This document shows positions 1 through 64,000 of a stretch of DNA of 64,000 nucleotides, one piece after another. The DNA comes from Rickettsiales bacterium. Lineage in GTDB: Bacteria > Pseudomonadota > Alphaproteobacteria > UBA8366. Positions within the stretch are counted from its first letter, which is position 1, and each line of letters opens with the position of its first letter. Made by a program: the position numbers and the translations under genes. Under the pieces are notes generated by a model. The model did no database searches, was not told the DNA's origin, and saw nothing but the letters and a program-made list of their open reading frames with translations. Location: the NCBI GenBank assembly GCA_002724555.1, contig PBOZ01000073.1:1-64000 (forward strand), read 5' to 3'.

Positions 1-660
1 ATCAAGTTAGTCGATACTGCAGGGCTGCGTCGTCGGGCGCGTGTTGATCATAAACTTGAGAAATTGTCGGTGGCCGACACGAACCGCGCTATTCGGTTCG
101 CCCAAGTCGTGGTGTTAGTTCTTGATGGTGACTCTATGCTGGAACGCCAAGATTTGACAATTGGCCGGCGCGTTATTGAAGAAGGGCGGGCGCTTGTCAT
201 TGCTGCGAACAAATGGGATGCGGTCGACAATCAGGCAGAAGCGCGACAGCGATTACATGACCGCCTCGAGACATCTTTGCCTCAAATAAAGGGGGTTCCG
301 GTTATTCATACGTCTGGCTTGCATGGTCGCAATCTAGATAAACTCCTGGATGCTGTCTTTTCGAGTTATGAAGTTTGGAATATTCGTATTCCAACATCGC
401 CGCTTAACGCTTGGCTAATGGCGATGATAGAAGCGCATCCGCCGCCGTTGGCGCGCGGGCGTCGCATACGGATCCGTTATATGACCCAGATTAAGGCCCG
501 ACCACCAACTTTTGTTCTATGGGTGTCGCAACCTTCAGAATTGCCCGACGCATACCTTCGATACTTAGAGAATGGTATGCGAGAGCACTTTAAACTTGAC
601 GGCGTTCCACTACGACTTCAGATGCGTAAAGGCCGGAACCCGTATGTCAAGGAAACCTGA
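1..660 (+). CDS. der: GTPase Der (EngA), C-terminal part
   Basis: Partial gene entering from the left edge; 219 residues are visible. Der is a ribosome-associated GTPase with two tandem G domains and a KH-like C-terminal domain, needed for 50S subunit assembly. The visible part starts in the second G domain: the G3 motif DTAG is at visible residues 5-8 and the G4 motif NKWD near residues 70-73, with the G5-like segment (HTSGLHGRNL) after it. The last ~110 residues are the KH-like RNA-binding domain, ending in the usual basic stretch MRKGRNPY. The reading frame is open from base 1. The next gene starts 78 bases downstream on the same strand. Confidence is high because motif order and C-terminus both fit Der. 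Confidence 0.96.
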   Translation: MKLVDTAGLRRRARVDHKLEKLSVADTNRAIRFAQVVVLVLDGDSMLERQDLTIGRRVIEEGRALVIAANKWDAVDNQAEARQRLHDRLETSLPQIKGVPVIHTSGLHGRNLDKLLDAVFSSYEVWNIRIPTSPLNAWLMAMIEAHPPPLARGRRIRIRYMTQIKARPPTFVLWVSQPSELPDAYLRYLENGMREHFKLDGVPLRLQMRKGRNPYVKET

Positions 661-738
661 GTTTTTTGGTGATTGCTGATTTATGATGCTGATTTAGAAC
701 GTTGTTTCAATACTTTGGATTAAGGAAATAGGTGCGGA

Positions 739-1845
739 ATGCCGCTCGATTTAAAACGCAAGTCAATTATCAAAAAGTTTGGTGTTATTGCTGGCGTTGG
801 TTTAGTCGCTCTTGTTACGTATGAAACCTTCTACTGGGTAACGCATGTCTACGAATATGACGCGCGCATTGAAGCTGAGCTAACGACACTATCATCTCGC
901 GTCGATGGCGTTATTGAGAAGGTTTACGTCAAAGAAGGTGATCTTGTGAAAGAGGGCGATTTACTTGTCGCCTTGAAAGCAAATGTCCAGAGATTGAAAA
1001 TTAAGGCACTTGAGGCAGATCTTATTCGCGAAGAGGCGCAACGGGCTAAACTCGAAGCAGAAATTTTGGCCTTTGAAAAGGAACTAACATCTCGATTGGC
1101 CACCAAACGAGAAGCTATTAAGGCTCTGAATATTAAACATGCCACCATTGAAACTCGCTTTGAACTCGCCAAAAGGAATCTCGAGCGAACACGAATTTTG
1201 TACCAAAAGAAGCTCACTTCGAAAAAAAGTTTCGAAGAAGAACAAAGTAAAACTTTGATCATAGAAGCTGAGGTGGAAAATTCAGCTGCAAATATTAAAG
1301 TATCTGATCTTGAATTAACAGAAATAAAATCCTCTATTTCAAAATTAGAAGTTTTAAAGGCAGAAAAGAAAATAATAAATTTAAATATTATTAAAATTAA
1401 TACTATAAAAAACCAGGAAGAGGCTAAATTAACGTATTACTATGTCCGAAGCCTAATCAACGGAATAATAGATAGTGTTTACAAGTATAAGGGGGAGCAT
1501 GTCGAAGAAGCGGAGCGTATGATCTTGCTTCATGATGAGAACTCACTTTGGATCGAGGCAAACGTCGATGAGTCGCAACTTAGGCACTTAGAGATAGGGC
1601 AACGCGTAATTATCGACATGGATGCTTACCCTTACCCTTTCCAAGAATTCAACGGCGTTATCACCTTTATCGGAAGTGTAACAGCGTCTGAGATGGCGGG
1701 CGATAGGACGAATAGTGATGGACGCTCGCGTAAACAGACACAGCGTATCCCGGTTCGAATGAAAATTCTTGACCCGCCAGACAAGATAGCACCTGGAATG
1801 CTGGTCGAAGTAAATATTCAAATTTACGATCAAATCTGGTTTTGA
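739..1845 (+). CDS. HlyD/EmrA-family membrane fusion protein
   Basis: Periplasmic adaptor of a tripartite or two-part efflux system, 368 residues. An N-terminal membrane anchor lies at about residues 14-33, followed by the first half of a biotinyl-lipoyl-like domain (SRVDGVIEKVYVKEGDLV, about 52-69), a long charged coiled-coil hairpin (about 85-235), the second lipoyl half (NGIIDSVYKYKGEHV) and a beta-barrel domain (WIEANVDESQL). This is the EmrA/HlyD layout. The segment near 1270-1430 is strikingly AT-rich (runs such as ataataaatttaaat) compared with its flanks, which may reflect lysine/isoleucine-rich coiled coil or recent divergence. A good ribosome site (aaggaaatagg) precedes the ATG. It overlaps the following MFS gene by one base, so the two are probably co-translated. 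No TolC-like gene is adjacent. Confidence 0.85.
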   Translation: MPLDLKRKSIIKKFGVIAGVGLVALVTYETFYWVTHVYEYDARIEAELTTLSSRVDGVIEKVYVKEGDLVKEGDLLVALKANVQRLKIKALEADLIREEAQRAKLEAEILAFEKELTSRLATKREAIKALNIKHATIETRFELAKRNLERTRILYQKKLTSKKSFEEEQSKTLIIEAEVENSAANIKVSDLELTEIKSSISKLEVLKAEKKIINLNIIKINTIKNQEEAKLTYYYVRSLINGIIDSVYKYKGEHVEEAERMILLHDENSLWIEANVDESQLRHLEIGQRVIIDMDAYPYPFQEFNGVITFIGSVTASEMAGDRTNSDGRSRKQTQRIPVRMKILDPPDKIAPGMLVEVNIQIYDQIWF

Positions 1846-3209
1846 TGAAACTTGAACGCTTCGATTGGCGGGCAATTCTTACTATTGCCGTCTTTGCGAT
1901 GTTGATGCAGCAGGCTTTTTCTTACGTCTGCCAAATCGCGATGCCGATTCTTGCGGATCGGATCGCTGATGATTTCGGTATTTCGCGCGCATGGCTTGGA
2001 TTTTACCTTTTTTTACAAAACATTGCCGCCATTATCGGCGCGATGGGCTGTGGTGGCTTTATTTTGCGATACGGTGCATTGAGAATTAGCCAGTGGTGCT
2101 TAATTCTCATGGGCAGCAGTCTGCTGGTAGTATCGACCGGCATTCTTTGGATTTATCCACTTGGCGCGATTCTACTCGGTATGGCTGCAGTTTCAACGCC
2201 GGCGAGCTCACATATCTTGGCACGTGTATGCCCGTCCCGATTGGCGCCGGTAATTTTTTCTATAAAGCAAACTGGCGTTCCGGTCGGTAGCCTAATTGGC
2301 GGACTACTAATTCCGTTCCTGCTGACGATCAGTATGTATAGCGCCACACTCAAAACGTCGATCCATCTCGATGCTTATGGGACAGCGTTTGTAACAGCAT
2401 TGATCGTCTATCTTGTTGCTTTTTCGTTACAGCCAATCCGGGCGCATTTCGACGCTGACAGGAACCCAGCTGTCGAGCTTACCTTCTCAGGTGTATCCAA
2501 GACGATGAAGTTCGTGATTTCCCATCCGCAATTGCGCGACATATCTTTTGGCGCTTTCGCATTTGGTGGCCTCCAGTCTATTTTCTCTGGTTTCTTTATT
2601 CTATTTCTGATCGACGGGCTTGATTACAGTGAAGCTGAAGCAGGTTCGGCATTTGCGATCTCTGCTTTTACGGCGGTCGGTGCCCGAATCTTTTGGGGAT
2701 ATATCGGTAGCACGCTGTTTTCCGCGCGAACAATCCTTGGTGGTATTGGAATATTTGGGACCGTCGGAGCAATTCTCACAAGCATGTATGATTCGAGTTG
2801 GAGTTATTCACTTATTCTTTGGGTTGCCATTCTTTACAATATAACCTCATTAAGCTGGCACGGTATCTTATTGGCCGAGATTGCTCGATTATCGCCACCG
2901 GATAGGGTGGGTGGTGTTACAGGTGGTGTCTTGTCATTCACAAGCGTGGCCATGATGATTTACCCAGCTATCTATGGCGGATTGTTGGCGATTACGGACT
3001 CTTATGGTGCCGGATTTCTTGTATGTTCCATTCCAGCGCTGGTCTCCGGCATCATTTTTCTGCGCCCGCCAATCGATGCACCATGGGTACGTTCAATTTT
3101 ACAATGTATTTCTTGGTGTTTCGGGCGGGATCAATTGATCTACGGTGGGGTGGTCTTGATCCTGGGAGCATTTATTGGGATTTCAGCTATATATTTGCGG
3201 GCTATTTAA
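1845..3209 (+). CDS. MFS transporter, paired with the HlyD-type adaptor
   Basis: Inner-membrane major facilitator of 454 residues with about 12 hydrophobic segments. The ATG at 1845 overlaps the stop of the adaptor gene as TGATG, so I prefer it to the in-frame TTG at 1842. The first helices carry the family's acidic and glycine-rich features (for example PILADRIADDFGIS near residue 35, and a GS/GG-rich helix with IKQTGVPVGSLIGG near residue 145). The last ~45 residues form an extra hydrophobic tail after the 12-helix core. EmrA-type adaptors are usually paired with 14-helix DHA2 pumps, so the partner here is unusual. Substrate cannot be predicted; export of a drug, metabolite or siderophore is possible. 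Confidence 0.8.
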   Translation: MKLERFDWRAILTIAVFAMLMQQAFSYVCQIAMPILADRIADDFGISRAWLGFYLFLQNIAAIIGAMGCGGFILRYGALRISQWCLILMGSSLLVVSTGILWIYPLGAILLGMAAVSTPASSHILARVCPSRLAPVIFSIKQTGVPVGSLIGGLLIPFLLTISMYSATLKTSIHLDAYGTAFVTALIVYLVAFSLQPIRAHFDADRNPAVELTFSGVSKTMKFVISHPQLRDISFGAFAFGGLQSIFSGFFILFLIDGLDYSEAEAGSAFAISAFTAVGARIFWGYIGSTLFSARTILGGIGIFGTVGAILTSMYDSSWSYSLILWVAILYNITSLSWHGILLAEIARLSPPDRVGGVTGGVLSFTSVAMMIYPAIYGGLLAITDSYGAGFLVCSIPALVSGIIFLRPPIDAPWVRSILQCISWCFGRDQLIYGGVVLILGAFIGISAIYLRAI

Positions 3210-3828
3210 TGATCGAATTGGGCTCTGAAGTTTCCGAACTACCAATCGTAAATTATTGGATTGAGAAGAGGGGAATATCGATAAAAAAAACCTTTGGAAG
3301 CACGACTAACGAACATGGCCTCTAAGGAGAAATTTGTTGGTCAGTATATCACCACACTGAATAACAGTCGGCGAAGAACCGGTGGTGATCTGGGAACAGA
3401 TGTGTTCGTTAGCACCGGCAGCCAAAAAGTTAAATATCGCAACTGGTTGGATAAACCCTCTAATAGGTTTTTGAGATTGTTTCGATACCACTCGAAGTTG
3501 AACAGATCTAAGCGCTGCATCTTGGTCGCATAGCGATGATCCCAAAAATATTTGTTATTGGCTTGGTGTAGTGCCCAGTTGGATAGTTGCCAATCTCGCA
3601 ATGTCAGAATTGAATGACCAGCTCGAGTGTATAGCCTGACTAGAAAAGATTAGGTATGACCACTGTTCGGTGGCAGCACGATTCATATTATAGGCGGATT
3701 TGGTTGGCGTCACATCTTGCGACGGGGTGATCCAAACCTAAATGTGACAAGTACAAAATTGCGAGAACCGGTTGGGGTAGCTGCCAGTTCGGCGCATGTC
3801 CATGGCTTTGCTGCCTAGGAGCTAGAAG
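3210..3828. other. 619-base intergenic gap without a confident gene
   Basis: Lies between the MFS gene and the acyl-CoA dehydrogenase pair. Short overlapping reading frames occur on both strands, none with a recognised domain. The most protein-like is on the minus strand, about 3341-3652: it begins after a stop near 3652 and reads SFLVRLYTRAGHSILTL, later NWALHQANNKYFWDHRYA. It has no good start codon with a ribosome site and its C-terminal third looks like low-quality coding. It may be a decayed gene remnant. Just before the dehydrogenase gene, a purine-rich stretch (taggagctagaag, ending at 3828) provides its ribosome site. No tRNA-like or terminator structure was found. Confidence 0.4.
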
Positions 3829-4944
3829 ATGAAATTTAGTTTTTCGGATGAACAGGAAGAATTTCGTTCCGTTCTAAGGCGTTTCCTGGAAGATAAGTCA
3901 CCTACCGGAGAAGTGCGGCGCCTGATGGAGACCGAGGAGGGTAGTGATCCCGAAGTATGGTATCAGTTGACTCGAGAATTGGGATTAACTGCCATTCATA
4001 TCCCTGAAAGTTACGGGGGACAGGGTTTTGGTATAGGAGAGCTCGCAATTGCAGTTGAAGAGATGGGTCGCGCTTTGCTATGCGCACCTTTTTTCGCATC
4101 AACGGTTATGGCTGCAACGGCCATCCTTAAATCTGGAAGTGAAGATCAGAAACAATTGCTGCTTCCCGAAATTGCATCTGGAGAGACAGTTGCAACTCTC
4201 GCCGTTGCTGAGGAAGACGGAGTTTGGGATGGCTCCAGTGTTGTCATGACTGCTTCCGAAAGTGGTGGAAAATACTTACTTAATGGGACGAAGCGCTTTG
4301 TTTTGGACGGTTGCACAGCGGATTTAATTGTCGTACTTGCGCGGACCAGCAATGGCCTTTCGTTTTTTACGGTAAAAGGGCAGGCGACTGGGTTGGTTCG
4401 TGATTCTCTGAAATCTTTAGACCCAACTCGAAAACTGGCGCAGTTAACTTTCAATGCGGTGGAAGCTGAGCTTTTGGGTGAGGAAGGCGGTGCTGCAGGC
4501 CCACTCCGCGAAACACTCGACGTTTCTGCCATTTGTCTTGCGAACGAAATGGTTGGGGGTGCCGAACGTATACGCGAGGCTGCGGTGGAATATGCCAATA
4601 TGCGTGTTCAATTTGGTCGTGCTATTGGATCATTCCAGTCGTTGAAGCACAAAGCTGCAGATATGCTTTTGGACGTCGAATTAGCGAAGTCGGCGGCGTA
4701 CTATGCAGCAGCAGCGGCGGATGAAGATGATGAAGAGATGTCTGCGCTCGCTTCGCTTGCTAAATCAGCAGCGGCGGACGCTTATATGCAAACTGCGATC
4801 CACGCCGTTCAAATCCACGGAGGTATTGGGTTTACTTGGGACAATGATACGCATTTATGGTTCAAACGGGCAAAGAGCTCGGAGGTTTTCCTCGGCAGCT
4901 CCGCCTATCATCGAGAACGTTTGATGGATGAATGGAATGTTTAA
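3829..4944 (+). CDS. Acyl-CoA dehydrogenase family protein, subunit with QxxGG motif
   Basis: Flavoprotein-type acyl-CoA dehydrogenase of 371 residues: N-terminal helical domain, middle beta domain, C-terminal helical bundle. The C-terminal region has the FAD-contacting motif VQIHGGIGFTWDNDTH (about residues 325-340), but the middle-domain motif normally reading like SEPGSGSD is degenerate here (LAVAEEDGVWDGSS) and there is no GTDEIQ-type motif. The next gene has exactly the motifs missing here. This split is characteristic of the heteromeric (alpha2beta2) FadE pairs known from actinobacterial sterol side-chain degradation, so I infer a two-subunit enzyme; the substrate is unknown. The start is supported by a purine-rich ribosome site. 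The gene overlaps an alternative ATG of its partner. Confidence 0.88.
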   Translation: MKFSFSDEQEEFRSVLRRFLEDKSPTGEVRRLMETEEGSDPEVWYQLTRELGLTAIHIPESYGGQGFGIGELAIAVEEMGRALLCAPFFASTVMAATAILKSGSEDQKQLLLPEIASGETVATLAVAEEDGVWDGSSVVMTASESGGKYLLNGTKRFVLDGCTADLIVVLARTSNGLSFFTVKGQATGLVRDSLKSLDPTRKLAQLTFNAVEAELLGEEGGAAGPLRETLDVSAICLANEMVGGAERIREAAVEYANMRVQFGRAIGSFQSLKHKAADMLLDVELAKSAAYYAAAAADEDDEEMSALASLAKSAAADAYMQTAIHAVQIHGGIGFTWDNDTHLWFKRAKSSEVFLGSSAYHRERLMDEWNV

Positions 4945-4957
4945 GGAGGACAGAAAG

Positions 4958-6211
4958 GTGGTTGTAATTAACGAAGAAACTGTCCGTGCAGAGGTCCGAA
5001 CCTGGCTGGAGCAGAACTGGGATACCGATCTTGGGCTTGTGGAATGGCGAAACAAGTTGGTCGATTCCGGGTGGGGTGCGCCGCATTGGCCGACTGACTG
5101 GTATGGCCGTGATCTGTCGGTTGGGTTGGTGCCAATCGTAGATGAGGAATTTGACAAGGTAGGCGCCGTGGGTGTGGCGAAGATGGGAATCAGGACGTTG
5201 GCTGCCGCAACAATCCTTACCCACGGTTCGGACATGCATAAAGAAAAGTTTTTGCGTCGTATCTTGACTGGCGAAGATACTTGGTGCCAGCTGTTCAGTG
5301 AGCCGGGTAGTGGGTCTGATCTCGCCGGGGCGATGACCCGCGCTGAGCTAAGAGGTAACAAATGGGTCGTTAACGGTCAGAAAGTCTGGACAACGAGCGC
5401 CCATCACGCCGATTTTGGCTTGTTGTTGGCGCGTACTGATGTGGATGTTCCCAAGCACAAGGGTATGACTTATTTCATCATCGATATGCATCAACAGGGC
5501 GTCGAGGTAGTGCCATTGCGGCAGATGAACGGCCACGCGTCATTCAATCAGGTGTTCTTCACGGATGCTGAAATATCACCCGAATTCATGCTTGAGGGTT
5601 TGGGCGATGGTTGGAAAATCGCGACCACAACGTTGATGCATGAACGCCGTGGTGCAGACGGCATGAGACGCTATACGCAGGCATCCGATAGACCAGAACG
5701 CATATACCGTGAAGAAGCGCAAGAGCACGCGATCGCGCTAGAGCCCTATAAGTGGTACCCGCAGCGTGCGGGTCGGGTAGACCTTGTTTTGGACCGTGCT
5801 AAGCAAACTGGAAAGAATGTAGATCCAATTGTTCGTCAAGAGATTGCCAAATTGATGGTTTTGGCAAAATCGGCAGAGTGGACGGCGCGTCGCGCGCGGG
5901 CTGCCCAAGAAGAAGGGCGGCCGCAAGGGCCGGAAGCATCGCTTGGGAAATTGGCAGCTAGCTACGTCGCCCGTGCAGCTAATCGAGTTCATACTGCCAT
6001 TACCGGGACAGACTCAATGTTAACGGGCGACGACAGTCCAATGGATGGCGTAATTGCCGAAATTTTGATTTCGACCCCGGCAATTTCTATTGCAGGTGGC
6101 ACAGATGAAATTCAGAAGAATATTATTTCCGAACGCGTTTTGAAAATGCCAAAGGAGCCGCGTTTCGATACTGACCGTCCATTTCGCGAAGTGCCGAAGA
6201 ACGTACTTTAA
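4958..6211 (+). CDS. Acyl-CoA dehydrogenase family protein, partner subunit with GTDEIQ motif
   Basis: Second dehydrogenase of the pair, 417 residues from GTG 4958. I chose this start because a near-perfect Shine-Dalgarno AAGGAGGA lies at 4943-4950, seven bases upstream; the in-frame ATG at 4928 lies inside the previous gene and would put that site within the coding region. The protein has the substrate/flavin-loop motif FSEPGSGSD and the C-terminal GGTDEIQKNIISERVL, but lacks the QxxGGxG motif of its neighbour. With its upstream partner it probably forms one active flavoenzyme oxidising an acyl-CoA or a bulky CoA thioester. Its stop is immediately followed by the stop of the convergent SDR gene, with no spacer. 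Confidence 0.9.
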   Translation: MVVINEETVRAEVRTWLEQNWDTDLGLVEWRNKLVDSGWGAPHWPTDWYGRDLSVGLVPIVDEEFDKVGAVGVAKMGIRTLAAATILTHGSDMHKEKFLRRILTGEDTWCQLFSEPGSGSDLAGAMTRAELRGNKWVVNGQKVWTTSAHHADFGLLLARTDVDVPKHKGMTYFIIDMHQQGVEVVPLRQMNGHASFNQVFFTDAEISPEFMLEGLGDGWKIATTTLMHERRGADGMRRYTQASDRPERIYREEAQEHAIALEPYKWYPQRAGRVDLVLDRAKQTGKNVDPIVRQEIAKLMVLAKSAEWTARRARAAQEEGRPQGPEASLGKLAASYVARAANRVHTAITGTDSMLTGDDSPMDGVIAEILISTPAISIAGGTDEIQKNIISERVLKMPKEPRFDTDRPFREVPKNVL

Positions 6212-6925
6212 TTAAAGGAAATCATCGGCTTTTAGGATTTCACCATTACGGATGCAAGTCTCTTCGGCGAGCTCGACGAAAATGCCCGTGATAGATTTTG
6301 GTGTTTTTAGGGTCTCAGGTTCTTCTCCAGGAAAAGCGGTCGCTCGCATTCCCGTTCGGGTGGCTCCAGGGTTGAGTAAGTTTACCCGGATTGATGTATT
6401 CTCAACTTCGTCAGCGTAACATTTTACGAGACTGTCGAGGCCAGCTTTTGTCGCTGCATACGCTCCCCAAAAAGCCATTCCGCGCGACGCGCCCGATGTA
6501 ACAAAAATAGCGCGGCCTGCATCGGCAGCCCGTAAAAGCGGATCGAGACTACGTATTAGCTGATAATTAGCTGTTAGATTTAATTGAATTGCGTCTTCCC
6601 AGACATGCGGGTCTATGTGTGCGACTGGTGTTAGAACTCCAAGGGTGGCGGCATTCGCAACTAGAATGTCGAGCTTGCCGAATCTCTTGTGTAAGGCTGC
6701 ACCCATCTGATTAATTTCATCAAAATTTTTTAAGTCTAGCGGCACAAGAGTGGCACTGCCGCCATTAGATTTTATTACGTCATCCAATTCCTCTAACCCG
6801 CCCACGGTTCGTGCCGTTAGGATTAGGTGTGCGCCTTCCTCAGCAAACCGCTCTGCAACGGCAGCTCCAATACCACGACTAGCGCCGGTGACTAGTGCTA
6901 TTTTACCGGCTAGGCGTCCCGTCAT
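6212..6925 (-). CDS. Short-chain dehydrogenase/reductase (SDR)
   Basis: NAD(P)-dependent oxidoreductase of 237 residues with the classical SDR fold. The cofactor-binding motif GASRGIGA is near residues 15-22, the NNAG-equivalent reads ANAA, and the catalytic YxxxK is present as YAATK around residue 155. The substrate is unknown; the protein resembles YciK-like or 3-oxoacyl-reductase-like SDRs. It is the last gene of the long minus-strand unit from dnaB to purF, overlapping the purF stop by one base (start ATG shares a base with the purF TAA), so it is very probably co-transcribed with purF. Confidence 0.85.
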   Translation of the reverse strand: MTGRLAGKIALVTGASRGIGAAVAERFAEEGAHLILTARTVGGLEELDDVIKSNGGSATLVPLDLKNFDEINQMGAALHKRFGKLDILVANAATLGVLTPVAHIDPHVWEDAIQLNLTANYQLIRSLDPLLRAADAGRAIFVTSGASRGMAFWGAYAATKAGLDSLVKCYADEVENTSIRVNLLNPGATRTGMRATAFPGEEPETLKTPKSITGIFVELAEETCIRNGEILKADDFL

Positions 6926-8382
6926 TAGGCTATTTCAGCGAGTAGTGATAGTTGGCGTCCGGTGGCGCCATCATCTTGATCCGTCAAACGGATAGGATAG
7001 TCGCCTGAGAAACACGCATCGCAGAAGGCGGGCCTCTCGGCATTTCGTCCGGGAGCACCCATGGCACGATAAAGCCCATCCATGGAGATGAAGGCGAGAC
7101 TGTCGCAGCCAATTTTTTGACGCATTTCCTCGATATTGTACTTGTAAGCGAGCAGTTCCGAGCGCTCCGGCGTGTCGACCCCATAGAAACAGGAATTTGT
7201 CGTTGGCGGACTTGAAATTCTAAGATGGACCTCTTTTGCACCAGCGCTGCGAACCATATCGACGATTTTGTGAGATGTCGTTCCACGCACGATCGAGTCG
7301 TCTACAAGAACGACCCGTTTACCTTTTATATGTTCTCTGTTCGCGTTGTGTTTTAATTTAACGCCTAAATGCCGAATTTCTGATGTTGGTTCAATGAACG
7401 TCCGACCAACATAGTGGTTCCTTATAATTCCCATTTCGTAAGGCACGCCAGCTTCATGAGCATAGCCGATAGCGGACGGTACTCCAGAATCAGGCACCGG
7501 GACAACCAGATCTACATCGACGGGTGCCTCACGTGCCAGTTCGGCGCCAATTTGTTTGCGTGCTTGATAGACTGACAGGCCTTCAATTACGCTATCGGGG
7601 CGTGAGAAATATATGTATTCGAATATACAAAAACGCTGCGAGACTGATGGGAATGGTTTATGGCTTTGCACCCCGTTGCTGTCCAGAACGACCAATTCGC
7701 CTGGTTCGATATCGCGAACGAACTCCGCTCCGATAATATCAAAGGCACAGCTTTCGGAAGCTAGCATATAGCTCTGGCCGAGCCGACCCAGTACCAGTGG
7801 CCGTACGCCGTGCGGGTCCCGACAGCCAATGACGCAATTTTCCGCAAGTGCGACTATTGAATAGGCGCCGTGAACTTGCCGCAACGCATTCACCATGCGG
7901 TCGACAACACTTCCACTGCTTGTCGCCATCAGATGGACGATAATCTCGGTATCCGTTGTCGACTGAAATATACATCCTTGACGCACCAGTTCTTCACGGA
8001 TGCCTACGGCGTTAGTAAGATTACCGTTATGAGCAATCGCAAATCCTCCAAATTCCAAGTCTGCGAAAAGTGGCTGCACATTTCGCAGGTTTGGTTTTCC
8101 TGTTGTCGAATAGCGTGTGTGGCCGATCGCCATATTACCCTGTAGTTGTTTTATTACGTTCTCTTCACCAAAGATATCTCCCACAAGGCCGAGTTCTCGG
8201 TGGGCAGGGAATTGACCATTTCCCGCTGCCACAATCCCGGCCGCTTCCTGACCTCTATGTTGAAGGGCGTGGAGGCCAAGGGCAGTATGTGCAGCGGCAT
8301 CTTGTGTGCCATAGATACCGAAGACGGCGCATTCTTCGTGCAGATGATCGTCGTCGTAACGGTTGGTGATCGCCATGCCCAT
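6925..8382 (-). CDS. purF: Amidophosphoribosyltransferase PurF, Fe-S type
   Basis: Catalyses the first committed step of purine synthesis: PRPP + glutamine to 5-phosphoribosylamine. 485 residues. The N-terminal nucleophile is Cys18 (HEECAVFGI), implying removal of a 17-residue propeptide, as in the Bacillus-type enzyme. The PRPP loop VVLVDDSIVRGTTS is near residue 360. Four cysteines typical of the 4Fe-4S form are seen: in FCIFEY, NSCFYG, and the pair in FCDACFSGDYP close to the C-terminus. This points to the oxygen-sensitive Fe-S class rather than the E. coli class. It overlaps cvpA by one base, the classical cvpA-purF arrangement. Confidence 0.97.
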   Translation of the reverse strand: MGMAITNRYDDDHLHEECAVFGIYGTQDAAAHTALGLHALQHRGQEAAGIVAAGNGQFPAHRELGLVGDIFGEENVIKQLQGNMAIGHTRYSTTGKPNLRNVQPLFADLEFGGFAIAHNGNLTNAVGIREELVRQGCIFQSTTDTEIIVHLMATSSGSVVDRMVNALRQVHGAYSIVALAENCVIGCRDPHGVRPLVLGRLGQSYMLASESCAFDIIGAEFVRDIEPGELVVLDSNGVQSHKPFPSVSQRFCIFEYIYFSRPDSVIEGLSVYQARKQIGAELAREAPVDVDLVVPVPDSGVPSAIGYAHEAGVPYEMGIIRNHYVGRTFIEPTSEIRHLGVKLKHNANREHIKGKRVVLVDDSIVRGTTSHKIVDMVRSAGAKEVHLRISSPPTTNSCFYGVDTPERSELLAYKYNIEEMRQKIGCDSLAFISMDGLYRAMGAPGRNAERPAFCDACFSGDYPIRLTDQDDGATGRQLSLLAEIA

Positions 8383-9068
8383 TACTGATTACTTTCGATT
8401 AGTCGATCCATATCACGGCGCGACGGTGCGGCGTAGCCCTTTTGTTGATTTGGGAGAGTTGAGGGCCTATTTGTCGTCAAACTTTGGAACCTGTTGAGCT
8501 TATTTAGTGCGTTTTCAACTTTTTCTGCATCTTCCGCCCTACTCCGTGTTGCTCGAATAACTGATTTTGTCTTTTCTTGCATCTCTGGTGGTAAGAAGGG
8601 CCGAACCGCGTCGGCACAAAATTGAACAAAAGGCCTGAGTCGGGCTTCTGCGATATATGGTGGCAGGTTATCATCCCCTAGCTCCCAGTGAGCTGCCAAA
8701 TAAGCGGCGCAAACCAACAAAATACCGACTGTGAGCCCACTAACAAGGCCTAGCGTACGGTCGAGACTATTGAATTCACTCTCTTTGACCCGCTTCCATA
8801 TGCGTGAGAAGACGAAAAATAAAAAAATCAGCGTGATGACAAAGACCGTAGTTGCTGCAGATATCTCGGCAATTCTTCGCGTTTCAAAATACTCTGAGAA
8901 ATAAGGCGTTGCGTCTTGATAGAGGAAATAAGCGATGGCTGCCGCGCTAATCCAGCTCCCTACAAAAAGCACTGCTTTTACGAAACCAAGCGCCATCCCC
9001 AAGAAAGCGGCAACCCCAATAGTAATGATGATCGAAATATCGCCGACTGTCAGACCGAGCATGTCCAT
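8382..9068 (-). CDS. cvpA: CvpA family inner-membrane protein
   Basis: 228-residue protein with about four N-terminal membrane helices (the first at about residues 10-30, IIITIGVAAFLGMALGF) and a hydrophilic C-terminal half with charged, probably helical sequence. CvpA is required for colicin V production in E. coli and is widely linked to envelope homeostasis; its biochemical role is unresolved. The glycine/alanine-rich helices and the position directly before purF support the call. It overlaps purF by one base and follows radA by a single base, so translation is coupled in this operon. Confidence 0.9.
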   Translation of the reverse strand: MDMLGLTVGDISIIITIGVAAFLGMALGFVKAVLFVGSWISAAAIAYFLYQDATPYFSEYFETRRIAEISAATTVFVITLIFLFFVFSRIWKRVKESEFNSLDRTLGLVSGLTVGILLVCAAYLAAHWELGDDNLPPYIAEARLRPFVQFCADAVRPFLPPEMQEKTKSVIRATRSRAEDAEKVENALNKLNRFQSLTTNRPSTLPNQQKGYAAPSRRDMDRLIESNQ

Positions 9069-9069
9069 T

Positions 9070-10473
9070 TTATGAGTTCACGGTTTGTATATAGTGGTCG
9101 CTGTCTCGATCAAATATCTGTACCATGTCCCGCAGCTCTGAAATTTCACGAAGATTCATTTTACTATCAGATTTTTGAGAACTTCCCCTGCGTTTTGGGA
9201 TTAATGCAGATCCAAAGCCAAGTTTGGCCGCTTCTTTTAATCTTATGTCTGTTTGAGTGACCGAGCGAATTTCGCTTGATAAGCTTATTTCACCGAAGAC
9301 GACCGTATCGGTGGGAAGTGGAATTCCCGTGACGGAGGACGTGAGTGCTGCTGCAACAGCGAGATCGGCTGCTGGTTCACCAATTCGTAGGCCGCCAGCA
9401 ACGTTCAAGTAAACTTCGTTTCTGGAGAAACTGAGTCCGCAACGGGATTCGAGAACGGCTAGGATCATAGCAAGACGGCCGGAATCCCATCCAACAACGG
9501 CACGCCTCGGCGTTGCTAATTGTGAAGATGCGACCAAGGCCTGGACCTCAATGAGAACGGGCCGAGTACCCTCCATACCCGCAAATACGGCGGAGCCAGT
9601 GACTTCGCCTTGACGGTCGGCGAGAAATAGGGCGGAAGGGTTTTCAACTTCGGCGAGGCCCTTATCGGTCATCTCAAATACGCCAATTTCATCTGTTGCA
9701 CCAAAACGATTTTTGACGGCCCTCAATATTCGAAACTGATGACCCCGTTCACCTTCAAAATAAAGAACTGTATCGACCATATGCTCGAGCACGCGCGGGC
9801 CAGCAATCGAGCCTTCTTTCGTGACATGTCCAACGATAAGCAACACGAAGCCATGTTTTTTTGCCAGACGGATTAATTCTTGGGCGGAGGCGCGAACCTG
9901 TGCCACCGAGCCCGGCGCGGAATCGAGCACATCGATATACATGGTCTGGATGGAGTCGATGACCACAAGTTCGGGGCCAACTGGTGCGTCTAATGTCGCC
10001 AAAATATCTGTTAGGTTTGTTGCGGTGGCGACCGAAACTGGCGCTTGTTCGACGCTAAGACGGCGAGCCCGCATTTGTACTTGATCGACCGCTTCTTCGC
10101 CGGTGATATACACGCAACGAATGCTTTTTGCCAATTGGGCTGTAACTTGCAGCAAAAGAGTCGATTTTCCGATACCTGGATCACCGCCGATCAGAATAGC
10201 AGAACCGCGAACAAGGCCGCCGCCGGTCACCCGGTCAAACTCATCGATCCCGGTTTTACTTCGGGGCACAGGCTCATCCATATCGGTGAGGCGCGACATT
10301 TCAATAAGCCGGCCGTGGCCGGCATTCCCTGAGGCTTTTCCCCCAATTGGTGCAGAACTCGCAATCTCTTCAATGACAGAATTCCATTCGCCACAGGCGT
10401 CACATCTGCCCATCCACCTTGGATGGATCGCGCCACAGGCCTGGCAGGTATAGCTTGCTCTCGACTTTGCCAA
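9070..10473 (-). CDS. radA: DNA repair protein RadA (Sms)
   Basis: RecA-like ATPase that promotes branch migration during recombinational repair, 467 residues. An N-terminal zinc finger is formed by Cys10, Cys13, Cys24 and Cys27 (CQACG ... CDACG). The Walker A motif GGDPGIGKST is at about residues 96-105, Walker B near VVIDSIQ, and the RadA-specific KNRFG motif follows. The C-terminal part is the Lon-protease-like domain with the sequence GRPSD-like region replaced by VAGGLRIGEPAADLAVAAAL. Length and domain order are normal. It lies 39 bases after mlaF and one base before cvpA on the minus strand. Confidence 0.97.
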   Translation of the reverse strand: MAKSRASYTCQACGAIHPRWMGRCDACGEWNSVIEEIASSAPIGGKASGNAGHGRLIEMSRLTDMDEPVPRSKTGIDEFDRVTGGGLVRGSAILIGGDPGIGKSTLLLQVTAQLAKSIRCVYITGEEAVDQVQMRARRLSVEQAPVSVATATNLTDILATLDAPVGPELVVIDSIQTMYIDVLDSAPGSVAQVRASAQELIRLAKKHGFVLLIVGHVTKEGSIAGPRVLEHMVDTVLYFEGERGHQFRILRAVKNRFGATDEIGVFEMTDKGLAEVENPSALFLADRQGEVTGSAVFAGMEGTRPVLIEVQALVASSQLATPRRAVVGWDSGRLAMILAVLESRCGLSFSRNEVYLNVAGGLRIGEPAADLAVAAALTSSVTGIPLPTDTVVFGEISLSSEIRSVTQTDIRLKEAAKLGFGSALIPKRRGSSQKSDSKMNLREISELRDMVQIFDRDSDHYIQTVNS

Positions 10474-10512
10474 GCTAAAGTTGCTCCCGCGGCATCACGT
10501 TGTTTTGCTTTA

Positions 10513-11292
10513 TCACAGTCGCCGCAACTCCATCTTAATTGGTCCCTCCGTGCGGCCATTAATAAATTGATCAACACGAGTGTCGCCGGATGTGTCGACT
10601 TTGTCTTTTGAACCCACCCAGGCGATTTTGCCTTCATATAGCATTGCGATTCGATCTGCGATTATACGCGAGCTCGCCATATCATGTGTGATGGTCAGCG
10701 TAGTTGCCCCTAAATCGCGAGTGCATTTAACTATTAATTCATTTATTATATCGCCCATAACGGGGTCGAGGCCTGTAGTCGGTTCGTCAAACAACATAAT
10801 TTCAGGCTCAAGTGCGATAGCGCGGGCGAGCCCAACTCGCTTGCGCTGGCCGCCGGATAATTCAGCGGGCAAAAGATATGCGAAACTCTTATCAAGTCCA
10901 ACCTGTTCCAATTTGGTAAAGGCGATCGACTCCGCCTCTTCGGCCAGCATACCCTTTCCGCGCCTCAGCCCAAAAGTGACATTGTTCAATACATTCATAC
11001 TGTCGAATAAGGCGGCGTGCTGAAATAGCATTCCGAACTTCTTATTAATGTCGTCTCGGTCATTTTCCGAAATGCCGATGATTGATTTACCGTCTATCTG
11101 AATATCGCCGCCGTCGGGCGTTAATAAACCTAGAAGACATTTTAGTGAAACCGATTTTCCACTGCCGGAGCCGCCCATGATTACAACAGATTCACCTTTT
11201 CGTATATCCAGGTTAAGGTCACTTAAAACCACTTTATCGCCGAAGCGCTTATGCAGGTTTTTAAGCCGAATTTTTGGCGGTTCTTTTATCAT
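10513..11292 (-). CDS. mlaF: Mla-type ABC transporter ATP-binding protein
   Basis: Cytoplasmic ATPase of the MlaFE lipid transporter family, which moves phospholipids between inner and outer membrane to maintain outer-membrane asymmetry. 259 residues. Walker A GGSGSGKS is at residues 40-47, the signature LSGGQRKRV follows, and Walker B reads IMLFDEPTTGLDP. The high similarity to Ttg2A/MlaF shows in the long Q-loop region (KKFGMLFQHAALFDSM). It overlaps mlaE by four bases. No mlaD-type substrate-binding gene is adjacent, so that subunit must be encoded elsewhere. Confidence 0.93.
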   Translation of the reverse strand: MIKEPPKIRLKNLHKRFGDKVVLSDLNLDIRKGESVVIMGGSGSGKSVSLKCLLGLLTPDGGDIQIDGKSIIGISENDRDDINKKFGMLFQHAALFDSMNVLNNVTFGLRRGKGMLAEEAESIAFTKLEQVGLDKSFAYLLPAELSGGQRKRVGLARAIALEPEIMLFDEPTTGLDPVMGDIINELIVKCTRDLGATTLTITHDMASSRIIADRIAMLYEGKIAWVGSKDKVDTSGDTRVDQFINGRTEGPIKMELRRL

Positions 11293-12092
11293 ATGCCGAA
11301 AAAGAGCTGACTGATGAGATAATCTAATATGAGAATCAATATTGCGGCAGCGACGACTGCATTCGTCGTTGCAGCGCCAACGCCTTGCGCACCTCCGCTA
11401 GAATGGTACCCCATGTAGCAGCCAAGGAAAGTCACTACAAATCCAAAGACTGCCGCTTTAACGAGTCCAGAGAAAACGTCGAAGAAAGTAACAAATTCAT
11501 AAGTCTTTTGGATAAAGATGGCCGCGTTAAAGTCGAGTTTGTAGACCCCGACAATGTAACCGCCAAATATGCCGATTACGTCTCCTACGAGAACTAATAG
11601 AGGTAACATCGTGAAACCGGCAATAATCCGAGGTACGACAAGGTATTTGATCGGATTGGTAGAAAGTGTCGTCAATGCATCGATTTGCTCTGTCACCCGC
11701 ATTGTGCCAATTTCTGCCGCCATGGCTGCGCCGATGCGTCCAGCAACCATCAAGCCGGCCAAGACAGGTGCCAATTCCCTTGTGATAGCGAGAACAACTA
11801 CTGAGCTTACTTGCGCTAATGCTGCGTCTTCTGTTACCCGGGCTGCGCCAGTATAACTTTGGAGAGCGATTACCATGCCGGAGAATAGCGTCGTCAAGCC
11901 AACTACGGGCAGTGAATAGAAGCCAACATCAATCATTTGTCGGCCTATCAAACGAAAATAAATGGGTGGCCGAACAAAATGCGACACAGTATTGATCATA
12001 AAAATCGATAACTGCCCAATGGTTGTCAGAAAGCTTAACGTGGCGGCACCAATTGGGCGCAAAAAATTTACACGCAGGCTATTTTCACTCAT
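11289..12092 (-). CDS. mlaE: MlaE family ABC transporter permease
   Basis: Inner-membrane permease of the MlaFE lipid transporter, 267 residues with five to six hydrophobic segments. The family region with VAGRIGAAMAAEIGTMRVTEQIDAL, containing the EIGTMRVTEQIDAL coupling helix, is clear near residues 115-140. Near the C-terminus the sequence HSSGGAQGVGAATTNAVV is typical. It overlaps both neighbours (alr stop at 12092 and mlaF start at 11292), consistent with tight translational coupling. The short N-terminal extension before the first helix is usual for alphaproteobacterial MlaE. Confidence 0.93.
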   Translation of the reverse strand: MSENSLRVNFLRPIGAATLSFLTTIGQLSIFMINTVSHFVRPPIYFRLIGRQMIDVGFYSLPVVGLTTLFSGMVIALQSYTGAARVTEDAALAQVSSVVVLAITRELAPVLAGLMVAGRIGAAMAAEIGTMRVTEQIDALTTLSTNPIKYLVVPRIIAGFTMLPLLVLVGDVIGIFGGYIVGVYKLDFNAAIFIQKTYEFVTFFDVFSGLVKAAVFGFVVTFLGCYMGYHSSGGAQGVGAATTNAVVAAAILILILDYLISQLFFGI

Positions 12093-13219
12093 TAATTAGT
12101 ACCAAAGTATTGGCGCCGATACCGGCGCCCCAACGATGTTAGGATTTCATATGGGATGGTTCCAGCGTCGGCGGAAAATTCATTGATGTCATAATGGGGA
12201 CCGATGAGCTGCACGGTGTCTCCAGCTTTCAATCCCTTAGCTTTGGTTGCATCGAACGTAATCAAATCCATCGACACCCTCCCGACGAGCGGCAGGGCAG
12301 TTTCCCCCCAATATGCTTTGGTCTTTTTACTCGCACTGCGAAGATAACCGTCGGCATATCCCACCGCAATGGTTGCAATTCTAGATTTGTCGGTGAATCG
12401 ATGCGTTGCACCATATCCGACGGTCTCTGGACTGTCTACGTCGCGAATCTGCAATACGATGCCATCGAGTCTTATGACTGACGCCATTGACTTTGGCAAC
12501 GTGTCGTTTGGCGCACCGCCATACAAGCAAATGCCTGCACGGACCATTTCAAAATGCCAGCCTTCACCGAGAAAAATGCCAGATGACGCGGCTAATGATC
12601 TTTGTGTTGTCGGGAGTCGGTTGGAAATCTCAAAAAAATCTGCCCGTTGCCTTTCATTCATTGGGTGTTCTGGGCAGTCTGCGCAGGCGAGATGACTAAG
12701 GAGATACCTGAATTCGAAGTCATTTAGCTGAGCGGGACATTCAGCTAGGCAATTCTGCTCGGCTCGTGACAGACCGAGACGCGACATGCCAGTATCGAGA
12801 TGGACGGCCGCAGGCATTGGCTGGTGTTTCCGACAAAAAGTTGCCCATGTGTCAATTTGTCCAAGATCATTTAGAGTCGGTAAAATCCTGTGGGTGCAAT
12901 AGTACTCGACTTCTCCTGGCATTAATCCATTCAAAGCAGTGATCTCGGCTTCTGGTAGCGTGTTTCGTAGCTTGATCGCCTCATCAATAGAGGCCACGAA
13001 AAAGGTGCGACAGCCTTCCCGCCACAATCGGGGTGCAACGTATTCAACACCCAGACCGTAAGCATCGGCTTTTACAACCGCGGCGCAAGATGCGGGCGCA
13101 ACTTTGTTTTTTAATAGGTTGTAGTTCGCTGAGATTGCATCCAGGTCAATTCTTAGCGTGGAGCGGACAATGCCCGCTGCTTTTGTTTCACCTTTGTGGA
13201 ATGTATTAGAAATTGGCAT
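12092..13219 (-). CDS. alr: Alanine racemase
   Basis: PLP-dependent interconversion of L- and D-alanine, supplying D-alanine for peptidoglycan. From ATG 13219 the protein has 375 residues. This start (MPISNTF) is preferred over an upstream one at 13318, because it leaves only a 14-base overlap with dnaB and removes a non-conserved N-terminus. The PLP lysine lies in AAVVKADAYGLG, the catalytic tyrosine region reads GYGATHRF, and the C-terminal domain has the conserved VGRVSMDLITFD. Length agrees with the family. It is coupled to dnaB upstream and to mlaE downstream. Confidence 0.95.
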   Translation of the reverse strand: MPISNTFHKGETKAAGIVRSTLRIDLDAISANYNLLKNKVAPASCAAVVKADAYGLGVEYVAPRLWREGCRTFFVASIDEAIKLRNTLPEAEITALNGLMPGEVEYYCTHRILPTLNDLGQIDTWATFCRKHQPMPAAVHLDTGMSRLGLSRAEQNCLAECPAQLNDFEFRYLLSHLACADCPEHPMNERQRADFFEISNRLPTTQRSLAASSGIFLGEGWHFEMVRAGICLYGGAPNDTLPKSMASVIRLDGIVLQIRDVDSPETVGYGATHRFTDKSRIATIAVGYADGYLRSASKKTKAYWGETALPLVGRVSMDLITFDATKAKGLKAGDTVQLIGPHYDINEFSADAGTIPYEILTSLGRRYRRQYFGTN

Positions 13220-14741
13220 CCTGATCGTTATGGTAAGTATCGAGGTCAGAGAATTTCGTGAGATCACCATTGAAGTGAAGCTCGATTGTTCCAACCGGAC
13301 CATGTCTTTGCTTTGCAACGATAACCTCGGCGATGTTACGGGATTCCTTTAATAAGGTATTGTGGAGTTCAGTCCGGTCTTGAAATTTATCCTCGGTCTC
13401 GTTGTCACGGCGCGCGGGCTGATCGCGTTGCAAATAGTATTCTTCACGAAAGATAAACATGACCACGTCGGAATCTTGCTCAATCGTTCCTGATTCGCGA
13501 AGGTCCGCAAGCTGGGGGCGCTTGTTTTCGCGGTTTTCGACTTGCCGGCTAAGCTGAGAGAGCGCGATTACCGGCACATCTAAGTCCTTGGCCAATGTTT
13601 TGAGGCCACGTGTGATCTCTGCAATTTCCTGAACGCGATTATCAGGCCTGCTTCCCGGTGACGCCTGCATCAATTGCAGATAGTCTATAATGATCATATG
13701 CAACTTTTTCTGGCTCTTCAGCCGACGCGCCCTTGTGCGCAGCGCTGACACAGAGAGGGCGGGCGTATCATCGATATAGAGAGGTAATTTGTGCAGTTCT
13801 TGGCTGGCTGTTGCTAATCGCTCAAACTCTTCCGCATTTATATCTCCGCGCCGGATTTTATCGGAGGGGACTTCAGATTGTTCGGCAAGAATACGTCCAG
13901 CCAATTGTTCGGCTGACATTTCCAGCGAGAAAAAAAGGACATGACCACCTTCCGTTGTCACACGGCCATGTTTGTCGACAATTTCTCGAAACGCTCTAGC
14001 GGAATTGAAAGCGATATTTGTGGCAAGCGCGGTTTTACCCATGGAGGGTCGACCGGCAAGTATTAAGAGATCTGATCGATGAAGCCCACCGAGCATTGTG
14101 TCCAATTCACGAAAGCCAGTTGTGACGCCGACAATATGGCTCTCGCGCTTGTAAGCTTCTTCAGCCGCTTGGAGGGCTAATTTAGCGGCATCTGCAATTT
14201 CGAAATAACTGCGCTCGAGAGTGCCCGTGGAGGCGAGGTCGTAGAGACGTTGCTCTGCCGCTTCGATTTGCTCGTTGGCCTTGGTGTCAATGTCGGGCTC
14301 GAATGCATCGTTGACCATATCCTCGCCGACAGAGATCAACTCACGTTTAAGATGAAGATCGTAGATCGATCGTCCAAGATCCTCGACATTGACAATCATC
14401 ACAGCGTTTGCGGCCAGATCGAATAGATACTCTCCGCCGCCGACATCGCTGAGTGCCGGGTCGCGTTCGAAATAATGTTTCAATGTCGGCGGGCTTGCGA
14501 CCTGTCCTTGTTCGATTAGCTTCGTAATAGCTTCGAAGATGCGACCCAGAACCGGTTCAAAAAAATGCTCGGGCCGGAGAAATTCGCTCACTTTTTCATG
14601 GGCACGATTGTTCGTCAGGATAGCGCCAATCAATGCAGCCTCGATCTCCGTATTGTGTGGCGGTACCCGATAGCTGGGATGATCGTCGACCGGGCCTCTG
14701 CCAATGGTAGCGAATGCAGTATCTGTTATCTGTGTTGCCAT
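13206..14741 (-). CDS. dnaB: Replicative DNA helicase DnaB
   Basis: Hexameric 5'-3' helicase of the replication fork, 511 residues. The N-terminal helical domain (PPHNTEIEAALIGAIL) is followed by the RecA-like motor with Walker A GRPSMGKTAL near residue 226, Walker B MIIIDYLQLM and the later motif VPVIALSQLSRQVE. The C-terminus has a conserved zone (DLRESGTIEQDSDVVMFI). No intein or other insertion is visible. The gene starts the unit downstream of the rplI terminator, and its promoter probably lies in 14742-14810. Confidence 0.97.
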   Translation of the reverse strand: MATQITDTAFATIGRGPVDDHPSYRVPPHNTEIEAALIGAILTNNRAHEKVSEFLRPEHFFEPVLGRIFEAITKLIEQGQVASPPTLKHYFERDPALSDVGGGEYLFDLAANAVMIVNVEDLGRSIYDLHLKRELISVGEDMVNDAFEPDIDTKANEQIEAAEQRLYDLASTGTLERSYFEIADAAKLALQAAEEAYKRESHIVGVTTGFRELDTMLGGLHRSDLLILAGRPSMGKTALATNIAFNSARAFREIVDKHGRVTTEGGHVLFFSLEMSAEQLAGRILAEQSEVPSDKIRRGDINAEEFERLATASQELHKLPLYIDDTPALSVSALRTRARRLKSQKKLHMIIIDYLQLMQASPGSRPDNRVQEIAEITRGLKTLAKDLDVPVIALSQLSRQVENRENKRPQLADLRESGTIEQDSDVVMFIFREEYYLQRDQPARRDNETEDKFQDRTELHNTLLKESRNIAEVIVAKQRHGPVGTIELHFNGDLTKFSDLDTYHNDQDANF

Positions 14742-14810
14742 ACAATGTAAGTTACACGCATCTGTCTTTCGAAGTTAATCTAAAAATCCTGTGGATAAGG
14801 AGGAACCTGT

Positions 14811-14846
14811 GGAAAAAACAACGGCGTCCCGAGTCGGGACGCCGTA
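14811..14846 (-). terminator. Intrinsic terminator after rplI
   Basis: On the minus strand, a 10-bp perfect stem (ACGGCGTCCC paired with GGGACGCCGT, loop of five bases; plus-strand 14821-14845) is followed by TTGTTTTTT (plus-strand 14811-14819). This is a textbook Rho-independent terminator. It lies 33 bases after the rplI stop and before dnaB, so it separates the rpsF-rplI unit from the dnaB-purF unit. Confidence 0.85.
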
Positions 14847-14878
14847 TTTGTAAGCTAGAGGAAAATATTACCAGATTA

Positions 14879-15550
14879 CTACTCTAGTTTTTCTTCTTCG
14901 TCATTTTTTCCGACCGAATCGGCATCTTCCTTTGTGGCTACTGCAACGGTATCTGTTTCTATAGAATCCTCGATCGGTTCTACTGCTGCTGTTTCCAATA
15001 GCTCGGTAGCATTGGAGGCAGCTTCGTCGGTATCAACAACCTGTTGCTCGTCCTCGTTGTCGCCCACAATTGCTCGGCCAAGTTTCGCTTGGATTTCTGC
15101 TTCTTCACCACTTCGGGCGACGTTCGCTATAACCGTTGCTTCGACCTCCGGGTGGAGGCGTATACGGAATTCGTGGAAACCAAGGGTCTTGGTTGGTCTG
15201 TCCACGATGACCTGGTCCCGCGTGATTGTAAAACCTGCTTCAATAACAACTTCTGCAATATCGCGGGCGTTCACCGAACCATAAAGCTGACCCGATTCGC
15301 CAGCACTTCGAATCACAATAACCCCGAGTCCGTCCAATCGACCGGCAATCGACTGAGCTTCGTCACGCCGTTTCAGATTGTCGGCTTCCAATTGTTGGCG
15401 CTGTCCCTCGAAATGCTCGAGGTTAGATTTCGTTGCACGAAGCGCTTTCTTCTGTGGTAACAGAAAATTTCGGGCATAGCCCGGTTTTACCTTAACAACG
15501 TCGCCCATCTGGCCGAGCCGTTCAATTCGTTCTAGCAAAACGACTTGCAT
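14879..15550 (-). CDS. rplI: 50S ribosomal protein L9
   Basis: Large-subunit protein binding 23S rRNA, 223 residues. I start at ATG 15550 (MQVVLLERIERLGQMGDVVKVK), directly preceded by a strong AAGGAGGAATGAT; an upstream in-frame start would cut into the preceding gene. The N-terminal L9 motif (KVKPGYARNFLLPQKKAL) and the long connecting helix are clear. The C-terminus has an extra acidic tail of about 50 residues (many Asp/Glu/Val), common in alphaproteobacterial L9 and absent in E. coli. Its 3' end lies just before a strong terminator. Confidence 0.97.
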   Translation of the reverse strand: MQVVLLERIERLGQMGDVVKVKPGYARNFLLPQKKALRATKSNLEHFEGQRQQLEADNLKRRDEAQSIAGRLDGLGVIVIRSAGESGQLYGSVNARDIAEVVIEAGFTITRDQVIVDRPTKTLGFHEFRIRLHPEVEATVIANVARSGEEAEIQAKLGRAIVGDNEDEQQVVDTDEAASNATELLETAAVEPIEDSIETDTVAVATKEDADSVGKNDEEEKLE

Positions 15551-15551
15551 A

Positions 15552-16490
15552 TCATTCCTCCTTGCTGGCAACCATCCATTTTTGGCGGAACCCAGCTCTT
15601 TGTTCGATAAGTCCAAGGAAGGCTACCAAAATGACGGGCCATCCGAACAACATCATCAAAATATAAAATAAGACTAATAACAGCATGCCAGCCGATAAAC
15701 GCCTGGCCGCTACGTGAATAACGGAAAGACCCACTAAGAAGAACGGCAACGCCATTATGAAGGCCGCATTTTTTGCTAAGTAACCGAGGGAACCCGGTAA
15801 AAGGGTTGCACCAATCAAAAGTACAGCCCCAAGAATACTTAGCCAGTTGGGCAGTTCCAGCATGGCAAAGTCAGGACTGGGACGCAGGTTGCGTTTGAAG
15901 CGCGACACCAACCCTTGCCCTAAGACGCCGTTTACAACAAGCATAACTAGCCAAGAGAGAGCAACAGTCCCGGGCAGTATCAACACTAAATTGGCGATGA
16001 TCTTCTGTTGTATTTCGACTGGTTGGCCTTCAAGAATAGTAGAAGTTGCCTCCGCCAAATAGGCGTGCACGCTCTCTTCGAAACCGCTGGTCGCAAAGCT
16101 TAACCAAAGCCAAGCGACAAACAAAAGACCGATGCCATATAGCGAAGCGCCAACGATCAGTTGGCCTGGTGGGTACCATTCAATATTTGCATGTGCATCT
16201 GTGCGTGACAAAAGTCCCTGTCGAACGAGAAGTACAACGGGTGCAGCATTTAAGAGAAAAAATATGAATGCGCCCAAAACACCACTAACTGCGATAATGC
16301 CCGCCGCTGCTATAGCACCAGCTATTACGCTTGCGGTTGTTCCCAGACTCAGTCCTATAACAAACAATGGTAACTGGCAGAAATAGGCCAAAAGAATGCC
16401 CCCAATTGAACCATGGGTTACCAAGGCGTAGAGAAGAGCGCTGATAACCCCTCCAGCTGCGATGGCCATCCATTGTTTCGTTAGGAACAT
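15552..16490 (-). CDS. DUF2232 family membrane protein
   Basis: 312-residue integral membrane protein with about eight hydrophobic segments. Its place between rpsR and rplI is typical of alphaproteobacteria, and the sequence pattern (LPFFLVGLSVIHVAARR near the end, after a GSLGYLAKNAAFIM segment) matches DUF2232/YybS-like proteins. Its function is unknown; the family fold resembles S-component-like or division-associated membrane proteins. It is separated from rpsR by 22 bases and from rplI by one base, so it is co-expressed with ribosomal proteins. Confidence 0.82.
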   Translation of the reverse strand: MFLTKQWMAIAAGGVISALLYALVTHGSIGGILLAYFCQLPLFVIGLSLGTTASVIAGAIAAAGIIAVSGVLGAFIFFLLNAAPVVLLVRQGLLSRTDAHANIEWYPPGQLIVGASLYGIGLLFVAWLWLSFATSGFEESVHAYLAEATSTILEGQPVEIQQKIIANLVLILPGTVALSWLVMLVVNGVLGQGLVSRFKRNLRPSPDFAMLELPNWLSILGAVLLIGATLLPGSLGYLAKNAAFIMALPFFLVGLSVIHVAARRLSAGMLLLVLFYILMMLFGWPVILVAFLGLIEQRAGFRQKWMVASKEE

Positions 16491-16512
16491 TCGTTGGTCC
16501 TGTCCTACGGCT

Positions 16513-16770
16513 TTATTGAATTACGTAAGGCAGTAAGCCAAGGTAGCGTGCGCGTTTGATTGCTTTTGCTAGCTCACGCTGTTTCTTGGTTGATACCGCT
16601 GTGATCCGGCTCGGCACTATTTTGCCGCGTTCTGAAATGTAGCGAGATAAAAGCTTCGTATCGCAATAATCGATTACTGGGGCATTTGGACCGGTAAACG
16701 GACAACTTTTGCGCCGCCGGAAAAACGGGCGACGTCCACCGCCGCCATTGCCGCTACGTCCGTTATTCAT
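16513..16770 (-). CDS. rpsR: 30S ribosomal protein S18
   Basis: Small-subunit protein that binds 16S rRNA together with S6, 85 residues. The conserved core ([19 protein letters not shown], then [20 protein letters not shown] and [13 protein letters not shown]) is complete. The N-terminus is glycine/arginine rich. It overlaps rpsF by four bases. S6 and S18 form a heterodimer and can repress their own mRNA in many bacteria. Confidence 0.97.
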
Positions 16771-17240
16771 TCTTCAGTCTCCTTCTCGTATGCCGTTTCA
16801 GGGACTTCGTCGCCTGTGGTTTCGTTGCCAGCTTCAGCCGTTACAGCCTCTACCGCAATGTCTTCATTGCCAGCTTCGTCTTCGTCATGACTGCGTCGCT
16901 CAGCACGATCACGGTCGCCCTTGCCGTAAACCATAGGCGAAGCTTCGGCGCGCAATGCTTCAAGACGCATAGTCATATAACGTAATACATCTTCGTGAAG
17001 GCGGAGATTGCGCTCCATTTCCTGAATGGCCTCGGACGGCGCATCCAAGTTAAACAAGATATAATGGCCTTTCCGGTTTTTCTTCATCCGGTATGCGAGG
17101 GTGCGAAGGCCCCAATATTCGCGGCGGGCCACGCTCCCTCCGTTGTCTGAAATGATTTTTTCCATCTCATCTGCCAAGGTATCCACTTGGCCTGCAGAAA
17201 TGTCTTGGCGTGCTATAAACACGCTTTCGTAAAGCGGCAT
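16767..17240 (-). CDS. rpsF: 30S ribosomal protein S6
   Basis: 157-residue small-subunit protein. The S6 ferredoxin-like fold is clear in the first ~95 residues ([15 protein letters not shown], then [20 protein letters not shown] and the RNA-binding region LRYMTMRLE). The remaining ~60 residues are an acidic, Glu-rich tail, as often found in alphaproteobacteria. It is the first gene of the rpsF-rpsR-DUF2232-rplI unit and is preceded by a ~125-base leader and a good sigma70-like promoter. A purine-rich ribosome site (GTAGGGAGTG) precedes the ATG. Confidence 0.97.
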
Positions 17241-17364
17241 CCGTACACTCCCTACGGCTGTTGAATGATCCGGCGTCGGTAGTCTTTCAACCGTCGACTG
17301 CCCGGCTCTAGCTGACGCTTGAGCGCCAGCAAGGAGCTATGTAAGTCCCGCAAGTTGCGAGAAG
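17241..17364 (-). promoter_or_regulatory. Candidate S6:S18-type ribosomal leader
   Basis: The predicted rpsF 5' leader can fold: GTTGAA near 17281-17287 can pair with TTCAAC near 17261-17266, with the bases between forming an inner structure that includes ACCGACGCCGG, and CGG/CCG closing outside. S6-S18 autoregulatory leaders with conserved CCG bulges are known upstream of rpsF in many bacteria. I see a plausible stem but cannot align it to the family model, so this is a weak call. Confidence 0.25.
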
Positions 17365-17370
17365 ACCGGC

Positions 17371-17398
17371 AATATATCCATTTTATGAAGTTTGGCAA
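17371..17398 (-). promoter_or_regulatory. Predicted sigma70-type promoter of rpsF operon
   Basis: Read on the minus strand, a -35-like TTGCCA (plus-strand 17393-17398) and a -10-like TATATT (17371-17376) are separated by 16 bases. Transcription would start near 17364 and give a ~125-base leader before rpsF. This is the best promoter-like element in the gap between rpsF and fabD. Sequence inspection only. Confidence 0.5.
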
Positions 17399-17488
17399 AC
17401 GTTCCGCCGTGAAAAATTCACGCGGTCGCTTGACAGGTAAATGCCGGTTGTTTTGACTCAGGTCAACTCCAATAACGGACAAAAATTT

Positions 17489-18442
17489 ATGACGCGCGCA
17501 TTCGTGTTTCCCGGACAAGGCTCGCAGGCTGTTGGGATGGGTAAAGAGTTAGCGGACGCTTTTCCGGAAGCTCGTTTAGTGTTTGAAGAGGTCGATGAGA
17601 CACTAAAACAAAATCTGTCGAGAGTGATGTTTGAAGGGCCCAAAGATCAATTGGTTCTCACGGCTAATGCTCAACCTGCTTTGATGGCTATGAGCGTTGC
17701 AATTGTGAGGGTCATCGAAAAAGAGGGTAATTTGACGCTTTTGGATATTGCTTCTTACGTTGCGGGGCATTCACTCGGTGAATATTCCGCGTTAACAGTC
17801 GCAGGCGCATTGTCTTTAGCTGATACATCGAGGCTGTTAAAACTACGTGGCACGGCTATGCAGATTGCCGTTCCGATTGGCGAAGGCGCGATGGCGGCCT
17901 TGATGGGGCCGTCCGTGGAGGAAACCGAGGAGATAGCGGCCGCTGCGGTTGAGATGGGAGCTGATGGAGAAGTTTGTGATGTAGCGAATGACAATGCACC
18001 GGGTCAAGTTGTTGTGAGTGGCAGCACTGCGACTGTTGAGCGTGCTGTCGAAATTGGTGCTGAGCGCGGGGCTAAACGTAGCGTTATGCTGCCGGTTAGT
18101 GCACCATTCCATTGTGGCTTGATGCAGCCGGCAGCTGACGCAATGGAAAATGCGTTAAGGACGACGACGATCTCGCCGCCGAGTTTACCGATAATCACAA
18201 ACGTATCCGCCGATGAAGTTCGAGATCCTGAAGTGATTAGGAAAAACCTGGTAATGCAAGTAACTGCGAGGGTTAGGTGGCGGGAAAGTGTCATGAATTT
18301 AAAAAATAAGGAGGTTGATACGCTTGTTGAGGCGGGAGCTGGCAAGGTTTTAAGTGGTCTCGCGCGTCGAATCGACCGAGAGTTTTTGTCAATTTCTATA
18401 CAAGGGCCAGAAGACATTGAGGCGTTTCTTGCAAGTCTTTAA
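17489..18442 (+). CDS. fabD: Malonyl-CoA-ACP transacylase FabD
   Basis: Transfers malonyl groups from CoA to ACP for fatty acid synthesis. From ATG 17489 the protein has 317 residues; the family-typical MTRAFVFPGQGSQAVGMG starts there, and the earlier in-frame GTG/ATG context is not conserved. The nucleophile serine is Ser95 in GHSLGEYSA, and the catalytic histidine is in APFHCGLM near residue 205. It heads the plus-strand fab cluster, divergent from rpsF, with fabG starting seven bases after its stop. Confidence 0.96.
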   Translation: MTRAFVFPGQGSQAVGMGKELADAFPEARLVFEEVDETLKQNLSRVMFEGPKDQLVLTANAQPALMAMSVAIVRVIEKEGNLTLLDIASYVAGHSLGEYSALTVAGALSLADTSRLLKLRGTAMQIAVPIGEGAMAALMGPSVEETEEIAAAAVEMGADGEVCDVANDNAPGQVVVSGSTATVERAVEIGAERGAKRSVMLPVSAPFHCGLMQPAADAMENALRTTTISPPSLPIITNVSADEVRDPEVIRKNLVMQVTARVRWRESVMNLKNKEVDTLVEAGAGKVLSGLARRIDREFLSISIQGPEDIEAFLASL

Positions 18443-18448
18443 GGAGAA

Positions 18449-19189
18449 ATGATGTTTGATCTCAGAGAGAAATCTGCGCTTGTCACCGGTGCATCCGGAG
18501 GAATCGGCAGCGCGATCGCTCGCGCGCTCCACGGTGCTGGCGCCAATATTGTTCTATCGGGGACCCGCGAAGAGGCTTTAAATGTTCTGTCATCGGAATT
18601 GGGTAAAAATACTCATGTGACCCCAGCTAACCTCTCGGATGCTAACTCCGTCGAAGCACTGATAAGCTCGGCTGAAGAAGTGGTTGGGAATGTTGATATC
18701 CTTGTAAACAATGCTGGATTAACTCGCGATATGTTGTCGATGCGTTTGACAGACGATGATTGGCAGTCAGTCATCGACGTAAATCTGACTGCGACCTTCC
18801 AGCTATCGCGCAGGGTTATTCGTGGCATGATGAAGCGACGTTGGGGACGTATCATCAACATTGCTTCCGTGGTTGGTGTTACGGGGAACGCGGGGCAGGC
18901 TAATTATGCAGCTTCAAAAGCAGGCATGATTGGGATGTCAAAATCGATGGCACAAGAAGTTGCAAGCCGGGGGATCACGGTGAATTGCGTGGCGCCGGGT
19001 ATGATTGTAACGGCAATGACAGATGTGCTTTCCGACAGTCAAAAAGAACGCATTGTTGGTATTATTCCGGCCGGTCGGCTTGGTGAGTCGGAGGAAATAG
19101 CGGCCGGTGTACTCTATTTAGCGAGTAAAGAAGCTTCTTATATTACAGGCCAAACCCTTCATATTAATGGTGGAATGACCATGGTTTAA
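18449..19189 (+). CDS. fabG: 3-oxoacyl-ACP reductase FabG
   Basis: NADPH-dependent reduction of 3-oxoacyl-ACP in fatty acid elongation, 246 residues. The cofactor motif [12 protein letters not shown] is near residues 13-24, NNAG appears near residue 90, the catalytic serine lies in [11 protein letters not shown], and YxxxK is YAASK. The C-terminal [14 protein letters not shown] is the usual FabG ending. A Shine-Dalgarno (aaggagaa) lies just before the ATG. Order fabD-fabG-acpP-fabF confirms the role among the several SDRs in this window. Confidence 0.96.
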
Positions 19190-19338
19190 GACAGTTTTCA
19201 CTTGTTGGTTCAGGCGCTGGTCAGCTGGCTAAAAGTGTGTTACGAAACGCCGCCTCTGCGCGGGACGTCACTACTTCGGGGTCAAAAGGCAGGGCGAATT
19301 ATCGAGGCTACGCTCATAAATTGGGAAGGTTAGTAAAC

Positions 19339-19575
19339 ATGAGTGACGTTGCGGATCGTGTTAAGAAGATTGTCATCGAGCATCTTGGTGTTGATGAAGA
19401 TAAAATTTCTGATAATGCCAGTTTCATCGACGATCTTGGCGCGGACAGTCTCGACACGGTCGAGCTGGTAATGGCGTTTGAGGAAGAATTTGGTTGTGAA
19501 ATTCCTGATGATGCCGCGGAAAAAATTTTGACGATTAAGGACGCTATCAGTTTTATTGAAAGCGCCGACGGCTGA
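19339..19575 (+). CDS. acpP: Acyl carrier protein
   Basis: Small acidic carrier of growing acyl chains, 78 residues. The phosphopantetheine-bearing serine is Ser37 in [11 protein letters not shown]. The start is ATG 19339 ([12 protein letters not shown]), with gggaaggt upstream; a longer frame starting at 19237 adds a non-conserved basic N-terminus. A 149-base spacer after fabG leaves room for a separate acpP promoter, in line with the need for high ACP levels. Confidence 0.98.
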
Positions 19576-19618
19576 TTAGGGCCGTCATCTCGTCCAATTA
19601 ACGGGAAGCAGCGTTGCG

Positions 19619-20881
19619 ATGAGGCGTGTCGTCGTGACAGGAATGGGAGCGATTACACCTTTGGGTGTCGGTGTCGATCATGTGTGGCACCGCCTTCTCA
19701 ATGGTGAAAGCGGGATAACGACGATTCAGTCTTATGAGCCGAATGATTTGGCGTGCCGAATTGCGGGTCACGTTCCTGTTGGTGAAACGGCTGAAGGGGC
19801 ATTTGCGGCTGACGATTGGGTTGATCGGAAGGATCAACGTAAAATGGATCCTTTTATCGTCTTTGCGATTGCAGCTGCCGATGAGGCCATTAAGGATTCT
19901 GGCTGGACGGCGAATGACGATAAAAGTCGTGAGATGTCAGGCGTCCTTATCGGTTCTGGCATCGGCGGTCTCCCTGGAATTTCTGAAACTTCAGTGACGC
20001 TTCATGAGCGAGGGCCTCGGCGGGTTAGCCCATTTTTCATTCCAGCTAATTTGATAAATTTAGCTTCAGGTCACGTGTCAATTCGGCATGGTTTTTGTGG
20101 TCCCAATCATTCTGTCGTGACGGCTTGTGCGACGGGCGCTCACGCGATCGGAGATGCCGCCCGACTAATTCAATTTGAAGACGCGGATGTGATGGTGGCC
20201 GGTGGTGCGGAAGCGGCGATTTGCCGGATGGGTATAGCCGGCTTCGCGGCAGCAAAAGCGCTTTCTACCGGATATAATGATACGCCGGAAGTTGCCTCTC
20301 GGCCGTGGGATGTTGGCCGCGATGGTTTTGTAATGGGTGAGGGTGCTGGTGTCGTTGTACTTGAAGAGTTTGAACACGCGAAATCCCGTGGTGCCAAGAT
20401 TTATGCCGAAGTCACAGGTTACGGTTTGTCGGGCGATGCGTATCACATTACGGCGCCAGCTTCCGACGGTAACGGCGGGTTCCGGGCGATGAAAGCGGCG
20501 TTGAAGCGTGCTCGACTGAACGTGGATGCTATCGACTATATTAATACACATGGGACATCGACCCCGCTAGGCGATGAGATTGAGTTGGGAGCGGTGAAGC
20601 GACTATTTCGCGATCATGCTTATAACCTATCTATGTCTTCGACGAAGTCTGCTATTGGTCATCTACTAGGAGCAGCTGGGGCCGTAGAAGCAGTCTTCTC
20701 GATCAAAGCGATAGAGGCAGGAATTGTGCCACCAACTCTAAATTTGGAGAATCCATCAGAAGGTTGCGATCTTGATTTGGTGGCAAAAAAGGCGAAAGAG
20801 CGCCCGGTCCGCAACGCAATGTCGAATTCTTTTGGGTTTGGTGGGACGAATGCGAGTCTGGTTTTAAGCTCCGTCGAATAG
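19619..20881 (+). CDS. fabF: 3-oxoacyl-ACP synthase II FabF
   Basis: Condensing enzyme of fatty acid elongation, 420 residues. The Cys-His-His triad is visible: Cys170 in VTACATGAH, His311 in INTHGTSTPLG and His348 in KSAIGHLLGAAGA. The thiolase fold start MRRVVVTGMGAITPLG and the C-terminal SFGFGGTNASL are complete. It follows acpP by 43 bases and precedes mltG by only a few bases. Confidence 0.97.
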   Translation: MRRVVVTGMGAITPLGVGVDHVWHRLLNGESGITTIQSYEPNDLACRIAGHVPVGETAEGAFAADDWVDRKDQRKMDPFIVFAIAAADEAIKDSGWTANDDKSREMSGVLIGSGIGGLPGISETSVTLHERGPRRVSPFFIPANLINLASGHVSIRHGFCGPNHSVVTACATGAHAIGDAARLIQFEDADVMVAGGAEAAICRMGIAGFAAAKALSTGYNDTPEVASRPWDVGRDGFVMGEGAGVVVLEEFEHAKSRGAKIYAEVTGYGLSGDAYHITAPASDGNGGFRAMKAALKRARLNVDAIDYINTHGTSTPLGDEIELGAVKRLFRDHAYNLSMSSTKSAIGHLLGAAGAVEAVFSIKAIEAGIVPPTLNLENPSEGCDLDLVAKKAKERPVRNAMSNSFGFGGTNASLVLSSVE

Positions 20882-20887
20882 TTCGTG

Positions 20888-21877
20888 ATGAGGCGCTTTG
20901 TACGGCTCATTCTTCTCATCATTATATTTTGTATCATAGTTGTGTATTTGGCGTTCAATCGTCTTGAAACGTTTTATAATGCACCAGGCCCCTCAAAAAA
21001 TGCTGTTACTGTTGTGATCCCAAAGGGAGCCAGCCTGTCGCGTGTCGTAAGTATATTAGATCAAGTGGGCGTTTTAGCGGATCCGTTTTGGTTTGAATGG
21101 AGCGTCCGTTTCGAAGGTGCTGCCCGGAAAATACAAGCGGGAGAATACTTAATTGGAGCGAGACAAAGCCCAAAAAAAATATTGGGGTCGCTGATGTCTG
21201 GCAAGACGGTGCTGCGCCAAGTTACGATTCCCGAAGGGTTAATGGGCTTGGAGGTGGCTGCCTTACTCAATTCTACGCCAGCGCTGAAAGGAACTTCACC
21301 GATTCCCGCTGAAGGAAGTATTCTTCCGGAAACATATCGCTATCGATATGGGGAATCGCGGGTCAATGTTTTGAAGCGTATGTCAAAGGCAATGGATAAG
21401 GTATTGGCCGAACTTTGGAAGAATCGAAAAACAGGACTTCCCTTTACCAACCCATACGAGGCAGTCATTCTCGCCTCCATAGTGGAAAAAGAAACTGGAG
21501 TTCCAGAAGAACGCTCTCGTGTAGCAGGTGTTTTCCTCAATCGGCTAAGGCGCGGTATGCGGCTCCAATCCGATCCAACCGTTGCTTATGCGATTACAAA
21601 TGGTGAAAAACCACTGAATCGGCCGCTTACGCGTTTGGATTTGGATTCGACGCACCCATTCAATACATACCGTATTAAAGGTTTGCCGCCAGGGCCAATT
21701 AGCAATCCTGGGCGGGCAGCATTGTCGGCGACTTTGAACCCATTGGAAACGCTAGAGCTTTATTTTGTTGCCGATGGAACAGGTGGGCATGCATTTGCTA
21801 AGACGCTTGCAGAACACAATCGCAACGTAGCGCAATGGCGTAAGCTTCGACTCGATCGAAAAATTATTAGTCAGTAA
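20888..21877 (+). CDS. mltG: Endolytic murein transglycosylase MltG
   Basis: Inner-membrane enzyme that cuts nascent glycan strands (YceG family), 329 residues from ATG 20888 (a GTG codon directly before it is an alternative). The N-terminal membrane helix is about residues 3-22 (FVRLILLIIIFCIIVVYLAF). A LysM-like subdomain follows, then the catalytic region with the conserved glutamate in ILASIVEKETGVPEER, and the motif GLPPGPISNPG near the end. The fabF-mltG adjacency is common in alphaproteobacteria. Its 3' end overlaps the convergent SDR by seven bases. Confidence 0.95.
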   Translation: MRRFVRLILLIIIFCIIVVYLAFNRLETFYNAPGPSKNAVTVVIPKGASLSRVVSILDQVGVLADPFWFEWSVRFEGAARKIQAGEYLIGARQSPKKILGSLMSGKTVLRQVTIPEGLMGLEVAALLNSTPALKGTSPIPAEGSILPETYRYRYGESRVNVLKRMSKAMDKVLAELWKNRKTGLPFTNPYEAVILASIVEKETGVPEERSRVAGVFLNRLRRGMRLQSDPTVAYAITNGEKPLNRPLTRLDLDSTHPFNTYRIKGLPPGPISNPGRAALSATLNPLETLELYFVADGTGGHAFAKTLAEHNRNVAQWRKLRLDRKIISQ

Positions 21878-22659
21878 GTCTCGGCTTCACTGGATGGTTT
21901 CTTTTCGGGAAGGCATCCAAGTATGTGTTGATTGAGAACGGCAGGAAAGACAGAATCCAGTAACCAGACAGCAGCGTACATCGGCCAAGGGAAGGCAATT
22001 CGAGCGCGGTTTCTGGATAGACCATCAGCAATAATCCGAGCTGCTTTGTCGGACGACATGATAAGCGGCATGGTGAACGGGTTGGCAGCCGTTAACCGAC
22101 TGTGCACGAACCCGGGGCAAATCACCGATACACGGACGTTTCGCCGGCGGGCGGAAATCCTTAATGCTTCGCCGTATTGGCGAACAGCCGCTTTACTGGC
22201 GCAATAAGCTGGGGCACTCGGTAGAGGCAAAAAACCAGCAAGAGAAGACATGATCGCGATCTGTCCCGCCTTGCGCTCCAACATTAAATTTAACCCAGGG
22301 AGGACGGTGTTGAGAACGCCGCCCAAGTTTACATCAAAAATTTGGCGAACCTGCTCCGCAGCCTCTTTCCCTTCAAATGTGCCTCCGGATATACCCGCAT
22401 TTGCAATTACAAGATCGAGTTTTGCCATCTTGTCGGCTGCCGCAATCCAATCGGACATGGCAGACTTGTTAGAGACTTCTGATGCATTGGTAATCACTGT
22501 GGCACCTGCCGCTCGGCAACGCATAGCGACCAGATCCAATCGCGTTTGGTTGCGCCCGCCAAGGTGTAGTGTAACGCCGGAATTCGCGTAATAAAGTGCC
22601 AATGCTTTGCCAATGCCGCTAGAGGCGCCGGTAATTAAGATAGAAGATGGATTTGGCAT
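21871..22659 (-). CDS. SDR family oxidoreductase
   Basis: Classical SDR of 262 residues. The cofactor motif TGASSGIGKALA is near residues 10-21, the NAG motif reads ANAGISGG, the catalytic serine lies in SSLAGFLPLPSAP, and YxxxK is YCASKAA. The C-terminal ~40 residues are hydrophobic (MYAAVWLLDSVFPAVL), suggesting a membrane association found in DltE/YqjQ-like SDRs. Substrate unknown. It is monocistronic and convergent with mltG. Confidence 0.82.
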   Translation of the reverse strand: MPNPSSILITGASSGIGKALALYYANSGVTLHLGGRNQTRLDLVAMRCRAAGATVITNASEVSNKSAMSDWIAAADKMAKLDLVIANAGISGGTFEGKEAAEQVRQIFDVNLGGVLNTVLPGLNLMLERKAGQIAIMSSLAGFLPLPSAPAYCASKAAVRQYGEALRISARRRNVRVSVICPGFVHSRLTAANPFTMPLIMSSDKAARIIADGLSRNRARIAFPWPMYAAVWLLDSVFPAVLNQHILGCLPEKKPSSEAETY

Positions 22660-22758
22660 AACTTGGGATCCTTAATGAATAATTTGGTTGGCTTGTTGAC
22701 ACTTCAGGCCGACTGTATATTGCGTTCACCTTTCATCGCAGTCCAATGAGGAATACGT

Positions 22759-23646
22759 TTGTCTTTATCAAGTATGACTGGCTTTGGCCGTGCAGCAGGT
22801 CGACATGGGCGTTTGCGTTGGAATTGGGAAGCGAAAAGTGTAAATGCGCGATCGCTCGATGTTCGCATCAGAGTGGCCAGCGGATATGACCGCTTAGAGA
22901 TTCCAGCGAGAAAGTCCGTCGTCGAAATTCTCGGAAGAGGGTCTATTTCCCTAATACTGACCATCGAAGTTGAACGTGAGGAAACGAAACTCAAAATAAA
23001 TCAACAATTTGTGAAACAGGTGTTAGAGCTGCAAAAGGAACTTGAGGGACGTGTTTCGCCAGAACCACCACGAATTGAAACACTGTTAAATGTAAAAGGC
23101 GCTACTGAAATTTGTGAAAGCGAGACCAGTGACGCCGTTATCGCCGGCATCGATGCCAAAATTTTAAGCTCATTAAATGACGCGTTGAGTGATCTGCGAC
23201 GGTCGAGGTCCGAAGAAGGCGACCGCTTAGAGATGATTATTGAGGATCAATTATCCTCGCTCGAAAATCTGCGATTAAAAGCGCATGTTAGTGATGGCGG
23301 ACGTGTCGAACGAATTCGCGATAGAATTTCCGTACAACTATCGGAACTGGTTGAAACGCCATCGGTTTTATCAGAAGAGAGATTAGCCCAAGAAGTGGCG
23401 ATTTTAGCGATGAAGGCCGATGTTCGTGAGGAGATTGATCGTATTGCTGCGCATTGCGAGGCGATGCGCGAGTTATTAGTTCAGTCCGAACCTGTTGGGC
23501 GTCGGCTCGACTTTCTCTGTCAGGAACTCATCAGAGAAGCAAATACCTTATGCTCGAAATCTACTACTGAAGAGCTGACCAAAATTGGCTTAGCTGCAAA
23601 GTTTGCTATTGATCAGATACGAGAACAGGCTCAAAACGTGGAGTAG
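22759..23646 (+). CDS. YicC/YloC family endoribonuclease
   Basis: 295-residue protein of the YicC family, which in E. coli is reported to be an endoribonuclease acting on small RNAs. The N-terminus has the family's SSMTGFGRA motif, and the C-terminal region the helical DUF1732 part (RLDFLCQELIREANTLCSKS). The apparent start is TTG 22759, with gagg seven bases upstream; an internal ATG at 22774 begins MTGFGRA and is an alternative. It sits just before gmk, the usual yicC-gmk order. Confidence 0.92.
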   Translation: MSLSSMTGFGRAAGRHGRLRWNWEAKSVNARSLDVRIRVASGYDRLEIPARKSVVEILGRGSISLILTIEVEREETKLKINQQFVKQVLELQKELEGRVSPEPPRIETLLNVKGATEICESETSDAVIAGIDAKILSSLNDALSDLRRSRSEEGDRLEMIIEDQLSSLENLRLKAHVSDGGRVERIRDRISVQLSELVETPSVLSEERLAQEVAILAMKADVREEIDRIAAHCEAMRELLVQSEPVGRRLDFLCQELIREANTLCSKSTTEELTKIGLAAKFAIDQIREQAQNVE

Positions 23647-23651
23647 CGGAA

Positions 23652-24293
23652 GTGGATAACGATTTAACTATCCAGAGGCGGGGAATGATGTTTGTCTTAT
23701 CGTCTCCGTCTGGAGCGGGTAAAACAACGATATCCCGAGCAATTTTGGAAAGGGATCCTGGAATTGTGATGTCGATATCTCTTACGACACGTCCAAAACG
23801 TCCCGGTGAAGTGGCAGCACGGGATTATCATTTCGTCGATACTGAAGATTTTAATGTCATGGTGAATCAAGGTGGACTTTTAGAGTATGCAAAGGTCTTT
23901 GATCATTATTATGGCACTCCGGTTACTCCGGTAATGGAAGCGCTGGATGAAGGTAAGGACGTCTTATTCGATATTGATTGGCAAGGCACTCAACAACTGG
24001 TTGAGAAGCTGCGGGCCGACCTAGTAAGTGTTTTTATTTTGCCGCCCTCGACATTGGAATTGGAAAAGCGTCTTAAATGGCGAGCCCAAGATTCACCGGA
24101 AGTTGTCGCCAGCCGGATGAAGCGGGCACCAGACGAAATGAGTCATTATCCTGAATATGATTATATCATCGTTAATCGTAAAATCGACCAAAGTATCGAA
24201 ATGGCCATGTCCATTCTGCGGGCGGAAAGATTGAAAAGGGATCGTCAGACAGGCCTTGGTGAATTTGTTAAAGGTTTGCGCGAAGGTCTCTAA
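23652..24293 (+). CDS. gmk: Guanylate kinase
   Basis: Phosphorylates GMP to GDP, 213 residues. The P-loop reads SSPSGAGKTTIS near residues 18-29; the GMP-binding region has SLTTRPKRPGEV and YHFVD. The C-terminal helix ends with GLREGL. The start is GTG 23652, five bases after yicC; ATG 23685 is a possible but later start that would remove little. The 3' end overlaps the convergent rsmA by 26 bases. Confidence 0.96.
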   Translation: MDNDLTIQRRGMMFVLSSPSGAGKTTISRAILERDPGIVMSISLTTRPKRPGEVAARDYHFVDTEDFNVMVNQGGLLEYAKVFDHYYGTPVTPVMEALDEGKDVLFDIDWQGTQQLVEKLRADLVSVFILPPSTLELEKRLKWRAQDSPEVVASRMKRAPDEMSHYPEYDYIIVNRKIDQSIEMAMSILRAERLKRDRQTGLGEFVKGLREGL

Positions 24294-25128
24294 GTTTCTT
24301 GGCTAGTGCTGCGAATTCTTCGATGGACAGTTCCTCTGCCCGTCGTCCACCATCAACGCCAGATTTAAGAAGCAGGTCTGTCGTTGCTACATCTAATTGT
24401 GACAATGATCGACGCAGAGTTTTTCGACGCTGGCCAAAAGCGGCTCCACTCACAGATTCGAGCAAAGAAAGTTCTATCTTGGGCGTTCGGTTTTTTTTGG
24501 GTGTGAATCGTACCACAGCGGAATCCACTTTTGGGGGTGGTGTGAATGATCGAGCAGGAATGCGGAAAAGAAGTTGGGTTTCCGCACACCAGTTGCTGAT
24601 AACCGATAGACGGCCAAATCTTTTATTGCCAGGTGACGCCGTAATACGCTCCGCTACCTCCGCTTGAAACATAAGAATCATTTCGGAGATGCGGTTGCCC
24701 ATGCGCAACCAATTGATGAGTAATGGCGTGGCAATGTTGAAAGGTAAATTCGCAACAAGGCTTATGGGCCCAGGGATTGTTTCTGCATAATTAAATCGCA
24801 ATGCGTCTTCATGTAATAGCATCAGGCGGTTGTCGGAGGCTTCTTTCAGCGACTTTAGGGCTTTGATGCAGCGCTCGTCTCGCTCGATTGCAACGAGTTT
24901 AGAGGCACCAGCGGAAAGCAGAGATCTTGTTAATCCACCTGGGCCAGGTCCTACCTCGATAACTGTACCTTCTGTTAAATGCGTGGCGGCGTTAGCGATA
25001 CGGCGGGTTAAATTTAGGTCTAGTAAAAAATGCTGTCCAAGAGAGCGTCGGGCTTTGAGCTCATAGTCCGAGATGATCTTACGTAAGGGAGGAAGAGCTT
25101 CAAGACGGGAGTCGGGAAATGCATTCAT
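24268..25128 (-). CDS. rsmA: 16S rRNA dimethyladenosine transferase RsmA (KsgA)
   Basis: SAM-dependent dimethylation of two adjacent adenines near the 3' end of 16S rRNA, 286 residues. Motif I is VEVGPGPGGLTRSLL, preceded by the family-specific GQHFLLDLNLTRRI; the catalytic NLPF motif is NLPFNIATPLL. The C-terminal helical domain is complete. It is the last gene of the lptG-lptD-surA-pdxA-rsmA unit and lies six bases after pdxA. Confidence 0.96.
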   Translation of the reverse strand: MNAFPDSRLEALPPLRKIISDYELKARRSLGQHFLLDLNLTRRIANAATHLTEGTVIEVGPGPGGLTRSLLSAGASKLVAIERDERCIKALKSLKEASDNRLMLLHEDALRFNYAETIPGPISLVANLPFNIATPLLINWLRMGNRISEMILMFQAEVAERITASPGNKRFGRLSVISNWCAETQLLFRIPARSFTPPPKVDSAVVRFTPKKNRTPKIELSLLESVSGAAFGQRRKTLRRSLSQLDVATTDLLLKSGVDGGRRAEELSIEEFAALAKKLRDLRANL

Positions 25129-25134
25129 ATCATG

Positions 25135-26151
25135 CTAGTTCTTACTTAACTTCCGGTTGGCGATAATAGTGGCGGCGGCTTTCAAGGCGGCAACGAAGCT
25201 GGATTCGTCGGCGGCTCCAGTACCTGCGAGTTCAAGCGCTGTGCCATGATCTGGAGATGTTCGAATGAATGGAAGGCCTAAAGTAATGTTTACGCCGGAT
25301 CGAAAGTCCACGGTTTTGAGAGGTATCAGGGCTTGATCATGGTACATACAGATTGCGGCATCGTAATTTTCACGTGCGCGGTCGTGAAATAATGTGTCAG
25401 CAGGTGCTGGCCCTGTAATGGAATATCCCGCGCGTTTTAAATGCTTTATAGCAGGGTCGATAATATCGATTTCTTCTCGCCCCATCGAGCCATTCTCACC
25501 AGCGTGTGGATTTAGGCCTGCAACCATAAGATGAGGGCGTTTTATTGCGAAATCCTGCCGTAATGACAGTATGGTTTGCTCGGCTGCAGTTATGATTTTT
25601 TCTTGATTGAGCGACCGAATAGCTTCTGCCAAGGCTTGGTGAATGGTTACTGGAACAACTCGTAAAGAGTTACAGGCTAGCATCATGATCGGTGGTTTTG
25701 TGATCTGAGCTAAATTTGCGAGGAATTCCGTGTGCCCGGGATATTCGAAGCCTATATCATAGAGGGTTTTCTTTTGTATCGGATTGGTGACAATGGCGCT
25801 CGCTTCATTTTTTTGAACAAAGTTAACTGCGCAACGAATTGATTCTAATACTGCCGGCGCGTTTTCTGTTCTTGCTTGGCCTGGAATATCCTTCGCCTTT
25901 AGTTTAATTGGAAAGACCGGTAGCGCGGATACTGATAGTGCCAGTGCGTCATTTGCCTTACGGATAGATTTAATTGGTATATCCCAATTGAGCCTCGAAG
26001 AGATGTTATTCAAGCGGTCTGGGTCGTCAATCAAAAAGAAAGGTGGTAATTTCAACTCGTGGCGGCGTAACCAAGCTTTTAAAGAAATTTCTCCACCTAT
26101 GCCACCGGGTTCGCCCATGGTGACGGCAATTGGGATGGAATGCGTCTTCAT
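25135..26151 (-). CDS. pdxA: 4-hydroxythreonine-4-phosphate dehydrogenase PdxA
   Basis: NAD-dependent step in the DXP-dependent pathway to pyridoxal phosphate, 338 residues. The N-terminal motif MGEPGGIGGEI, the metal and substrate region MYHDQALIPLKT, and LNPHAGENG are all present. Length is normal. It overlaps surA by four bases. The order surA-pdxA-rsmA is widely conserved in Proteobacteria. Confidence 0.96.
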   Translation of the reverse strand: MKTHSIPIAVTMGEPGGIGGEISLKAWLRRHELKLPPFFLIDDPDRLNNISSRLNWDIPIKSIRKANDALALSVSALPVFPIKLKAKDIPGQARTENAPAVLESIRCAVNFVQKNEASAIVTNPIQKKTLYDIGFEYPGHTEFLANLAQITKPPIMMLACNSLRVVPVTIHQALAEAIRSLNQEKIITAAEQTILSLRQDFAIKRPHLMVAGLNPHAGENGSMGREEIDIIDPAIKHLKRAGYSITGPAPADTLFHDRARENYDAAICMYHDQALIPLKTVDFRSGVNITLGLPFIRTSPDHGTALELAGTGAADESSFVAALKAAATIIANRKLSKN

Positions 26152-27455
26152 TGCCTTAAATCTACGTAAGCTGATCGGCGGAGATCCCGCATATATTTCT
26201 GTGACATCAGGTCTAAACGTTCCCGTGTCAAGCGTTCTTCCAAGGCTTTTGCCGACGGGATACCTGCTTCTTGCTCAATACGTTCACAAGGCATGATAAT
26301 CAGGAATCCTTTAGGTGTCCGGATCGGTGGACTGGCTTTGCCAATTTCATTTTTTAGAAGAGCTGTCCTCTGCCAAGTTAATAAATCGCTGGCGGCGACC
26401 TCGTGAATTAACTCCATATCGGTAGCTCCAACGCTTCGCGCAAGCTGCAATAATTCATTGCATGATTTGGCCTTAGATGCGATTTTGACTGCTATTTGTC
26501 TCTGGTCTTCGGCTTCCGATAGAAGTGCGCCAGGAAGAACAGGGGCCATCATTTGGCGGTATTTTATAGTTATATTGCTGTCTTTGTCGGTGCTGTTTTC
26601 GCGCCTATTTATTAAAAATAAGATATGGTACCCCGTTAATGTTTTGATGGGGCGGGAGACCTGCCCAGGCTGCATCACGGAAAGCGCTGCCGAAAGTTCG
26701 GGGTCAAGTTCAGATTCGGTTATCCAACCTAAATTTCCGCCTCTAGCGGCGGTTGCACTTTGTGAGAATTCTCTCGCAAGTGCGCTAAAGTTAGCACCGT
26801 TGAGGATTTGTGAAATCAATCGATCGGCTATTTGGCGGATTTGCTGTTCGGAATCAGGCCTATCTACGCTCAGGTAAATTTCTAATACGTGAAGTTGAGG
26901 TTTTCCCTTTAAATTTTTCAAACGAATTATCTCTTCATTTATTTCTTCTTGCCCAACAGAAATTTGCTGACGGATTCGTCTGTTTACCAACTTCATCCAA
27001 GAAATTCTTGCTTGAATCTGCATTTCTAAGGCTGAACGGTCAATATTATTACTTCTTAGAAAGCTCCAAATCTGACCAGGGCGCATTTTACTCTGACGTT
27101 CTAGGTTTGCTATTGTTCCGTTGAATTCGCGCGAAGATACGCGGATATTCAATTTTTTGGCCTCTTGAAGCTGAACTTTTTCGTCGATCATTTGACGTAA
27201 TACCTGAGGCTTTATTCGATTGAGTTTTTCGAGACTTTTCGAAGTATTTGTTGTTGCGGCAACCAATCGCACTCGGTTTTCAAGATCAAAAACGGAGATA
27301 ATCTCATCATTCACGATCGCGGCAATTCGGACCAAGTCCTGCTGCTGAGCATGTGTGATGTTTGTGGTTGACAGCGCACCAATTATAACGAGAAGTAAAG
27401 TGAGGATTTTAGGAAAACCCGGCCGGATTCGAGGGTGATATTTCAAGATATACAT
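26148..27455 (-). CDS. surA: Periplasmic chaperone/peptidyl-prolyl isomerase SurA
   Basis: Chaperone delivering outer-membrane proteins to the BAM complex, 435 residues. An N-terminal hydrophobic signal (LTLLLVIIGALSTT, about residues 18-31) ends near ITHAQQQ. The SurA N-terminal chaperone domain (VNDEIISVFDLENRV) is followed by one clear parvulin domain (from LHVLEIYLSV to GYHILFLI), and a second, weaker parvulin-like region. It lies five bases after lptD, so LptD and its chaperone are co-expressed. The family usually has 1-2 parvulin domains. Confidence 0.92.
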   Translation of the reverse strand: MYILKYHPRIRPGFPKILTLLLVIIGALSTTNITHAQQQDLVRIAAIVNDEIISVFDLENRVRLVAATTNTSKSLEKLNRIKPQVLRQMIDEKVQLQEAKKLNIRVSSREFNGTIANLERQSKMRPGQIWSFLRSNNIDRSALEMQIQARISWMKLVNRRIRQQISVGQEEINEEIIRLKNLKGKPQLHVLEIYLSVDRPDSEQQIRQIADRLISQILNGANFSALAREFSQSATAARGGNLGWITESELDPELSAALSVMQPGQVSRPIKTLTGYHILFLINRRENSTDKDSNITIKYRQMMAPVLPGALLSEAEDQRQIAVKIASKAKSCNELLQLARSVGATDMELIHEVAASDLLTWQRTALLKNEIGKASPPIRTPKGFLIIMPCERIEQEAGIPSAKALEERLTRERLDLMSQKYMRDLRRSAYVDLRQ

Positions 27456-27459
27456 ATTG

Positions 27460-29628
27460 TCATCCGGCGTTAGATTCGACCTGTCCTAAGTTTTTGAAGA
27501 TCAGGCGAAATAAAATTTGGCTTTCCGGCTGTATATCGGCATCGCGTGTAAAGCTGCGTATGGCGACTGATTCGAATGTAAAGCATTCGTCTGAATACCG
27601 AGCTCGGAGAGAATGTCGAAGAGAACCACCATCCTTTGTTAAATCTCGATGCGTGCCGATGGATGCAGACCAATACTGATTGATCTGGGAGCTAAAGGAA
27701 GTGACCAGTTCCTCTCTTCCCTCTGTATTAACAGTTGTGCTTCCCTCTTCAAAAAATAAATATTCACCATTCAATTTGAATGCAGTGGGTCCAAACGAAA
27801 ATCCGATCGAGCTGCTTTTATTGCTGAAATTAGATTCAGCAAATTTGAATCGATATAAGATATCGGTGTATTCGTTTGGCTTTATATCAATACGACCAAC
27901 GTAATCCGTAAAATCCGTCTCAAGAAGTTTTGAAGATGTTAGGTCGCGATCTTTGCTAAGGCGGTAGCTTTGCCCAACAAAGCCAGTAATATTGCCGGAA
28001 TTTGGGCCATACAAACCAAATTTAGCTCCGTAAATGATGCGAGAACCGCTATCAACGCTATCCAGGCCCGCAAACCGGTTTATACTCAGAAGATTCGTGT
28101 CATCGAGTTCAAAAACAGTTCCTTCTTCATCTGGAATATTGGAAGAATTCGATCCATTTGGCGCTAGAATTCCGATAGCGATAGGCTCGATGACTTGCTT
28201 CAAACCAGCAGAAACCCTGGCGAAAGGAAGACGGGCATCAATTGCAAGACGTGGTAATAGTCTTCCTTCGAAAGCGTTATCTTTCGTACCATCCGATTTA
28301 ACGATATCTCTCAGCCAGTAACCGTCAGATTGGACTGTTGCTGCGGCGTTGGTCACGAGGCCCGTGTTCCAAGTACGTCCAATTGCGTAACCGGGTGTAA
28401 TTGAAACTCTCTGTGAATCCGTTCCATTGTCTCGGAATAGAGCCCTGAAATTTCCATCTAATTGCCATCGGCCGCCAAACCGGTCGGCCTCTCCCATATG
28501 GTTGAAATCAATTATCGGAGCGACAACTGGTTGATCTTCAGTTGTACCTGTTCGCAGGTCTTGGAACCAATAGGCGTTAGCTGCGATATAATTTCGTTGG
28601 CGAAATCCTTCGACCATGACATTTGAACGAAGAGTGTTTGGGTTAAGTTTGAAAAAATTGAACTTTCTTAAGTAGGTTCTATCGCTCGCCATCATCGTGT
28701 CGAAACTACTACGCCACGTATCATCTAAGTGATACTCACCGTCAATTGTAATGTGTCCGCGGACTCTATCATTCTTAATCGTTGAATTATCAGGATCGCC
28801 TTCGTTGCGCTGTGCTTCTGCAATACTCCCCGAGATGGCAACCTTCCCGTTTACCAATCTTTGGCGATAATTTCCGCTTAGAACCAGGCCTTCATCTTTG
28901 GTGTATATTGGGGTAATGGTGGCATCCCTTTCGTCACCCATGGTGATAAAGTAGGGAAGGCGAATAAAAGCGCCTACGTCACTGCTTGTGCCGAAACTCG
29001 GAGCTAAGAATCCTGATTTTCGATCTACGGTGGGGTCGGGGTGGGAGAGGTAGGGCGCATAAGCGATCGGGAATCCCCACATTTCCAGAAAAACGTCTTT
29101 ATAGCGAATTTCACGGTCTTTTTGGCTGTGATCTATTCGTTCAGCCTTCAATTGCCAGAGAGGAGGCTTTTCCGGCTCTTTCTCGCAAAGGTCGCACGGC
29201 GAATATAATGCCCGATACATTTGTATTTTGTTGCCATCTCGGCGGACAGCCGAATTAGCAGCAAAACGACTTTTGTCTTCAAGAAGAATTTGGATCCGAT
29301 CAATTATGCCATTCTTTAATTCCTCCGTCAGTTCGACAAACTCGGCGAAGATGACTTGGCCGGAGGGCTCATGCAGTATGATATTACCAGACGCGCTAAC
29401 AGTGTCTGTTTTTTGATTATAGCTAACTGTATTTGCGAGGAGCGTTCGTTTACCCTGAGTGATTTCGACTTTTCCTTTGGCGATGACGGTTCCCAACTCA
29501 TCGTCGTAGTTTATTTCGTCGGCAAATATCAAAACCGGTAAATCGTTGGACAATTTTTCGCGCCCAATTGCCGTCTGCGTCAGAATTATGGCGATAACGA
29601 ATGTCGCAATGAATGAGAGGCGCACCAT
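27460..29628 (-). CDS. lptD: LPS-assembly protein LptD
   Basis: Outer-membrane translocon that inserts LPS into the outer leaflet, 722 residues. An N-terminal signal (LSFIATFVIAIILTQTAIG) is followed by an OstA/LptA-like periplasmic domain (LIFADEINYDDELGTVIAKGKVEI) and then a large beta-barrel with many alternating strands, beginning near WGFPIAYAPYLSHPDPTVDRK. Cysteines appear in SPCDLCE and near the C-terminus in ECFTFE, fitting the disulfides of LptD. It overlaps lptG by one base. Confidence 0.95.
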   Translation of the reverse strand: MVRLSFIATFVIAIILTQTAIGREKLSNDLPVLIFADEINYDDELGTVIAKGKVEITQGKRTLLANTVSYNQKTDTVSASGNIILHEPSGQVIFAEFVELTEELKNGIIDRIQILLEDKSRFAANSAVRRDGNKIQMYRALYSPCDLCEKEPEKPPLWQLKAERIDHSQKDREIRYKDVFLEMWGFPIAYAPYLSHPDPTVDRKSGFLAPSFGTSSDVGAFIRLPYFITMGDERDATITPIYTKDEGLVLSGNYRQRLVNGKVAISGSIAEAQRNEGDPDNSTIKNDRVRGHITIDGEYHLDDTWRSSFDTMMASDRTYLRKFNFFKLNPNTLRSNVMVEGFRQRNYIAANAYWFQDLRTGTTEDQPVVAPIIDFNHMGEADRFGGRWQLDGNFRALFRDNGTDSQRVSITPGYAIGRTWNTGLVTNAAATVQSDGYWLRDIVKSDGTKDNAFEGRLLPRLAIDARLPFARVSAGLKQVIEPIAIGILAPNGSNSSNIPDEEGTVFELDDTNLLSINRFAGLDSVDSGSRIIYGAKFGLYGPNSGNITGFVGQSYRLSKDRDLTSSKLLETDFTDYVGRIDIKPNEYTDILYRFKFAESNFSNKSSSIGFSFGPTAFKLNGEYLFFEEGSTTVNTEGREELVTSFSSQINQYWSASIGTHRDLTKDGGSLRHSLRARYSDECFTFESVAIRSFTRDADIQPESQILFRLIFKNLGQVESNAG

Positions 29629-30722
29629 TACCCGTCCTCAAGATGAAGCAACAGCGCCAAGCCTATCATCATGCTGACACCAGCAGGTGTCCATGCGGCT
29701 AGTTGTGTTGGCACATTCGTTGATAATCCTAATGCATAGACCACGTCGCCCAAAACATAGAGTAAAAAACTTATAGCGATGCCGCCAATCAACGCGAGGA
29801 ATGTGCCGGAGCGTCGGTTTATGCGGACAGTGAACGCGGCAGCAATCAAAACCATTGCACACAATAAGATTGGCAAAGCGATTAACGAATGTAAATGCAA
29901 GCGATGTCGATGCCCGGAAAATCCTGAAGCTTCCAATTCTTCGATAAAATTCGGTAGGTCCCAAAAAGACATTGTTTCGGGAGAAGCGAAACTCTCTTGA
30001 ATTTTTGTAACTGTCAAATCTGATGGAAGCTCGTATTTTGCAATTTTCTGAGCTGCGCGATTTGGTGTTGAGATCCAGCCGTCTCTTATGTCCCAATAAC
30101 CAATTTTGAGCTGTGCTGTTTCGGCATCTATACGGCCTACAAACTTGTCGCTGCCTTCAAACATAAAGACTATTATATCATGAAGTTTCATTTCTGCTTG
30201 TGAGACACGGAGTGCATGAATAACAGCTTGTCCACCGCTATCGGATTGGCGCAACCAAAGGCCATTCCTCGACACTGCGAGCATGCTCGTTGTGCGTTTC
30301 AAGTATTTGGCTTCTATGCTTTCGAATTTTGATAGCATGACGGCGGAAAATGGATTGAAAATTGTGATTTGAAAAATTCCTACGGCGAGAGTGCAGATAA
30401 TTGCTGGAAACAAAAACTGCCAGATCGAAACACCGGCAGACCTTGAGACAACGATTTCATTCCCATTTGCTAAACGCCAGAATGCAAACATTGCGCCGAA
30501 TAGAACGGTAAATGGCAAAATAGTCTCTGCAAGATGTGGCAATTTAAACAAACTCATCTGCAGGATGATAGCCATTGTTGCGTCTTCCTTTCCGGACGCT
30601 CGGCGCATCATCTCAACGAGATCGAACAGGAGCGCGATCCCCATGAGAATGCAAAAAACACTTGTCAGCCAGAATGCAAACTGGCGACCAAGATATGCGG
30701 ACAAGGTGAGCGACAGTCGCAC
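29628..30722 (-). CDS. lptG: LPS export ABC transporter permease LptG
   Basis: Inner-membrane permease of the LptB2FG complex that extracts LPS, 364 residues, YjgP/YjgQ family. Six helices are seen: three N-terminal (AFWLTSVFCILMGIALLF first), a periplasmic jellyroll domain in the middle, and three C-terminal. The start is GTG 30722, with GAGGTAATTGG upstream. LptF normally sits directly upstream in the same operon, but here it is 5.4 kb away because a plus-strand cassette lies between, so lptG must have its own promoter in 30723-31160. Confidence 0.93.
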   Translation of the reverse strand: MRLSLTLSAYLGRQFAFWLTSVFCILMGIALLFDLVEMMRRASGKEDATMAIILQMSLFKLPHLAETILPFTVLFGAMFAFWRLANGNEIVVSRSAGVSIWQFLFPAIICTLAVGIFQITIFNPFSAVMLSKFESIEAKYLKRTTSMLAVSRNGLWLRQSDSGGQAVIHALRVSQAEMKLHDIIVFMFEGSDKFVGRIDAETAQLKIGYWDIRDGWISTPNRAAQKIAKYELPSDLTVTKIQESFASPETMSFWDLPNFIEELEASGFSGHRHRLHLHSLIALPILLCAMVLIAAAFTVRINRRSGTFLALIGGIAISFLLYVLGDVVYALGLSTNVPTQLAAWTPAGVSMMIGLALLLHLEDG

Positions 30723-31160
30723 CCAATTACCTCGGCACTTGTGGTTGCTGCGGTTTTTTAAGGCCGCAAGCGATTTAGCTTCAATTCAGCAGGGATTGGG
30801 TAGTCGTTAATGAACCTCTCGATTGAATACCTGAAAACAGTATCCGATCGTAAGAGCTAATTCATCAAAGTTGCAGCCTACTATTGTTAATTAGGTTTGC
30901 AAAAAATCTTTGAAATTTACCGCACGCAATTACGCAACGGTTATAGGTCTTTTTCTACCCGTGCCCTGGCTTTTTCTTATTGAACACAGTAATAGACCGG
31001 AACGCTATGACTTTAAAAGTCTTTTTCGTTTCTTGTAACCTACACTTAATGAATCAAGAATGATTTTATCGACTTGTACCGGAACTGATGGCTCTTATCC
31101 GATTATTACTTTGAAGTTATTTTTTGCCGGCTGCGGAACAGGACGGGTTAGCAGTTAGTT
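30723..31160. other. 438-base divergent intergenic region between lptG and the UbiA-like gene
   Basis: AT-rich, non-coding. It must hold the promoter for lptG-lptD-surA-pdxA-rsmA on the minus strand and for the cassette on the plus strand. I see no perfect promoter pair, no repeat longer than a few bases and no site-specific recombination site. Small frames here are shadows of lptG or lack start sites. It is the left edge of the inserted cassette. Confidence 0.5.
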
Positions 31161-32024
31161 ATGAGTTTGAGCGCGATAATAAAGTTGCTCCGGCCGCTGC
31201 AATGGGTGAAAAATATTTTTGTATTCGCTCCATTGTTTTTCAGCCCTGATTTGTCGCGTGACGGTTCATTTGCAGACGTGACTTTGATGTTCTTCGCATT
31301 TTGTTTCGTTGCGAGCGGTCTATACTGTCTTAATGACTTTAGCGACCGTGACGCTGATAAACAGCATCCGGAGAAATGCAATCGTCCGGTCGCCTCGGGC
31401 GATGTTTCTGGCGGTTTGGCCATTGCACTATTTTTTATTCTTTGTGGAATGGGGCTTGTTATCGGGATCGGATGTACGAATGGCGGCTGGGTTCTGGCCA
31501 GTTATTGCATTCTTACCATATTATATTCGTTTCTTTTGAAGAAGTTAGCGGTCATCGACGTCTTAACAATAGCGCTGGGATTTGTATTGCGAGTGTATGC
31601 TGGCGCGCTTGCGGCGAGTGTCCAGCCAACGGTTTGGATCCTCGTTTGTACTGGTATGCTCGCTCTTTTTATAGCGCTAACCAAGCGCCGTGACGATCTG
31701 TCTCAAGAGTTAAGTAGTGATCACCGTGCAAGCCTTGGAGGATATTCGATAGCGTTTTTAGAAGCTTCATTCGTAATGGTTTCGACGGCTCTGGTCGTAT
31801 CTTATGTGGTGTTTACGACAGATGCGGATGCAATGCGCCGCTTGGGTAGTGAGAACCTTTACCTAACTATACCGTTCGTCGTCGGCGGCACGCTTCGCCA
31901 CTTACAATTAACACTTGTCTACCGCCGGTCCGGCTCTCCGACTGAGTTGGCTACCCGTGATCCAGGCCTTTTGGTTTCCTTTTTTGGTTGGTTAATGACC
32001 TTTGCATATTTGATATATGCGTGA
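31161..32024 (+). CDS. UbiA-family prenyltransferase, likely decaprenyl-phosphate phosphoribosyltransferase
   Basis: Polytopic UbiA-superfamily enzyme of 287 residues with about eight to nine helices. The metal-binding aspartate motif is N58-D59 with Asp62 and Asp66 (CLNDFSDRDADKQHPEK), followed by NRPVASGDVS. This HP-K-RP-A-G pattern fits the Rv3806c/NoeC branch, which transfers phosphoribose from PRPP onto polyprenyl phosphate, rather than UbiA of ubiquinone synthesis. The two following genes (DprE1- and DprE2-like) support this: the three steps make polyprenyl-phospho-arabinose. The phosphatase that removes the 5-phosphate is not in the cassette. Function is inferred from family and context. 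Confidence 0.82.
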   Translation: MSLSAIIKLLRPLQWVKNIFVFAPLFFSPDLSRDGSFADVTLMFFAFCFVASGLYCLNDFSDRDADKQHPEKCNRPVASGDVSGGLAIALFFILCGMGLVIGIGCTNGGWVLASYCILTILYSFLLKKLAVIDVLTIALGFVLRVYAGALAASVQPTVWILVCTGMLALFIALTKRRDDLSQELSSDHRASLGGYSIAFLEASFVMVSTALVVSYVVFTTDADAMRRLGSENLYLTIPFVVGGTLRHLQLTLVYRRSGSPTELATRDPGLLVSFFGWLMTFAYLIYA

Positions 32025-32037
32025 GTACAGGACTGTT

Positions 32038-33375
32038 ATGAAGCCCAAAGAGCTAACCATTACTTCCTGGGGCCGGAGTCGAAGTGCCGAGATGACTGCG
32101 TTTCGGCCGGAACGTTTGTCGGCGGTCATTAATGCAATTAGAGAGCAAAGCGAAGACACTCGGATTATCGCGTGTGGTGATGGCCGAAACTATGGCGATT
32201 TGGGAATGCGTCAAAAAGGTCGGGCAATTTTGTCAAGACGCATGGATCGGTTTTTGTCATTTGATGAAAGGAGCGGCGTGGTTGCTGTGGAACCCGGTAT
32301 TACTTTCGCGGAATTATATGCGTTCACTTCTGCTCGGGGATTTTTACCTCCCGTTGTGCCAGGTACTGGCTTCGTGACGCTTGGTGGTGGGGTTGCTAGT
32401 GATATCCACGGGAAAAACCACGATAACCAAGGTTGTTTGGGTGAACACATCGAGTGGCTAGATCTAATTTTGGCAAGCGGCGAACTCGTCCGTGCCACTC
32501 GCACAGAACACTCTGAATTATTTTCCGCTACTATCGGTGGTTGTGGTTTCACTGGGGTGATCTCCGCAATTGGTCTTAAGCTTCAAAAGTTGCGAGCAAA
32601 CGCGGTTCGCGTCCGTGAATGGCGGGTAAAAGACCTAGACCAATTTATTGACTTAATGCAGGAGCACCGCAAATCTGCCGCATATACAGTCGGTTGGGTC
32701 GATGCCCTGCAAGGAGGACGAATGCTTGGCCGTGGTATATTCCAGGCGGCGGAACCTGTCTTAGTCGATTGGCACAGAACGCGGCGGATCCCTTGCAGTA
32801 TACCTTTTACCTGCCCTGATGTTACATTGAACCGATATTCGGTACGCGCATTCAACGCAATTTACTATCGCCGTGTCCCGATCAAGGGAAGGGAGAGAAT
32901 ACTTGGTTATGAAGCATTTCATCACCCATTAGATAAGGTTTTGAATTGGAACCGTCTTTACGGGAAAAAGGGGTTTTTACAATTTCAGTGCGTCCTTCCT
33001 GATGAATCTGCCCGAATTGGAATCCGGCAAATGCTGGAACGAATTTCAAATGCTCGGGCGGCTTCTTTTCTCGGTGTATTGAAAACTTTTGGGAAAGAAG
33101 GTTTGGGTGACCTGTCTTTTCCGAGGTCTGGCGTAACGCTTAGTTTGGATATCCCGGCGCGCGACGGAGGGTACGAATTGGTCAAGTGTTTGGATGCCAT
33201 GACTCTCGATCATGGCGGCCGCGTATATTTGGCAAAAGATGTGACGCTGACGGCAGAACGTTTTGTGTTGATGTATCCGAAATTAGATAAATTCCGCGAA
33301 ACTTTATCACGATATGATCCCACTGGTGTTTTTGACTCCGACCTAGCGCAGCGCCTGAAGATTCGAACGAGGTAA
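32038..33375 (+). CDS. DprE1-like FAD-dependent decaprenylphosphoryl-ribose oxidase
   Basis: FAD-linked oxidase of the VAO/DprE1 family, 445 residues from ATG 32038 (AGGA five bases upstream; an ATG at 32017 overlapping the previous gene is the alternative). It oxidises the 2'-OH of polyprenylphosphoryl-ribose. The FAD-binding sequences GDGRNYGDLGM and SDIHGKNHDNQG (with the DprE1 histidine) are clear, as are FHHPLDKVLNWNRLYG, FLGVLKTFG and YLAKDVTLTAE (with the active-site lysine). At the position of the mycobacterial Cys387 (ICVDFPI), this protein has serine (LSLDIPA). It overlaps or abuts the upstream gene and is followed three bases later by the reductase gene. Confidence in the family is high. 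Confidence 0.92.
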   Translation: MKPKELTITSWGRSRSAEMTAFRPERLSAVINAIREQSEDTRIIACGDGRNYGDLGMRQKGRAILSRRMDRFLSFDERSGVVAVEPGITFAELYAFTSARGFLPPVVPGTGFVTLGGGVASDIHGKNHDNQGCLGEHIEWLDLILASGELVRATRTEHSELFSATIGGCGFTGVISAIGLKLQKLRANAVRVREWRVKDLDQFIDLMQEHRKSAAYTVGWVDALQGGRMLGRGIFQAAEPVLVDWHRTRRIPCSIPFTCPDVTLNRYSVRAFNAIYYRRVPIKGRERILGYEAFHHPLDKVLNWNRLYGKKGFLQFQCVLPDESARIGIRQMLERISNARAASFLGVLKTFGKEGLGDLSFPRSGVTLSLDIPARDGGYELVKCLDAMTLDHGGRVYLAKDVTLTAERFVLMYPKLDKFRETLSRYDPTGVFDSDLAQRLKIRTR

Positions 33376-33377
33376 TA

Positions 33378-34130
33378 GTGACAACTGGAAAGGCCATCAA
33401 GACGTGGGTCATACTTGGCGCTTCTTCATCTATTGGAAGAGCGTTCGCCCGTGCCGCTGCCGCTTTGGGAGCAAACGTTTTACTTGCTGGCCGAGACAAC
33501 GAAGATCTGGAAAGAATTGCCGGAGATATTTCGACACAGTTTAGCGTTAGCGCGAATTGCGCAAGCTTTGATGCTTTAGATGTTCATTCTCACGAAAAAT
33601 TGCGCGATTCATTAGCCTTTTGTGACGGCCCGATCGGTGTATTTCTTTTGTTTGGCTTTATGCCGGATCAGATAGAAATTGACGTCGACCATAAATTGGG
33701 GCGGCAAACCATCGATGTGAACTATACTGGGGCAGTATCTATTTTGTCTCATTTGGCGCCAGTGCTAGAAAAGAATCCTGGATCGCGCGTGGTTGTTTTG
33801 ACTTCGGTATCTGGTGACCGGGGGCGTCTCAAGAACTATGTCTATGGTTCCGCCAAGGCAGGTTTAAACGTGTATCTGCAAGGTTTGCGGGCTAGGCTCT
33901 GGCGAGCTGGTTCCCATGTCGCAACGGTCAAGGCGGGATTTATTGATACAGACATGACCTTCGGCATGCCTGGAATGTTTTTGGTGGCGACGCCCACAGC
34001 ATGCGCTGAAGCCTGTCTGTCGCTTGCTTGTAAAGGCCGGGAAATTTCTTATTTCCCGTGGTTTTGGCGGTACATTATGTTGATTATTAGGATGATCCCT
34101 GAGTGTATCTTCAAGAAGATGAGTATTTAG
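33378..34130 (+). CDS. DprE2-like SDR, 2-keto-pentofuranosyl reductase
   Basis: SDR of 250 residues, predicted to reduce the 2-keto intermediate made by the DprE1-like enzyme to polyprenylphosphoryl-D-arabinofuranose. The cofactor motif GASSSIG is at residues 14-20, and YxxxK is Tyr156-Lys160 (YGSAKAGLNVY). The C-terminal part has a hydrophobic helix (WRYIMLIIRMIP) fitting membrane association. The start is GTG 33378 with gagg upstream. The tight link to the DprE1-like gene (three bases) is as in mycobacteria. The substrate is inferred from that link. Confidence 0.85.
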   Translation: MTTGKAIKTWVILGASSSIGRAFARAAAALGANVLLAGRDNEDLERIAGDISTQFSVSANCASFDALDVHSHEKLRDSLAFCDGPIGVFLLFGFMPDQIEIDVDHKLGRQTIDVNYTGAVSILSHLAPVLEKNPGSRVVVLTSVSGDRGRLKNYVYGSAKAGLNVYLQGLRARLWRAGSHVATVKAGFIDTDMTFGMPGMFLVATPTACAEACLSLACKGREISYFPWFWRYIMLIIRMIPECIFKKMSI

Positions 34131-34191
34131 TATCAAATTCCGTGAATTCGCCAACAATTGAAATAAAGCACATTTGGACTGGAGCCAATGC

Positions 34192-36078
34192 GTGTTGGCA
34201 TTAGTTGAATATTTTTTGCCGGAACCCAGTCAATGGCTGGGCTTGGCTTCAGTTCTCGCTTCACTTTGTCTTTTTTCTGGATTGGGGCGTATCTATGGCG
34301 TTGCCCAGGATCTCCCTGGCGTATCTGTTCTGTTGGGATGGAGTGTCTTAGCTGCTGTATTAACCATCTCTAATGTCTTCGGCGGTTGGTTCTTCATGCC
34401 TGTATTTGGGTGCCTTAGCGTGATCGGCATCGGAATGCTAATTTGGAATAGACACGCGCTGTTGTCTGAAGCCATATCAATGCGAGCGATCTTTGTTCTG
34501 GGGCTTCCGCTTATACTAATCATCGCGGCAAAAGCACCATCGGAAGTCGACAGTTTCACGCATTGGTTGCCCAACGGCCTGTTTATTTGGGAGAACGATC
34601 AATTTATCCGTTCGCAAGGACCAGCGGGCCAGTCAGTCTACCCAGGGTTCCCGTACAACGTCACTTTTCTCTTTTACGTTGTCAGTCGCATCGCTGGCGA
34701 GTTTGTTGAGAACGCTATTGTACAATTTAATGTAATTTTTTTGCTGTTATTCGCCGCGCTGCTTGGCGGACTTTTGCGCAGACCCGACAGTGCAGACGCG
34801 TCTAACACTTGGAGACTCGGCGCGTTTTTGATCCTGGTTGCGACGTTGTTAAACCCAGTTTTCGTTCGACGCATCTGGTTGACATCTTATCCGGACATGG
34901 CAACCTCGGTCGTCGTCGCATATGCAGGAATCGCTGCTTGGGTTTGGATACAATCCGCCGCAAATCCCAATGCGGCAGAGCGAGGGCGGGCAATTACATT
35001 TGCGCTATTGTTGGCGTTACTGGTCAATATAAAACAAGCTAACCTTGTTTTAGTGGTTGCGTTACTCGTTTCTACTGGGATGGTTGCAATCCGTGACCGG
35101 GAAATACAATTCAGCTTCTATGTGAAACGGCTGCCAATATTAATAGGCATGCCGCTTGTCGCGTATCTCACATGGCGGTATTACCTAATTGTAATTTCAC
35201 CGTTAGCTGAAAACAAAATCTCGGCGATTAGCGACTGGCCAATTGACCGCCTGCCAGAACTTCTGCGCTATATGGGCGTTGTCGTTTACCGAAAAGCGCT
35301 CTATTTCGCCCTATCAATAGGCTTTGTGATTTGGGGCTTCCGTTGCTGGATTAAACGGTCGACGTCGCCATTTGATCGATTGGCCATCATCGTCGGTTCG
35401 ACTTTCTTTGGATACAATCTTTTTCTCTTTCTTATTTTCATCGTTCATTTCGGTGGATATCCCCAATCTTATTGGCGCTTCAATACACATGTTGGTTATT
35501 TGATAATGGCAGCGACGGTCTTCGGGTTTGGTCGGCTTTATCGTTATAACCGAGAGAAAATTAGGATCTTGGATGGGTCTTTTATTTCCCGAATAGGTAT
35601 ACTGCTTATTATCGCTGTTCTCGTCCTTCAGATAGCGACAACGAATTACTGGCGTTACGACCTGGAAGTGCCTAAACCGATGCTGCGGGATGTCGGCCGG
35701 GAACTCTCCAAAACGCTGCCTCAAAACGCTACCATCGGCTTAATCGTGCCCGGTGATCAAGGAAACTTTACTTCCATGTTTAAGCATTACGTCGGGCAAT
35801 CGCGGGCCGACTTGAAGGCAGCGCCGATAAATAACGATGCAGAATTATTGGGCTTTATGGCGTCTGCCGGAAGCGGGCCTACGTACATTTGGTCATATTG
35901 TCCGGCCGAATGGATTAGTCGACGCCTTGGCACACAAGTGATGCCCGGAAGCGCAGCGCTTTTGTTACGGAACGAGGACGGGTGGTCAGTAATTCAATAT
36001 TGGCCGCATCGAAAGCTCGTTGGCCTAGTCAAAGCTTACAAGCACTTTGATATTTCGAAGTGTACTGGGAACAGTTAG
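34192..36078 (+). CDS. Large polytopic membrane protein, candidate GT-C glycosyltransferase
   Basis: 628 residues from GTG 34192 (GGAG 34181-34184 upstream; TTG 34174 is an alternative start). About 11-12 hydrophobic segments lie in the first ~500 residues, with an acidic loop motif after the fourth (APSEVDSFTHWLPNGLFIW) that resembles the catalytic Asp/Glu loop of GT-C enzymes, and a soluble C-terminal domain of about 120 residues. I recognise no exact family. Its place directly after the three arabinose-donor genes suggests a glycosyltransferase using polyprenyl-phospho-arabinose as donor; this is inference only. Alternatives are an unrelated O-unit processing or oligosaccharyl-type protein. 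Its stop is 11 bases from the convergent lptF stop. Confidence 0.65.
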   Translation: MLALVEYFLPEPSQWLGLASVLASLCLFSGLGRIYGVAQDLPGVSVLLGWSVLAAVLTISNVFGGWFFMPVFGCLSVIGIGMLIWNRHALLSEAISMRAIFVLGLPLILIIAAKAPSEVDSFTHWLPNGLFIWENDQFIRSQGPAGQSVYPGFPYNVTFLFYVVSRIAGEFVENAIVQFNVIFLLLFAALLGGLLRRPDSADASNTWRLGAFLILVATLLNPVFVRRIWLTSYPDMATSVVVAYAGIAAWVWIQSAANPNAAERGRAITFALLLALLVNIKQANLVLVVALLVSTGMVAIRDREIQFSFYVKRLPILIGMPLVAYLTWRYYLIVISPLAENKISAISDWPIDRLPELLRYMGVVVYRKALYFALSIGFVIWGFRCWIKRSTSPFDRLAIIVGSTFFGYNLFLFLIFIVHFGGYPQSYWRFNTHVGYLIMAATVFGFGRLYRYNREKIRILDGSFISRIGILLIIAVLVLQIATTNYWRYDLEVPKPMLRDVGRELSKTLPQNATIGLIVPGDQGNFTSMFKHYVGQSRADLKAAPINNDAELLGFMASAGSGPTYIWSYCPAEWISRRLGTQVMPGSAALLLRNEDGWSVIQYWPHRKLVGLVKAYKHFDISKCTGNS

Positions 36079-36089
36079 TCAATATCAGA

Positions 36090-37202
36090 CTATTTATTTG
36101 CACGCCGGCCCAACCAGGTTCGATTCAGTTTTCTGGGCCACAGGATGTAACAGAAGGAGATTAGAAATGGTAAAATAACGCCAGCATACATCATGTATAT
36201 CATAACCGGTTGCTTGACGGCTAAACTTCGGGTGCCGAGACTTGCGATTAGAATAATTGCAGTCAGACCGATTGCTTTGAGAATATCTATTGCTTGTCCT
36301 CTCCGACTGTAGGAGCCCGTTAGCAAAACTGCGAGGGCGACTGCAGCACAGGTGATAGGTAACAGTGGTTGGACAATACGGCTATGGCCTTCCGCCAAAA
36401 GATCTGCGAAATTTGGTTCGCCCGGGCGGGTATCCGTTGGATCGAATAATTCGTTTAGATATCGTTCCCGAGGCTCTCGCCAACGATTCGCGTGTTCACC
36501 CGCTGTTCCCCCTATATCCAGTGTTGTTTGGTCGAATAACAACATCGAAAACGTACCGCGTGTTCTATCTACTTGTTGCCTGTTACCATTTACCAGGACG
36601 GCCCGTGGTCCATCATCTGTAGTGACCAAAGCGCCGCGTTGCGCCAGCCAGGTTTGCGGTTTATCGACATTTCTATTATCGTGAAGCATAATGCCACGGA
36701 GCTCTTGGTTTGCGCCTCGTTTGTGCACAAAGACGGTAACACCCGGTGCAATTGCGTTAAATGAACCTTCTTGCAGTAATACAGTTCCAAATTGATGCCG
36801 AATCAAAAATTCCTGATCTTTAAACTCACGGTATGATGTGGGCAAAAGATATAGCGTCAATACAGTCATGATGATCGATATGATGCCACCGACGACAAGT
36901 CCTGGCTTTGCCAAAGAATAATTACTCATGCCTGCGGTTCGCATGACGACGAGCTCGCTATCGGTTTGCAGTCGGTAATACGCGAAGAGGATTGTCGCAA
37001 TTGTCGCTATTGGTAGCAAAATCAGAAGCAATCTCGGTAGAATGAGCATGCTCATGTAGAGAAACAGACCGAAATTTAGCCCTCTGTTTATAATAAAGTC
37101 GAGCAAGGTTGATGCTTTCGCCAACCAAAATATCATGCATAAAATTGTTGTCGAAATTAGTGTGATTAACAGAAGCTGTTTCGTGATGTAGCGAAAGAGC
37201 AT
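36090..37202 (-). CDS. lptF: LPS export ABC transporter permease LptF
   Basis: Inner-membrane partner of LptG in LPS extraction, 370 residues, YjgP/YjgQ family. Six helices flank a periplasmic domain; the first is LLLITLISTTILCMIFWLA. Its conserved FAYYRLQTDSELVVMRTAGMS, the family signature, is near residues 70-90. The usual downstream gene lptG is displaced to 29628-30722. It is divergent from pepA, a common arrangement in alphaproteobacteria. Confidence 0.93.
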   Translation of the reverse strand: MLFRYITKQLLLITLISTTILCMIFWLAKASTLLDFIINRGLNFGLFLYMSMLILPRLLLILLPIATIATILFAYYRLQTDSELVVMRTAGMSNYSLAKPGLVVGGIISIIMTVLTLYLLPTSYREFKDQEFLIRHQFGTVLLQEGSFNAIAPGVTVFVHKRGANQELRGIMLHDNRNVDKPQTWLAQRGALVTTDDGPRAVLVNGNRQQVDRTRGTFSMLLFDQTTLDIGGTAGEHANRWREPRERYLNELFDPTDTRPGEPNFADLLAEGHSRIVQPLLPITCAAVALAVLLTGSYSRRGQAIDILKAIGLTAIILIASLGTRSLAVKQPVMIYMMYAGVILPFLISFCYILWPRKLNRTWLGRRANK

Positions 37203-37390
37203 TTTTGCTGGGACCGAATAGTGGTTTTAAGGCGAATCTCAAAGTTCACCCAATTTTGTTAAAACCTATCTTTAGTCCATATGAGCCGTCAAATATACTG
37301 TCGGCATACTTTTCTTTTGTTGGCACGGGAGTACAGTGATCCACTACTGCCGCAGATCGAGCGGCGTTCGTATTTTCGAGAGAGGAACTC

Positions 37391-38866
37391 ATGAAATTTT
37401 CTTTTTAAGAACCGGGATTGCCGAAGAATGGTACTGTTATTGTCTGCGTTGGGGATGGTAGCAGGTTGTACGCGACCGCAAAGCAACTCGATAAAACGAC
37501 TGGTGGTGCCATTTCGCGCGCTATCAAAGAAAGTCGATTTACAGGAAAGAATTCGCAATTTCTCGATATGATGGCGCCGAGCGGTGTCGCTTATGGACGT
37601 ATTATATTGGCTGGCATTGGAAAAGAATTCGATGAGAATAACCAGCAAGCCTTAGGGGGACGCTTATATGCTCGTCTTAATCAAGCAGGAATTAAGACTG
37701 CCCACTTGGCGATTGAAACGATAGGTCGTGATCCTTCCGGCGTGGCAGCAAATGTTGCTTATGGTGCGTTACTACGAAGTTATCGTTTCGATAAATATCG
37801 GACGAAAGAAAAAGCTGAAGCGAAACCTTCATTGAAGACGTTTACCCTTAGGGTAAAGGGAGCTGCTTCTGCCCGACGGGCCTTTAATCCGCTCGAGAAG
37901 ATTGCTGAGGGTGTTTTTTTTACTCGTGATCTTGTTTCGGAGCCGCCCAATGTTCTCTACCCAGAAAGTTTTGTTAAAGAGGTAAAATCTTTATCGAAGT
38001 TGGGCGTTAAGGTCGAGATACTTGGTGAAAAACAGATGCAAAAGCTCGGTATGGGTGCGCTTCTGGGAGTTGGGCAAGGTTCGATTCGCGAAAGCCAGGT
38101 CGCAATCATGCGTTGGGAGGGCGCTGCGAAATCTGTGAAGCCGATAGCGTTCATTGGCAAGGGAGTAACGTTTGATACCGGCGGCATTTCATTGAAGCCC
38201 GGACCTGGTATGCAAGATATGAAATGGGACATGGGTGGAGCGGGCACTGTTGCAGGCTTGATGAAGGCGCTTGCAGGCCGCAGAGCAAAAGTGAATGCGG
38301 TTGGGCTAATCGGCTTGGTTGAGAATATGCCGGATGGTAATGCGCAGCGTCCAGGGGATATCGTTACGACCATGTCTGGCCAAACAATCGAAATTCATAA
38401 TACCGACGCGGAAGGTCGTCTCGTCTTGGCGGATGTCCTATGGTACTGCCAAGACCGTTTCAAGCCACAATTAATGGTAGATTTGGCGACTCTGACCGGC
38501 GCAATAATTATCAGTCTTGGACACGAATATGCAGGTATGTTTTCCAATAATGAAAAATTATCGGACCAATTGACTAAAGCGGGCCTCGCGACCGGAGAGA
38601 AGGTCTGGCGCATGCCACTCCACGATTCCTTTGATAAGAAGATCAACACTGATGGCGCGGATATGAAGAATGTGGCGGGCCGGGATGGTGGCTCAATTAC
38701 AGCGGCACAACTTCTCCAGCGTTTTGTCAACAAAGTGCCGTGGGCGCATCTCGATATCGCGGGTATGGCTTGGTCAAGCTCAGCGGTGCCGACGGCAGCG
38801 CGAGGTGCTACCGGTTATGGCGTTCGACTTCTTGACTGCTTTGTAGCGGAGAATTACGAAGGCTAG
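37391..38866 (+). CDS. pepA: Leucyl aminopeptidase PepA, with an in-frame stop near the start
   Basis: Cytosolic M17 aminopeptidase. The catalytic C-terminal half has the metal-binding and active-site motifs VTFDTGGISLKPG, MKWDMGGAG and NTDAEGRLVLADVL. The apparent native start is ATG 37391, with AGAGGAACTC directly before it, reading MKFSF, then TAA at 37406-37408, then EPGLPKNGTVIV in the same frame. Related enzymes start with a very similar MKFSF-like peptide followed by such a segment, so the TAA interrupts a conserved N-terminus. Either this is a true nonsense change bypassed by re-initiation (TTG 37418 gives a 482-residue protein), readthrough, or a base error. The intact remainder suggests the enzyme is still made. 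I give the full extent including the stop. Confidence 0.85.
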
Positions 38867-38872
38867 AGCGCG

Positions 38873-39337
38873 GTGACTGAAATTCGCTTCTATCATTTAC
38901 AACGCAGCGCTTTGGAACATGCGTTGCCAAAACTCCTTGAGAAGACGCTGGAACGTGGCTGGCGTGCTGTAGTGATGACAGGTTCTGAGGATCGGGTAGA
39001 AGCCTTAAATACAGTTCTCTGGAACTACGCGCCGGAGGGGTTTTTGCCACACGGTAGTAAGAAAGATGGCTATCCCGAGCGTCAACCTGTGTGGCTGACA
39101 GATCAGGATGAAAATCCCAATGCAGCGGCCGTTTTGTTTTTGGTCGACGGTGCCAATTCTGAAAGAATTTCTGAATTTGAGCTTTGTTGTGAAGTTTTTG
39201 ATGGGCGCGACGATGACGCGGTCACGGCTGTGCGCAAACATTGGAAGCTGCGTATGAACAGTGGGTTTGCCCTTACATATTGGCAGCAGACAGAAGAAGG
39301 TGCCTGGGAGAAGAAAGCGGAAAAAGCCGCGCTATGA
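38873..39337 (+). CDS. holC: DNA polymerase III chi subunit
   Basis: Accessory subunit linking the clamp loader to SSB, 154 residues from GTG 38873. The family N-terminus (TEIRFYHLQRSALEHALPKLLEK) and the core (VMTGSEDRVEALNTVLWNY, then PVWLTD) are present. The pepA-holC order is standard in alphaproteobacteria. It starts six bases after the pepA stop and is convergent with the ABC-F gene. Confidence 0.92.
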   Translation: MTEIRFYHLQRSALEHALPKLLEKTLERGWRAVVMTGSEDRVEALNTVLWNYAPEGFLPHGSKKDGYPERQPVWLTDQDENPNAAAVLFLVDGANSERISEFELCCEVFDGRDDDAVTAVRKHWKLRMNSGFALTYWQQTEEGAWEKKAEKAAL

Positions 39338-39367
39338 ACAATTATGCTTTGGCAAAGAAAACGCAGT

Positions 39368-41245
39368 TCATGTATTCGCTTCAAGCGCTTCCTGGACTTC
39401 AAGCCATCTGTTCTCCGCCGCGGCAAGGCCGTCATCAAGTTCGGCCTTTCGTTTCGCGAGTTTTGCGAATTCGGATGTTGGACCTTCGTATACCTCCGGA
39501 TCAGAGAGTTTTTTGGATATCTTGTCGCGTTCAGTGGATATTCGTTCCATTTCTTTCTCCGCGGCCTTCGCTGCGTTTCTGAGTTTGGCTTTAGACGCTC
39601 GCAATTCGGCTCGCTTTTGGCGTTCCGTCCGCTTTGAGAGGGTAACAGATGTTCCCAGCCTGCCTTGTCGGCGGGCTTGACGACCGTCGTCTAGAATTTG
39701 TTTCCGATAGTCTGATACATCACCGTCAAAGGGCGTACATGTATGATTTTTGATTAGCCACAACCTATCCGCTACCAAAGATACGAGGTGGGGGTCGTGG
39801 CTGACTAGGACAACAGCGCCTTCAAAATCATTCAGCGCATGCACGAGGGCTTCGCGTGCATCGATATCCAGATGGTTTGTTGGTTCATCCAGGAGTAATA
39901 AATGAGGTTTTCGTACGGTAATTGTAGCGAGAACCAGGCGTGCCTTTTCACCGCCGGAAAGGTGCTCGATTTTGGTATTAGCTTTGTCCTGTTCGAGCCC
40001 GAAACGGCCTAAATGACCCCTGATTTTTGCATCACTGGAGTCAGTCATATTCTCAGCTAGGTGCTGGAAGGCTGTTACTACTGGGTCGATTAGGTCGAAT
40101 TGATTCTGGGCAAAATATCCAACATCCAGTTTTCCATGACGGCGCTTGTTACCGGACATTTCTCTCAGCTCTCCTGCTAGCAGGCGCAAGAAAGTTGTTT
40201 TACCGTTACCATTCGCACCTAGGAGCGCAATTCGGTCATCCATATCAAGTCGGATGTTCAAGTTGCGCAGAACAGGATTGTTTTTTTCGTAACCGACTGA
40301 CACTCCTTCGAGCACGAAGATAGGGGGCGCGAGTTTTGCCGGTTGTGGAAATTCGAACTTCGCTGATCGATCTCCTGTGACGGCGACGCTTGGTTCCATA
40401 CGTTCGAGGATTTTCAACCGACTCTGAGCTTGCCGCGCCTTACTCGCCTTGTAACGGAAGCGGTCCACGAAGGCCTGTATGTGTTCCCGCTCTGCCTGTT
40501 GGCGTTCAAATGCAGCTTGTCGTTGTGCATTTCTTTCTCGCCGGGTCCGTTCGAATTTTTCAAAATTACCAGCATAATACGTCAGACTTCGGCTTTCCAA
40601 ATTAAGAATTCCATCGGCCACGCGGTTCAGCAACTCTTTGTCATGGCTGACCAATAGAAGTCCGTTTGGATAGCGTGCAAGATAGCCCTCTAGCCAAATC
40701 GTTGCCTCGAGATCGAGATGGTTCGTAGGTTCATCTAGAAGTAGAAAGTCGGGTTCGCTATGTAGAACAGCGGCGAGTGCGACACGCATGCGCCATCCAC
40801 CAGAGAAGGTTTCTAGTGGTCTGTTCTGTGTCTCTTCGTCAAATCCGAGCCCTGCGAGAATTCGTGCAACTCGCGCGGGAGCCGCAGAAGCATCAATATC
40901 GTTCAGTCGTTCGTGAATTGCTGCAACGCGATTGCCGTTCTGCGCCGTCTTCAGTTCGGTCAAAAGTGATGTGCGTTCTGTGTTCGCTGCGAGTACGTGT
41001 CCTAAGGGCGTTTGATCGCCGGTCGGTGTTTCTTGAGCTACTGTTCCAATCAGAGCATTTTTACGGTGTTTGATCGCACCTGCCTCGATGTTGATCTGTC
41101 CAAGGATAGCCTTGAGAAGGGTAGATTTGCCCGTGCCATTCCGCCCGACTAGACCGACCCGGCCGCGTTCGGGAAGCTGTACCGAGGCATTTTCAATCAG
41201 CAATCGGCTGCCGATTCTTATGGAAAGACCGTTTAATGCTAACAT
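39368..41245 (-). CDS. ABC-F family ATPase (Uup/EttA-like)
   Basis: Soluble ATPase with two ABC domains in one chain, 625 residues. Two Walker A motifs (GRNGTGKST near residue 37, GANGNGKTT near 345), two signatures (FSGGWRMRV and LSGGEKARL), and two DEPTNHLD boxes are seen. Between them is the charged interdomain linker (about residues 230-310) that reaches into the ribosome in ABC-F proteins. The C-terminal ~90 residues form a charged coiled coil, as in Uup, which suggests a ribosome- or nucleic-acid-related role. No membrane domain is present, so this is not a transporter. Confidence 0.92.
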   Translation of the reverse strand: MLALNGLSIRIGSRLLIENASVQLPERGRVGLVGRNGTGKSTLLKAILGQINIEAGAIKHRKNALIGTVAQETPTGDQTPLGHVLAANTERTSLLTELKTAQNGNRVAAIHERLNDIDASAAPARVARILAGLGFDEETQNRPLETFSGGWRMRVALAAVLHSEPDFLLLDEPTNHLDLEATIWLEGYLARYPNGLLLVSHDKELLNRVADGILNLESRSLTYYAGNFEKFERTRRERNAQRQAAFERQQAEREHIQAFVDRFRYKASKARQAQSRLKILERMEPSVAVTGDRSAKFEFPQPAKLAPPIFVLEGVSVGYEKNNPVLRNLNIRLDMDDRIALLGANGNGKTTFLRLLAGELREMSGNKRRHGKLDVGYFAQNQFDLIDPVVTAFQHLAENMTDSSDAKIRGHLGRFGLEQDKANTKIEHLSGGEKARLVLATITVRKPHLLLLDEPTNHLDIDAREALVHALNDFEGAVVLVSHDPHLVSLVADRLWLIKNHTCTPFDGDVSDYRKQILDDGRQARRQGRLGTSVTLSKRTERQKRAELRASKAKLRNAAKAAEKEMERISTERDKISKKLSDPEVYEGPTSEFAKLAKRKAELDDGLAAAENRWLEVQEALEANT

Positions 41246-41390
41246 GGGATCGGGTGAATATCATGTGACGACGGCGTTGTCAGGTGATTACGCTGTGAAA
41301 TCGATTTATAGTAACGGCTTGCCGTATGGGGTTATGCCGTCTATAACCCGGCGCCTCAAGTGATTGGCAAAGGTATGGAGGCTGTCCGAT

Positions 41391-41813
41391 ATGGCGGTCG
41401 AAAGAACGTTATCGATTATCAAACCGGATGCGACGCGACGTAACCTCACCGGGCAGATCAATGCGCGTTTTGAGGCAGCGGGTCTTCGCATTGTTGCACA
41501 AAAGCGAATAAGTCTGACGCGTGCGCAAGCTGAGCAGTTTTATTATGTTCACAAGGAACGTGCCTTTTTTGGTGATCTCTGTGACTTCATGTCTTCAGGA
41601 CCGATCGTCGTGCAGGTTTTGGAAGGCGAAGAAGCAATTTCTCGGAATCGAGAAATCATGGGGGCAACAAACCCGGCAAATGCCGATGATGGCACAATTC
41701 GAAAGGACTTCGGAGAGTCGGTTGAGGCTAATTCAGCACATGGCTCCGACGCGTCTGAAACGGCTGCCTGGGAGATTTCTTATTTTTTTGCCGGAATGGA
41801 AATCGTCGGTTAG
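41391..41813 (+). CDS. ndk: Nucleoside diphosphate kinase
   Basis: Equalises NTP and dNTP pools by phosphate transfer, 140 residues. The start is ATG 41391 ([17 protein letters not shown]); upstream in-frame codons from 41364 are not conserved. The phospho-acceptor histidine is His117 in ANSAHGSD. Length is standard. A strong terminator follows 28 bases after the stop. Confidence 0.97.
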
Positions 41814-41841
41814 CTCAAATTTTTATAGCAAAGTGCAGAAC

Positions 41842-41877
41842 ACGTAATGCGCTCCAAATGGTGCGCATTACGTTTTT
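41842..41877 (+). terminator. Intrinsic terminator after ndk
   Basis: An 11-bp perfect stem (acgtaatgcgc at 41842-41852 with gcgcattacgt at 41863-41873, ten-base loop) is followed by a run of T (ttttt to 41877). This is a canonical Rho-independent terminator for ndk. On the minus strand it lacks a T-tract, so it acts mainly on plus transcripts; it lies between the ndk and cox IV stop codons. Confidence 0.88.
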
Positions 41878-41895
41878 AAGATTGGCTAAGTGTTG

Positions 41896-42030
41896 CTATA
41901 ACAACGCACCAGCCATTAGCAGTAAGATAATTGCTATCGAAACCGTCGATACGAGGAACAACTTGCAAACGCGTGACCAAGTTTTGAGATGCTCCTCGCT
42001 GGATTTGAGATAATCTAGTTCCGGAACCAT
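41896..42030 (-). CDS. Aa3-type cytochrome c oxidase subunit IV, small membrane protein
   Basis: A 44-codon gene easily missed by length filters. The protein has a short polar N-terminus with YLKSSEEHLKTWSRVCKLF and one membrane helix (VSTVSIAIILLLMAGALL) at the C-terminus. This is the architecture of bacterial aa3-type cytochrome oxidase subunit IV (COX4_pro_2): a TW motif directly before a single helix that ends in an MA-rich segment. The ATG at 42030 has GGGGAG about ten bases upstream. It lies 66 bases after purN on the same strand, so it may be expressed from the purM-purN operon. I call it from pattern; a profile search would settle it. Confidence 0.72.
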   Translation of the reverse strand: MVPELDYLKSSEEHLKTWSRVCKLFLVSTVSIAIILLLMAGALL

Positions 42031-42096
42031 TTACGATGCACTCCCCATATTCGTGTAAATTATTTCGTATACGTTCCAACGCTCTGGTGCAAGTCG

Positions 42097-42765
42097 TTAG
42101 GTTAATGGAATAGCGGGGTTAACCGTTGCCCCTGGGAGCTGTTCGCTGTTATCATTGATTATCGCGCGTTTACCTTCGATTTTGACTTTGCCTTCGCCAA
42201 TTAACTGAAGCGCTAACGGGTAGATCAAATGTTCCTGTGCTAAAACGCGTGCTTCGAGTGAAGTGGCATCATCATTTAATGAAATTGGGACGGCGGATTG
42301 GATGATAATTGGGCCTTCATCCATAGCCGGACGCACAAAGTGCACTGTGCAACCGCTGTAACGCACCCCGGCTTCGATCGCGCGTTTATGAGTTTGAAGG
42401 CCTTTGAATGCCGGTAGCAGGGACGGATGTATATTGATCAGTTGATTTCGCCATTTATTTACGAATTCTTCTGTCAGTAAACGCATAAAGCCCGCGAGTG
42501 CGATTAACTCAGTTCCCGCCGTGCGGATTTCCTTATCTAAATCTGCTTCAAAAGATAGGCGGTCAGGGTAATTGTGGTGTGGCACTACGGCTGTAGGAAT
42601 ACCTGCTTTTGTGGCCTTGCTCAGCCCCCCAGCATTGGTTTCGTTTGATATAACACGAACTATTTCAGCTGGAAAATTAGAAGCGGCACAGGCATCAATC
42701 AGTGCCTGTAAATTGCTGCCGCGCCCAGAAATAAGAACAGTAACTTTTAAGCGCGGTACAGCCAA
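42097..42765 (-). CDS. purN: Phosphoribosylglycinamide formyltransferase PurN
   Basis: Folate-dependent formylation of GAR, third step of purine synthesis, 222 residues. The N-terminal phosphate-binding ISGRGSNLQALID, the catalytic segment LAGFMRLLTEEFV, and INIHPSLLPAFKG with its catalytic histidine are clear; the catalytic aspartate lies in RPAMDEGPII. The stop is close to the cox IV-like gene, and the start is at the base next to the purM stop (42766), so purM-purN is one operon. Confidence 0.97.
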   Translation of the reverse strand: MAVPRLKVTVLISGRGSNLQALIDACAASNFPAEIVRVISNETNAGGLSKATKAGIPTAVVPHHNYPDRLSFEADLDKEIRTAGTELIALAGFMRLLTEEFVNKWRNQLINIHPSLLPAFKGLQTHKRAIEAGVRYSGCTVHFVRPAMDEGPIIIQSAVPISLNDDATSLEARVLAQEHLIYPLALQLIGEGKVKIEGKRAIINDNSEQLPGATVNPAIPLT

Positions 42766-43797
42766 CTAACCCTCCATTCGAATGACCGTTGAATTCTGTT
42801 GCATCGCGGTTCGGCCTATTTCGAAAACTTCCTCGCCGTGCTCTGCGAGTATTGCTTTTATCTCATCTGTTGCGTTTGGTGCTACAATTATCACCATTCC
42901 AATTCCCATGTTAAAAGTACGCTCCATTTCATCAATTGGAACAGCGCCTTCATGAGCAATCCAATCGAAAATGGGCATTTTCGGCCAGTTGCCTCTATTA
43001 ATTTCCGCTGCTATGCCAACTGGAAGGATGCGCGGGATGTTTTCAATCAGACCCCCACCTGTAATGTGCGCGATGCCACGTACACCCCCCGTGGCGATTG
43101 CAGAGAGACATGTTTTTACGTAGATCCTGGTCGGAGCTAATAGCGCCTCGCCCAAGGTTTGTCGCGGGTCGAAGGGTGCGGTATTTGAGAGGGAAGCACC
43201 AGAGCGTTCAATGATACGCCGCACCAAAGAAAATCCGTTGGAGTGGATGCCGTTTGACCTAAGTCCTAAGATAATATCGCCGTCGGAAATTGCTCCGCCG
43301 TCGATTATTGCGTTTCTTTCGACGGCGCCGACGCTGAATCCTGCGAGATCGTATTCGCCGTCATCATACATCCCTGGCATTTCGGCGGTCTCTCCGCCAA
43401 TTAATGCACAACCTGCCTGACGGCAACCGTCTGCGATACCGGAAATAACGGTGGCGGCCACGCTCGTCTCGAGTGTTCCTGTCGCTAGATAGTCCAGAAA
43501 GAAGAGCGGTTCAGCTCCTTGGACAATCAAGTCATTGACACACATCGCCACTAAATCAATGCCAACAGTGTCATGGATACTGGTGGCAAATGCGAGCTTC
43601 AATTTTGTGCCGACACCATCGGTCGCTGCGACTAAGATCGGGTCTTCGAATCCAGACGCGCCGAGATCAAACAGACCACCGAATCCGCCCAAGTCCGCCT
43701 CTGTTCCCCGTCTTGCTGTCGATCGGGCGAGCGGTTTTAGGGCTTGGACCAATGCGTTACCAGCGTCGATGTCTACACCGGCGCCACGGTACGTCAT
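42766..43797 (-). CDS. purM: Phosphoribosylformylglycinamidine cyclo-ligase PurM
   Basis: AIR synthetase of purine synthesis, 343 residues. The N-terminal [10 protein letters not shown], the ATP-binding region [10 protein letters not shown] and [11 protein letters not shown], and the C-terminal [11 protein letters not shown] are typical. Length is standard. It is divergent from the DUF2066 gene across about 90 bases, which must hold both promoters. Confidence 0.97.
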
Positions 43798-43889
43798 TGG
43801 AGTTCTAGGAGGCCGAGTTACTATGGCGTCCTCTCAGTGAAGCTGTATATACTAGTTTGTCAAAAATACTTGATCCAGAGGCGTTTGCA

Positions 43890-45002
43890 ATGATCGATCG
43901 CCGGAAATTTTCACATGGTCTCGGCATCCTTGCGATAGTTTGGCTCGTACACGCAGGTACGCAGGCTATAGCAGACGTTCGAAATCTCTATACAGTGGAA
44001 GGCGTTTCGGTCGATGAACGGGCGATCGACGAGGTTACAGCAAAATCGCTAGGGATCGTAAAAGCTCAACAGAAAGCGCTTCACGCGCTTATTCAAAAAA
44101 TAACTTTGCGAGATCATTACGATCGACTTCCGCAGGTCGATCAGAAGATAATTCAACAAACGATTCGCGATTACGCTGTTGCGAAGGAAAAATTTGGTGG
44201 GGGGCGGTATCTTGCGGAACTAACGGTTCGTTTTAAACGAGCGGCCGTAAGGGCTTTGCTCAAAAAAAATAGAGTGCCGATCGCAGAAACTGTTAGCCGA
44301 GCTGTTGTTGTTATTCCAGTATACCGTGCGGCTGGGTCTATCCTGCTTTGGGATGATCCGAATCCCTGGTTTGCAGCTTGGGCTAGCCGACAGTCACCGG
44401 ATGGCTTGCTGCCGATGGTGGTCCCACTGGGAGATTTTTCCGACATAACGGTTATCAGTGCGGAGCAGGCTTTTAACGGGGACGAAGACCGGTTGTCCGC
44501 GATCGCAAAGAAGTACGGTGCGATTGGAACATTGGTCACCCTTGCCGAATTGGATATTGACCCGAAAACCAGTGTGCCTTCTGTTCAAATATCGATGACA
44601 AGATTCGGAAAGGCAGATGCTGGACGGGTGTTTGTTCGTAGTTTTTCCGGGACGCGGGAAAGTGGTGTGGACGAACTTTTGAAGGAAGCTGTCGAAGCAC
44701 TTGTTATCCGGGCGGAAGAAGATTGGAAACGGGATAATTTACAAGGCTTATCCGCACAACAAAAGATCAGTATCCATGTTCCGCTCACATCTTTAAAATA
44801 TTGGCTGACTATTCGAGATCGCCTGGGAAAAGTTTCACCGATAATTAATATAGACGTTGAACACCTATCAGTAGCGGAAGCTCAGGTTAATATACGGTAC
44901 TCGGGCGGGCCGGATCAGTTAAGACGATCCATGGCGCAGAGTGATCTGGATTTGGAATTTACGAAAGAAGAGAGTCGATATGTTCTTCGGCTCGGCCGGT
45001 AG
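43890..45002 (+). CDS. DUF2066 domain-containing protein
   Basis: 370-residue exported protein. I place the start at ATG 43890 (MIDRRKFSHGLGILAIVWLV) with agagg upstream; a TTG at 43857 is an earlier in-frame codon without support. A signal peptide or anchor covers about residues 8-30, ending near THAGTQAIADV-like sequence. The following region has the DUF2066 pattern (LYTVEGVSVDERA, KAQQKALHALIQKI). Its role is unknown. It heads the DUF2066-pgsA-perM-hdaA operon, with short spacers throughout, a conserved alphaproteobacterial arrangement next to purM. Confidence 0.85.
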   Translation: MIDRRKFSHGLGILAIVWLVHAGTQAIADVRNLYTVEGVSVDERAIDEVTAKSLGIVKAQQKALHALIQKITLRDHYDRLPQVDQKIIQQTIRDYAVAKEKFGGGRYLAELTVRFKRAAVRALLKKNRVPIAETVSRAVVVIPVYRAAGSILLWDDPNPWFAAWASRQSPDGLLPMVVPLGDFSDITVISAEQAFNGDEDRLSAIAKKYGAIGTLVTLAELDIDPKTSVPSVQISMTRFGKADAGRVFVRSFSGTRESGVDELLKEAVEALVIRAEEDWKRDNLQGLSAQQKISIHVPLTSLKYWLTIRDRLGKVSPIINIDVEHLSVAEAQVNIRYSGGPDQLRRSMAQSDLDLEFTKEESRYVLRLGR

Positions 45003-45021
45003 AAATTCTAATGGTTAATTA

Positions 45022-45600
45022 ATGATGAAAGTCCTTCGCCTCCTGCCGAATGGTATATCCTTGCTCCGCATATTAGCTGTGCCATTAACAGTCTATTTGC
45101 TGTTGTCTCAGGAAATTGCCACTGCATTTTGGGTCATAATCGTTGCCGGTGTGAGCGACGGTTTGGATGGCTACCTTGCGAAACGCCTTAATGCTGTAAC
45201 GCGCATCGGGACATATCTGGATCCATTAGCGGACAAAACGATGTTAATCGCAGTTTGCCTATGCTTAGCCCACCTTGGTTTTTTGCCGTGTTGGATTATT
45301 GCTCTTGCGATATTGCGCGATTTGCTAATTCTTGGTGGTGTCCTTTTAAGCAATATTTTGGAGCTTGAGTTGAACGTCGACCCTATTTTGATCAGTAAGC
45401 TAAATACAGTTTTGCAAATTTTTATGGTTTCATTCGCTCTTGGACATGAGGCATTGGGCTGGGATTTATTGCAGGCGGTTAGCGCGCTCGTCTACCTGGT
45501 AGCATTTACCACTGTTGTTTCCGGAACATTATATTTGGCGCGTTGGACAGGAACTTTGACTTCTGGCGGAAATCAAGCTTCAGGAGTGAATATCAAGTGA
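45022..45600 (+). CDS. CDP-alcohol phosphatidyltransferase (PgsA-like)
   Basis: Inner-membrane phospholipid-synthesis enzyme, 192 residues with about five helices. The CDP-alcohol motif is visible as SDGLDGYLAKR...GTYLDPLADK: DG, two residues, A(K), then G and two aspartates at the usual spacing. Many members have AR where this has AK. The likely reaction is CDP-diacylglycerol with glycerol-3-phosphate, or with another alcohol. It overlaps the PerM-type gene by the GTGA junction. Confidence 0.85.
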   Translation: MMKVLRLLPNGISLLRILAVPLTVYLLLSQEIATAFWVIIVAGVSDGLDGYLAKRLNAVTRIGTYLDPLADKTMLIAVCLCLAHLGFLPCWIIALAILRDLLILGGVLLSNILELELNVDPILISKLNTVLQIFMVSFALGHEALGWDLLQAVSALVYLVAFTTVVSGTLYLARWTGTLTSGGNQASGVNIK

Positions 45601-46688
45601 CGACGACACAACGAACACTGTCTTGGATAACCGCATTCGTAATCTTCATCTGTACCTTGCTATTGCTTGAATCTATTTTGCTCCCATTCGTCATTGGACT
45701 GGTCGTAGCTTATTTTTTAGACCCGCTATGTGACCGTCTTGAGAAGATGGGATGTTCGCGAACTATTGCAACGTCAATTATCATTGCTGGTTTCGTGTTT
45801 TTGATCATACTACTCTTCATTTTTCTCGCACCCGTTCTGTATAAACAATTTCTCCAATTTTCTGCACAGTTGCCAAGCTTGGTGGCAAGCATTGAAGTGA
45901 AGATACGGCCATTATTGGATGTTTTTGCCGATCTGAAAGAGAATGAACAAGCGGATCTGCAGGGGTTTTTGAAAAACTCACTTTCTGGTGCCACAAATGT
46001 TATTGGTAATGCCAGTGCCAAACTGGTCAGTGGTCTTGGCACATTGGCAAATGTGGCTGCTCTTCTCATTGTGACACCAGTTGTCATTTTTTATCTATTG
46101 CGCGATTGGAATACATTCGTCGAGAAGATTGACGGATGGCTTCCGCGCGCGCAGAGAAAAGTGATCTGCGAACAATGTCGTTTAATTGACCAAATATTGG
46201 CGGGATTTTTGAGGGGACAGCTCAGCGTATGTCTATTACTTGGCGTGCTCTATTCGATTGGTCTCACGCTTCTTGGGTTACCGTTTGGTGCCATCGTCGG
46301 TTTGGCGACGGGATTACTTTCCTTCATTCCATATGTTGGAATGCTAAGCGGATTTGCTGTTGCTTTAGGTCTAGCAATTGGGCACTTCGAAAATCTGACG
46401 GATATCTGGCTTGTTGTCCTCGTATTCTTTTTGGGGCAGGTGATAGAGGGAAACATTTTGACACCAAAACTGGTCGGTGATCGAGTAAACTTGCATGCGG
46501 TATGGATACTGTTCGCTTTGATGGCTGGGGGTAGCCTATTCGGGTTTATGGGAATTCTATTAGCTGTGCCGGTTGCGGCTGTTCTAGGTGTAATGATGCG
46601 ATTTGCATTGGGGCGATATTTGGATAGCCCTCTCTATGAAAGCACGTCAACTGATAAACACGTTTCAATCAAGCGGGACGACGCGTGA
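45597..46688 (+). CDS. AI-2E family transporter (PerM/YdiK-like)
   Basis: Membrane protein of 363 residues with about seven or eight hydrophobic segments, AI-2E_transport/UPF0118 family. I start at GTG 45597, which overlaps the pgsA stop (GTGA) with AGGAG upstream; an ATG-like start at 45543 lies inside pgsA. The central amphipathic region (LPSLVASIEVKIRPLL) and the C-terminal signature (GQVIEGNILTPKLVGDRVNLH) are typical. Function in this family is not settled: export of AI-2, sodium/proton exchange or a permease role. Confidence 0.9.
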   Translation: MTTTQRTLSWITAFVIFICTLLLLESILLPFVIGLVVAYFLDPLCDRLEKMGCSRTIATSIIIAGFVFLIILLFIFLAPVLYKQFLQFSAQLPSLVASIEVKIRPLLDVFADLKENEQADLQGFLKNSLSGATNVIGNASAKLVSGLGTLANVAALLIVTPVVIFYLLRDWNTFVEKIDGWLPRAQRKVICEQCRLIDQILAGFLRGQLSVCLLLGVLYSIGLTLLGLPFGAIVGLATGLLSFIPYVGMLSGFAVALGLAIGHFENLTDIWLVVLVFFLGQVIEGNILTPKLVGDRVNLHAVWILFALMAGGSLFGFMGILLAVPVAAVLGVMMRFALGRYLDSPLYESTSTDKHVSIKRDDA

Positions 46689-47362
46689 GCGATGGACGGC
46701 AGTTCGTTCTTGATTTTCCGCATCGCCCATCGCTTGGCGAGGGAGATTATCTTGTTAGCGAATCGAATATTGAAGCAATTAGCTGGATCGATATCTGGCC
46801 AGAATGGCCTACACCCGCGCTTGCCGTCTACGGTCCACCTGGATGTGGTAAGACGCATTTGGGACATGTTTGGCGGGCTCGGTCCAAAGCCATACTGCTC
46901 GATGTGTCAAATATTCCTGCAGCGTCGCCACCGGAATTGCTTGGCGGAGCGGTAAATTGTATCGTTGATAATGCTTGTGAAGGTGTCCAGGCAGAGGCAT
47001 TTCTCCATCTTTATAATCACATTAACGAGCTTGGCGGTAAATTGCTGATTCTTGGTCAGAGTGCACCGGCGCGTTGGGCGTTGTCTTTGGCGGATTTGTC
47101 GTCTCGCTTGAATGCTGCGCCAGCTATAGAGATTAAGGAACCGGACGATAATTTACTTAGAGCATTATTGAGCAAACTTTTCCAAGACAGACAGCTGAAG
47201 GTCGGTGAGGACGTTCTAGATTACCTGCTGACACGCATGGAACGCTCGTTTGATGCCGCCCGCGAGGTGGTTGAAGTATCGGACCGGATTGGCTTATCCC
47301 AAGGCAGACCGATAACGGTGAATTTGGCGCGTGAGGTTCTTGGGCGATTAGGGACTAACTAA
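46685..47362 (+). CDS. hdaA: DnaA-related regulatory protein HdaA
   Basis: 225-residue protein with only the AAA+ part of DnaA. The Walker A motif GPPGCGKT is at residues 50-57; Walker B is weak (the NCIVDNA segment). It lacks the DNA-binding domain IV of DnaA. Together with the sliding clamp, Hda stimulates ATP hydrolysis by DnaA and prevents re-initiation; the N-terminus has a QFVLDFPH clamp-binding-like motif. It overlaps the PerM-type gene by four bases (GTGA) and is followed by an SDR rather than by ppk. Confidence 0.9.
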   Translation: MSDGRQFVLDFPHRPSLGEGDYLVSESNIEAISWIDIWPEWPTPALAVYGPPGCGKTHLGHVWRARSKAILLDVSNIPAASPPELLGGAVNCIVDNACEGVQAEAFLHLYNHINELGGKLLILGQSAPARWALSLADLSSRLNAAPAIEIKEPDDNLLRALLSKLFQDRQLKVGEDVLDYLLTRMERSFDAAREVVEVSDRIGLSQGRPITVNLAREVLGRLGTN

Positions 47363-47386
47363 TAAATAATATGAGAGGATAAGGTA

Positions 47387-48166
47387 ATGGATTTGGGTTT
47401 GTCGGGCCGTAAGGCCATTGTATGTGCTGCCTCGAAAGGCCTGGGAAAAGCGTCTGCGCTCTCCTTGGCGCGAGAGGGTGTTGAGTTAGTGATCAATAGT
47501 CGCACAGCCGAAACACTAGAAGCTACAGCTGAAGAGATTAATAGTAAAACCGGCGTGAAAGTTATCCCGGTTGCTTGCGACATTACAACCGATGAGGGAC
47601 GAGCGAAGGTCTTGGCTGCATGCGCGGATCCGGACATTTTGATAAACAACGCCGGTGGTCCACCACCCGGTGATTTTCGTGATTGGAACCGTGACGATTG
47701 GATCAAAGCCGTTGACGCGAATATGTTGACGGCGATATTTCTCATCAAAGCGGTTGTCGATGGCATGCTAGAACGGAAATTCGGCCGTATAGTCAACATC
47801 ACGTCGGCAGCAGTGAAATCGCCGATCGATATTTTAGGTTTGTCGAACGGAGCTCGTGCTGGTTTGACCGGGTTTTGTGCAGGCATCTCCCGTAAGACGG
47901 CTGTTCATAACGTGACGATCAATAATATTTTACCCGGACCGTTTGCGACGGACCGCTTTCATTCGAACATACAAGTTCAAGCAGATGCGGCGGGCAAGAC
48001 ATTCGAAGAAATGTTGGCTATCCGGAACAGCCAGAACCCGGCGGGACGTGCTGGCGACCCGGCAGAATTTGGCGATGCCTGCGCTTTCCTCTGCAGCTCC
48101 AAGTCGGGATTTATCGTCGGCCAAAACTTGCTGCTTGATGGCGGTGCTTTCAATAGCACTTTTTAA
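47387..48166 (+). CDS. SDR family oxidoreductase
   Basis: 259-residue SDR. The N-terminal motif is CAASKGLGKAS, a variant of TGxxxGxG in which the first glycine is replaced by alanine (AASKGLG). The NNAG motif is present as NNAGG. The catalytic tyrosine position is unusual: the segment at the expected YxxxK reads LSNGARAGL, so the YxxxK motif appears to be absent, while the C-terminal GFIVGQNLLLDGGAFN is FabG-like. This suggests a divergent or non-canonical enzyme. It starts 24 bases after hdaA with a good gagagg-like site. Confidence 0.8.
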   Translation: MDLGLSGRKAIVCAASKGLGKASALSLAREGVELVINSRTAETLEATAEEINSKTGVKVIPVACDITTDEGRAKVLAACADPDILINNAGGPPPGDFRDWNRDDWIKAVDANMLTAIFLIKAVVDGMLERKFGRIVNITSAAVKSPIDILGLSNGARAGLTGFCAGISRKTAVHNVTINNILPGPFATDRFHSNIQVQADAAGKTFEEMLAIRNSQNPAGRAGDPAEFGDACAFLCSSKSGFIVGQNLLLDGGAFNSTF

Positions 48167-48854
48167 TAGAAAATTTGGGGAGGCAAGGCTCTCATAAAAA
48201 CTTTTGAGGGCATTCGCGAGGTTAAGTTCGCGATTATAATCGCGGAGCAGTACGCGATATTTGGGCTGACGTTGATTGCGCGGATGGGATTAGTATCAAA
48301 TCTCAATTTGGAAACTGAACTTTAGCTCCGTGGTAGAATTTAGATAGCACGGCCCCCTTTTGGAGCAGGCTGTATAGAAGTCTAAAATTTGATTGACCAC
48401 CATCGTGATGGTGGCCGCACCTTGCGACCCACAGAGTGGCTCAGTCCGGGCTCGATCGCCTGTAATCGATGTATCTTCGGTAATAATGGCTGCATTTGTT
48501 ATTGCCAGCACTTTGTCCGAGCGCAAGCGCGCGGGTGGAAGGCGCTTTTTGACCTTTCAATCAAGACGTTAGTGCGTTCATTTCGTCTTCTAACAATTTA
48601 CGGGTTTTATTTGGTTTTATCTGAGGTTTGTCCTAAAGCTTTTTGCTTTTAATACAACTTATCCATTGATGGGTATCTGAAATCAGGGCGCCACGTTACT
48701 TAGAACGCGAGAGACCCAATTACAGACTAAGAAAGTTTGGGCAATTATTGGCCAGCTGACTGCCACCGCTAATGGGAGCGGTTTCCGTTGGAGTATTTCG
48801 AGAAATGGTGCCACTTAATGGCTGAAATTCAGTGTTTCGTGATCAAATTATTAT
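48167..48854. other. 688-base intergenic region with palindromes
   Basis: No confident gene. Two palindromes are seen: CGCGATTATAATCGCG, a perfect 16-base inverted repeat at 48229-48244, with a half-copy TTCGCGA at 48213-48219; and CCACCATCGTGATGGTGG at 48397-48414, an 8-bp stem with a 2-base centre. They could be operators or remnants. Small frames on both strands here have no recognisable domains and no convincing ribosome sites. The next gene, the lone permease, ends at 48855 so this region is also its 3' flank. Confidence 0.45.
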
Positions 48855-49805
48855 TTAATGAAGTTCGACGCGTGGGTTAAGGAAGCGATACGCCACGTCG
48901 ACGACAAGGTTCGTCAAAACGACGAATACACCGAGGACCAGGACACCAGATTGAATCATTGGATAGTCGCGCTGAATTATGGCTTCGTAAATGACACGGC
49001 CGACGCCGGGCCAAGCGAAAATTGCTTCCAGGACCACGGTCCCCCCAAGTAGATCTGCGAGTTGTAAACCACTTATTGTGAGAGTTGGAATCATGGCGTT
49101 TCGCAGTGTGTACTTATAAACAACCTTGCGCTCGCGAAAGCCCAGGGATCGCGCGGTGTCGACATATTCCTTGTTCATCTCATCAAGCATACTCGAACGG
49201 GTTAACCGTGTCGTGTAGGCGGCTTGTCTAAAACCAATCGCGATCGCCGGTAGAATTAAATATGTGAGGCTTTCCCCCATATTTTCTAACGGACTGGTAT
49301 ATCCGGATGATGGTAGCCATCCGAGGTGAAGGGAAAAAACTAGCACAGCCATTATTGCAAACCAAAATTCCGGGACGGAGATCCCCGTCAATGCTGATAT
49401 CTGAATAGCATTGTCGATATAGGTATTGCGCTTAAGGGCCGCCAGTGTCCCCAAGGGAATTGCGATACAGATTGACAAGATCATACCGGTAATAGCGAGA
49501 TAGGCGGTCGCGGGAATGCGCTCTAAAAGTTCTAGTGTTACATCTCGGCGGGTAATCAGTGACTTCCCAAGATCTCCTTGGAGCACCCGGCTAATCCACT
49601 TGCCGTACTGGACGTAAATCGGTTCGTTAAGTCCAAACTCCCTTTCTAACGCTATTCGGACTTCCGGGTCTTCGATATCCTCTTCACCCATCATCACGTC
49701 GATGATGTCGCCCGGCAGCATCTGGACAAATGCGAATACTACGACGGTTAGTACGAATAGCACTGGGATTAGATAGATCAGTCTGCGAATAATATAAGCG
49801 AGCAT
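48855..49805 (-). CDS. Dipeptide/oligopeptide-type ABC transporter permease, DppB-like, solitary
   Basis: 316-residue inner-membrane permease of the DppB/OppB type, with six helices. The N-terminus MLAYIIRRLIYLIPVLFVLTVVVF is diagnostic, and the coupling loop (EYVDTARSLGFRERKVVYKYTLRNAMIP) is intact. Such permeases normally occur in an operon with DppC-, DppD/F- and substrate-binding partners. None is seen on either side: a non-coding gap lies downstream and SixA upstream. Either it works with genes elsewhere, or it is a leftover of a lost transporter operon. Confidence 0.9.
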   Translation of the reverse strand: MLAYIIRRLIYLIPVLFVLTVVVFAFVQMLPGDIIDVMMGEEDIEDPEVRIALEREFGLNEPIYVQYGKWISRVLQGDLGKSLITRRDVTLELLERIPATAYLAITGMILSICIAIPLGTLAALKRNTYIDNAIQISALTGISVPEFWFAIMAVLVFSLHLGWLPSSGYTSPLENMGESLTYLILPAIAIGFRQAAYTTRLTRSSMLDEMNKEYVDTARSLGFRERKVVYKYTLRNAMIPTLTISGLQLADLLGGTVVLEAIFAWPGVGRVIYEAIIQRDYPMIQSGVLVLGVFVVLTNLVVDVAYRFLNPRVELH

Positions 49806-49888
49806 CTGGGGAAGAGACCGTTAAAAATTGGTGATTGCTTGTTTGATGCGAACTAAAGCGGTTATAGCATGCGTAGCGAGCGGTCCCA

Positions 49889-50416
49889 TCATACCTGATT
49901 ATATCCCCAGTCTTCTTTAGGCGTCGAAAACCGCACTAAGCGACCAGTTTTGGCTCCGATAGCGGGCCAGCTGTTGGTGTTGAATTCGAGTGCAGCTAGG
50001 GCGCATGGCGGAAAGTTCGTATTGATTTGTTGAATCGCATTTGGGCTGCTATCGGCGGCCAAGTATTCGGTTGCTATTTCAAGCGCCGGGTTATGGCCAA
50101 CTAGAAGTACCGCTGTGTTAGACTCAGAGATTTCGGCTAGTCGTTCTAAGACTTCTGTTGGTTCGAACGTATAGAGACGTTCTTCAATCTCTATGAGAGT
50201 ATTGCCTTTTAGACTTGGAATTAGGCCAGACAAAGTCTCGCGCGCGCGTTGGGCTGCTGAACAGAGTATGAGGCTCGGTACTTCGTTCCAATTCGCAAGC
50301 CTACGCCCCATCAGAACGGCATCGAGGCGCCCCTGGTCCGATAAAGGACGGTCGATATCAGCCAGGTCAGCAGCGGTCTTGGCTTTTCCATGCCGGAGGA
50401 AGTATAATCTAAGCAT
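49889..50416 (-). CDS. SixA-type histidine phosphatase
   Basis: Phosphohistidine phosphatase-like member of the histidine phosphatase superfamily, 175 residues. Start at ATG 50416 (MLRLYFLRHGKAKTA), which places the catalytic RHG at residues 8-10; a longer frame from 50452 adds a non-conserved N-terminus. The second catalytic segment VLLVGHNPALE contains the conserved histidine. SixA acts on phosphohistidine in signalling proteins. The gene is divergent from ppk. Confidence 0.88.
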   Translation of the reverse strand: MLRLYFLRHGKAKTAADLADIDRPLSDQGRLDAVLMGRRLANWNEVPSLILCSAAQRARETLSGLIPSLKGNTLIEIEERLYTFEPTEVLERLAEISESNTAVLLVGHNPALEIATEYLAADSSPNAIQQINTNFPPCALAALEFNTNSWPAIGAKTGRLVRFSTPKEDWGYNQV

Positions 50417-50549
50417 CTGAAAAATATGTAATAGTTGCCAGTTTATGCGCACGTTGTTCGAGGGTTATGGCATGATTATGAGACATTTAAACTAATATGG
50501 GTTTATTGGAGTGACGGGGCGAGAGTGAAATTCGTTATTCGGAGTTGAA

Positions 50550-52718
50550 ATGTCTGAAGTTCAAGGGATCAAAGTTGATGATAGCACAGGGTCAGTCGGT
50601 GCTATTTCGACTATCCCGCAAAATTCCAATGATAGATTCATCAATCGCGAACTTTCGTGGCTTGAATTCAATATGCGTGTGCTCGCGGAAGCTAATAATA
50701 AGGAAAATCCGCTGTTCGAGCGGGTTCGGTTTTTATCCATTTCTTCGACTAATTTGGACGAATTTTATATGGTCCGTGTTGCTGGACTGACCGGACAGGT
50801 TGCTGCAGGAATCGGCGAGCGTAGCCAAGACGGTTTGACACCAAATGAGCAGTTGACCGCAATTCGGAAGAAAGTCTCTGAGTTATTTAAGGGCCAAGAC
50901 GAATGCCTCGAAGATTTATTAGCAGAATGTAACGCATCAGGTGTTAACGTCATAGAGGGCAGCAAACTCGAAGAGGAAGATGAAAACTGGCTCGCATCTT
51001 GGTTCGAGAAACAGATCTTTCCTGTAATAACGCCGCTAGCGGTAGATCCGGCCCATCCGTTTCCTTTTATTCAAAACGGTAGCGTTGTCTTTGCGTTGGA
51101 ACTACGGCGTGAAATAGATGATCGCGACATGAAGGGCCTCATCATCATTCCAAATCAGATCAACCGATTTGTGCGCCTGCCTGGAGCTGGCATCCGTTTT
51201 ATCGCACTTGAAGACGTTATTGATTTGAATCTAAGACGCCTATTTCCCGGATTTGATGTTAGCGGATGCGGAATGTTTCGAATCATTCGGGATAGTGAAG
51301 TCGAGATTGATGAAGAGGCAGAGGACTTGGTGCGGACATTTGAATCTGCATTAAAGCGCCGTCGCCGCGGACATGTCATTCGGCTCGATTTTGACGCGGA
51401 AATGTCTGAAGAGTTCCGTCGTTTTGTAATGCAGGAGTTTGATGGGGCGTATACGCACGTATTTTCGCATCGCCGTATGCTTGGTATTTCTGATATCGCG
51501 GAAATTATTGTCGACGAACGCCGGGATCTTCAGTATGGCCGGATGAACGTACGGTTTCCGGAGCGTGTCCGCGAATATGGAGGAGATATCTTTGCTGCAA
51601 TCCGTGCAAAAGATCTCGTCGTGCATCATCCGTACGAGAGTTTCGATGTGGTTGTGCAGTTTTTGAGGCAGGCAACGCGTGATCCAGCTGTTGTAGCGAT
51701 TAAGCAGACACTCTATCGGACCTCTGAAGAGTCACCAATTGTGGGAGCACTTATAGAAGCGGCAGAAGCCGGCAAATCAGTTACAGCACTGATAGAACTC
51801 AAAGCACGCTTTGATGAGGAGGCCAATATCCAGCTTGCTCGGGACTTGGAGCGGGTCGGCGTGCAGGTGGTCTATGGTTTTGTAGATTTAAAAACTCACG
51901 CAAAAGTTTCACTTGCGGTTCGTCGCGAAGGTGACGCACTTCAAACCTACGTCCATTTTGGGACAGGGAACTATCACCCAATTACAGCTCGAATTTATGA
52001 TGACCTGAGTTTTTTTACGTCAGACGATGCGTTAGGCCGGGATGCGGTAAGATTATTTAACTATATCACGGGCTACGCCACGCCTGACCAGATGGAGAAA
52101 CTAGAATTTTCTCCCGCAACACTTAAGCCCACAATACTTAAACTGATCCGTGATGAGGTCCAACATGCGCAAGCAGGACGACCGGCGACAATATGGGCCA
52201 AAATGAACGCGTTGGTGGATGCTGAAGTAATTGATGCACTTTATGACGCCAGTAATGAGGGCGTGCAGATCGAGTTGTTTATTCGTGGAATTTGTTGTCT
52301 ACGCCCAGGTGTCCCCGGCCTATCTGAGAATATTCGGGTAAAGAGTATTATCGGCCGTTTTTTAGAACACAGCCGGATAGTATGTTTTGGTGCGGGGAAT
52401 GAATTGCCCTCAGATAATTGTAAGGTCTATTTGTCGTCGGCGGATTGGATGCCCCGTAACTTGCATCGCAGGGTCGAGACATTCATTCCCATTGAGAATT
52501 CGACCGTCAAAAAGCAGATTGTTGAGCAAGTCATGGTTGCCAACCGGAATGATATTGCGCAGAGTTGGGAGATGTTGGCGGATGGGTCTTTTTGTAGGTT
52601 ATCCAATCAAGGCGGCGAATTTTCGGCACACACTTATTTTATGACTAACCCAAGTCTCTCCGGGCGTGGAAGCGCGCTTGAGAAGTCTCGGCCAGTGATG
52701 CCGTTGCAGCGTCCTTGA
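50550..52718 (+). CDS. ppk: Polyphosphate kinase 1
   Basis: Reversible synthesis of polyphosphate from ATP, 722 residues. The N-domain start (NRELSWLEFNMRVLAEA) is followed by the H-domain and two phospholipase-D-like C domains. The autophosphorylated histidine lies in KTHAKVSL, and the second catalytic region has HRRVETFIPI. Length fits Ppk1. The ATG at 50550 has ggagttg upstream. ppx follows ten bases later, so synthesis and breakdown of polyphosphate are co-encoded. Confidence 0.97.
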   Translation: MSEVQGIKVDDSTGSVGAISTIPQNSNDRFINRELSWLEFNMRVLAEANNKENPLFERVRFLSISSTNLDEFYMVRVAGLTGQVAAGIGERSQDGLTPNEQLTAIRKKVSELFKGQDECLEDLLAECNASGVNVIEGSKLEEEDENWLASWFEKQIFPVITPLAVDPAHPFPFIQNGSVVFALELRREIDDRDMKGLIIIPNQINRFVRLPGAGIRFIALEDVIDLNLRRLFPGFDVSGCGMFRIIRDSEVEIDEEAEDLVRTFESALKRRRRGHVIRLDFDAEMSEEFRRFVMQEFDGAYTHVFSHRRMLGISDIAEIIVDERRDLQYGRMNVRFPERVREYGGDIFAAIRAKDLVVHHPYESFDVVVQFLRQATRDPAVVAIKQTLYRTSEESPIVGALIEAAEAGKSVTALIELKARFDEEANIQLARDLERVGVQVVYGFVDLKTHAKVSLAVRREGDALQTYVHFGTGNYHPITARIYDDLSFFTSDDALGRDAVRLFNYITGYATPDQMEKLEFSPATLKPTILKLIRDEVQHAQAGRPATIWAKMNALVDAEVIDALYDASNEGVQIELFIRGICCLRPGVPGLSENIRVKSIIGRFLEHSRIVCFGAGNELPSDNCKVYLSSADWMPRNLHRRVETFIPIENSTVKKQIVEQVMVANRNDIAQSWEMLADGSFCRLSNQGGEFSAHTYFMTNPSLSGRGSALEKSRPVMPLQRP

Positions 52719-52728
52719 GCCTAGACGC

Positions 52729-54246
52729 ATGTCAGGCGTATTAGGATGTAAAAAAGCGGGGCAAAATAAAGGTCACGTTGCTATTATAGATATCGGGTCG
52801 AATTCAGTTCGCTTGGTCGTTTATGAGGGTGCCAAGCGTGCGCCCCTTCCTATTTTCAATGAAAAGGTGATTTGCGCTCTCGGTCGAGATCTCGACCGAG
52901 ACGGATGTATGTCTAAAGAGAGCATGGATTTAGCCGTGGATGGCCTGCATAGATTTGTCGCTCTTATCGAATCTATGGGTGTGCCTCGTGTTTATACGGT
53001 TGCGACGGCTGCCGTTCGTGAAGCATCTAATGGAACTGCTTTCGTGGAGCGCGTAGTAAAAGACTGTGGCCTTGAGGTGAATGTCGTCTCTGGAAGCCGA
53101 GAGGCCGAACTTTCCGGTTTGGGTGTAATATCGGCGATCCCGAAGGCACAAGGCTTTATGGGTGACCTAGGTGGTGGTAGCATCGAACTCGTCAAATTGG
53201 GTGGCGGACACCTGCATCAGAAAGCGACATTGCCGTTGGGTGTTCTTCGGTCAGCTAATGGTAACCTCACAGATGCTGCGATAGATAGTCAATTATCTAA
53301 CTTGGGTTGGTTGAACTTATCGGAGAAGGAGACATTCTACGCGGTCGGTGGGGCTTGGCGGGCGTTGGCGCGTATACATATGGAGCAAGCCAATTATCCG
53401 CTCCACGTTATTCATCAATACTCTATTAATGCTATGGAAGCTGTAAGTTTTTTGCGGTTGGTTGGAAATCTTAGCCGCGTTACGTTGAGTGGTATTCAAG
53501 GCTTAAATCATCAGCGCATCGACTCGGTTCCTTATGCAGCAAGATTACTAGAGCGACTTATCTTTAAAACGAGTGTGGATCGCCTTGTTTTTTGTGCATA
53601 TGGTGTTCGAGAAGGTTGCCTTTTCGATCGATTGTCACAGAAGCGCCGTTCGCATGACCCACTAATTGCGATGAGCCAGGAGGTGGCGGTTCGCGCCGGT
53701 CGCATGACTTCTGATGGCGATAGTCTGGCAAATTGGATCAGTCCTGTATTTGAGAATGCCGTGCCGGATATGGCGCGCTTGCGTCTTGCAGCTTCGCATC
53801 TGGCTGATATTGGGTGGTCGGAGCATCCTGATTACCGCGCCGAACAAGTTTTTCTAAGAATACTCCGAATGCCCCTGATAGGCCTTGATCATTGTGAGCG
53901 TTCTATGTTGGCGCTTTCGGTTGCATCAAGGCACTCAAGAATAGACAAAATTGTTCGACGTTGGCGAATGGACGAATTGTTGAATAAAAAGCGCATAGCT
54001 GAAGCTCGTTCAATCGGTTTAGCAATGCGATTAGCCTATACCTTGACGGGTGGTTCGATTGGAATCTTGAATTCGATACGACTAGAATACTGTAGTGATA
54101 ACGTCAGATTATTAATTCCGACATATGCAAAAATCTTGGTGGGTGATGTTGTAGAACGTCGATTGCGTGCACTCGCTAAAAGTCTTAAATGCACTTATGA
54201 AATTGTTTTTTTTGAGGAAGAATCGCCTCATGTTGCTTTAATTTAG
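52729..54246 (+). CDS. ppx: Exopolyphosphatase (Ppx/GppA family)
   Basis: Releases phosphate from polyphosphate ends and possibly pppGpp, 505 residues. The N-terminal phosphate-binding DIGSNSVRLVVYEG, the second ATPase-fold motif GDLGGGSIELV, and the helical C-terminal HD-like part are clear. The operon with ppk is common. The 3' gap to the convergent rnd is 210 bases and holds a weak hairpin (54324-54349). Confidence 0.95.
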   Translation: MSGVLGCKKAGQNKGHVAIIDIGSNSVRLVVYEGAKRAPLPIFNEKVICALGRDLDRDGCMSKESMDLAVDGLHRFVALIESMGVPRVYTVATAAVREASNGTAFVERVVKDCGLEVNVVSGSREAELSGLGVISAIPKAQGFMGDLGGGSIELVKLGGGHLHQKATLPLGVLRSANGNLTDAAIDSQLSNLGWLNLSEKETFYAVGGAWRALARIHMEQANYPLHVIHQYSINAMEAVSFLRLVGNLSRVTLSGIQGLNHQRIDSVPYAARLLERLIFKTSVDRLVFCAYGVREGCLFDRLSQKRRSHDPLIAMSQEVAVRAGRMTSDGDSLANWISPVFENAVPDMARLRLAASHLADIGWSEHPDYRAEQVFLRILRMPLIGLDHCERSMLALSVASRHSRIDKIVRRWRMDELLNKKRIAEARSIGLAMRLAYTLTGGSIGILNSIRLEYCSDNVRLLIPTYAKILVGDVVERRLRALAKSLKCTYEIVFFEEESPHVALI

Positions 54247-54323
54247 TATAGCGCGAGGCGTTATTGTATTATCAAGATTTTAGTCTGGGGCGCTGGCACC
54301 TTCATTTTGTTATTTGGATGCTA

Positions 54324-54349
54324 AGCGGGTGATAAACCATTCATCCGCT
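54324..54349. terminator. Weak hairpin between ppx and rnd
   Basis: A 9-bp stem (AGCGGGTGA with TCATCCGCT, one G-U pair, eight-base loop) lies 78 bases after the ppx stop and 107 bases after the rnd stop on the other strand. There is no clear T-tract on either side, so it could be a factor-dependent or bidirectional terminator, or nothing. Confidence 0.3.
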
Positions 54350-54456
54350 AGAGCTTAGATTGGATATTGAGCCGGAGTTCGCTAAATAACGTCAGCCGAC
54401 GTTCGATTAGAATTATAAATTGGAGTCGGGCAACTTATGAATCTATATCTGTTTTA

Positions 54457-55632
54457 CTAACCTGCGCCCCCGTTGTCGTCAATCTTCATGATTTTGATGT
54501 GCCTGCCGTTGGCGGTTAAACCGAGTTTTCCTTGTTTTAACGCCAAAGCTTGTTCACCAAAAACTTCGCGTCGCCAACCGGATAGCGCTGGCACGTCCGC
54601 CTCATTAGATGCGGCTATTCGTTCCAGGTCATCTGCTGATGCAATTAACTTTGGTGCGACTTTTTCTTCCTCGCAGCGAAGCTTCAAAAGTGTTTTTAAT
54701 AGATCCGTCAGTGGGCCAATACCGTTTGGAGGCCGGTCGCGTTTTGGGGCCTGCGGGCGGTCCTCTGGTTTTGTTGCGACGCCGGCTGCGACGGCATCTA
54801 GCAAACCAATTGCCATCTTCCCCTCAGCAAAACCGCGTGGCATGCCACGAGTGCGTGACAGTGCTTCTTTGGTCTCTGGCGTGTGTGCGGCGATATCGAG
54901 GAGCGAGTCGTCGCGGAGCAGGCGGTTCCGTGGAGTGTTGCGTCGTTGCGCTTCCGTCTCACGCCATGCAGCAACTTCGCGAAGAACGGATAGAAATTTT
55001 GGGTTGTTCGTCCGGCTTTTGATCCGTCGCCAAGCCTCTCTCGGATCCATCCGGTAAGTGTCTGGATCTACGAGTACATCCATCTCAGATTTGAGCCAAT
55101 GCGCCCGTCCGGAGTTCTTAAGTTCGTATGAAAGTTTCACGTAAGCGTCACGCAAGTAGGTAACATCCGAAAGCGCATAGGTTAGCTGTTTCTGTGTTAA
55201 TGGACGCCGCGACCAGTCGGCGAACCTCGAAGTTTTCTCAAGTTGAACGCCGACTAATGTCGATATTAGCGTTCCATAGGCGATCTGATCACCGAAGCCA
55301 CAGACCATGGCGGCAATTTGGGTGTCAAAAATTGGTCCTGGCACACAGCCGAATAAATTGAAGAAAATCTCATTATCCTGCCGACTAGCATGAAAAACCT
55401 TTAGTACTTCGGGATTCCTGAGAAGCTCGTCGAGCGGGGAGAGATTAATGTTGGATGCCATGGCGTCGATCACGACCGCATCATCAGGGCCAGCAATTTG
55501 TATTAGGCAAAGAATTGGGTAATAGGTTTTCTCACGGACGAATTCAGTATCGACTGTGATAAATGCAGCACTCTTTTGTTTTTCGCAGAATGCAGCAAGT
55601 GTTTGCGTATCCGCGATCGGGGTAATCATCAT
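54457..55632 (-). CDS. rnd: Ribonuclease D
   Basis: 3'-5' exoribonuclease in tRNA maturation, 391 residues. The DEDD catalytic residues are visible: DTE at residues 28-30 (ITVDTEFVREKTYY), the aspartate in VFHASRQDNEIF, and Y...D in YALSDVTYL. A C-terminal HRDC domain follows. A start at 55629 is equally possible (the first two codons are both ATG). It is divergent from slyX and convergent with ppx. Confidence 0.95.
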   Translation of the reverse strand: MMITPIADTQTLAAFCEKQKSAAFITVDTEFVREKTYYPILCLIQIAGPDDAVVIDAMASNINLSPLDELLRNPEVLKVFHASRQDNEIFFNLFGCVPGPIFDTQIAAMVCGFGDQIAYGTLISTLVGVQLEKTSRFADWSRRPLTQKQLTYALSDVTYLRDAYVKLSYELKNSGRAHWLKSEMDVLVDPDTYRMDPREAWRRIKSRTNNPKFLSVLREVAAWRETEAQRRNTPRNRLLRDDSLLDIAAHTPETKEALSRTRGMPRGFAEGKMAIGLLDAVAAGVATKPEDRPQAPKRDRPPNGIGPLTDLLKTLLKLRCEEEKVAPKLIASADDLERIAASNEADVPALSGWRREVFGEQALALKQGKLGLTANGRHIKIMKIDDNGGAG

Positions 55633-55710
55633 AGTAAGTTATGGATACACGTATTAACGCCAGCTTAAAAGGTCTCAGGCAGGTAGCACTAAACAAGAAA
55701 GGGGTTGGGT

Positions 55711-55890
55711 ATGCAGGATCGTGTTATTGAATTGGAAATCAGACTCGCCCATTTCGAGCAAACCGTTGATGAATTGAGTGATTTGATTACACTTCAGCAA
55801 ATGGATATTGATCGACTGAAAACACAGCTGTCTTTTTTATTAGCCCATATTAGTGAACATAAAGCGGATACTGGCGATAAATTGTTGTAA
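55711..55890 (+). CDS. slyX: SlyX family protein
   Basis: 59-residue, almost entirely coiled-coil protein (IELEIRLAHFEQTVDELSDLI). SlyX is a small protein of unknown function, found in many proteobacteria. The start is ATG 55711 with AAGGGG nine bases upstream. It lies between the divergent rnd and an EmrB-type gene. A short A/T-rich stem (55917-55933) follows it. Confidence 0.85.
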   Translation: MQDRVIELEIRLAHFEQTVDELSDLITLQQMDIDRLKTQLSFLLAHISEHKADTGDKLL

Positions 55891-55916
55891 TTAATTGAAA
55901 TAATTCTCCTCCGGAG

Positions 55917-55933
55917 CCTATTTAAAAAATAGG
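55917..55933 (+). terminator. Possible weak terminator after slyX
   Basis: A 7-bp stem (cctattt with aaatagg, three-base loop) is followed by T-rich sequence (tattcatttatttc). It lies 27 bases after slyX. The stem is A/T-rich, so terminator strength is doubtful. Confidence 0.3.
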
Positions 55934-55992
55934 TATTCATTTATTTCATAGCCCCTTTCGACTGCACTGCTTAAATAGGGAATGGAGCCGTC

Positions 55993-57546
55993 GTGAGCGC
56001 TGAGAGCATCGAATTCTTACTAAGCCGATATGGTCCTTCATACCGTTGGGTCGTGACAATCACCGGTATGATGGGGGCGATGGTCATGATTCTGTCATCG
56101 ACAATGATCAATGTAGCAGTGCCAAGTATTATGGGCACCTATGGGGTCGGGCAGAGTGAGGCACAATGGATGGCCACTGCCTTTTTAGCCGCAATGACTG
56201 CGAGCCAGTTGCTGGGCGCCTGGGTCATTTCTGTTTTCGGTCCTCGTGCCGGTTACATCATTTCAATCATCATATTTACAACTGGCTCCTTACTCGGTGC
56301 TTACGCCCCCAATATTGATATTCTGATTTTGGCCCGGGTTATTCAGGGATTTGGGGCAGGCGTTGTTCAGCCGATTGCGATGGTCACAATATTTAAAGTT
56401 TTTCGACCTGAACAGAGAGGTTTAGCTCTTAGTGTGTATGGCGGGGGCATCATGATTGCGCCGATCCTCGGGCCTATTGTTGGCGGCATCACAATAGATG
56501 CATCAAGTTGGCGGGAGCTTTTCTTTATTCCTTTGCCGATTGCTGGCATTGCAATGCTCATGGGGACAGTATTCATGCCAACTCGAGATCCGGATGCTAA
56601 ACCGCTACCGTTTGATTGGATGGGGTATGCGCTCGTTGCCGGTGCCTTGGTGTGTCTTCTTACGGCGATTGCAAACGGTCAGCGCGACGGTTGGCTTTCC
56701 GACCGGATATTGATACTTGGGTCTGGTGGAATTGCGCTCGCAACAGCTTTTGTGATCTCTCAGTTACGCGCCGAAGCGCCGATTTTGAACCTTCAGGTTT
56801 TCAAAAATCGGCAGTTTGCTGCTGCAGCTGCACTTGGGTTCATTTTTGGAGCCGGGAATTTTGCATCTACCTATATAATCCCTGTCTTCGTTCAAACAGT
56901 GCAAAATTTTACGCCAACCGCTTCCGGTTTTGTTACGGCACCAGCCGGTTTGGTTGTAATGTGTTTTTTTCCGATTGGCGGCAAACTAGTTGACAGATTT
57001 CCCGCCCGCTACGTAACGATGTTTGGCCTGACAGTTTTTGCATTTGGAGCCGCGTTGTTGAGTATAACGGATGTCAATACAGCCTTTTGGATATTGGCCT
57101 TCTACGTTGTGATTGGGCGGCTGGGTCAAAGCATTATGCTCCCGGCTATCAATGTATCGGCGCTGATGGCACTGCCACCTGAGCAATTGAACAATGGGTC
57201 GGGCTCTATTAATTTCATTCGCCTCATGGGTGGTGCATTTGGCGTGAATTCACTTGTTGTTTTCATGGAGCAACGGATGGAATTTCACGCAATCTCATTT
57301 GCTGCAACTCAGACAGCGAATAACGATTCTAGTCGAGAATTACTTGGGTTAGTGTCGTCGACGTTGCATGGCGGTGGTGTACCCGAAGCTGTTTTGCAGG
57401 CGGGTGCTTTGAATTTTCTTGGCCGGATCGTCGAGGCCCAGGCACAAACGATGGGCTTTAAAGACGGATTCATGATAATCGCCGTTGTTTTCATTTTGGC
57501 ATTGATACCCGCGATGCTGCTTGGGCGCGATAGAGGGCGCCGGTAG
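55993..57546 (+). CDS. DHA2-family MFS multidrug transporter (EmrB-type)
   Basis: 517-residue drug/proton antiporter with about 14 hydrophobic segments. The DHA2 features are clear: the first helix with MIMSSTMINVAVPSI-like sequence (ILSSTMINVAVPSIMG), and the motif GFGAGVVQPIAM. The start is GTG 55993 with ggagcc upstream. No EmrA-type adaptor is next to it; the only such gene in the window is at 739, paired with a 12-helix MFS. Substrate unknown. Confidence 0.88.
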   Translation: MSAESIEFLLSRYGPSYRWVVTITGMMGAMVMILSSTMINVAVPSIMGTYGVGQSEAQWMATAFLAAMTASQLLGAWVISVFGPRAGYIISIIIFTTGSLLGAYAPNIDILILARVIQGFGAGVVQPIAMVTIFKVFRPEQRGLALSVYGGGIMIAPILGPIVGGITIDASSWRELFFIPLPIAGIAMLMGTVFMPTRDPDAKPLPFDWMGYALVAGALVCLLTAIANGQRDGWLSDRILILGSGGIALATAFVISQLRAEAPILNLQVFKNRQFAAAAALGFIFGAGNFASTYIIPVFVQTVQNFTPTASGFVTAPAGLVVMCFFPIGGKLVDRFPARYVTMFGLTVFAFGAALLSITDVNTAFWILAFYVVIGRLGQSIMLPAINVSALMALPPEQLNNGSGSINFIRLMGGAFGVNSLVVFMEQRMEFHAISFAATQTANNDSSRELLGLVSSTLHGGGVPEAVLQAGALNFLGRIVEAQAQTMGFKDGFMIIAVVFILALIPAMLLGRDRGRR

Positions 57547-57548
57547 AA

Positions 57549-58736
57549 CTAATTCGCGGTAGCTTTCACTGGTCCGCAGGCAGCCTCGATTTCTGTCGGA
57601 GAAAAGCCAAGCTCACTAAGGATTAGGTTGGTTTCCTGGCCAATGGATGGCAGGTCGCCACTCGCATCCATCATACGGCCGTCAACCTCGAAAGGCAGTG
57701 CTGGAGCACGAAATGTTCTACCGTCTGCCGTATTTGAATGCACAAGGCCGCCATCCCTCAACACATGTGGGTCCTCGAACAATTCGGCCGGTTTGTTAAT
57801 TGGAGAGAAAGGAATGCCCAACCTCTCGAAATTCTCGAGTAATTGTCCGTAATTTTGTTCAGCAATCGCTTTTGCAACGATTGGTATCGTCCAGCCTCTT
57901 GCGTTAATTTGATCCATTCGTGTTTGGAGCCTCTCGTCCGTGAGCAGTTCGTCTAACCTGAGATAGACGCAGAGTGTCTCCCACTGACTTTCAGTGACGG
58001 CGCCGACAAATATCTGACGGGTGTCCGCGGTCTCAAAAATATCATATACGGGCCAAGAAAAATCACGTTCGGGCATCGGTGGTGGGCTGGTTCCTTCTAA
58101 TTCAAACTGCACCATATGCTGGGCGGCTAACAAGAGCCCGCTCTCAAAGAGTCCTACACGAATATCACGACCCTTCCCGGAAGTTTTCCTTTCCATCAAA
58201 GCACCCATTGCTGAAAATGCGCCGAATAACCCCCCGAATATATCAATCGCGGAAGAGCCAAATCTCAGCGGGCGTCCCCTGGGCCCCGTCATATAGGCGA
58301 GGCCCGTCATCATTTGGACAACTTCATCCATGGCCGTTCGTTCTTTATATGGGCCATCTAGAAAGCCCTTATGCGAGGCCAATATTAGGTTTGGAAATTT
58401 TCGGCGCAGACCTGCTGCGTTCACACCCATCTTCGTCAGTGACTGGTCGCGAAAATTGTCGACGAATATATCCGCAGTAGCCAAAAGGCACTCCAAGGCC
58501 TTGCGACCTGCATCCGCAGTCAAATCAAGTTGTACTGAGAGCTTTCCTCGGTTGAATAGAGGGAAGAAAGGGCTCCCCATACCCGTGAGGTTCCTCGTCT
58601 TATCTCCTTGCGGTGGTTCAACTTTAATGACTTCCGCACCCATAAGGGCTAAAAACATGCCGCAAGAGGGTCCCATGATCATATGTGTCATCTCAACCAC
58701 ACGTATGCCCGCCAAGGGGCGAAAATCTTCACTCAT
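57549..58736 (-). CDS. CaiB/BaiF family CoA-transferase
   Basis: Class III CoA-transferase of 395 residues, moving CoA between an acyl-CoA and a carboxylate. The N-terminal GIRVVEMTHMIMGP and the segment EVIKVEPPQGDKTR are typical. The catalytic aspartate segment after NFRDQSLTKMG is near residue 100-130, and the later GKGRDIRVGLFES fits. The specific substrate (formyl-CoA, carnitine, 2-methylcitrate) cannot be told. It is convergent with the MFS gene and divergent from aspS. Confidence 0.9.
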   Translation of the reverse strand: MSEDFRPLAGIRVVEMTHMIMGPSCGMFLALMGAEVIKVEPPQGDKTRNLTGMGSPFFPLFNRGKLSVQLDLTADAGRKALECLLATADIFVDNFRDQSLTKMGVNAAGLRRKFPNLILASHKGFLDGPYKERTAMDEVVQMMTGLAYMTGPRGRPLRFGSSAIDIFGGLFGAFSAMGALMERKTSGKGRDIRVGLFESGLLLAAQHMVQFELEGTSPPPMPERDFSWPVYDIFETADTRQIFVGAVTESQWETLCVYLRLDELLTDERLQTRMDQINARGWTIPIVAKAIAEQNYGQLLENFERLGIPFSPINKPAELFEDPHVLRDGGLVHSNTADGRTFRAPALPFEVDGRMMDASGDLPSIGQETNLILSELGFSPTEIEAACGPVKATAN

Positions 58737-58857
58737 TGCAAAACCTTTTGAAATTTACTTTCGATCTTTGCACTTGGATGTCTCATTGCCTTGACAATCT
58801 GCTTCAAAACATGCCCTTTCGGCGCCTGTTTTTCCATGCTTTTAAAACCGGACCAAC

Positions 58858-60666
58858 ATGCATTATTACCGCACGCATACATGTGTCGAACTGCGTCCTG
58901 AACATACGGGCGAAGAAGCTCGCCTTTCCGGCTGGGTTCACCGCACACGCGATCACGGGAATCTTCTTTTCATTGATTTGCGAGATCACTACGGCATCAC
59001 GCAATGTGTCGCAGATGTCTCGAGTGATATTTTCGCGCAACTTGAAGCATTGACCAATGAAACTGTGGTTACATTTACCGGAAAAGTCGACCGTCGCAGT
59101 GAGGATACGATTAATAAAGGTATTCCTACAGGGGAAGTCGAGCTTCGGATTGAAACTGTTGAAGTGCAAGGTCTAGCTGAGCCGCTCCCCATGCCGGTCA
59201 ATCAGGATGCGGGCTATCCAGAGGATATCCGTCTTCGCTATCGGTTCCTAGACTTACGGCGCGAGGAACTACATCGGAATATTGTTCTGCGCAGCGAAGT
59301 GATAACTTCGATCCGGCGCCGCATGACGGACCAGGGGTTCACAGAGTTTCAGACACCAATTCTGACATCTTCCTCGCCGGAAGGCGCGCGTGATTTTCTG
59401 GTGCCGAGTAGATTACATCCGGGCCAGTTTTACGCTTTGCCGCAAGCACCGCAACAATTCAAACAATTGATCATGATTGCTGGTTTTGACCGCTATTTTC
59501 AAATTGCGCCCTGTTTTCGAGATGAAGATGCGCGTGCGGATAGGTCGCCGGGCGAATTCTACCAACTCGATATCGAGATGTCTTTCGTGACCCAAGACGA
59601 TGTGTTTAACGTAATTGAACCAGTTTTAGTTGGGGTCTTTGAGGAGTTTGCTGATTTTGCCGATGGCACACCCCGTAGCGTGACGCAGATGCCGTTCCCA
59701 CGTATCCCGTATGACGAAGCAATGCAAAAATATTGTTCGGATAAACCAGATTTGCGAATTCCAATTGAAATCGCTGATGTTACCGAAGCCTTCCACGGTT
59801 CGGGGTTTAAGATTTTTGCGGGTATGATTGCAAATGATGAGAGAGTTCGCGTCTACGCCATTCCCGCAAAAACGGGCGGATCACGCGCATTCTGCGATCG
59901 AATGAACAGTTGGGCTCAGAAAGAAGGTCAACCTGGGCTCGGATATATCTTTTTCCGTGATGGCGACGGTGTGGGTCCGATCGCGAATAATATAGGTGTG
60001 GAGCGGACGGAGAGTGTGCGTAAGAAGTTGAACCTCTCCGATGGTGACGCTGTCTTTTTTGTTTGCGGCGTCCCTGGCGATTTTGCTTCGTTCGCTGCCG
60101 ATGCGCGAGTGAAGGTAGGTAATGATCTTGACCTAGTTGAGAAAGACGCTTTCAAGTTTTGCTGGATTGTTGACTACCCAATGTACGAATTAGATGAGCA
60201 GACGGGGGAAATCAAATTCAGTCATAATCCTTTTTCGATGCCGCAAGGAGGACTGGAAGCGCTGGAGAGTCAGGATCCGTTACAAGTGAAAGCTTTTCAG
60301 TATGATATCGTTTGTAATGGCGTAGAATTATCGTCCGGGGCTATACGGAACCATCGACCCGATATCATGTACAAAGCATTTGAGATTGCTGGTTACTCGG
60401 TAGAGGATGTTGAAGAGCAATTTGGAGGTATGTTGAACGCCCTGAAATACGGCGCTCCGCCGCATGGAGGCTCCGCACCAGGAATCGATCGGATCGTCAT
60501 GTTGATCGCCGATGAACCGAATATTCGTGAAGTCGTAACCTTTCCAATGAATCAGCAAGCTCAAGACTTGATGATGGGTGCGCCCGGTAAAGCAGATCCA
60601 AAGCATCTGCGGGAGATTAATGTTCGAATTCAGTTGCCGCCAGAGATGAAAGAACCGGGCAACTAA
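58858..60666 (+). CDS. aspS: Aspartyl-tRNA synthetase
   Basis: Class IIb synthetase, 602 residues, fitting the bacterial-type size that includes the GAD insertion. The N-terminal OB-fold ([22 protein letters not shown]) is followed by motif 2 ([16 protein letters not shown]) and motif 3 ([14 protein letters not shown]). In alphaproteobacteria this enzyme is often non-discriminating and needs GatCAB for Asn-tRNA. The start is ATG 58858; the next gene on the other strand ends two bases after its stop. Confidence 0.97.
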
Positions 60667-60668
60667 TT

Positions 60669-61379
60669 TTAGGCATCTAGTTTACCACCGGCTGTGCGAA
60701 TAGACCCACTATTAGATTTTTGACGGTACATGTCTTCGTCCGCGCGTTTGTAAATCGCATCTATTTCATCGTTGGGACCATAGCAGGCGCCGCCCACACT
60801 GCCGCGCACCGTAATAGCTCTACCATCCCAAGGAACGATCAACTTGTTCAAAGCATCGCTGATATCTGCCGCGCGGCGGTCAGCAGTCTGGCAACCGATT
60901 TCCGGCATGAGAATTGCGAATTCGTCGCCACCAAGACGTGCGACAACATCACCTTCACGAACATTTTCAACCAGGAAGCGGGAAACGTGACTTAAGACGT
61001 TGTCACCCGCAAGATGACCGTAGATATCATTAATAGCTTTAAAGCCATCTAGGTCTATGACAATTAATGCACCGCCACTTTTGTTTCTTTTGGCGCGAGC
61101 AAGTATGCGCCGCAAAACTAGATGGAGGCCTCGCATGTTTAAGAGGCCAGTGGCCATATCTGTAGTAGACAGTTTGCCCATAAACTCTAGTTGTCGCTGC
61201 TGCTCGTCAACGCGGCGTCTTGCAATCTTTAAAGTACCCATTGTCTGCGAGAGGATTCTGCGCAGCATAGGAGCAGACAGGGTTTCAAGGTCAAGCTTGT
61301 TAAGCACTTCTTCCAGCTTGGCGGCAGAACCGCTGGCGGACGCTTCTGATTTAGTGTTGTCTTCATTCGAAGTGCTCAT
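60669..61379 (-). CDS. Diguanylate cyclase (GGDEF protein)
   Basis: Makes c-di-GMP from GTP, 236 residues from ATG 61379 (AAGGATAAAGTGGGC upstream); an upstream frame to 61517 is less supported. The active site is G150-F154 (RLGGDEFAILM), intact, and an inhibitory I-site RxxD (Arg141-Asp144, REGD) lies exactly five residues before it. The N-terminal ~70 residues are polar, probably coiled coil, with no membrane or sensor domain visible. This means input probably comes by protein contact. The 3' end is convergent with aspS. Confidence 0.93.
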   Translation of the reverse strand: MSTSNEDNTKSEASASGSAAKLEEVLNKLDLETLSAPMLRRILSQTMGTLKIARRRVDEQQRQLEFMGKLSTTDMATGLLNMRGLHLVLRRILARAKRNKSGGALIVIDLDGFKAINDIYGHLAGDNVLSHVSRFLVENVREGDVVARLGGDEFAILMPEIGCQTADRRAADISDALNKLIVPWDGRAITVRGSVGGACYGPNDEIDAIYKRADEDMYRQKSNSGSIRTAGGKLDA

Positions 61380-61533
61380 GCCCACTTTATCCTTTTCCGC
61401 CGTTTTGACATCAAGATAAAACGCAAAGATCATGCCAGTGGTGTCGAATGAAATTCTTGAAGATTCAAGGCAATGAAATGCCTTTCGACGGTAAGTATTG
61501 CCGCGTTGGGGCAGCATCTGCCGTGCTAACCCT

Positions 61534-62499
61534 TTAAATTATTCGGTCACCCGGTTCTTTGCCCAAAAAAATTGCGTCCAGGTTATCCAGAGCGCGAAAT
61601 CCCATTTCATTGCGGGTTTCCAATGTAGCGCTTCCTATATGGGGCATCAGAAAAGTGTTTTCGAGAGTAAGGTAGCGCTGATCGAGTTTCGGTTCTTGGT
61701 CGAAAACGTCAAGGCCAGCTGCAGCTAATTTTCCAGATTGCAGCGCTTGAATAAGCGCATCGTCGACGACAACTGAACCGCGAGCCGAATTTAGAACAAT
61801 CGATTTATCGCGCATGGTCGCAATACGTTCAGCGTTTAAGAACCCAATTGTTTCGGGCGTTGCCGGACAGTTAAGTGAGAGTATGTCTATTTGCGGCAGC
61901 ATATCATTGGCATTTTTGTGGTAGACAGCTCCAACTTCCAATTCTGGTATCAGTTTACTTCGGTTGTGGTAGTGTATTAGCATACCAAAGCTGCGTGCCC
62001 GTGATGCCACGGCCCGACCTATCCGTCCCATACCGTATATTCCAAGGCGTTTGCCTCTTAAGTCGGTTCCAAGAAGTTCGGTTGCACTCCAACGCCCCCA
62101 TTGACCGTCGCGTAGCTTTTTGCCCCATTCGAAAGCACGGCGGGCCGCACCTAACATGAGTAAAATTGTCAAGTCGGCCGTTGCATCGGTAAGGACATCG
62201 GGAGTGTTTGTTAATATAAGGTCGCGTTTCTTTGCGGCGTTCGTGTCGATATGCTCGTAACCAACGGAAAACGTTGCGATAGCTTTCACAGACGGAGCCA
62301 AACTTTCGATGACTTTGGCCGAAAAAATTTCTGTACTACATGTCAGAATGGCATCGACGCCTTTGCTGCGTTCTATTAGGTCCGTAGCGCGGAACTGTTC
62401 GTCACTTTTGTTCAGTATGGCATTGTAATCGCGCGTGGCTCGGGCTTCGACTGCTTCCGGTAACTTGCGCGTAACCAATAATACAGGTTGCTCCAGCAT
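61534..62499 (-). CDS. D-isomer specific 2-hydroxyacid dehydrogenase (glyoxylate/hydroxypyruvate reductase-like)
   Basis: NAD(P)-dependent enzyme of 321 residues. The Rossmann motif is GIYGMGRIGRAV, the catalytic arginine lies in NSARGSVVVDDALI, glutamate in DVFDQEPKLD and histidine in MPHIGSATLETR, all at the usual spacing. The N-terminal signature (AIATFSVGYEHIDTNAAKKR) fits glyoxylate/hydroxypyruvate reductases (GyaR/GhrB). The start is ATG 62499. Exact substrate not determined. Confidence 0.9.
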   Translation of the reverse strand: MLEQPVLLVTRKLPEAVEARATRDYNAILNKSDEQFRATDLIERSKGVDAILTCSTEIFSAKVIESLAPSVKAIATFSVGYEHIDTNAAKKRDLILTNTPDVLTDATADLTILLMLGAARRAFEWGKKLRDGQWGRWSATELLGTDLRGKRLGIYGMGRIGRAVASRARSFGMLIHYHNRSKLIPELEVGAVYHKNANDMLPQIDILSLNCPATPETIGFLNAERIATMRDKSIVLNSARGSVVVDDALIQALQSGKLAAAGLDVFDQEPKLDQRYLTLENTFLMPHIGSATLETRNEMGFRALDNLDAIFLGKEPGDRII

Positions 62500-62574
62500 G
62501 GCATTTCACTCTTTCAATTTCTAACCTAAGAGGTTTCACTGAAGGTGTGAGCCAAACCTTTTCCTTCAAGAGCT

Positions 62575-63420
62575 ATGCAAATCCAATCTTACACCAGACA
62601 GATAATAAAACAGTCAATTCATTCGGCACTGATGTTAATCGTTTCGTTAGGGTTTGTTGCAGCTGCAACGCCTGTAAGTGCAGACCCTTTAATTTCGCCT
62701 CATCGGGCTGCCTATGTATTAACACTTGAAGTAACGAGACATGATAGCGCTATTAGAAATGCAACCGGAGCTATGGTCTATAGCTGGGGCGAAACCTGCG
62801 ATGGTTGGACTGTCGAGCAGAAACTTATCCTCAAATTATTGCAAGTTGATGGTCGATTGGTACATCTAAATGCCAGTTCGTCCGCATGGGAGTCGAAGGA
62901 TGGTAAACGTCTTCGCTTTAATAACAAACAAGAGCGTGACGGCATCGAAATAAAAAAAATTCGAGGGGAGGGACGCATCGATAGTGCGAATGGTCATGGG
63001 TTGGTTAAGTTTGAGCTACCAAAAGTAAAAACAATCCCGCTTCCAAAGGGCACAGTGTTTCCGATAATGCACACAATTAAGTTAATTCAGCGTGCTCGAA
63101 AAGGTAAAAAGACAGATCGACAATTGCTCTTCGATGGTTCAGACCTAGAATCACCGGGGCCTGTGTCGGCTTTTATTTTGCCTCTCAAACAACCGAAAAA
63201 GCCAAATAAGGCTCTCACGGCGCCGCTTGGCCCTCATGAATTACGAACATTTAGTTTGGCTTTCTTCAATATGGACTCCAACCGGACAGAACCTGAATTT
63301 GAAATGTCAATTCAGCTTCAGGACAACGGCGTTGCCCCAGGTATGATCCTGGATTATGGCAGTTATGCGGTTCGAGGGGAATTGGTGCGGATTGAAATGC
63401 TTGAAAAACCAGATTGTTGA
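62575..63420 (+). CDS. EipB-family cell envelope protein (DUF1849)
   Basis: Periplasmic protein, 281 residues. A signal peptide covers about residues 1-37 (LMLIVSLGFVAAATPVSA). The family pattern YVLTLEVTRHDSAIRNATGAMVY followed by WGETCDGWTVEQKL is clear. Only two cysteines are present, Cys75 and the C-terminal Cys281, fitting the conserved disulfide described in Brucella EipB, which is a beta-spiral protein needed for envelope integrity. It is divergent from the dehydrogenase gene and convergent with dinB. Confidence 0.9.
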   Translation: MQIQSYTRQIIKQSIHSALMLIVSLGFVAAATPVSADPLISPHRAAYVLTLEVTRHDSAIRNATGAMVYSWGETCDGWTVEQKLILKLLQVDGRLVHLNASSSAWESKDGKRLRFNNKQERDGIEIKKIRGEGRIDSANGHGLVKFELPKVKTIPLPKGTVFPIMHTIKLIQRARKGKKTDRQLLFDGSDLESPGPVSAFILPLKQPKKPNKALTAPLGPHELRTFSLAFFNMDSNRTEPEFEMSIQLQDNGVAPGMILDYGSYAVRGELVRIEMLEKPDC

Positions 63421-63432
63421 ATCTGGTGGCGC

Positions 63433-64000
63433 TCACTTAATTGGCTCTGCTCCTGTCGTGGTGAAGAGATCTGGTGGGTCAGCGTCTAAAGCGTCGGTGA
63501 GGTCATCAACACCGATACCTATAAGCCTGTATTTACAGCCGGTAGCTTCGCGTTCCAGCAGCCATTTGGCAGCTCGAAAGATGATTTCCATCTTCTGCGT
63601 CGGACTGGAGAGGCGTCGACTTCTCGTGATCAACCGAAAGTCTGATTGCTTTAGCTTGATAGTAACGCCATGCCCTGCCAGTTCTTTATTTTTAAGGCGT
63701 TGGGAAACTCTATGGCAAAGCGGAAAAATTCTCTCTACTAGTGCGTTAAAATCGCTAATGTCGCTTTCGAATGTGGTTTCGGCGGAAATGCTCTTAGTCT
63801 GGTTATTAGATTCAACCTTTCGCGTGTCCCTACCGCGCGAGAAATGATAAAGTCGGGAGCCAATTACACCATATTTGATGGCGAGTTCTCGTTCTTCTAT
63901 TTGTTGCAGTTGGCCGATCTTTGTTATGCCGTCGCGACGCAACTTTCCGGTTAAAGAATTTCCAACGCCCCAAAGCATACTGACTGGCTTGTCGGCGAGA
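63433..64000 (-). CDS. dinB: DNA polymerase IV (DinB), C-terminal part
   Basis: Y-family translesion polymerase, truncated at the right edge; 188 residues are visible. The visible part starts with LADKPVSMLWGVG at the edge of the fingers/thumb, then the thumb helix-hairpin-helix region (LRRDGITKIGQL) and the little finger domain (ISAETTFESDI, VTIKLKQSDFRLITRSRRL). The C-terminus is short. No beta-clamp-binding motif (QL(S/D)LF type) is obvious at the very end. The reading frame is open to base 64000. Confidence 0.92.
   Translation of the reverse strand, partial: LADKPVSMLWGVGNSLTGKLRRDGITKIGQLQQIEERELAIKYGVIGSRLYHFSRGRDTRKVESNNQTKSISAETTFESDISDFNALVERIFPLCHRVSQRLKNKELAGHGVTIKLKQSDFRLITRSRRLSSPTQKMEIIFRAAKWLLEREATGCKYRLIGIGVDDLTDALDADPPDLFTTTGAEPIK

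Follow-up and report, generated by a model that had tools for sequence, protein, structure and literature searches.

In mycobacteria, decaprenyl-phospho-arabinose is formed by a pathway that includes Rv3806c, DprE1 (Rv3790) and DprE2. Related genes, noeC and its neighbours, are used by an alphaproteobacterium, Azorhizobium, for arabinosylation of its Nod factor. Kelly et al. (2024) described three-component systems for extracytoplasmic pentofuranose modification, consisting of a PPPRS, a MATE flippase and a GT-C glycosyltransferase of family GT136 (PMC11127046). Such systems are known for the O antigen of Citrobacter youngae O1/O2, and DprE1/E2 are predicted in the Araf versions (PMC11127046). 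The type IV pilin of Pseudomonas paraeruginosa is glycosylated with D-arabinofuranose by TfpW (PMC12369383). The parts of the open-licence literature covered by our search contain no description of a donor module without phosphatase and flippase that is combined with an unclassified candidate transferase and resides in an lpt locus.

The window, which here means the whole stretch of 64,000 nucleotides that was analysed, belongs to an alphaproteobacterial MAG of 2.56 Mb that is 65% complete. Its nearest named relative is PAZH01000020.1, a contig of a 'Rhodospirillaceae' MAG, and further relatives are, by title, from marine (Tara) samples. As the first-pass annotation had stated, four plus-strand ORFs at 31161-36078 are flanked by minus-strand lptG and lptF. 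They are tightly packed, with an 8-nt overlap followed by gaps of 2 nt and 43 nt. Both flanking genes encode LPS export permeases: lptG (29628-30722) scores 264.8 bits with TIGR04408, above the cut-off of 240, and lptF (36090-37202) matches LptF_LptG at 3.7e-60 and TIGR04407 at 224.9 bits, slightly below the cut-off of 230. Beyond lptG lie lptD, surA, pdxA and ksgA, and beyond lptF lies pepA-holC; these surroundings are the usual alphaproteobacterial lpt neighbourhood. An Rfam search of the window gave no match.

The first gene of the cassette (31161-32024, plus strand) encodes an Rv3806c-like polyprenyl-phosphate phosphoribosyltransferase of UbiA fold (Pfam UbiA 2.6e-21). The protein scores 231.7 bits with the NCBIfam DPPR synthase model (PRK12324, NF008977) and 39 bits with the 4-hydroxybenzoate prenyltransferase model (ubiA_proteo). 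Because the former value falls just short of the equivalog cut-off of 234 bits, the product is by its score Rv3806c-like rather than an equivalog. Its length is within the DPPR synthase range, its score is far above those of other UbiA families, and its PDB matches are to Rv3806c only (8j8j, phmmer E=1.6e-27). The motifs NDxxDxxxD and HPxKxxRPVASG are present. With the PRPP-site residues of Rv3806c reported in PMC10994848 as reference, nine of the ten PRPP/Mg residues are identical (R22, K28, Y70, N73, D77, K87, R90, Y138 and K143), and Q135, Y157 and K208 are replaced by Thr, Phe and Ala, respectively.

The second gene (32017-33375, plus strand) encodes a DprE1-like FAD oxidase with an FAD-binding domain and an ALO-type C-terminus (PDB DprE1 1e-67). 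It reaches 363.5 bits with NF053785, below the curated equivalog cut-off of 500. The DprE1 residues H132, K134, K367, Q336 and K418 are kept, while Y314 is replaced and C387 is a Ser. The Cys387 position carries Ser or Ala in all 15 aligned relatives, which we take to predict insensitivity to benzothiazinones. Homologues of DprE1 in which the Cys targeted by benzothiazinones is Ser or Ala would serve as natural reference enzymes. The third gene (33378-34130, plus strand), adjoining the DprE1 gene, encodes a DprE2-like reductase of the SDR fold (adh_short 3.9e-24) with GASSSIG and the catalytic YxxxK. It scores 160.3 bits with the DprE2 model NF053786, below the 250-bit cut-off, and its best NCBIfam match is the general SDR model PRK07102 (236 bits).

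By profile and residue comparison, the three enzymes are homologous to Rv3806c, DprE1 and DprE2 at scores below the curated equivalog limits, and are probably isofunctional with them. The families named in the first-pass annotation were recovered by the NCBIfam and PDB matches, with active-site residues largely kept; the fourth protein matched no GT-C family. That annotation had itself raised a COQ2-type or chlorophyll-synthase UbiA protein as the finding that would count against it. A quinone or chlorophyll prenyltransferase is ruled out by the 231.7-bit DPPR synthase score against 39, and the 8j8j match and the PRPP-binding residues agree with this. Between the window and its relative G001, omega is about 0.08-0.09 for the UbiA-like and fourth genes; for DprE1 and DprE2, dS is saturated and dN is 0.18. 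The cassette genes are under purifying selection.

The scores below the equivalog cut-offs, the preference of the reductase for the general SDR model, and the replacement of Q135, K208 and Y157 of Rv3806c and of C387 and Y314 of DprE1 would also fit a trio whose product is a different polyprenyl-phosphate pentose (plain ribofuranose or some other epimer), with DprE1 and DprE2 having diverged. We regard this as highly improbable. DprE1 and DprE2 lie side by side in nearly all examined cassettes, the catalytic residues of both are present, and ribose needs no oxidase-reductase pair.

We looked for the cassette in 44 genomes of the order and compared the lpt locus between families, with genera g1-g4 representing the window's family (f1). 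The premise that lptF and lptG are normally adjacent held for families f2, f3 and f4 as well as for other orders, with mostly some tens of nt between the two genes in f2, f3 and the other orders. In f1 the two genes are separated in every genus examined. The gap holds the cassette and the fourth gene in g1 (the window and G001; in G002 the contig stops inside the cassette), the cassette without the fourth gene in g2 (G003 and G007), and the fourth gene without the cassette in g3 (G004 and G008; degenerate in G010). The copy in G010 (L189 1860-3664) is a pseudogene with several stops. In g4 (G005 and G009) the gap is 640 nt long and holds no gene, and a search of this gap for a gene remnant found none. 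In f4 the cassette adjoins lptF on the pepA side in seven of seven genomes, and lptF and lptG are adjacent in all five that show both genes. The arrangement is neither chance nor mis-assembly, since it recurs in G001, in G002 up to the end of the contig and, minus the fourth gene, in G003 and G007.

Within the order the cassette occurs in 3/3 genomes of g1, 2/2 of g2 and 7/7 of f4, and elsewhere in none; one f3 genome carries a distant UbiA relative. All 12 of these cassettes are at lptF, and no lpt gene is close to any of the ten or so that were examined in other orders. In the DprE1 tree the copies of the order form one clade (95/94) with subclades for f1 (97/89) and f4 (100/100). The simplest history is a single arrival in the order followed by vertical descent, with losses in g3, g4 and f2; in either f1 or f4 the cassette would also have changed sides relative to lptF. 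A plain inversion does not account for this shift, as it would have reversed the gene direction. A relocation of lptF from an unrelated source was rejected, as the LptF of f1 groups with those of f2 and f3. The split of lptF and lptG is common to the whole of f1, as far as g1-g4 were examined, and is not recent. The earlier proposal that an inserted cassette splits the operon stands as far as position goes, with the cassette sitting between the two genes. A recent insertion is ruled out by the comparison of loci, the distribution in the order and the DprE1 tree, the cassette being fixed in the genus, shared by a sister genus and found on the other side of lptF in f4.

In a genome of another family, G114 (L211 10844-15213), the cassette follows a purN-purM-pgsA-hdaA-SDR block, which in the window is about 11 kb from lptF. 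The cassette may have inserted a second time within this broader neighbourhood, or the insertion may have shifted.

The intergenic region that separates the cassette from the divergently oriented lptG (30723-31160) gives blastn matches to G001 and g4, and no sigma-70 consensus promoter was found in it. Blastn and an alignment of nine relatives show in it, upstream of lptG, a noncoding block with partial conservation across f1, including the cassette-less g4. On account of this conservation, the block is probably a control region belonging to lptG itself.

The fourth gene (34174-36078, plus strand) encodes a polytopic membrane protein, TM4, which from its conservation, hydropathy, lpt linkage and gene neighbours is a candidate GT-C-like glycosyltransferase. 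It is 634 aa long from a TTG start; the previously reported 628 residues apply to a later start. TM4 had no match in Pfam or NCBIfam, its family profile gave nothing significant against the PDB, and hhalign against two neighbouring GT-C-type families was negative. A full-length AlphaFold2 model from five sequences was unusable (pLDDT 46). The C-terminal soluble domain modelled alone reached pLDDT 77, and this model gave nothing significant against the PDB. Over 19 TM4 relatives, D126 is the sole invariant acidic residue, in a long loop predicted from hydropathy to be outside, that is periplasmic; S432 and R435 are invariant in another loop. The predicted topology fits an acidic residue placed in a loop on the outside.

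TM4 relatives were found in 22 of the genomes searched. Eleven of these have TM4 at lpt loci, in five families and three slots, a linkage far above chance because the lptFG stretch makes up less than one percent of a 4-Mb genome. In f1 TM4 lies between lptG and lptF, and in G099 (two copies), G103, G252, G341 and G418 between lptF and pepA. The relative in G348 (L147 8153-9943) lies between surA and lptG, the usual position of lptD; the lptD of this genome is on a different contig (G348:C4). The TM4 tree requires at least five changes in the linkage to lpt.

The gap between lptF and pepA holds other genes in some relatives. In f2 there is a GT2 gene (L106 7944-8699, L107 2992-3747, L109 2411-3166 and L110 7846-8603) that by eye resembles LPS-core transferases of the WaaE/KdtX type; the copy in G023 (L110) is split into two frames. 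Also by eye, the gap encodes an MBOAT-type acyltransferase and a second gene in G030 (L119 2510-5012), and a GT2 and an asparagine-synthase-like gene in G059 (L115 5027-8053).

AglJ-like polyprenyl-phosphate hexose synthases adjoin TM4 relatives in G252, G418, G341 and G332, DPMS-GtrA fusions do so in G099 and G379, and a second polytopic, candidate GT-C gene in G103, G366, G287 and G099. Neighbours of this kind and the position of D126 are what is expected of a GT-C transferase using polyprenyl-phosphate sugars, the GT-C fold of TM4 itself being putative. TM4 is likely a GT-C-like glycosyltransferase acting on LPS. Its use of arabinose we only infer, because TM4 is also found without the cassette. 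The near-complete genomes of g3 have TM4 at lptG/lptF and encode neither DPPR synthase nor DprE1, so that TM4 in g3 needs no arabinose. TM4 is separable from the cassette, and elsewhere it may be a glycosyltransferase that works with other donors.

The AglJ-like and DPMS-type synthases beside TM4 in these six genomes, and its presence alone at the same site in g3, raise the possibility that TM4 modifies LPS with a different polyprenyl-phosphate sugar, e.g. a hexose, and has no more than its site in common with the arabinose cassette. This is unlikely in our judgement, since in g1 TM4 starts 43 nt after DprE2 in the same direction and no hexose synthase is close by, an arrangement conserved in G001, and GT-C enzymes can take different pentofuranose donors (PMC11127046).

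We suggest the following scheme for the window, to which we give about even credence: the cassette would make polyprenyl-phospho-D-arabinofuranose, which after flipping would be transferred by TM4 to lipooligosaccharide before extraction by LptB2FG. In brief, the product of the first gene would combine PRPP and undecaprenyl phosphate to polyprenyl-phosphoribose. A housekeeping phosphatase encoded outside the cassette, DprE1 and DprE2 would then yield polyprenyl-phospho-arabinofuranose. A flippase encoded elsewhere would turn the lipid to the periplasm, and TM4 would move the pentofuranose onto lipooligosaccharide just before LptB2FG extracts it. What the sequences could test were enzyme homology, active-site conservation, operon structure, lpt linkage and selection. 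The first steps draw on homology and residue conservation; the identity of the product, the phosphatase, the flippase, the GT-C fold and donor of TM4 and the LPS acceptor are putative. No match to the Wzy_C/O-antigen-ligase family was found in two f4 genomes, which fits, weakly, a short LOS acceptor there.

TM4 as the only user of the cassette is counted against by g2 and f4, because they have the cassette without TM4. The same genomes fit a different use of the donor, in which polyprenyl-phospho-arabinofuranose is made but is used by another GT-C enzyme for an exopolysaccharide, pilin or glycoprotein, and the lpt flank is a tolerant site that collects glycan genes. The g2 genomes hold other GT-C genes (PMT_2, about seven each), the cargo between lptF and pepA in relatives (f2, G030 and G059) is unrelated, and the cassettes outside the order are away from lpt genes. 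However, the cargo at the lptF flank is repeatedly glycan-modifying and not random, the cassettes of the order stay at lptF through two families, and in g1 cassette and TM4 form one operon. We find use elsewhere somewhat doubtful.

Returning to TM4 as a transferase acting at LPS export, a broader proposal can be put forward tentatively. TM4 may found a new GT-C family of Alphaproteobacteria that is dedicated to LPS/LOS and acts together with the Lpt exporter. The junction lptG-lptF-pepA would then be a plug-in site at which lineages exchange donor modules (the arabinofuranose cassette or hexose synthases), changing the exported glycolipid.

Neither a linked phosphatase nor a flippase is among the cassette genes, and no MATE flippase was found among the called genes of the window. 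A YbhN-type flippase is encoded within the cassette of G078, G095, G114 and G388. In alphaproteobacteria other than the window's, a YbhN/TIGR00374 flippase-like gene between those of DPPR synthase and DprE1 is seen at L043 8823-9809, L041 7538-8515, L046 8876-9796 and L185 6672-7601. It is a candidate flippase for the polyprenyl-phosphate pentose. As a general partner of the cassette it was rejected, with the family absent from the two f4 genomes tested and not at the lpt locus in f1. The UbiA-type gene of G388 (L185 5102-6604) is apparently fused to an N-terminal HAD-like domain with a DMDGT motif, possibly the missing phosphatase. Polytopic proteins adjoin the cassettes of G071 (L044 5075-6661) and G272 (L188 2021-3628) and are possible arabinosyltransferases. 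The one in G071 has a weak match to LA_3751-type putative glycosyltransferases and, by eye, a DDSYIFFRYA motif, which we take to be that of AftB.

If the proposed scheme is true, marine alphaproteobacteria would carry on their surface D-arabinofuranose, a sugar known best from the walls of mycobacteria, and a transferase family without a name would add it where LPS is exported. The genes at the lptF flank, which recur and are exchangeable, would then offer an easy way to find LPS-decoration genes in the genomes of uncultured bacteria. The most interesting part is the lpt-linked TM4 family, and the loci suggest that related bacteria have a surface decoration encoded at one recurring chromosomal position, though by different parts.

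The window cassette is best read as a variant of the extracytoplasmic pentofuranose-modification systems, placed in an lpt locus and equipped with an unclassified candidate transferase family. With the mycobacterial pathway it shares the same three enzyme families in one operon, with active-site residues largely kept. It differs in the lack of a linked phosphatase (Rv3807c type) or exporter, in the Ser for Cys387 of DprE1, in distant sequences (phmmer E=1.6e-27 and 1e-67), and in its place in a Gram-negative lpt locus with no Emb/Aft-type transferase beside it. The noeC system of Azorhizobium differs in serving a symbiotic signal and in its unrelated location. The Citrobacter youngae O1/O2 systems resemble the window in having a UbiA-type polyprenyl-phosphoribose synthase, epimerising enzymes and a polytopic candidate transferase. 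In contrast to them, the window cassette has neither a MATE flippase nor a fused phosphatase domain and sits in the LPS export locus, not in an O-antigen locus; TM4 matches no Pfam family or solved structure. The TfpW transferase of Pseudomonas paraeruginosa is pilin-linked and encoded on a separate genomic island with no lpt linkage, but that system shares with the window the same donor pathway in a Gram-negative bacterium.
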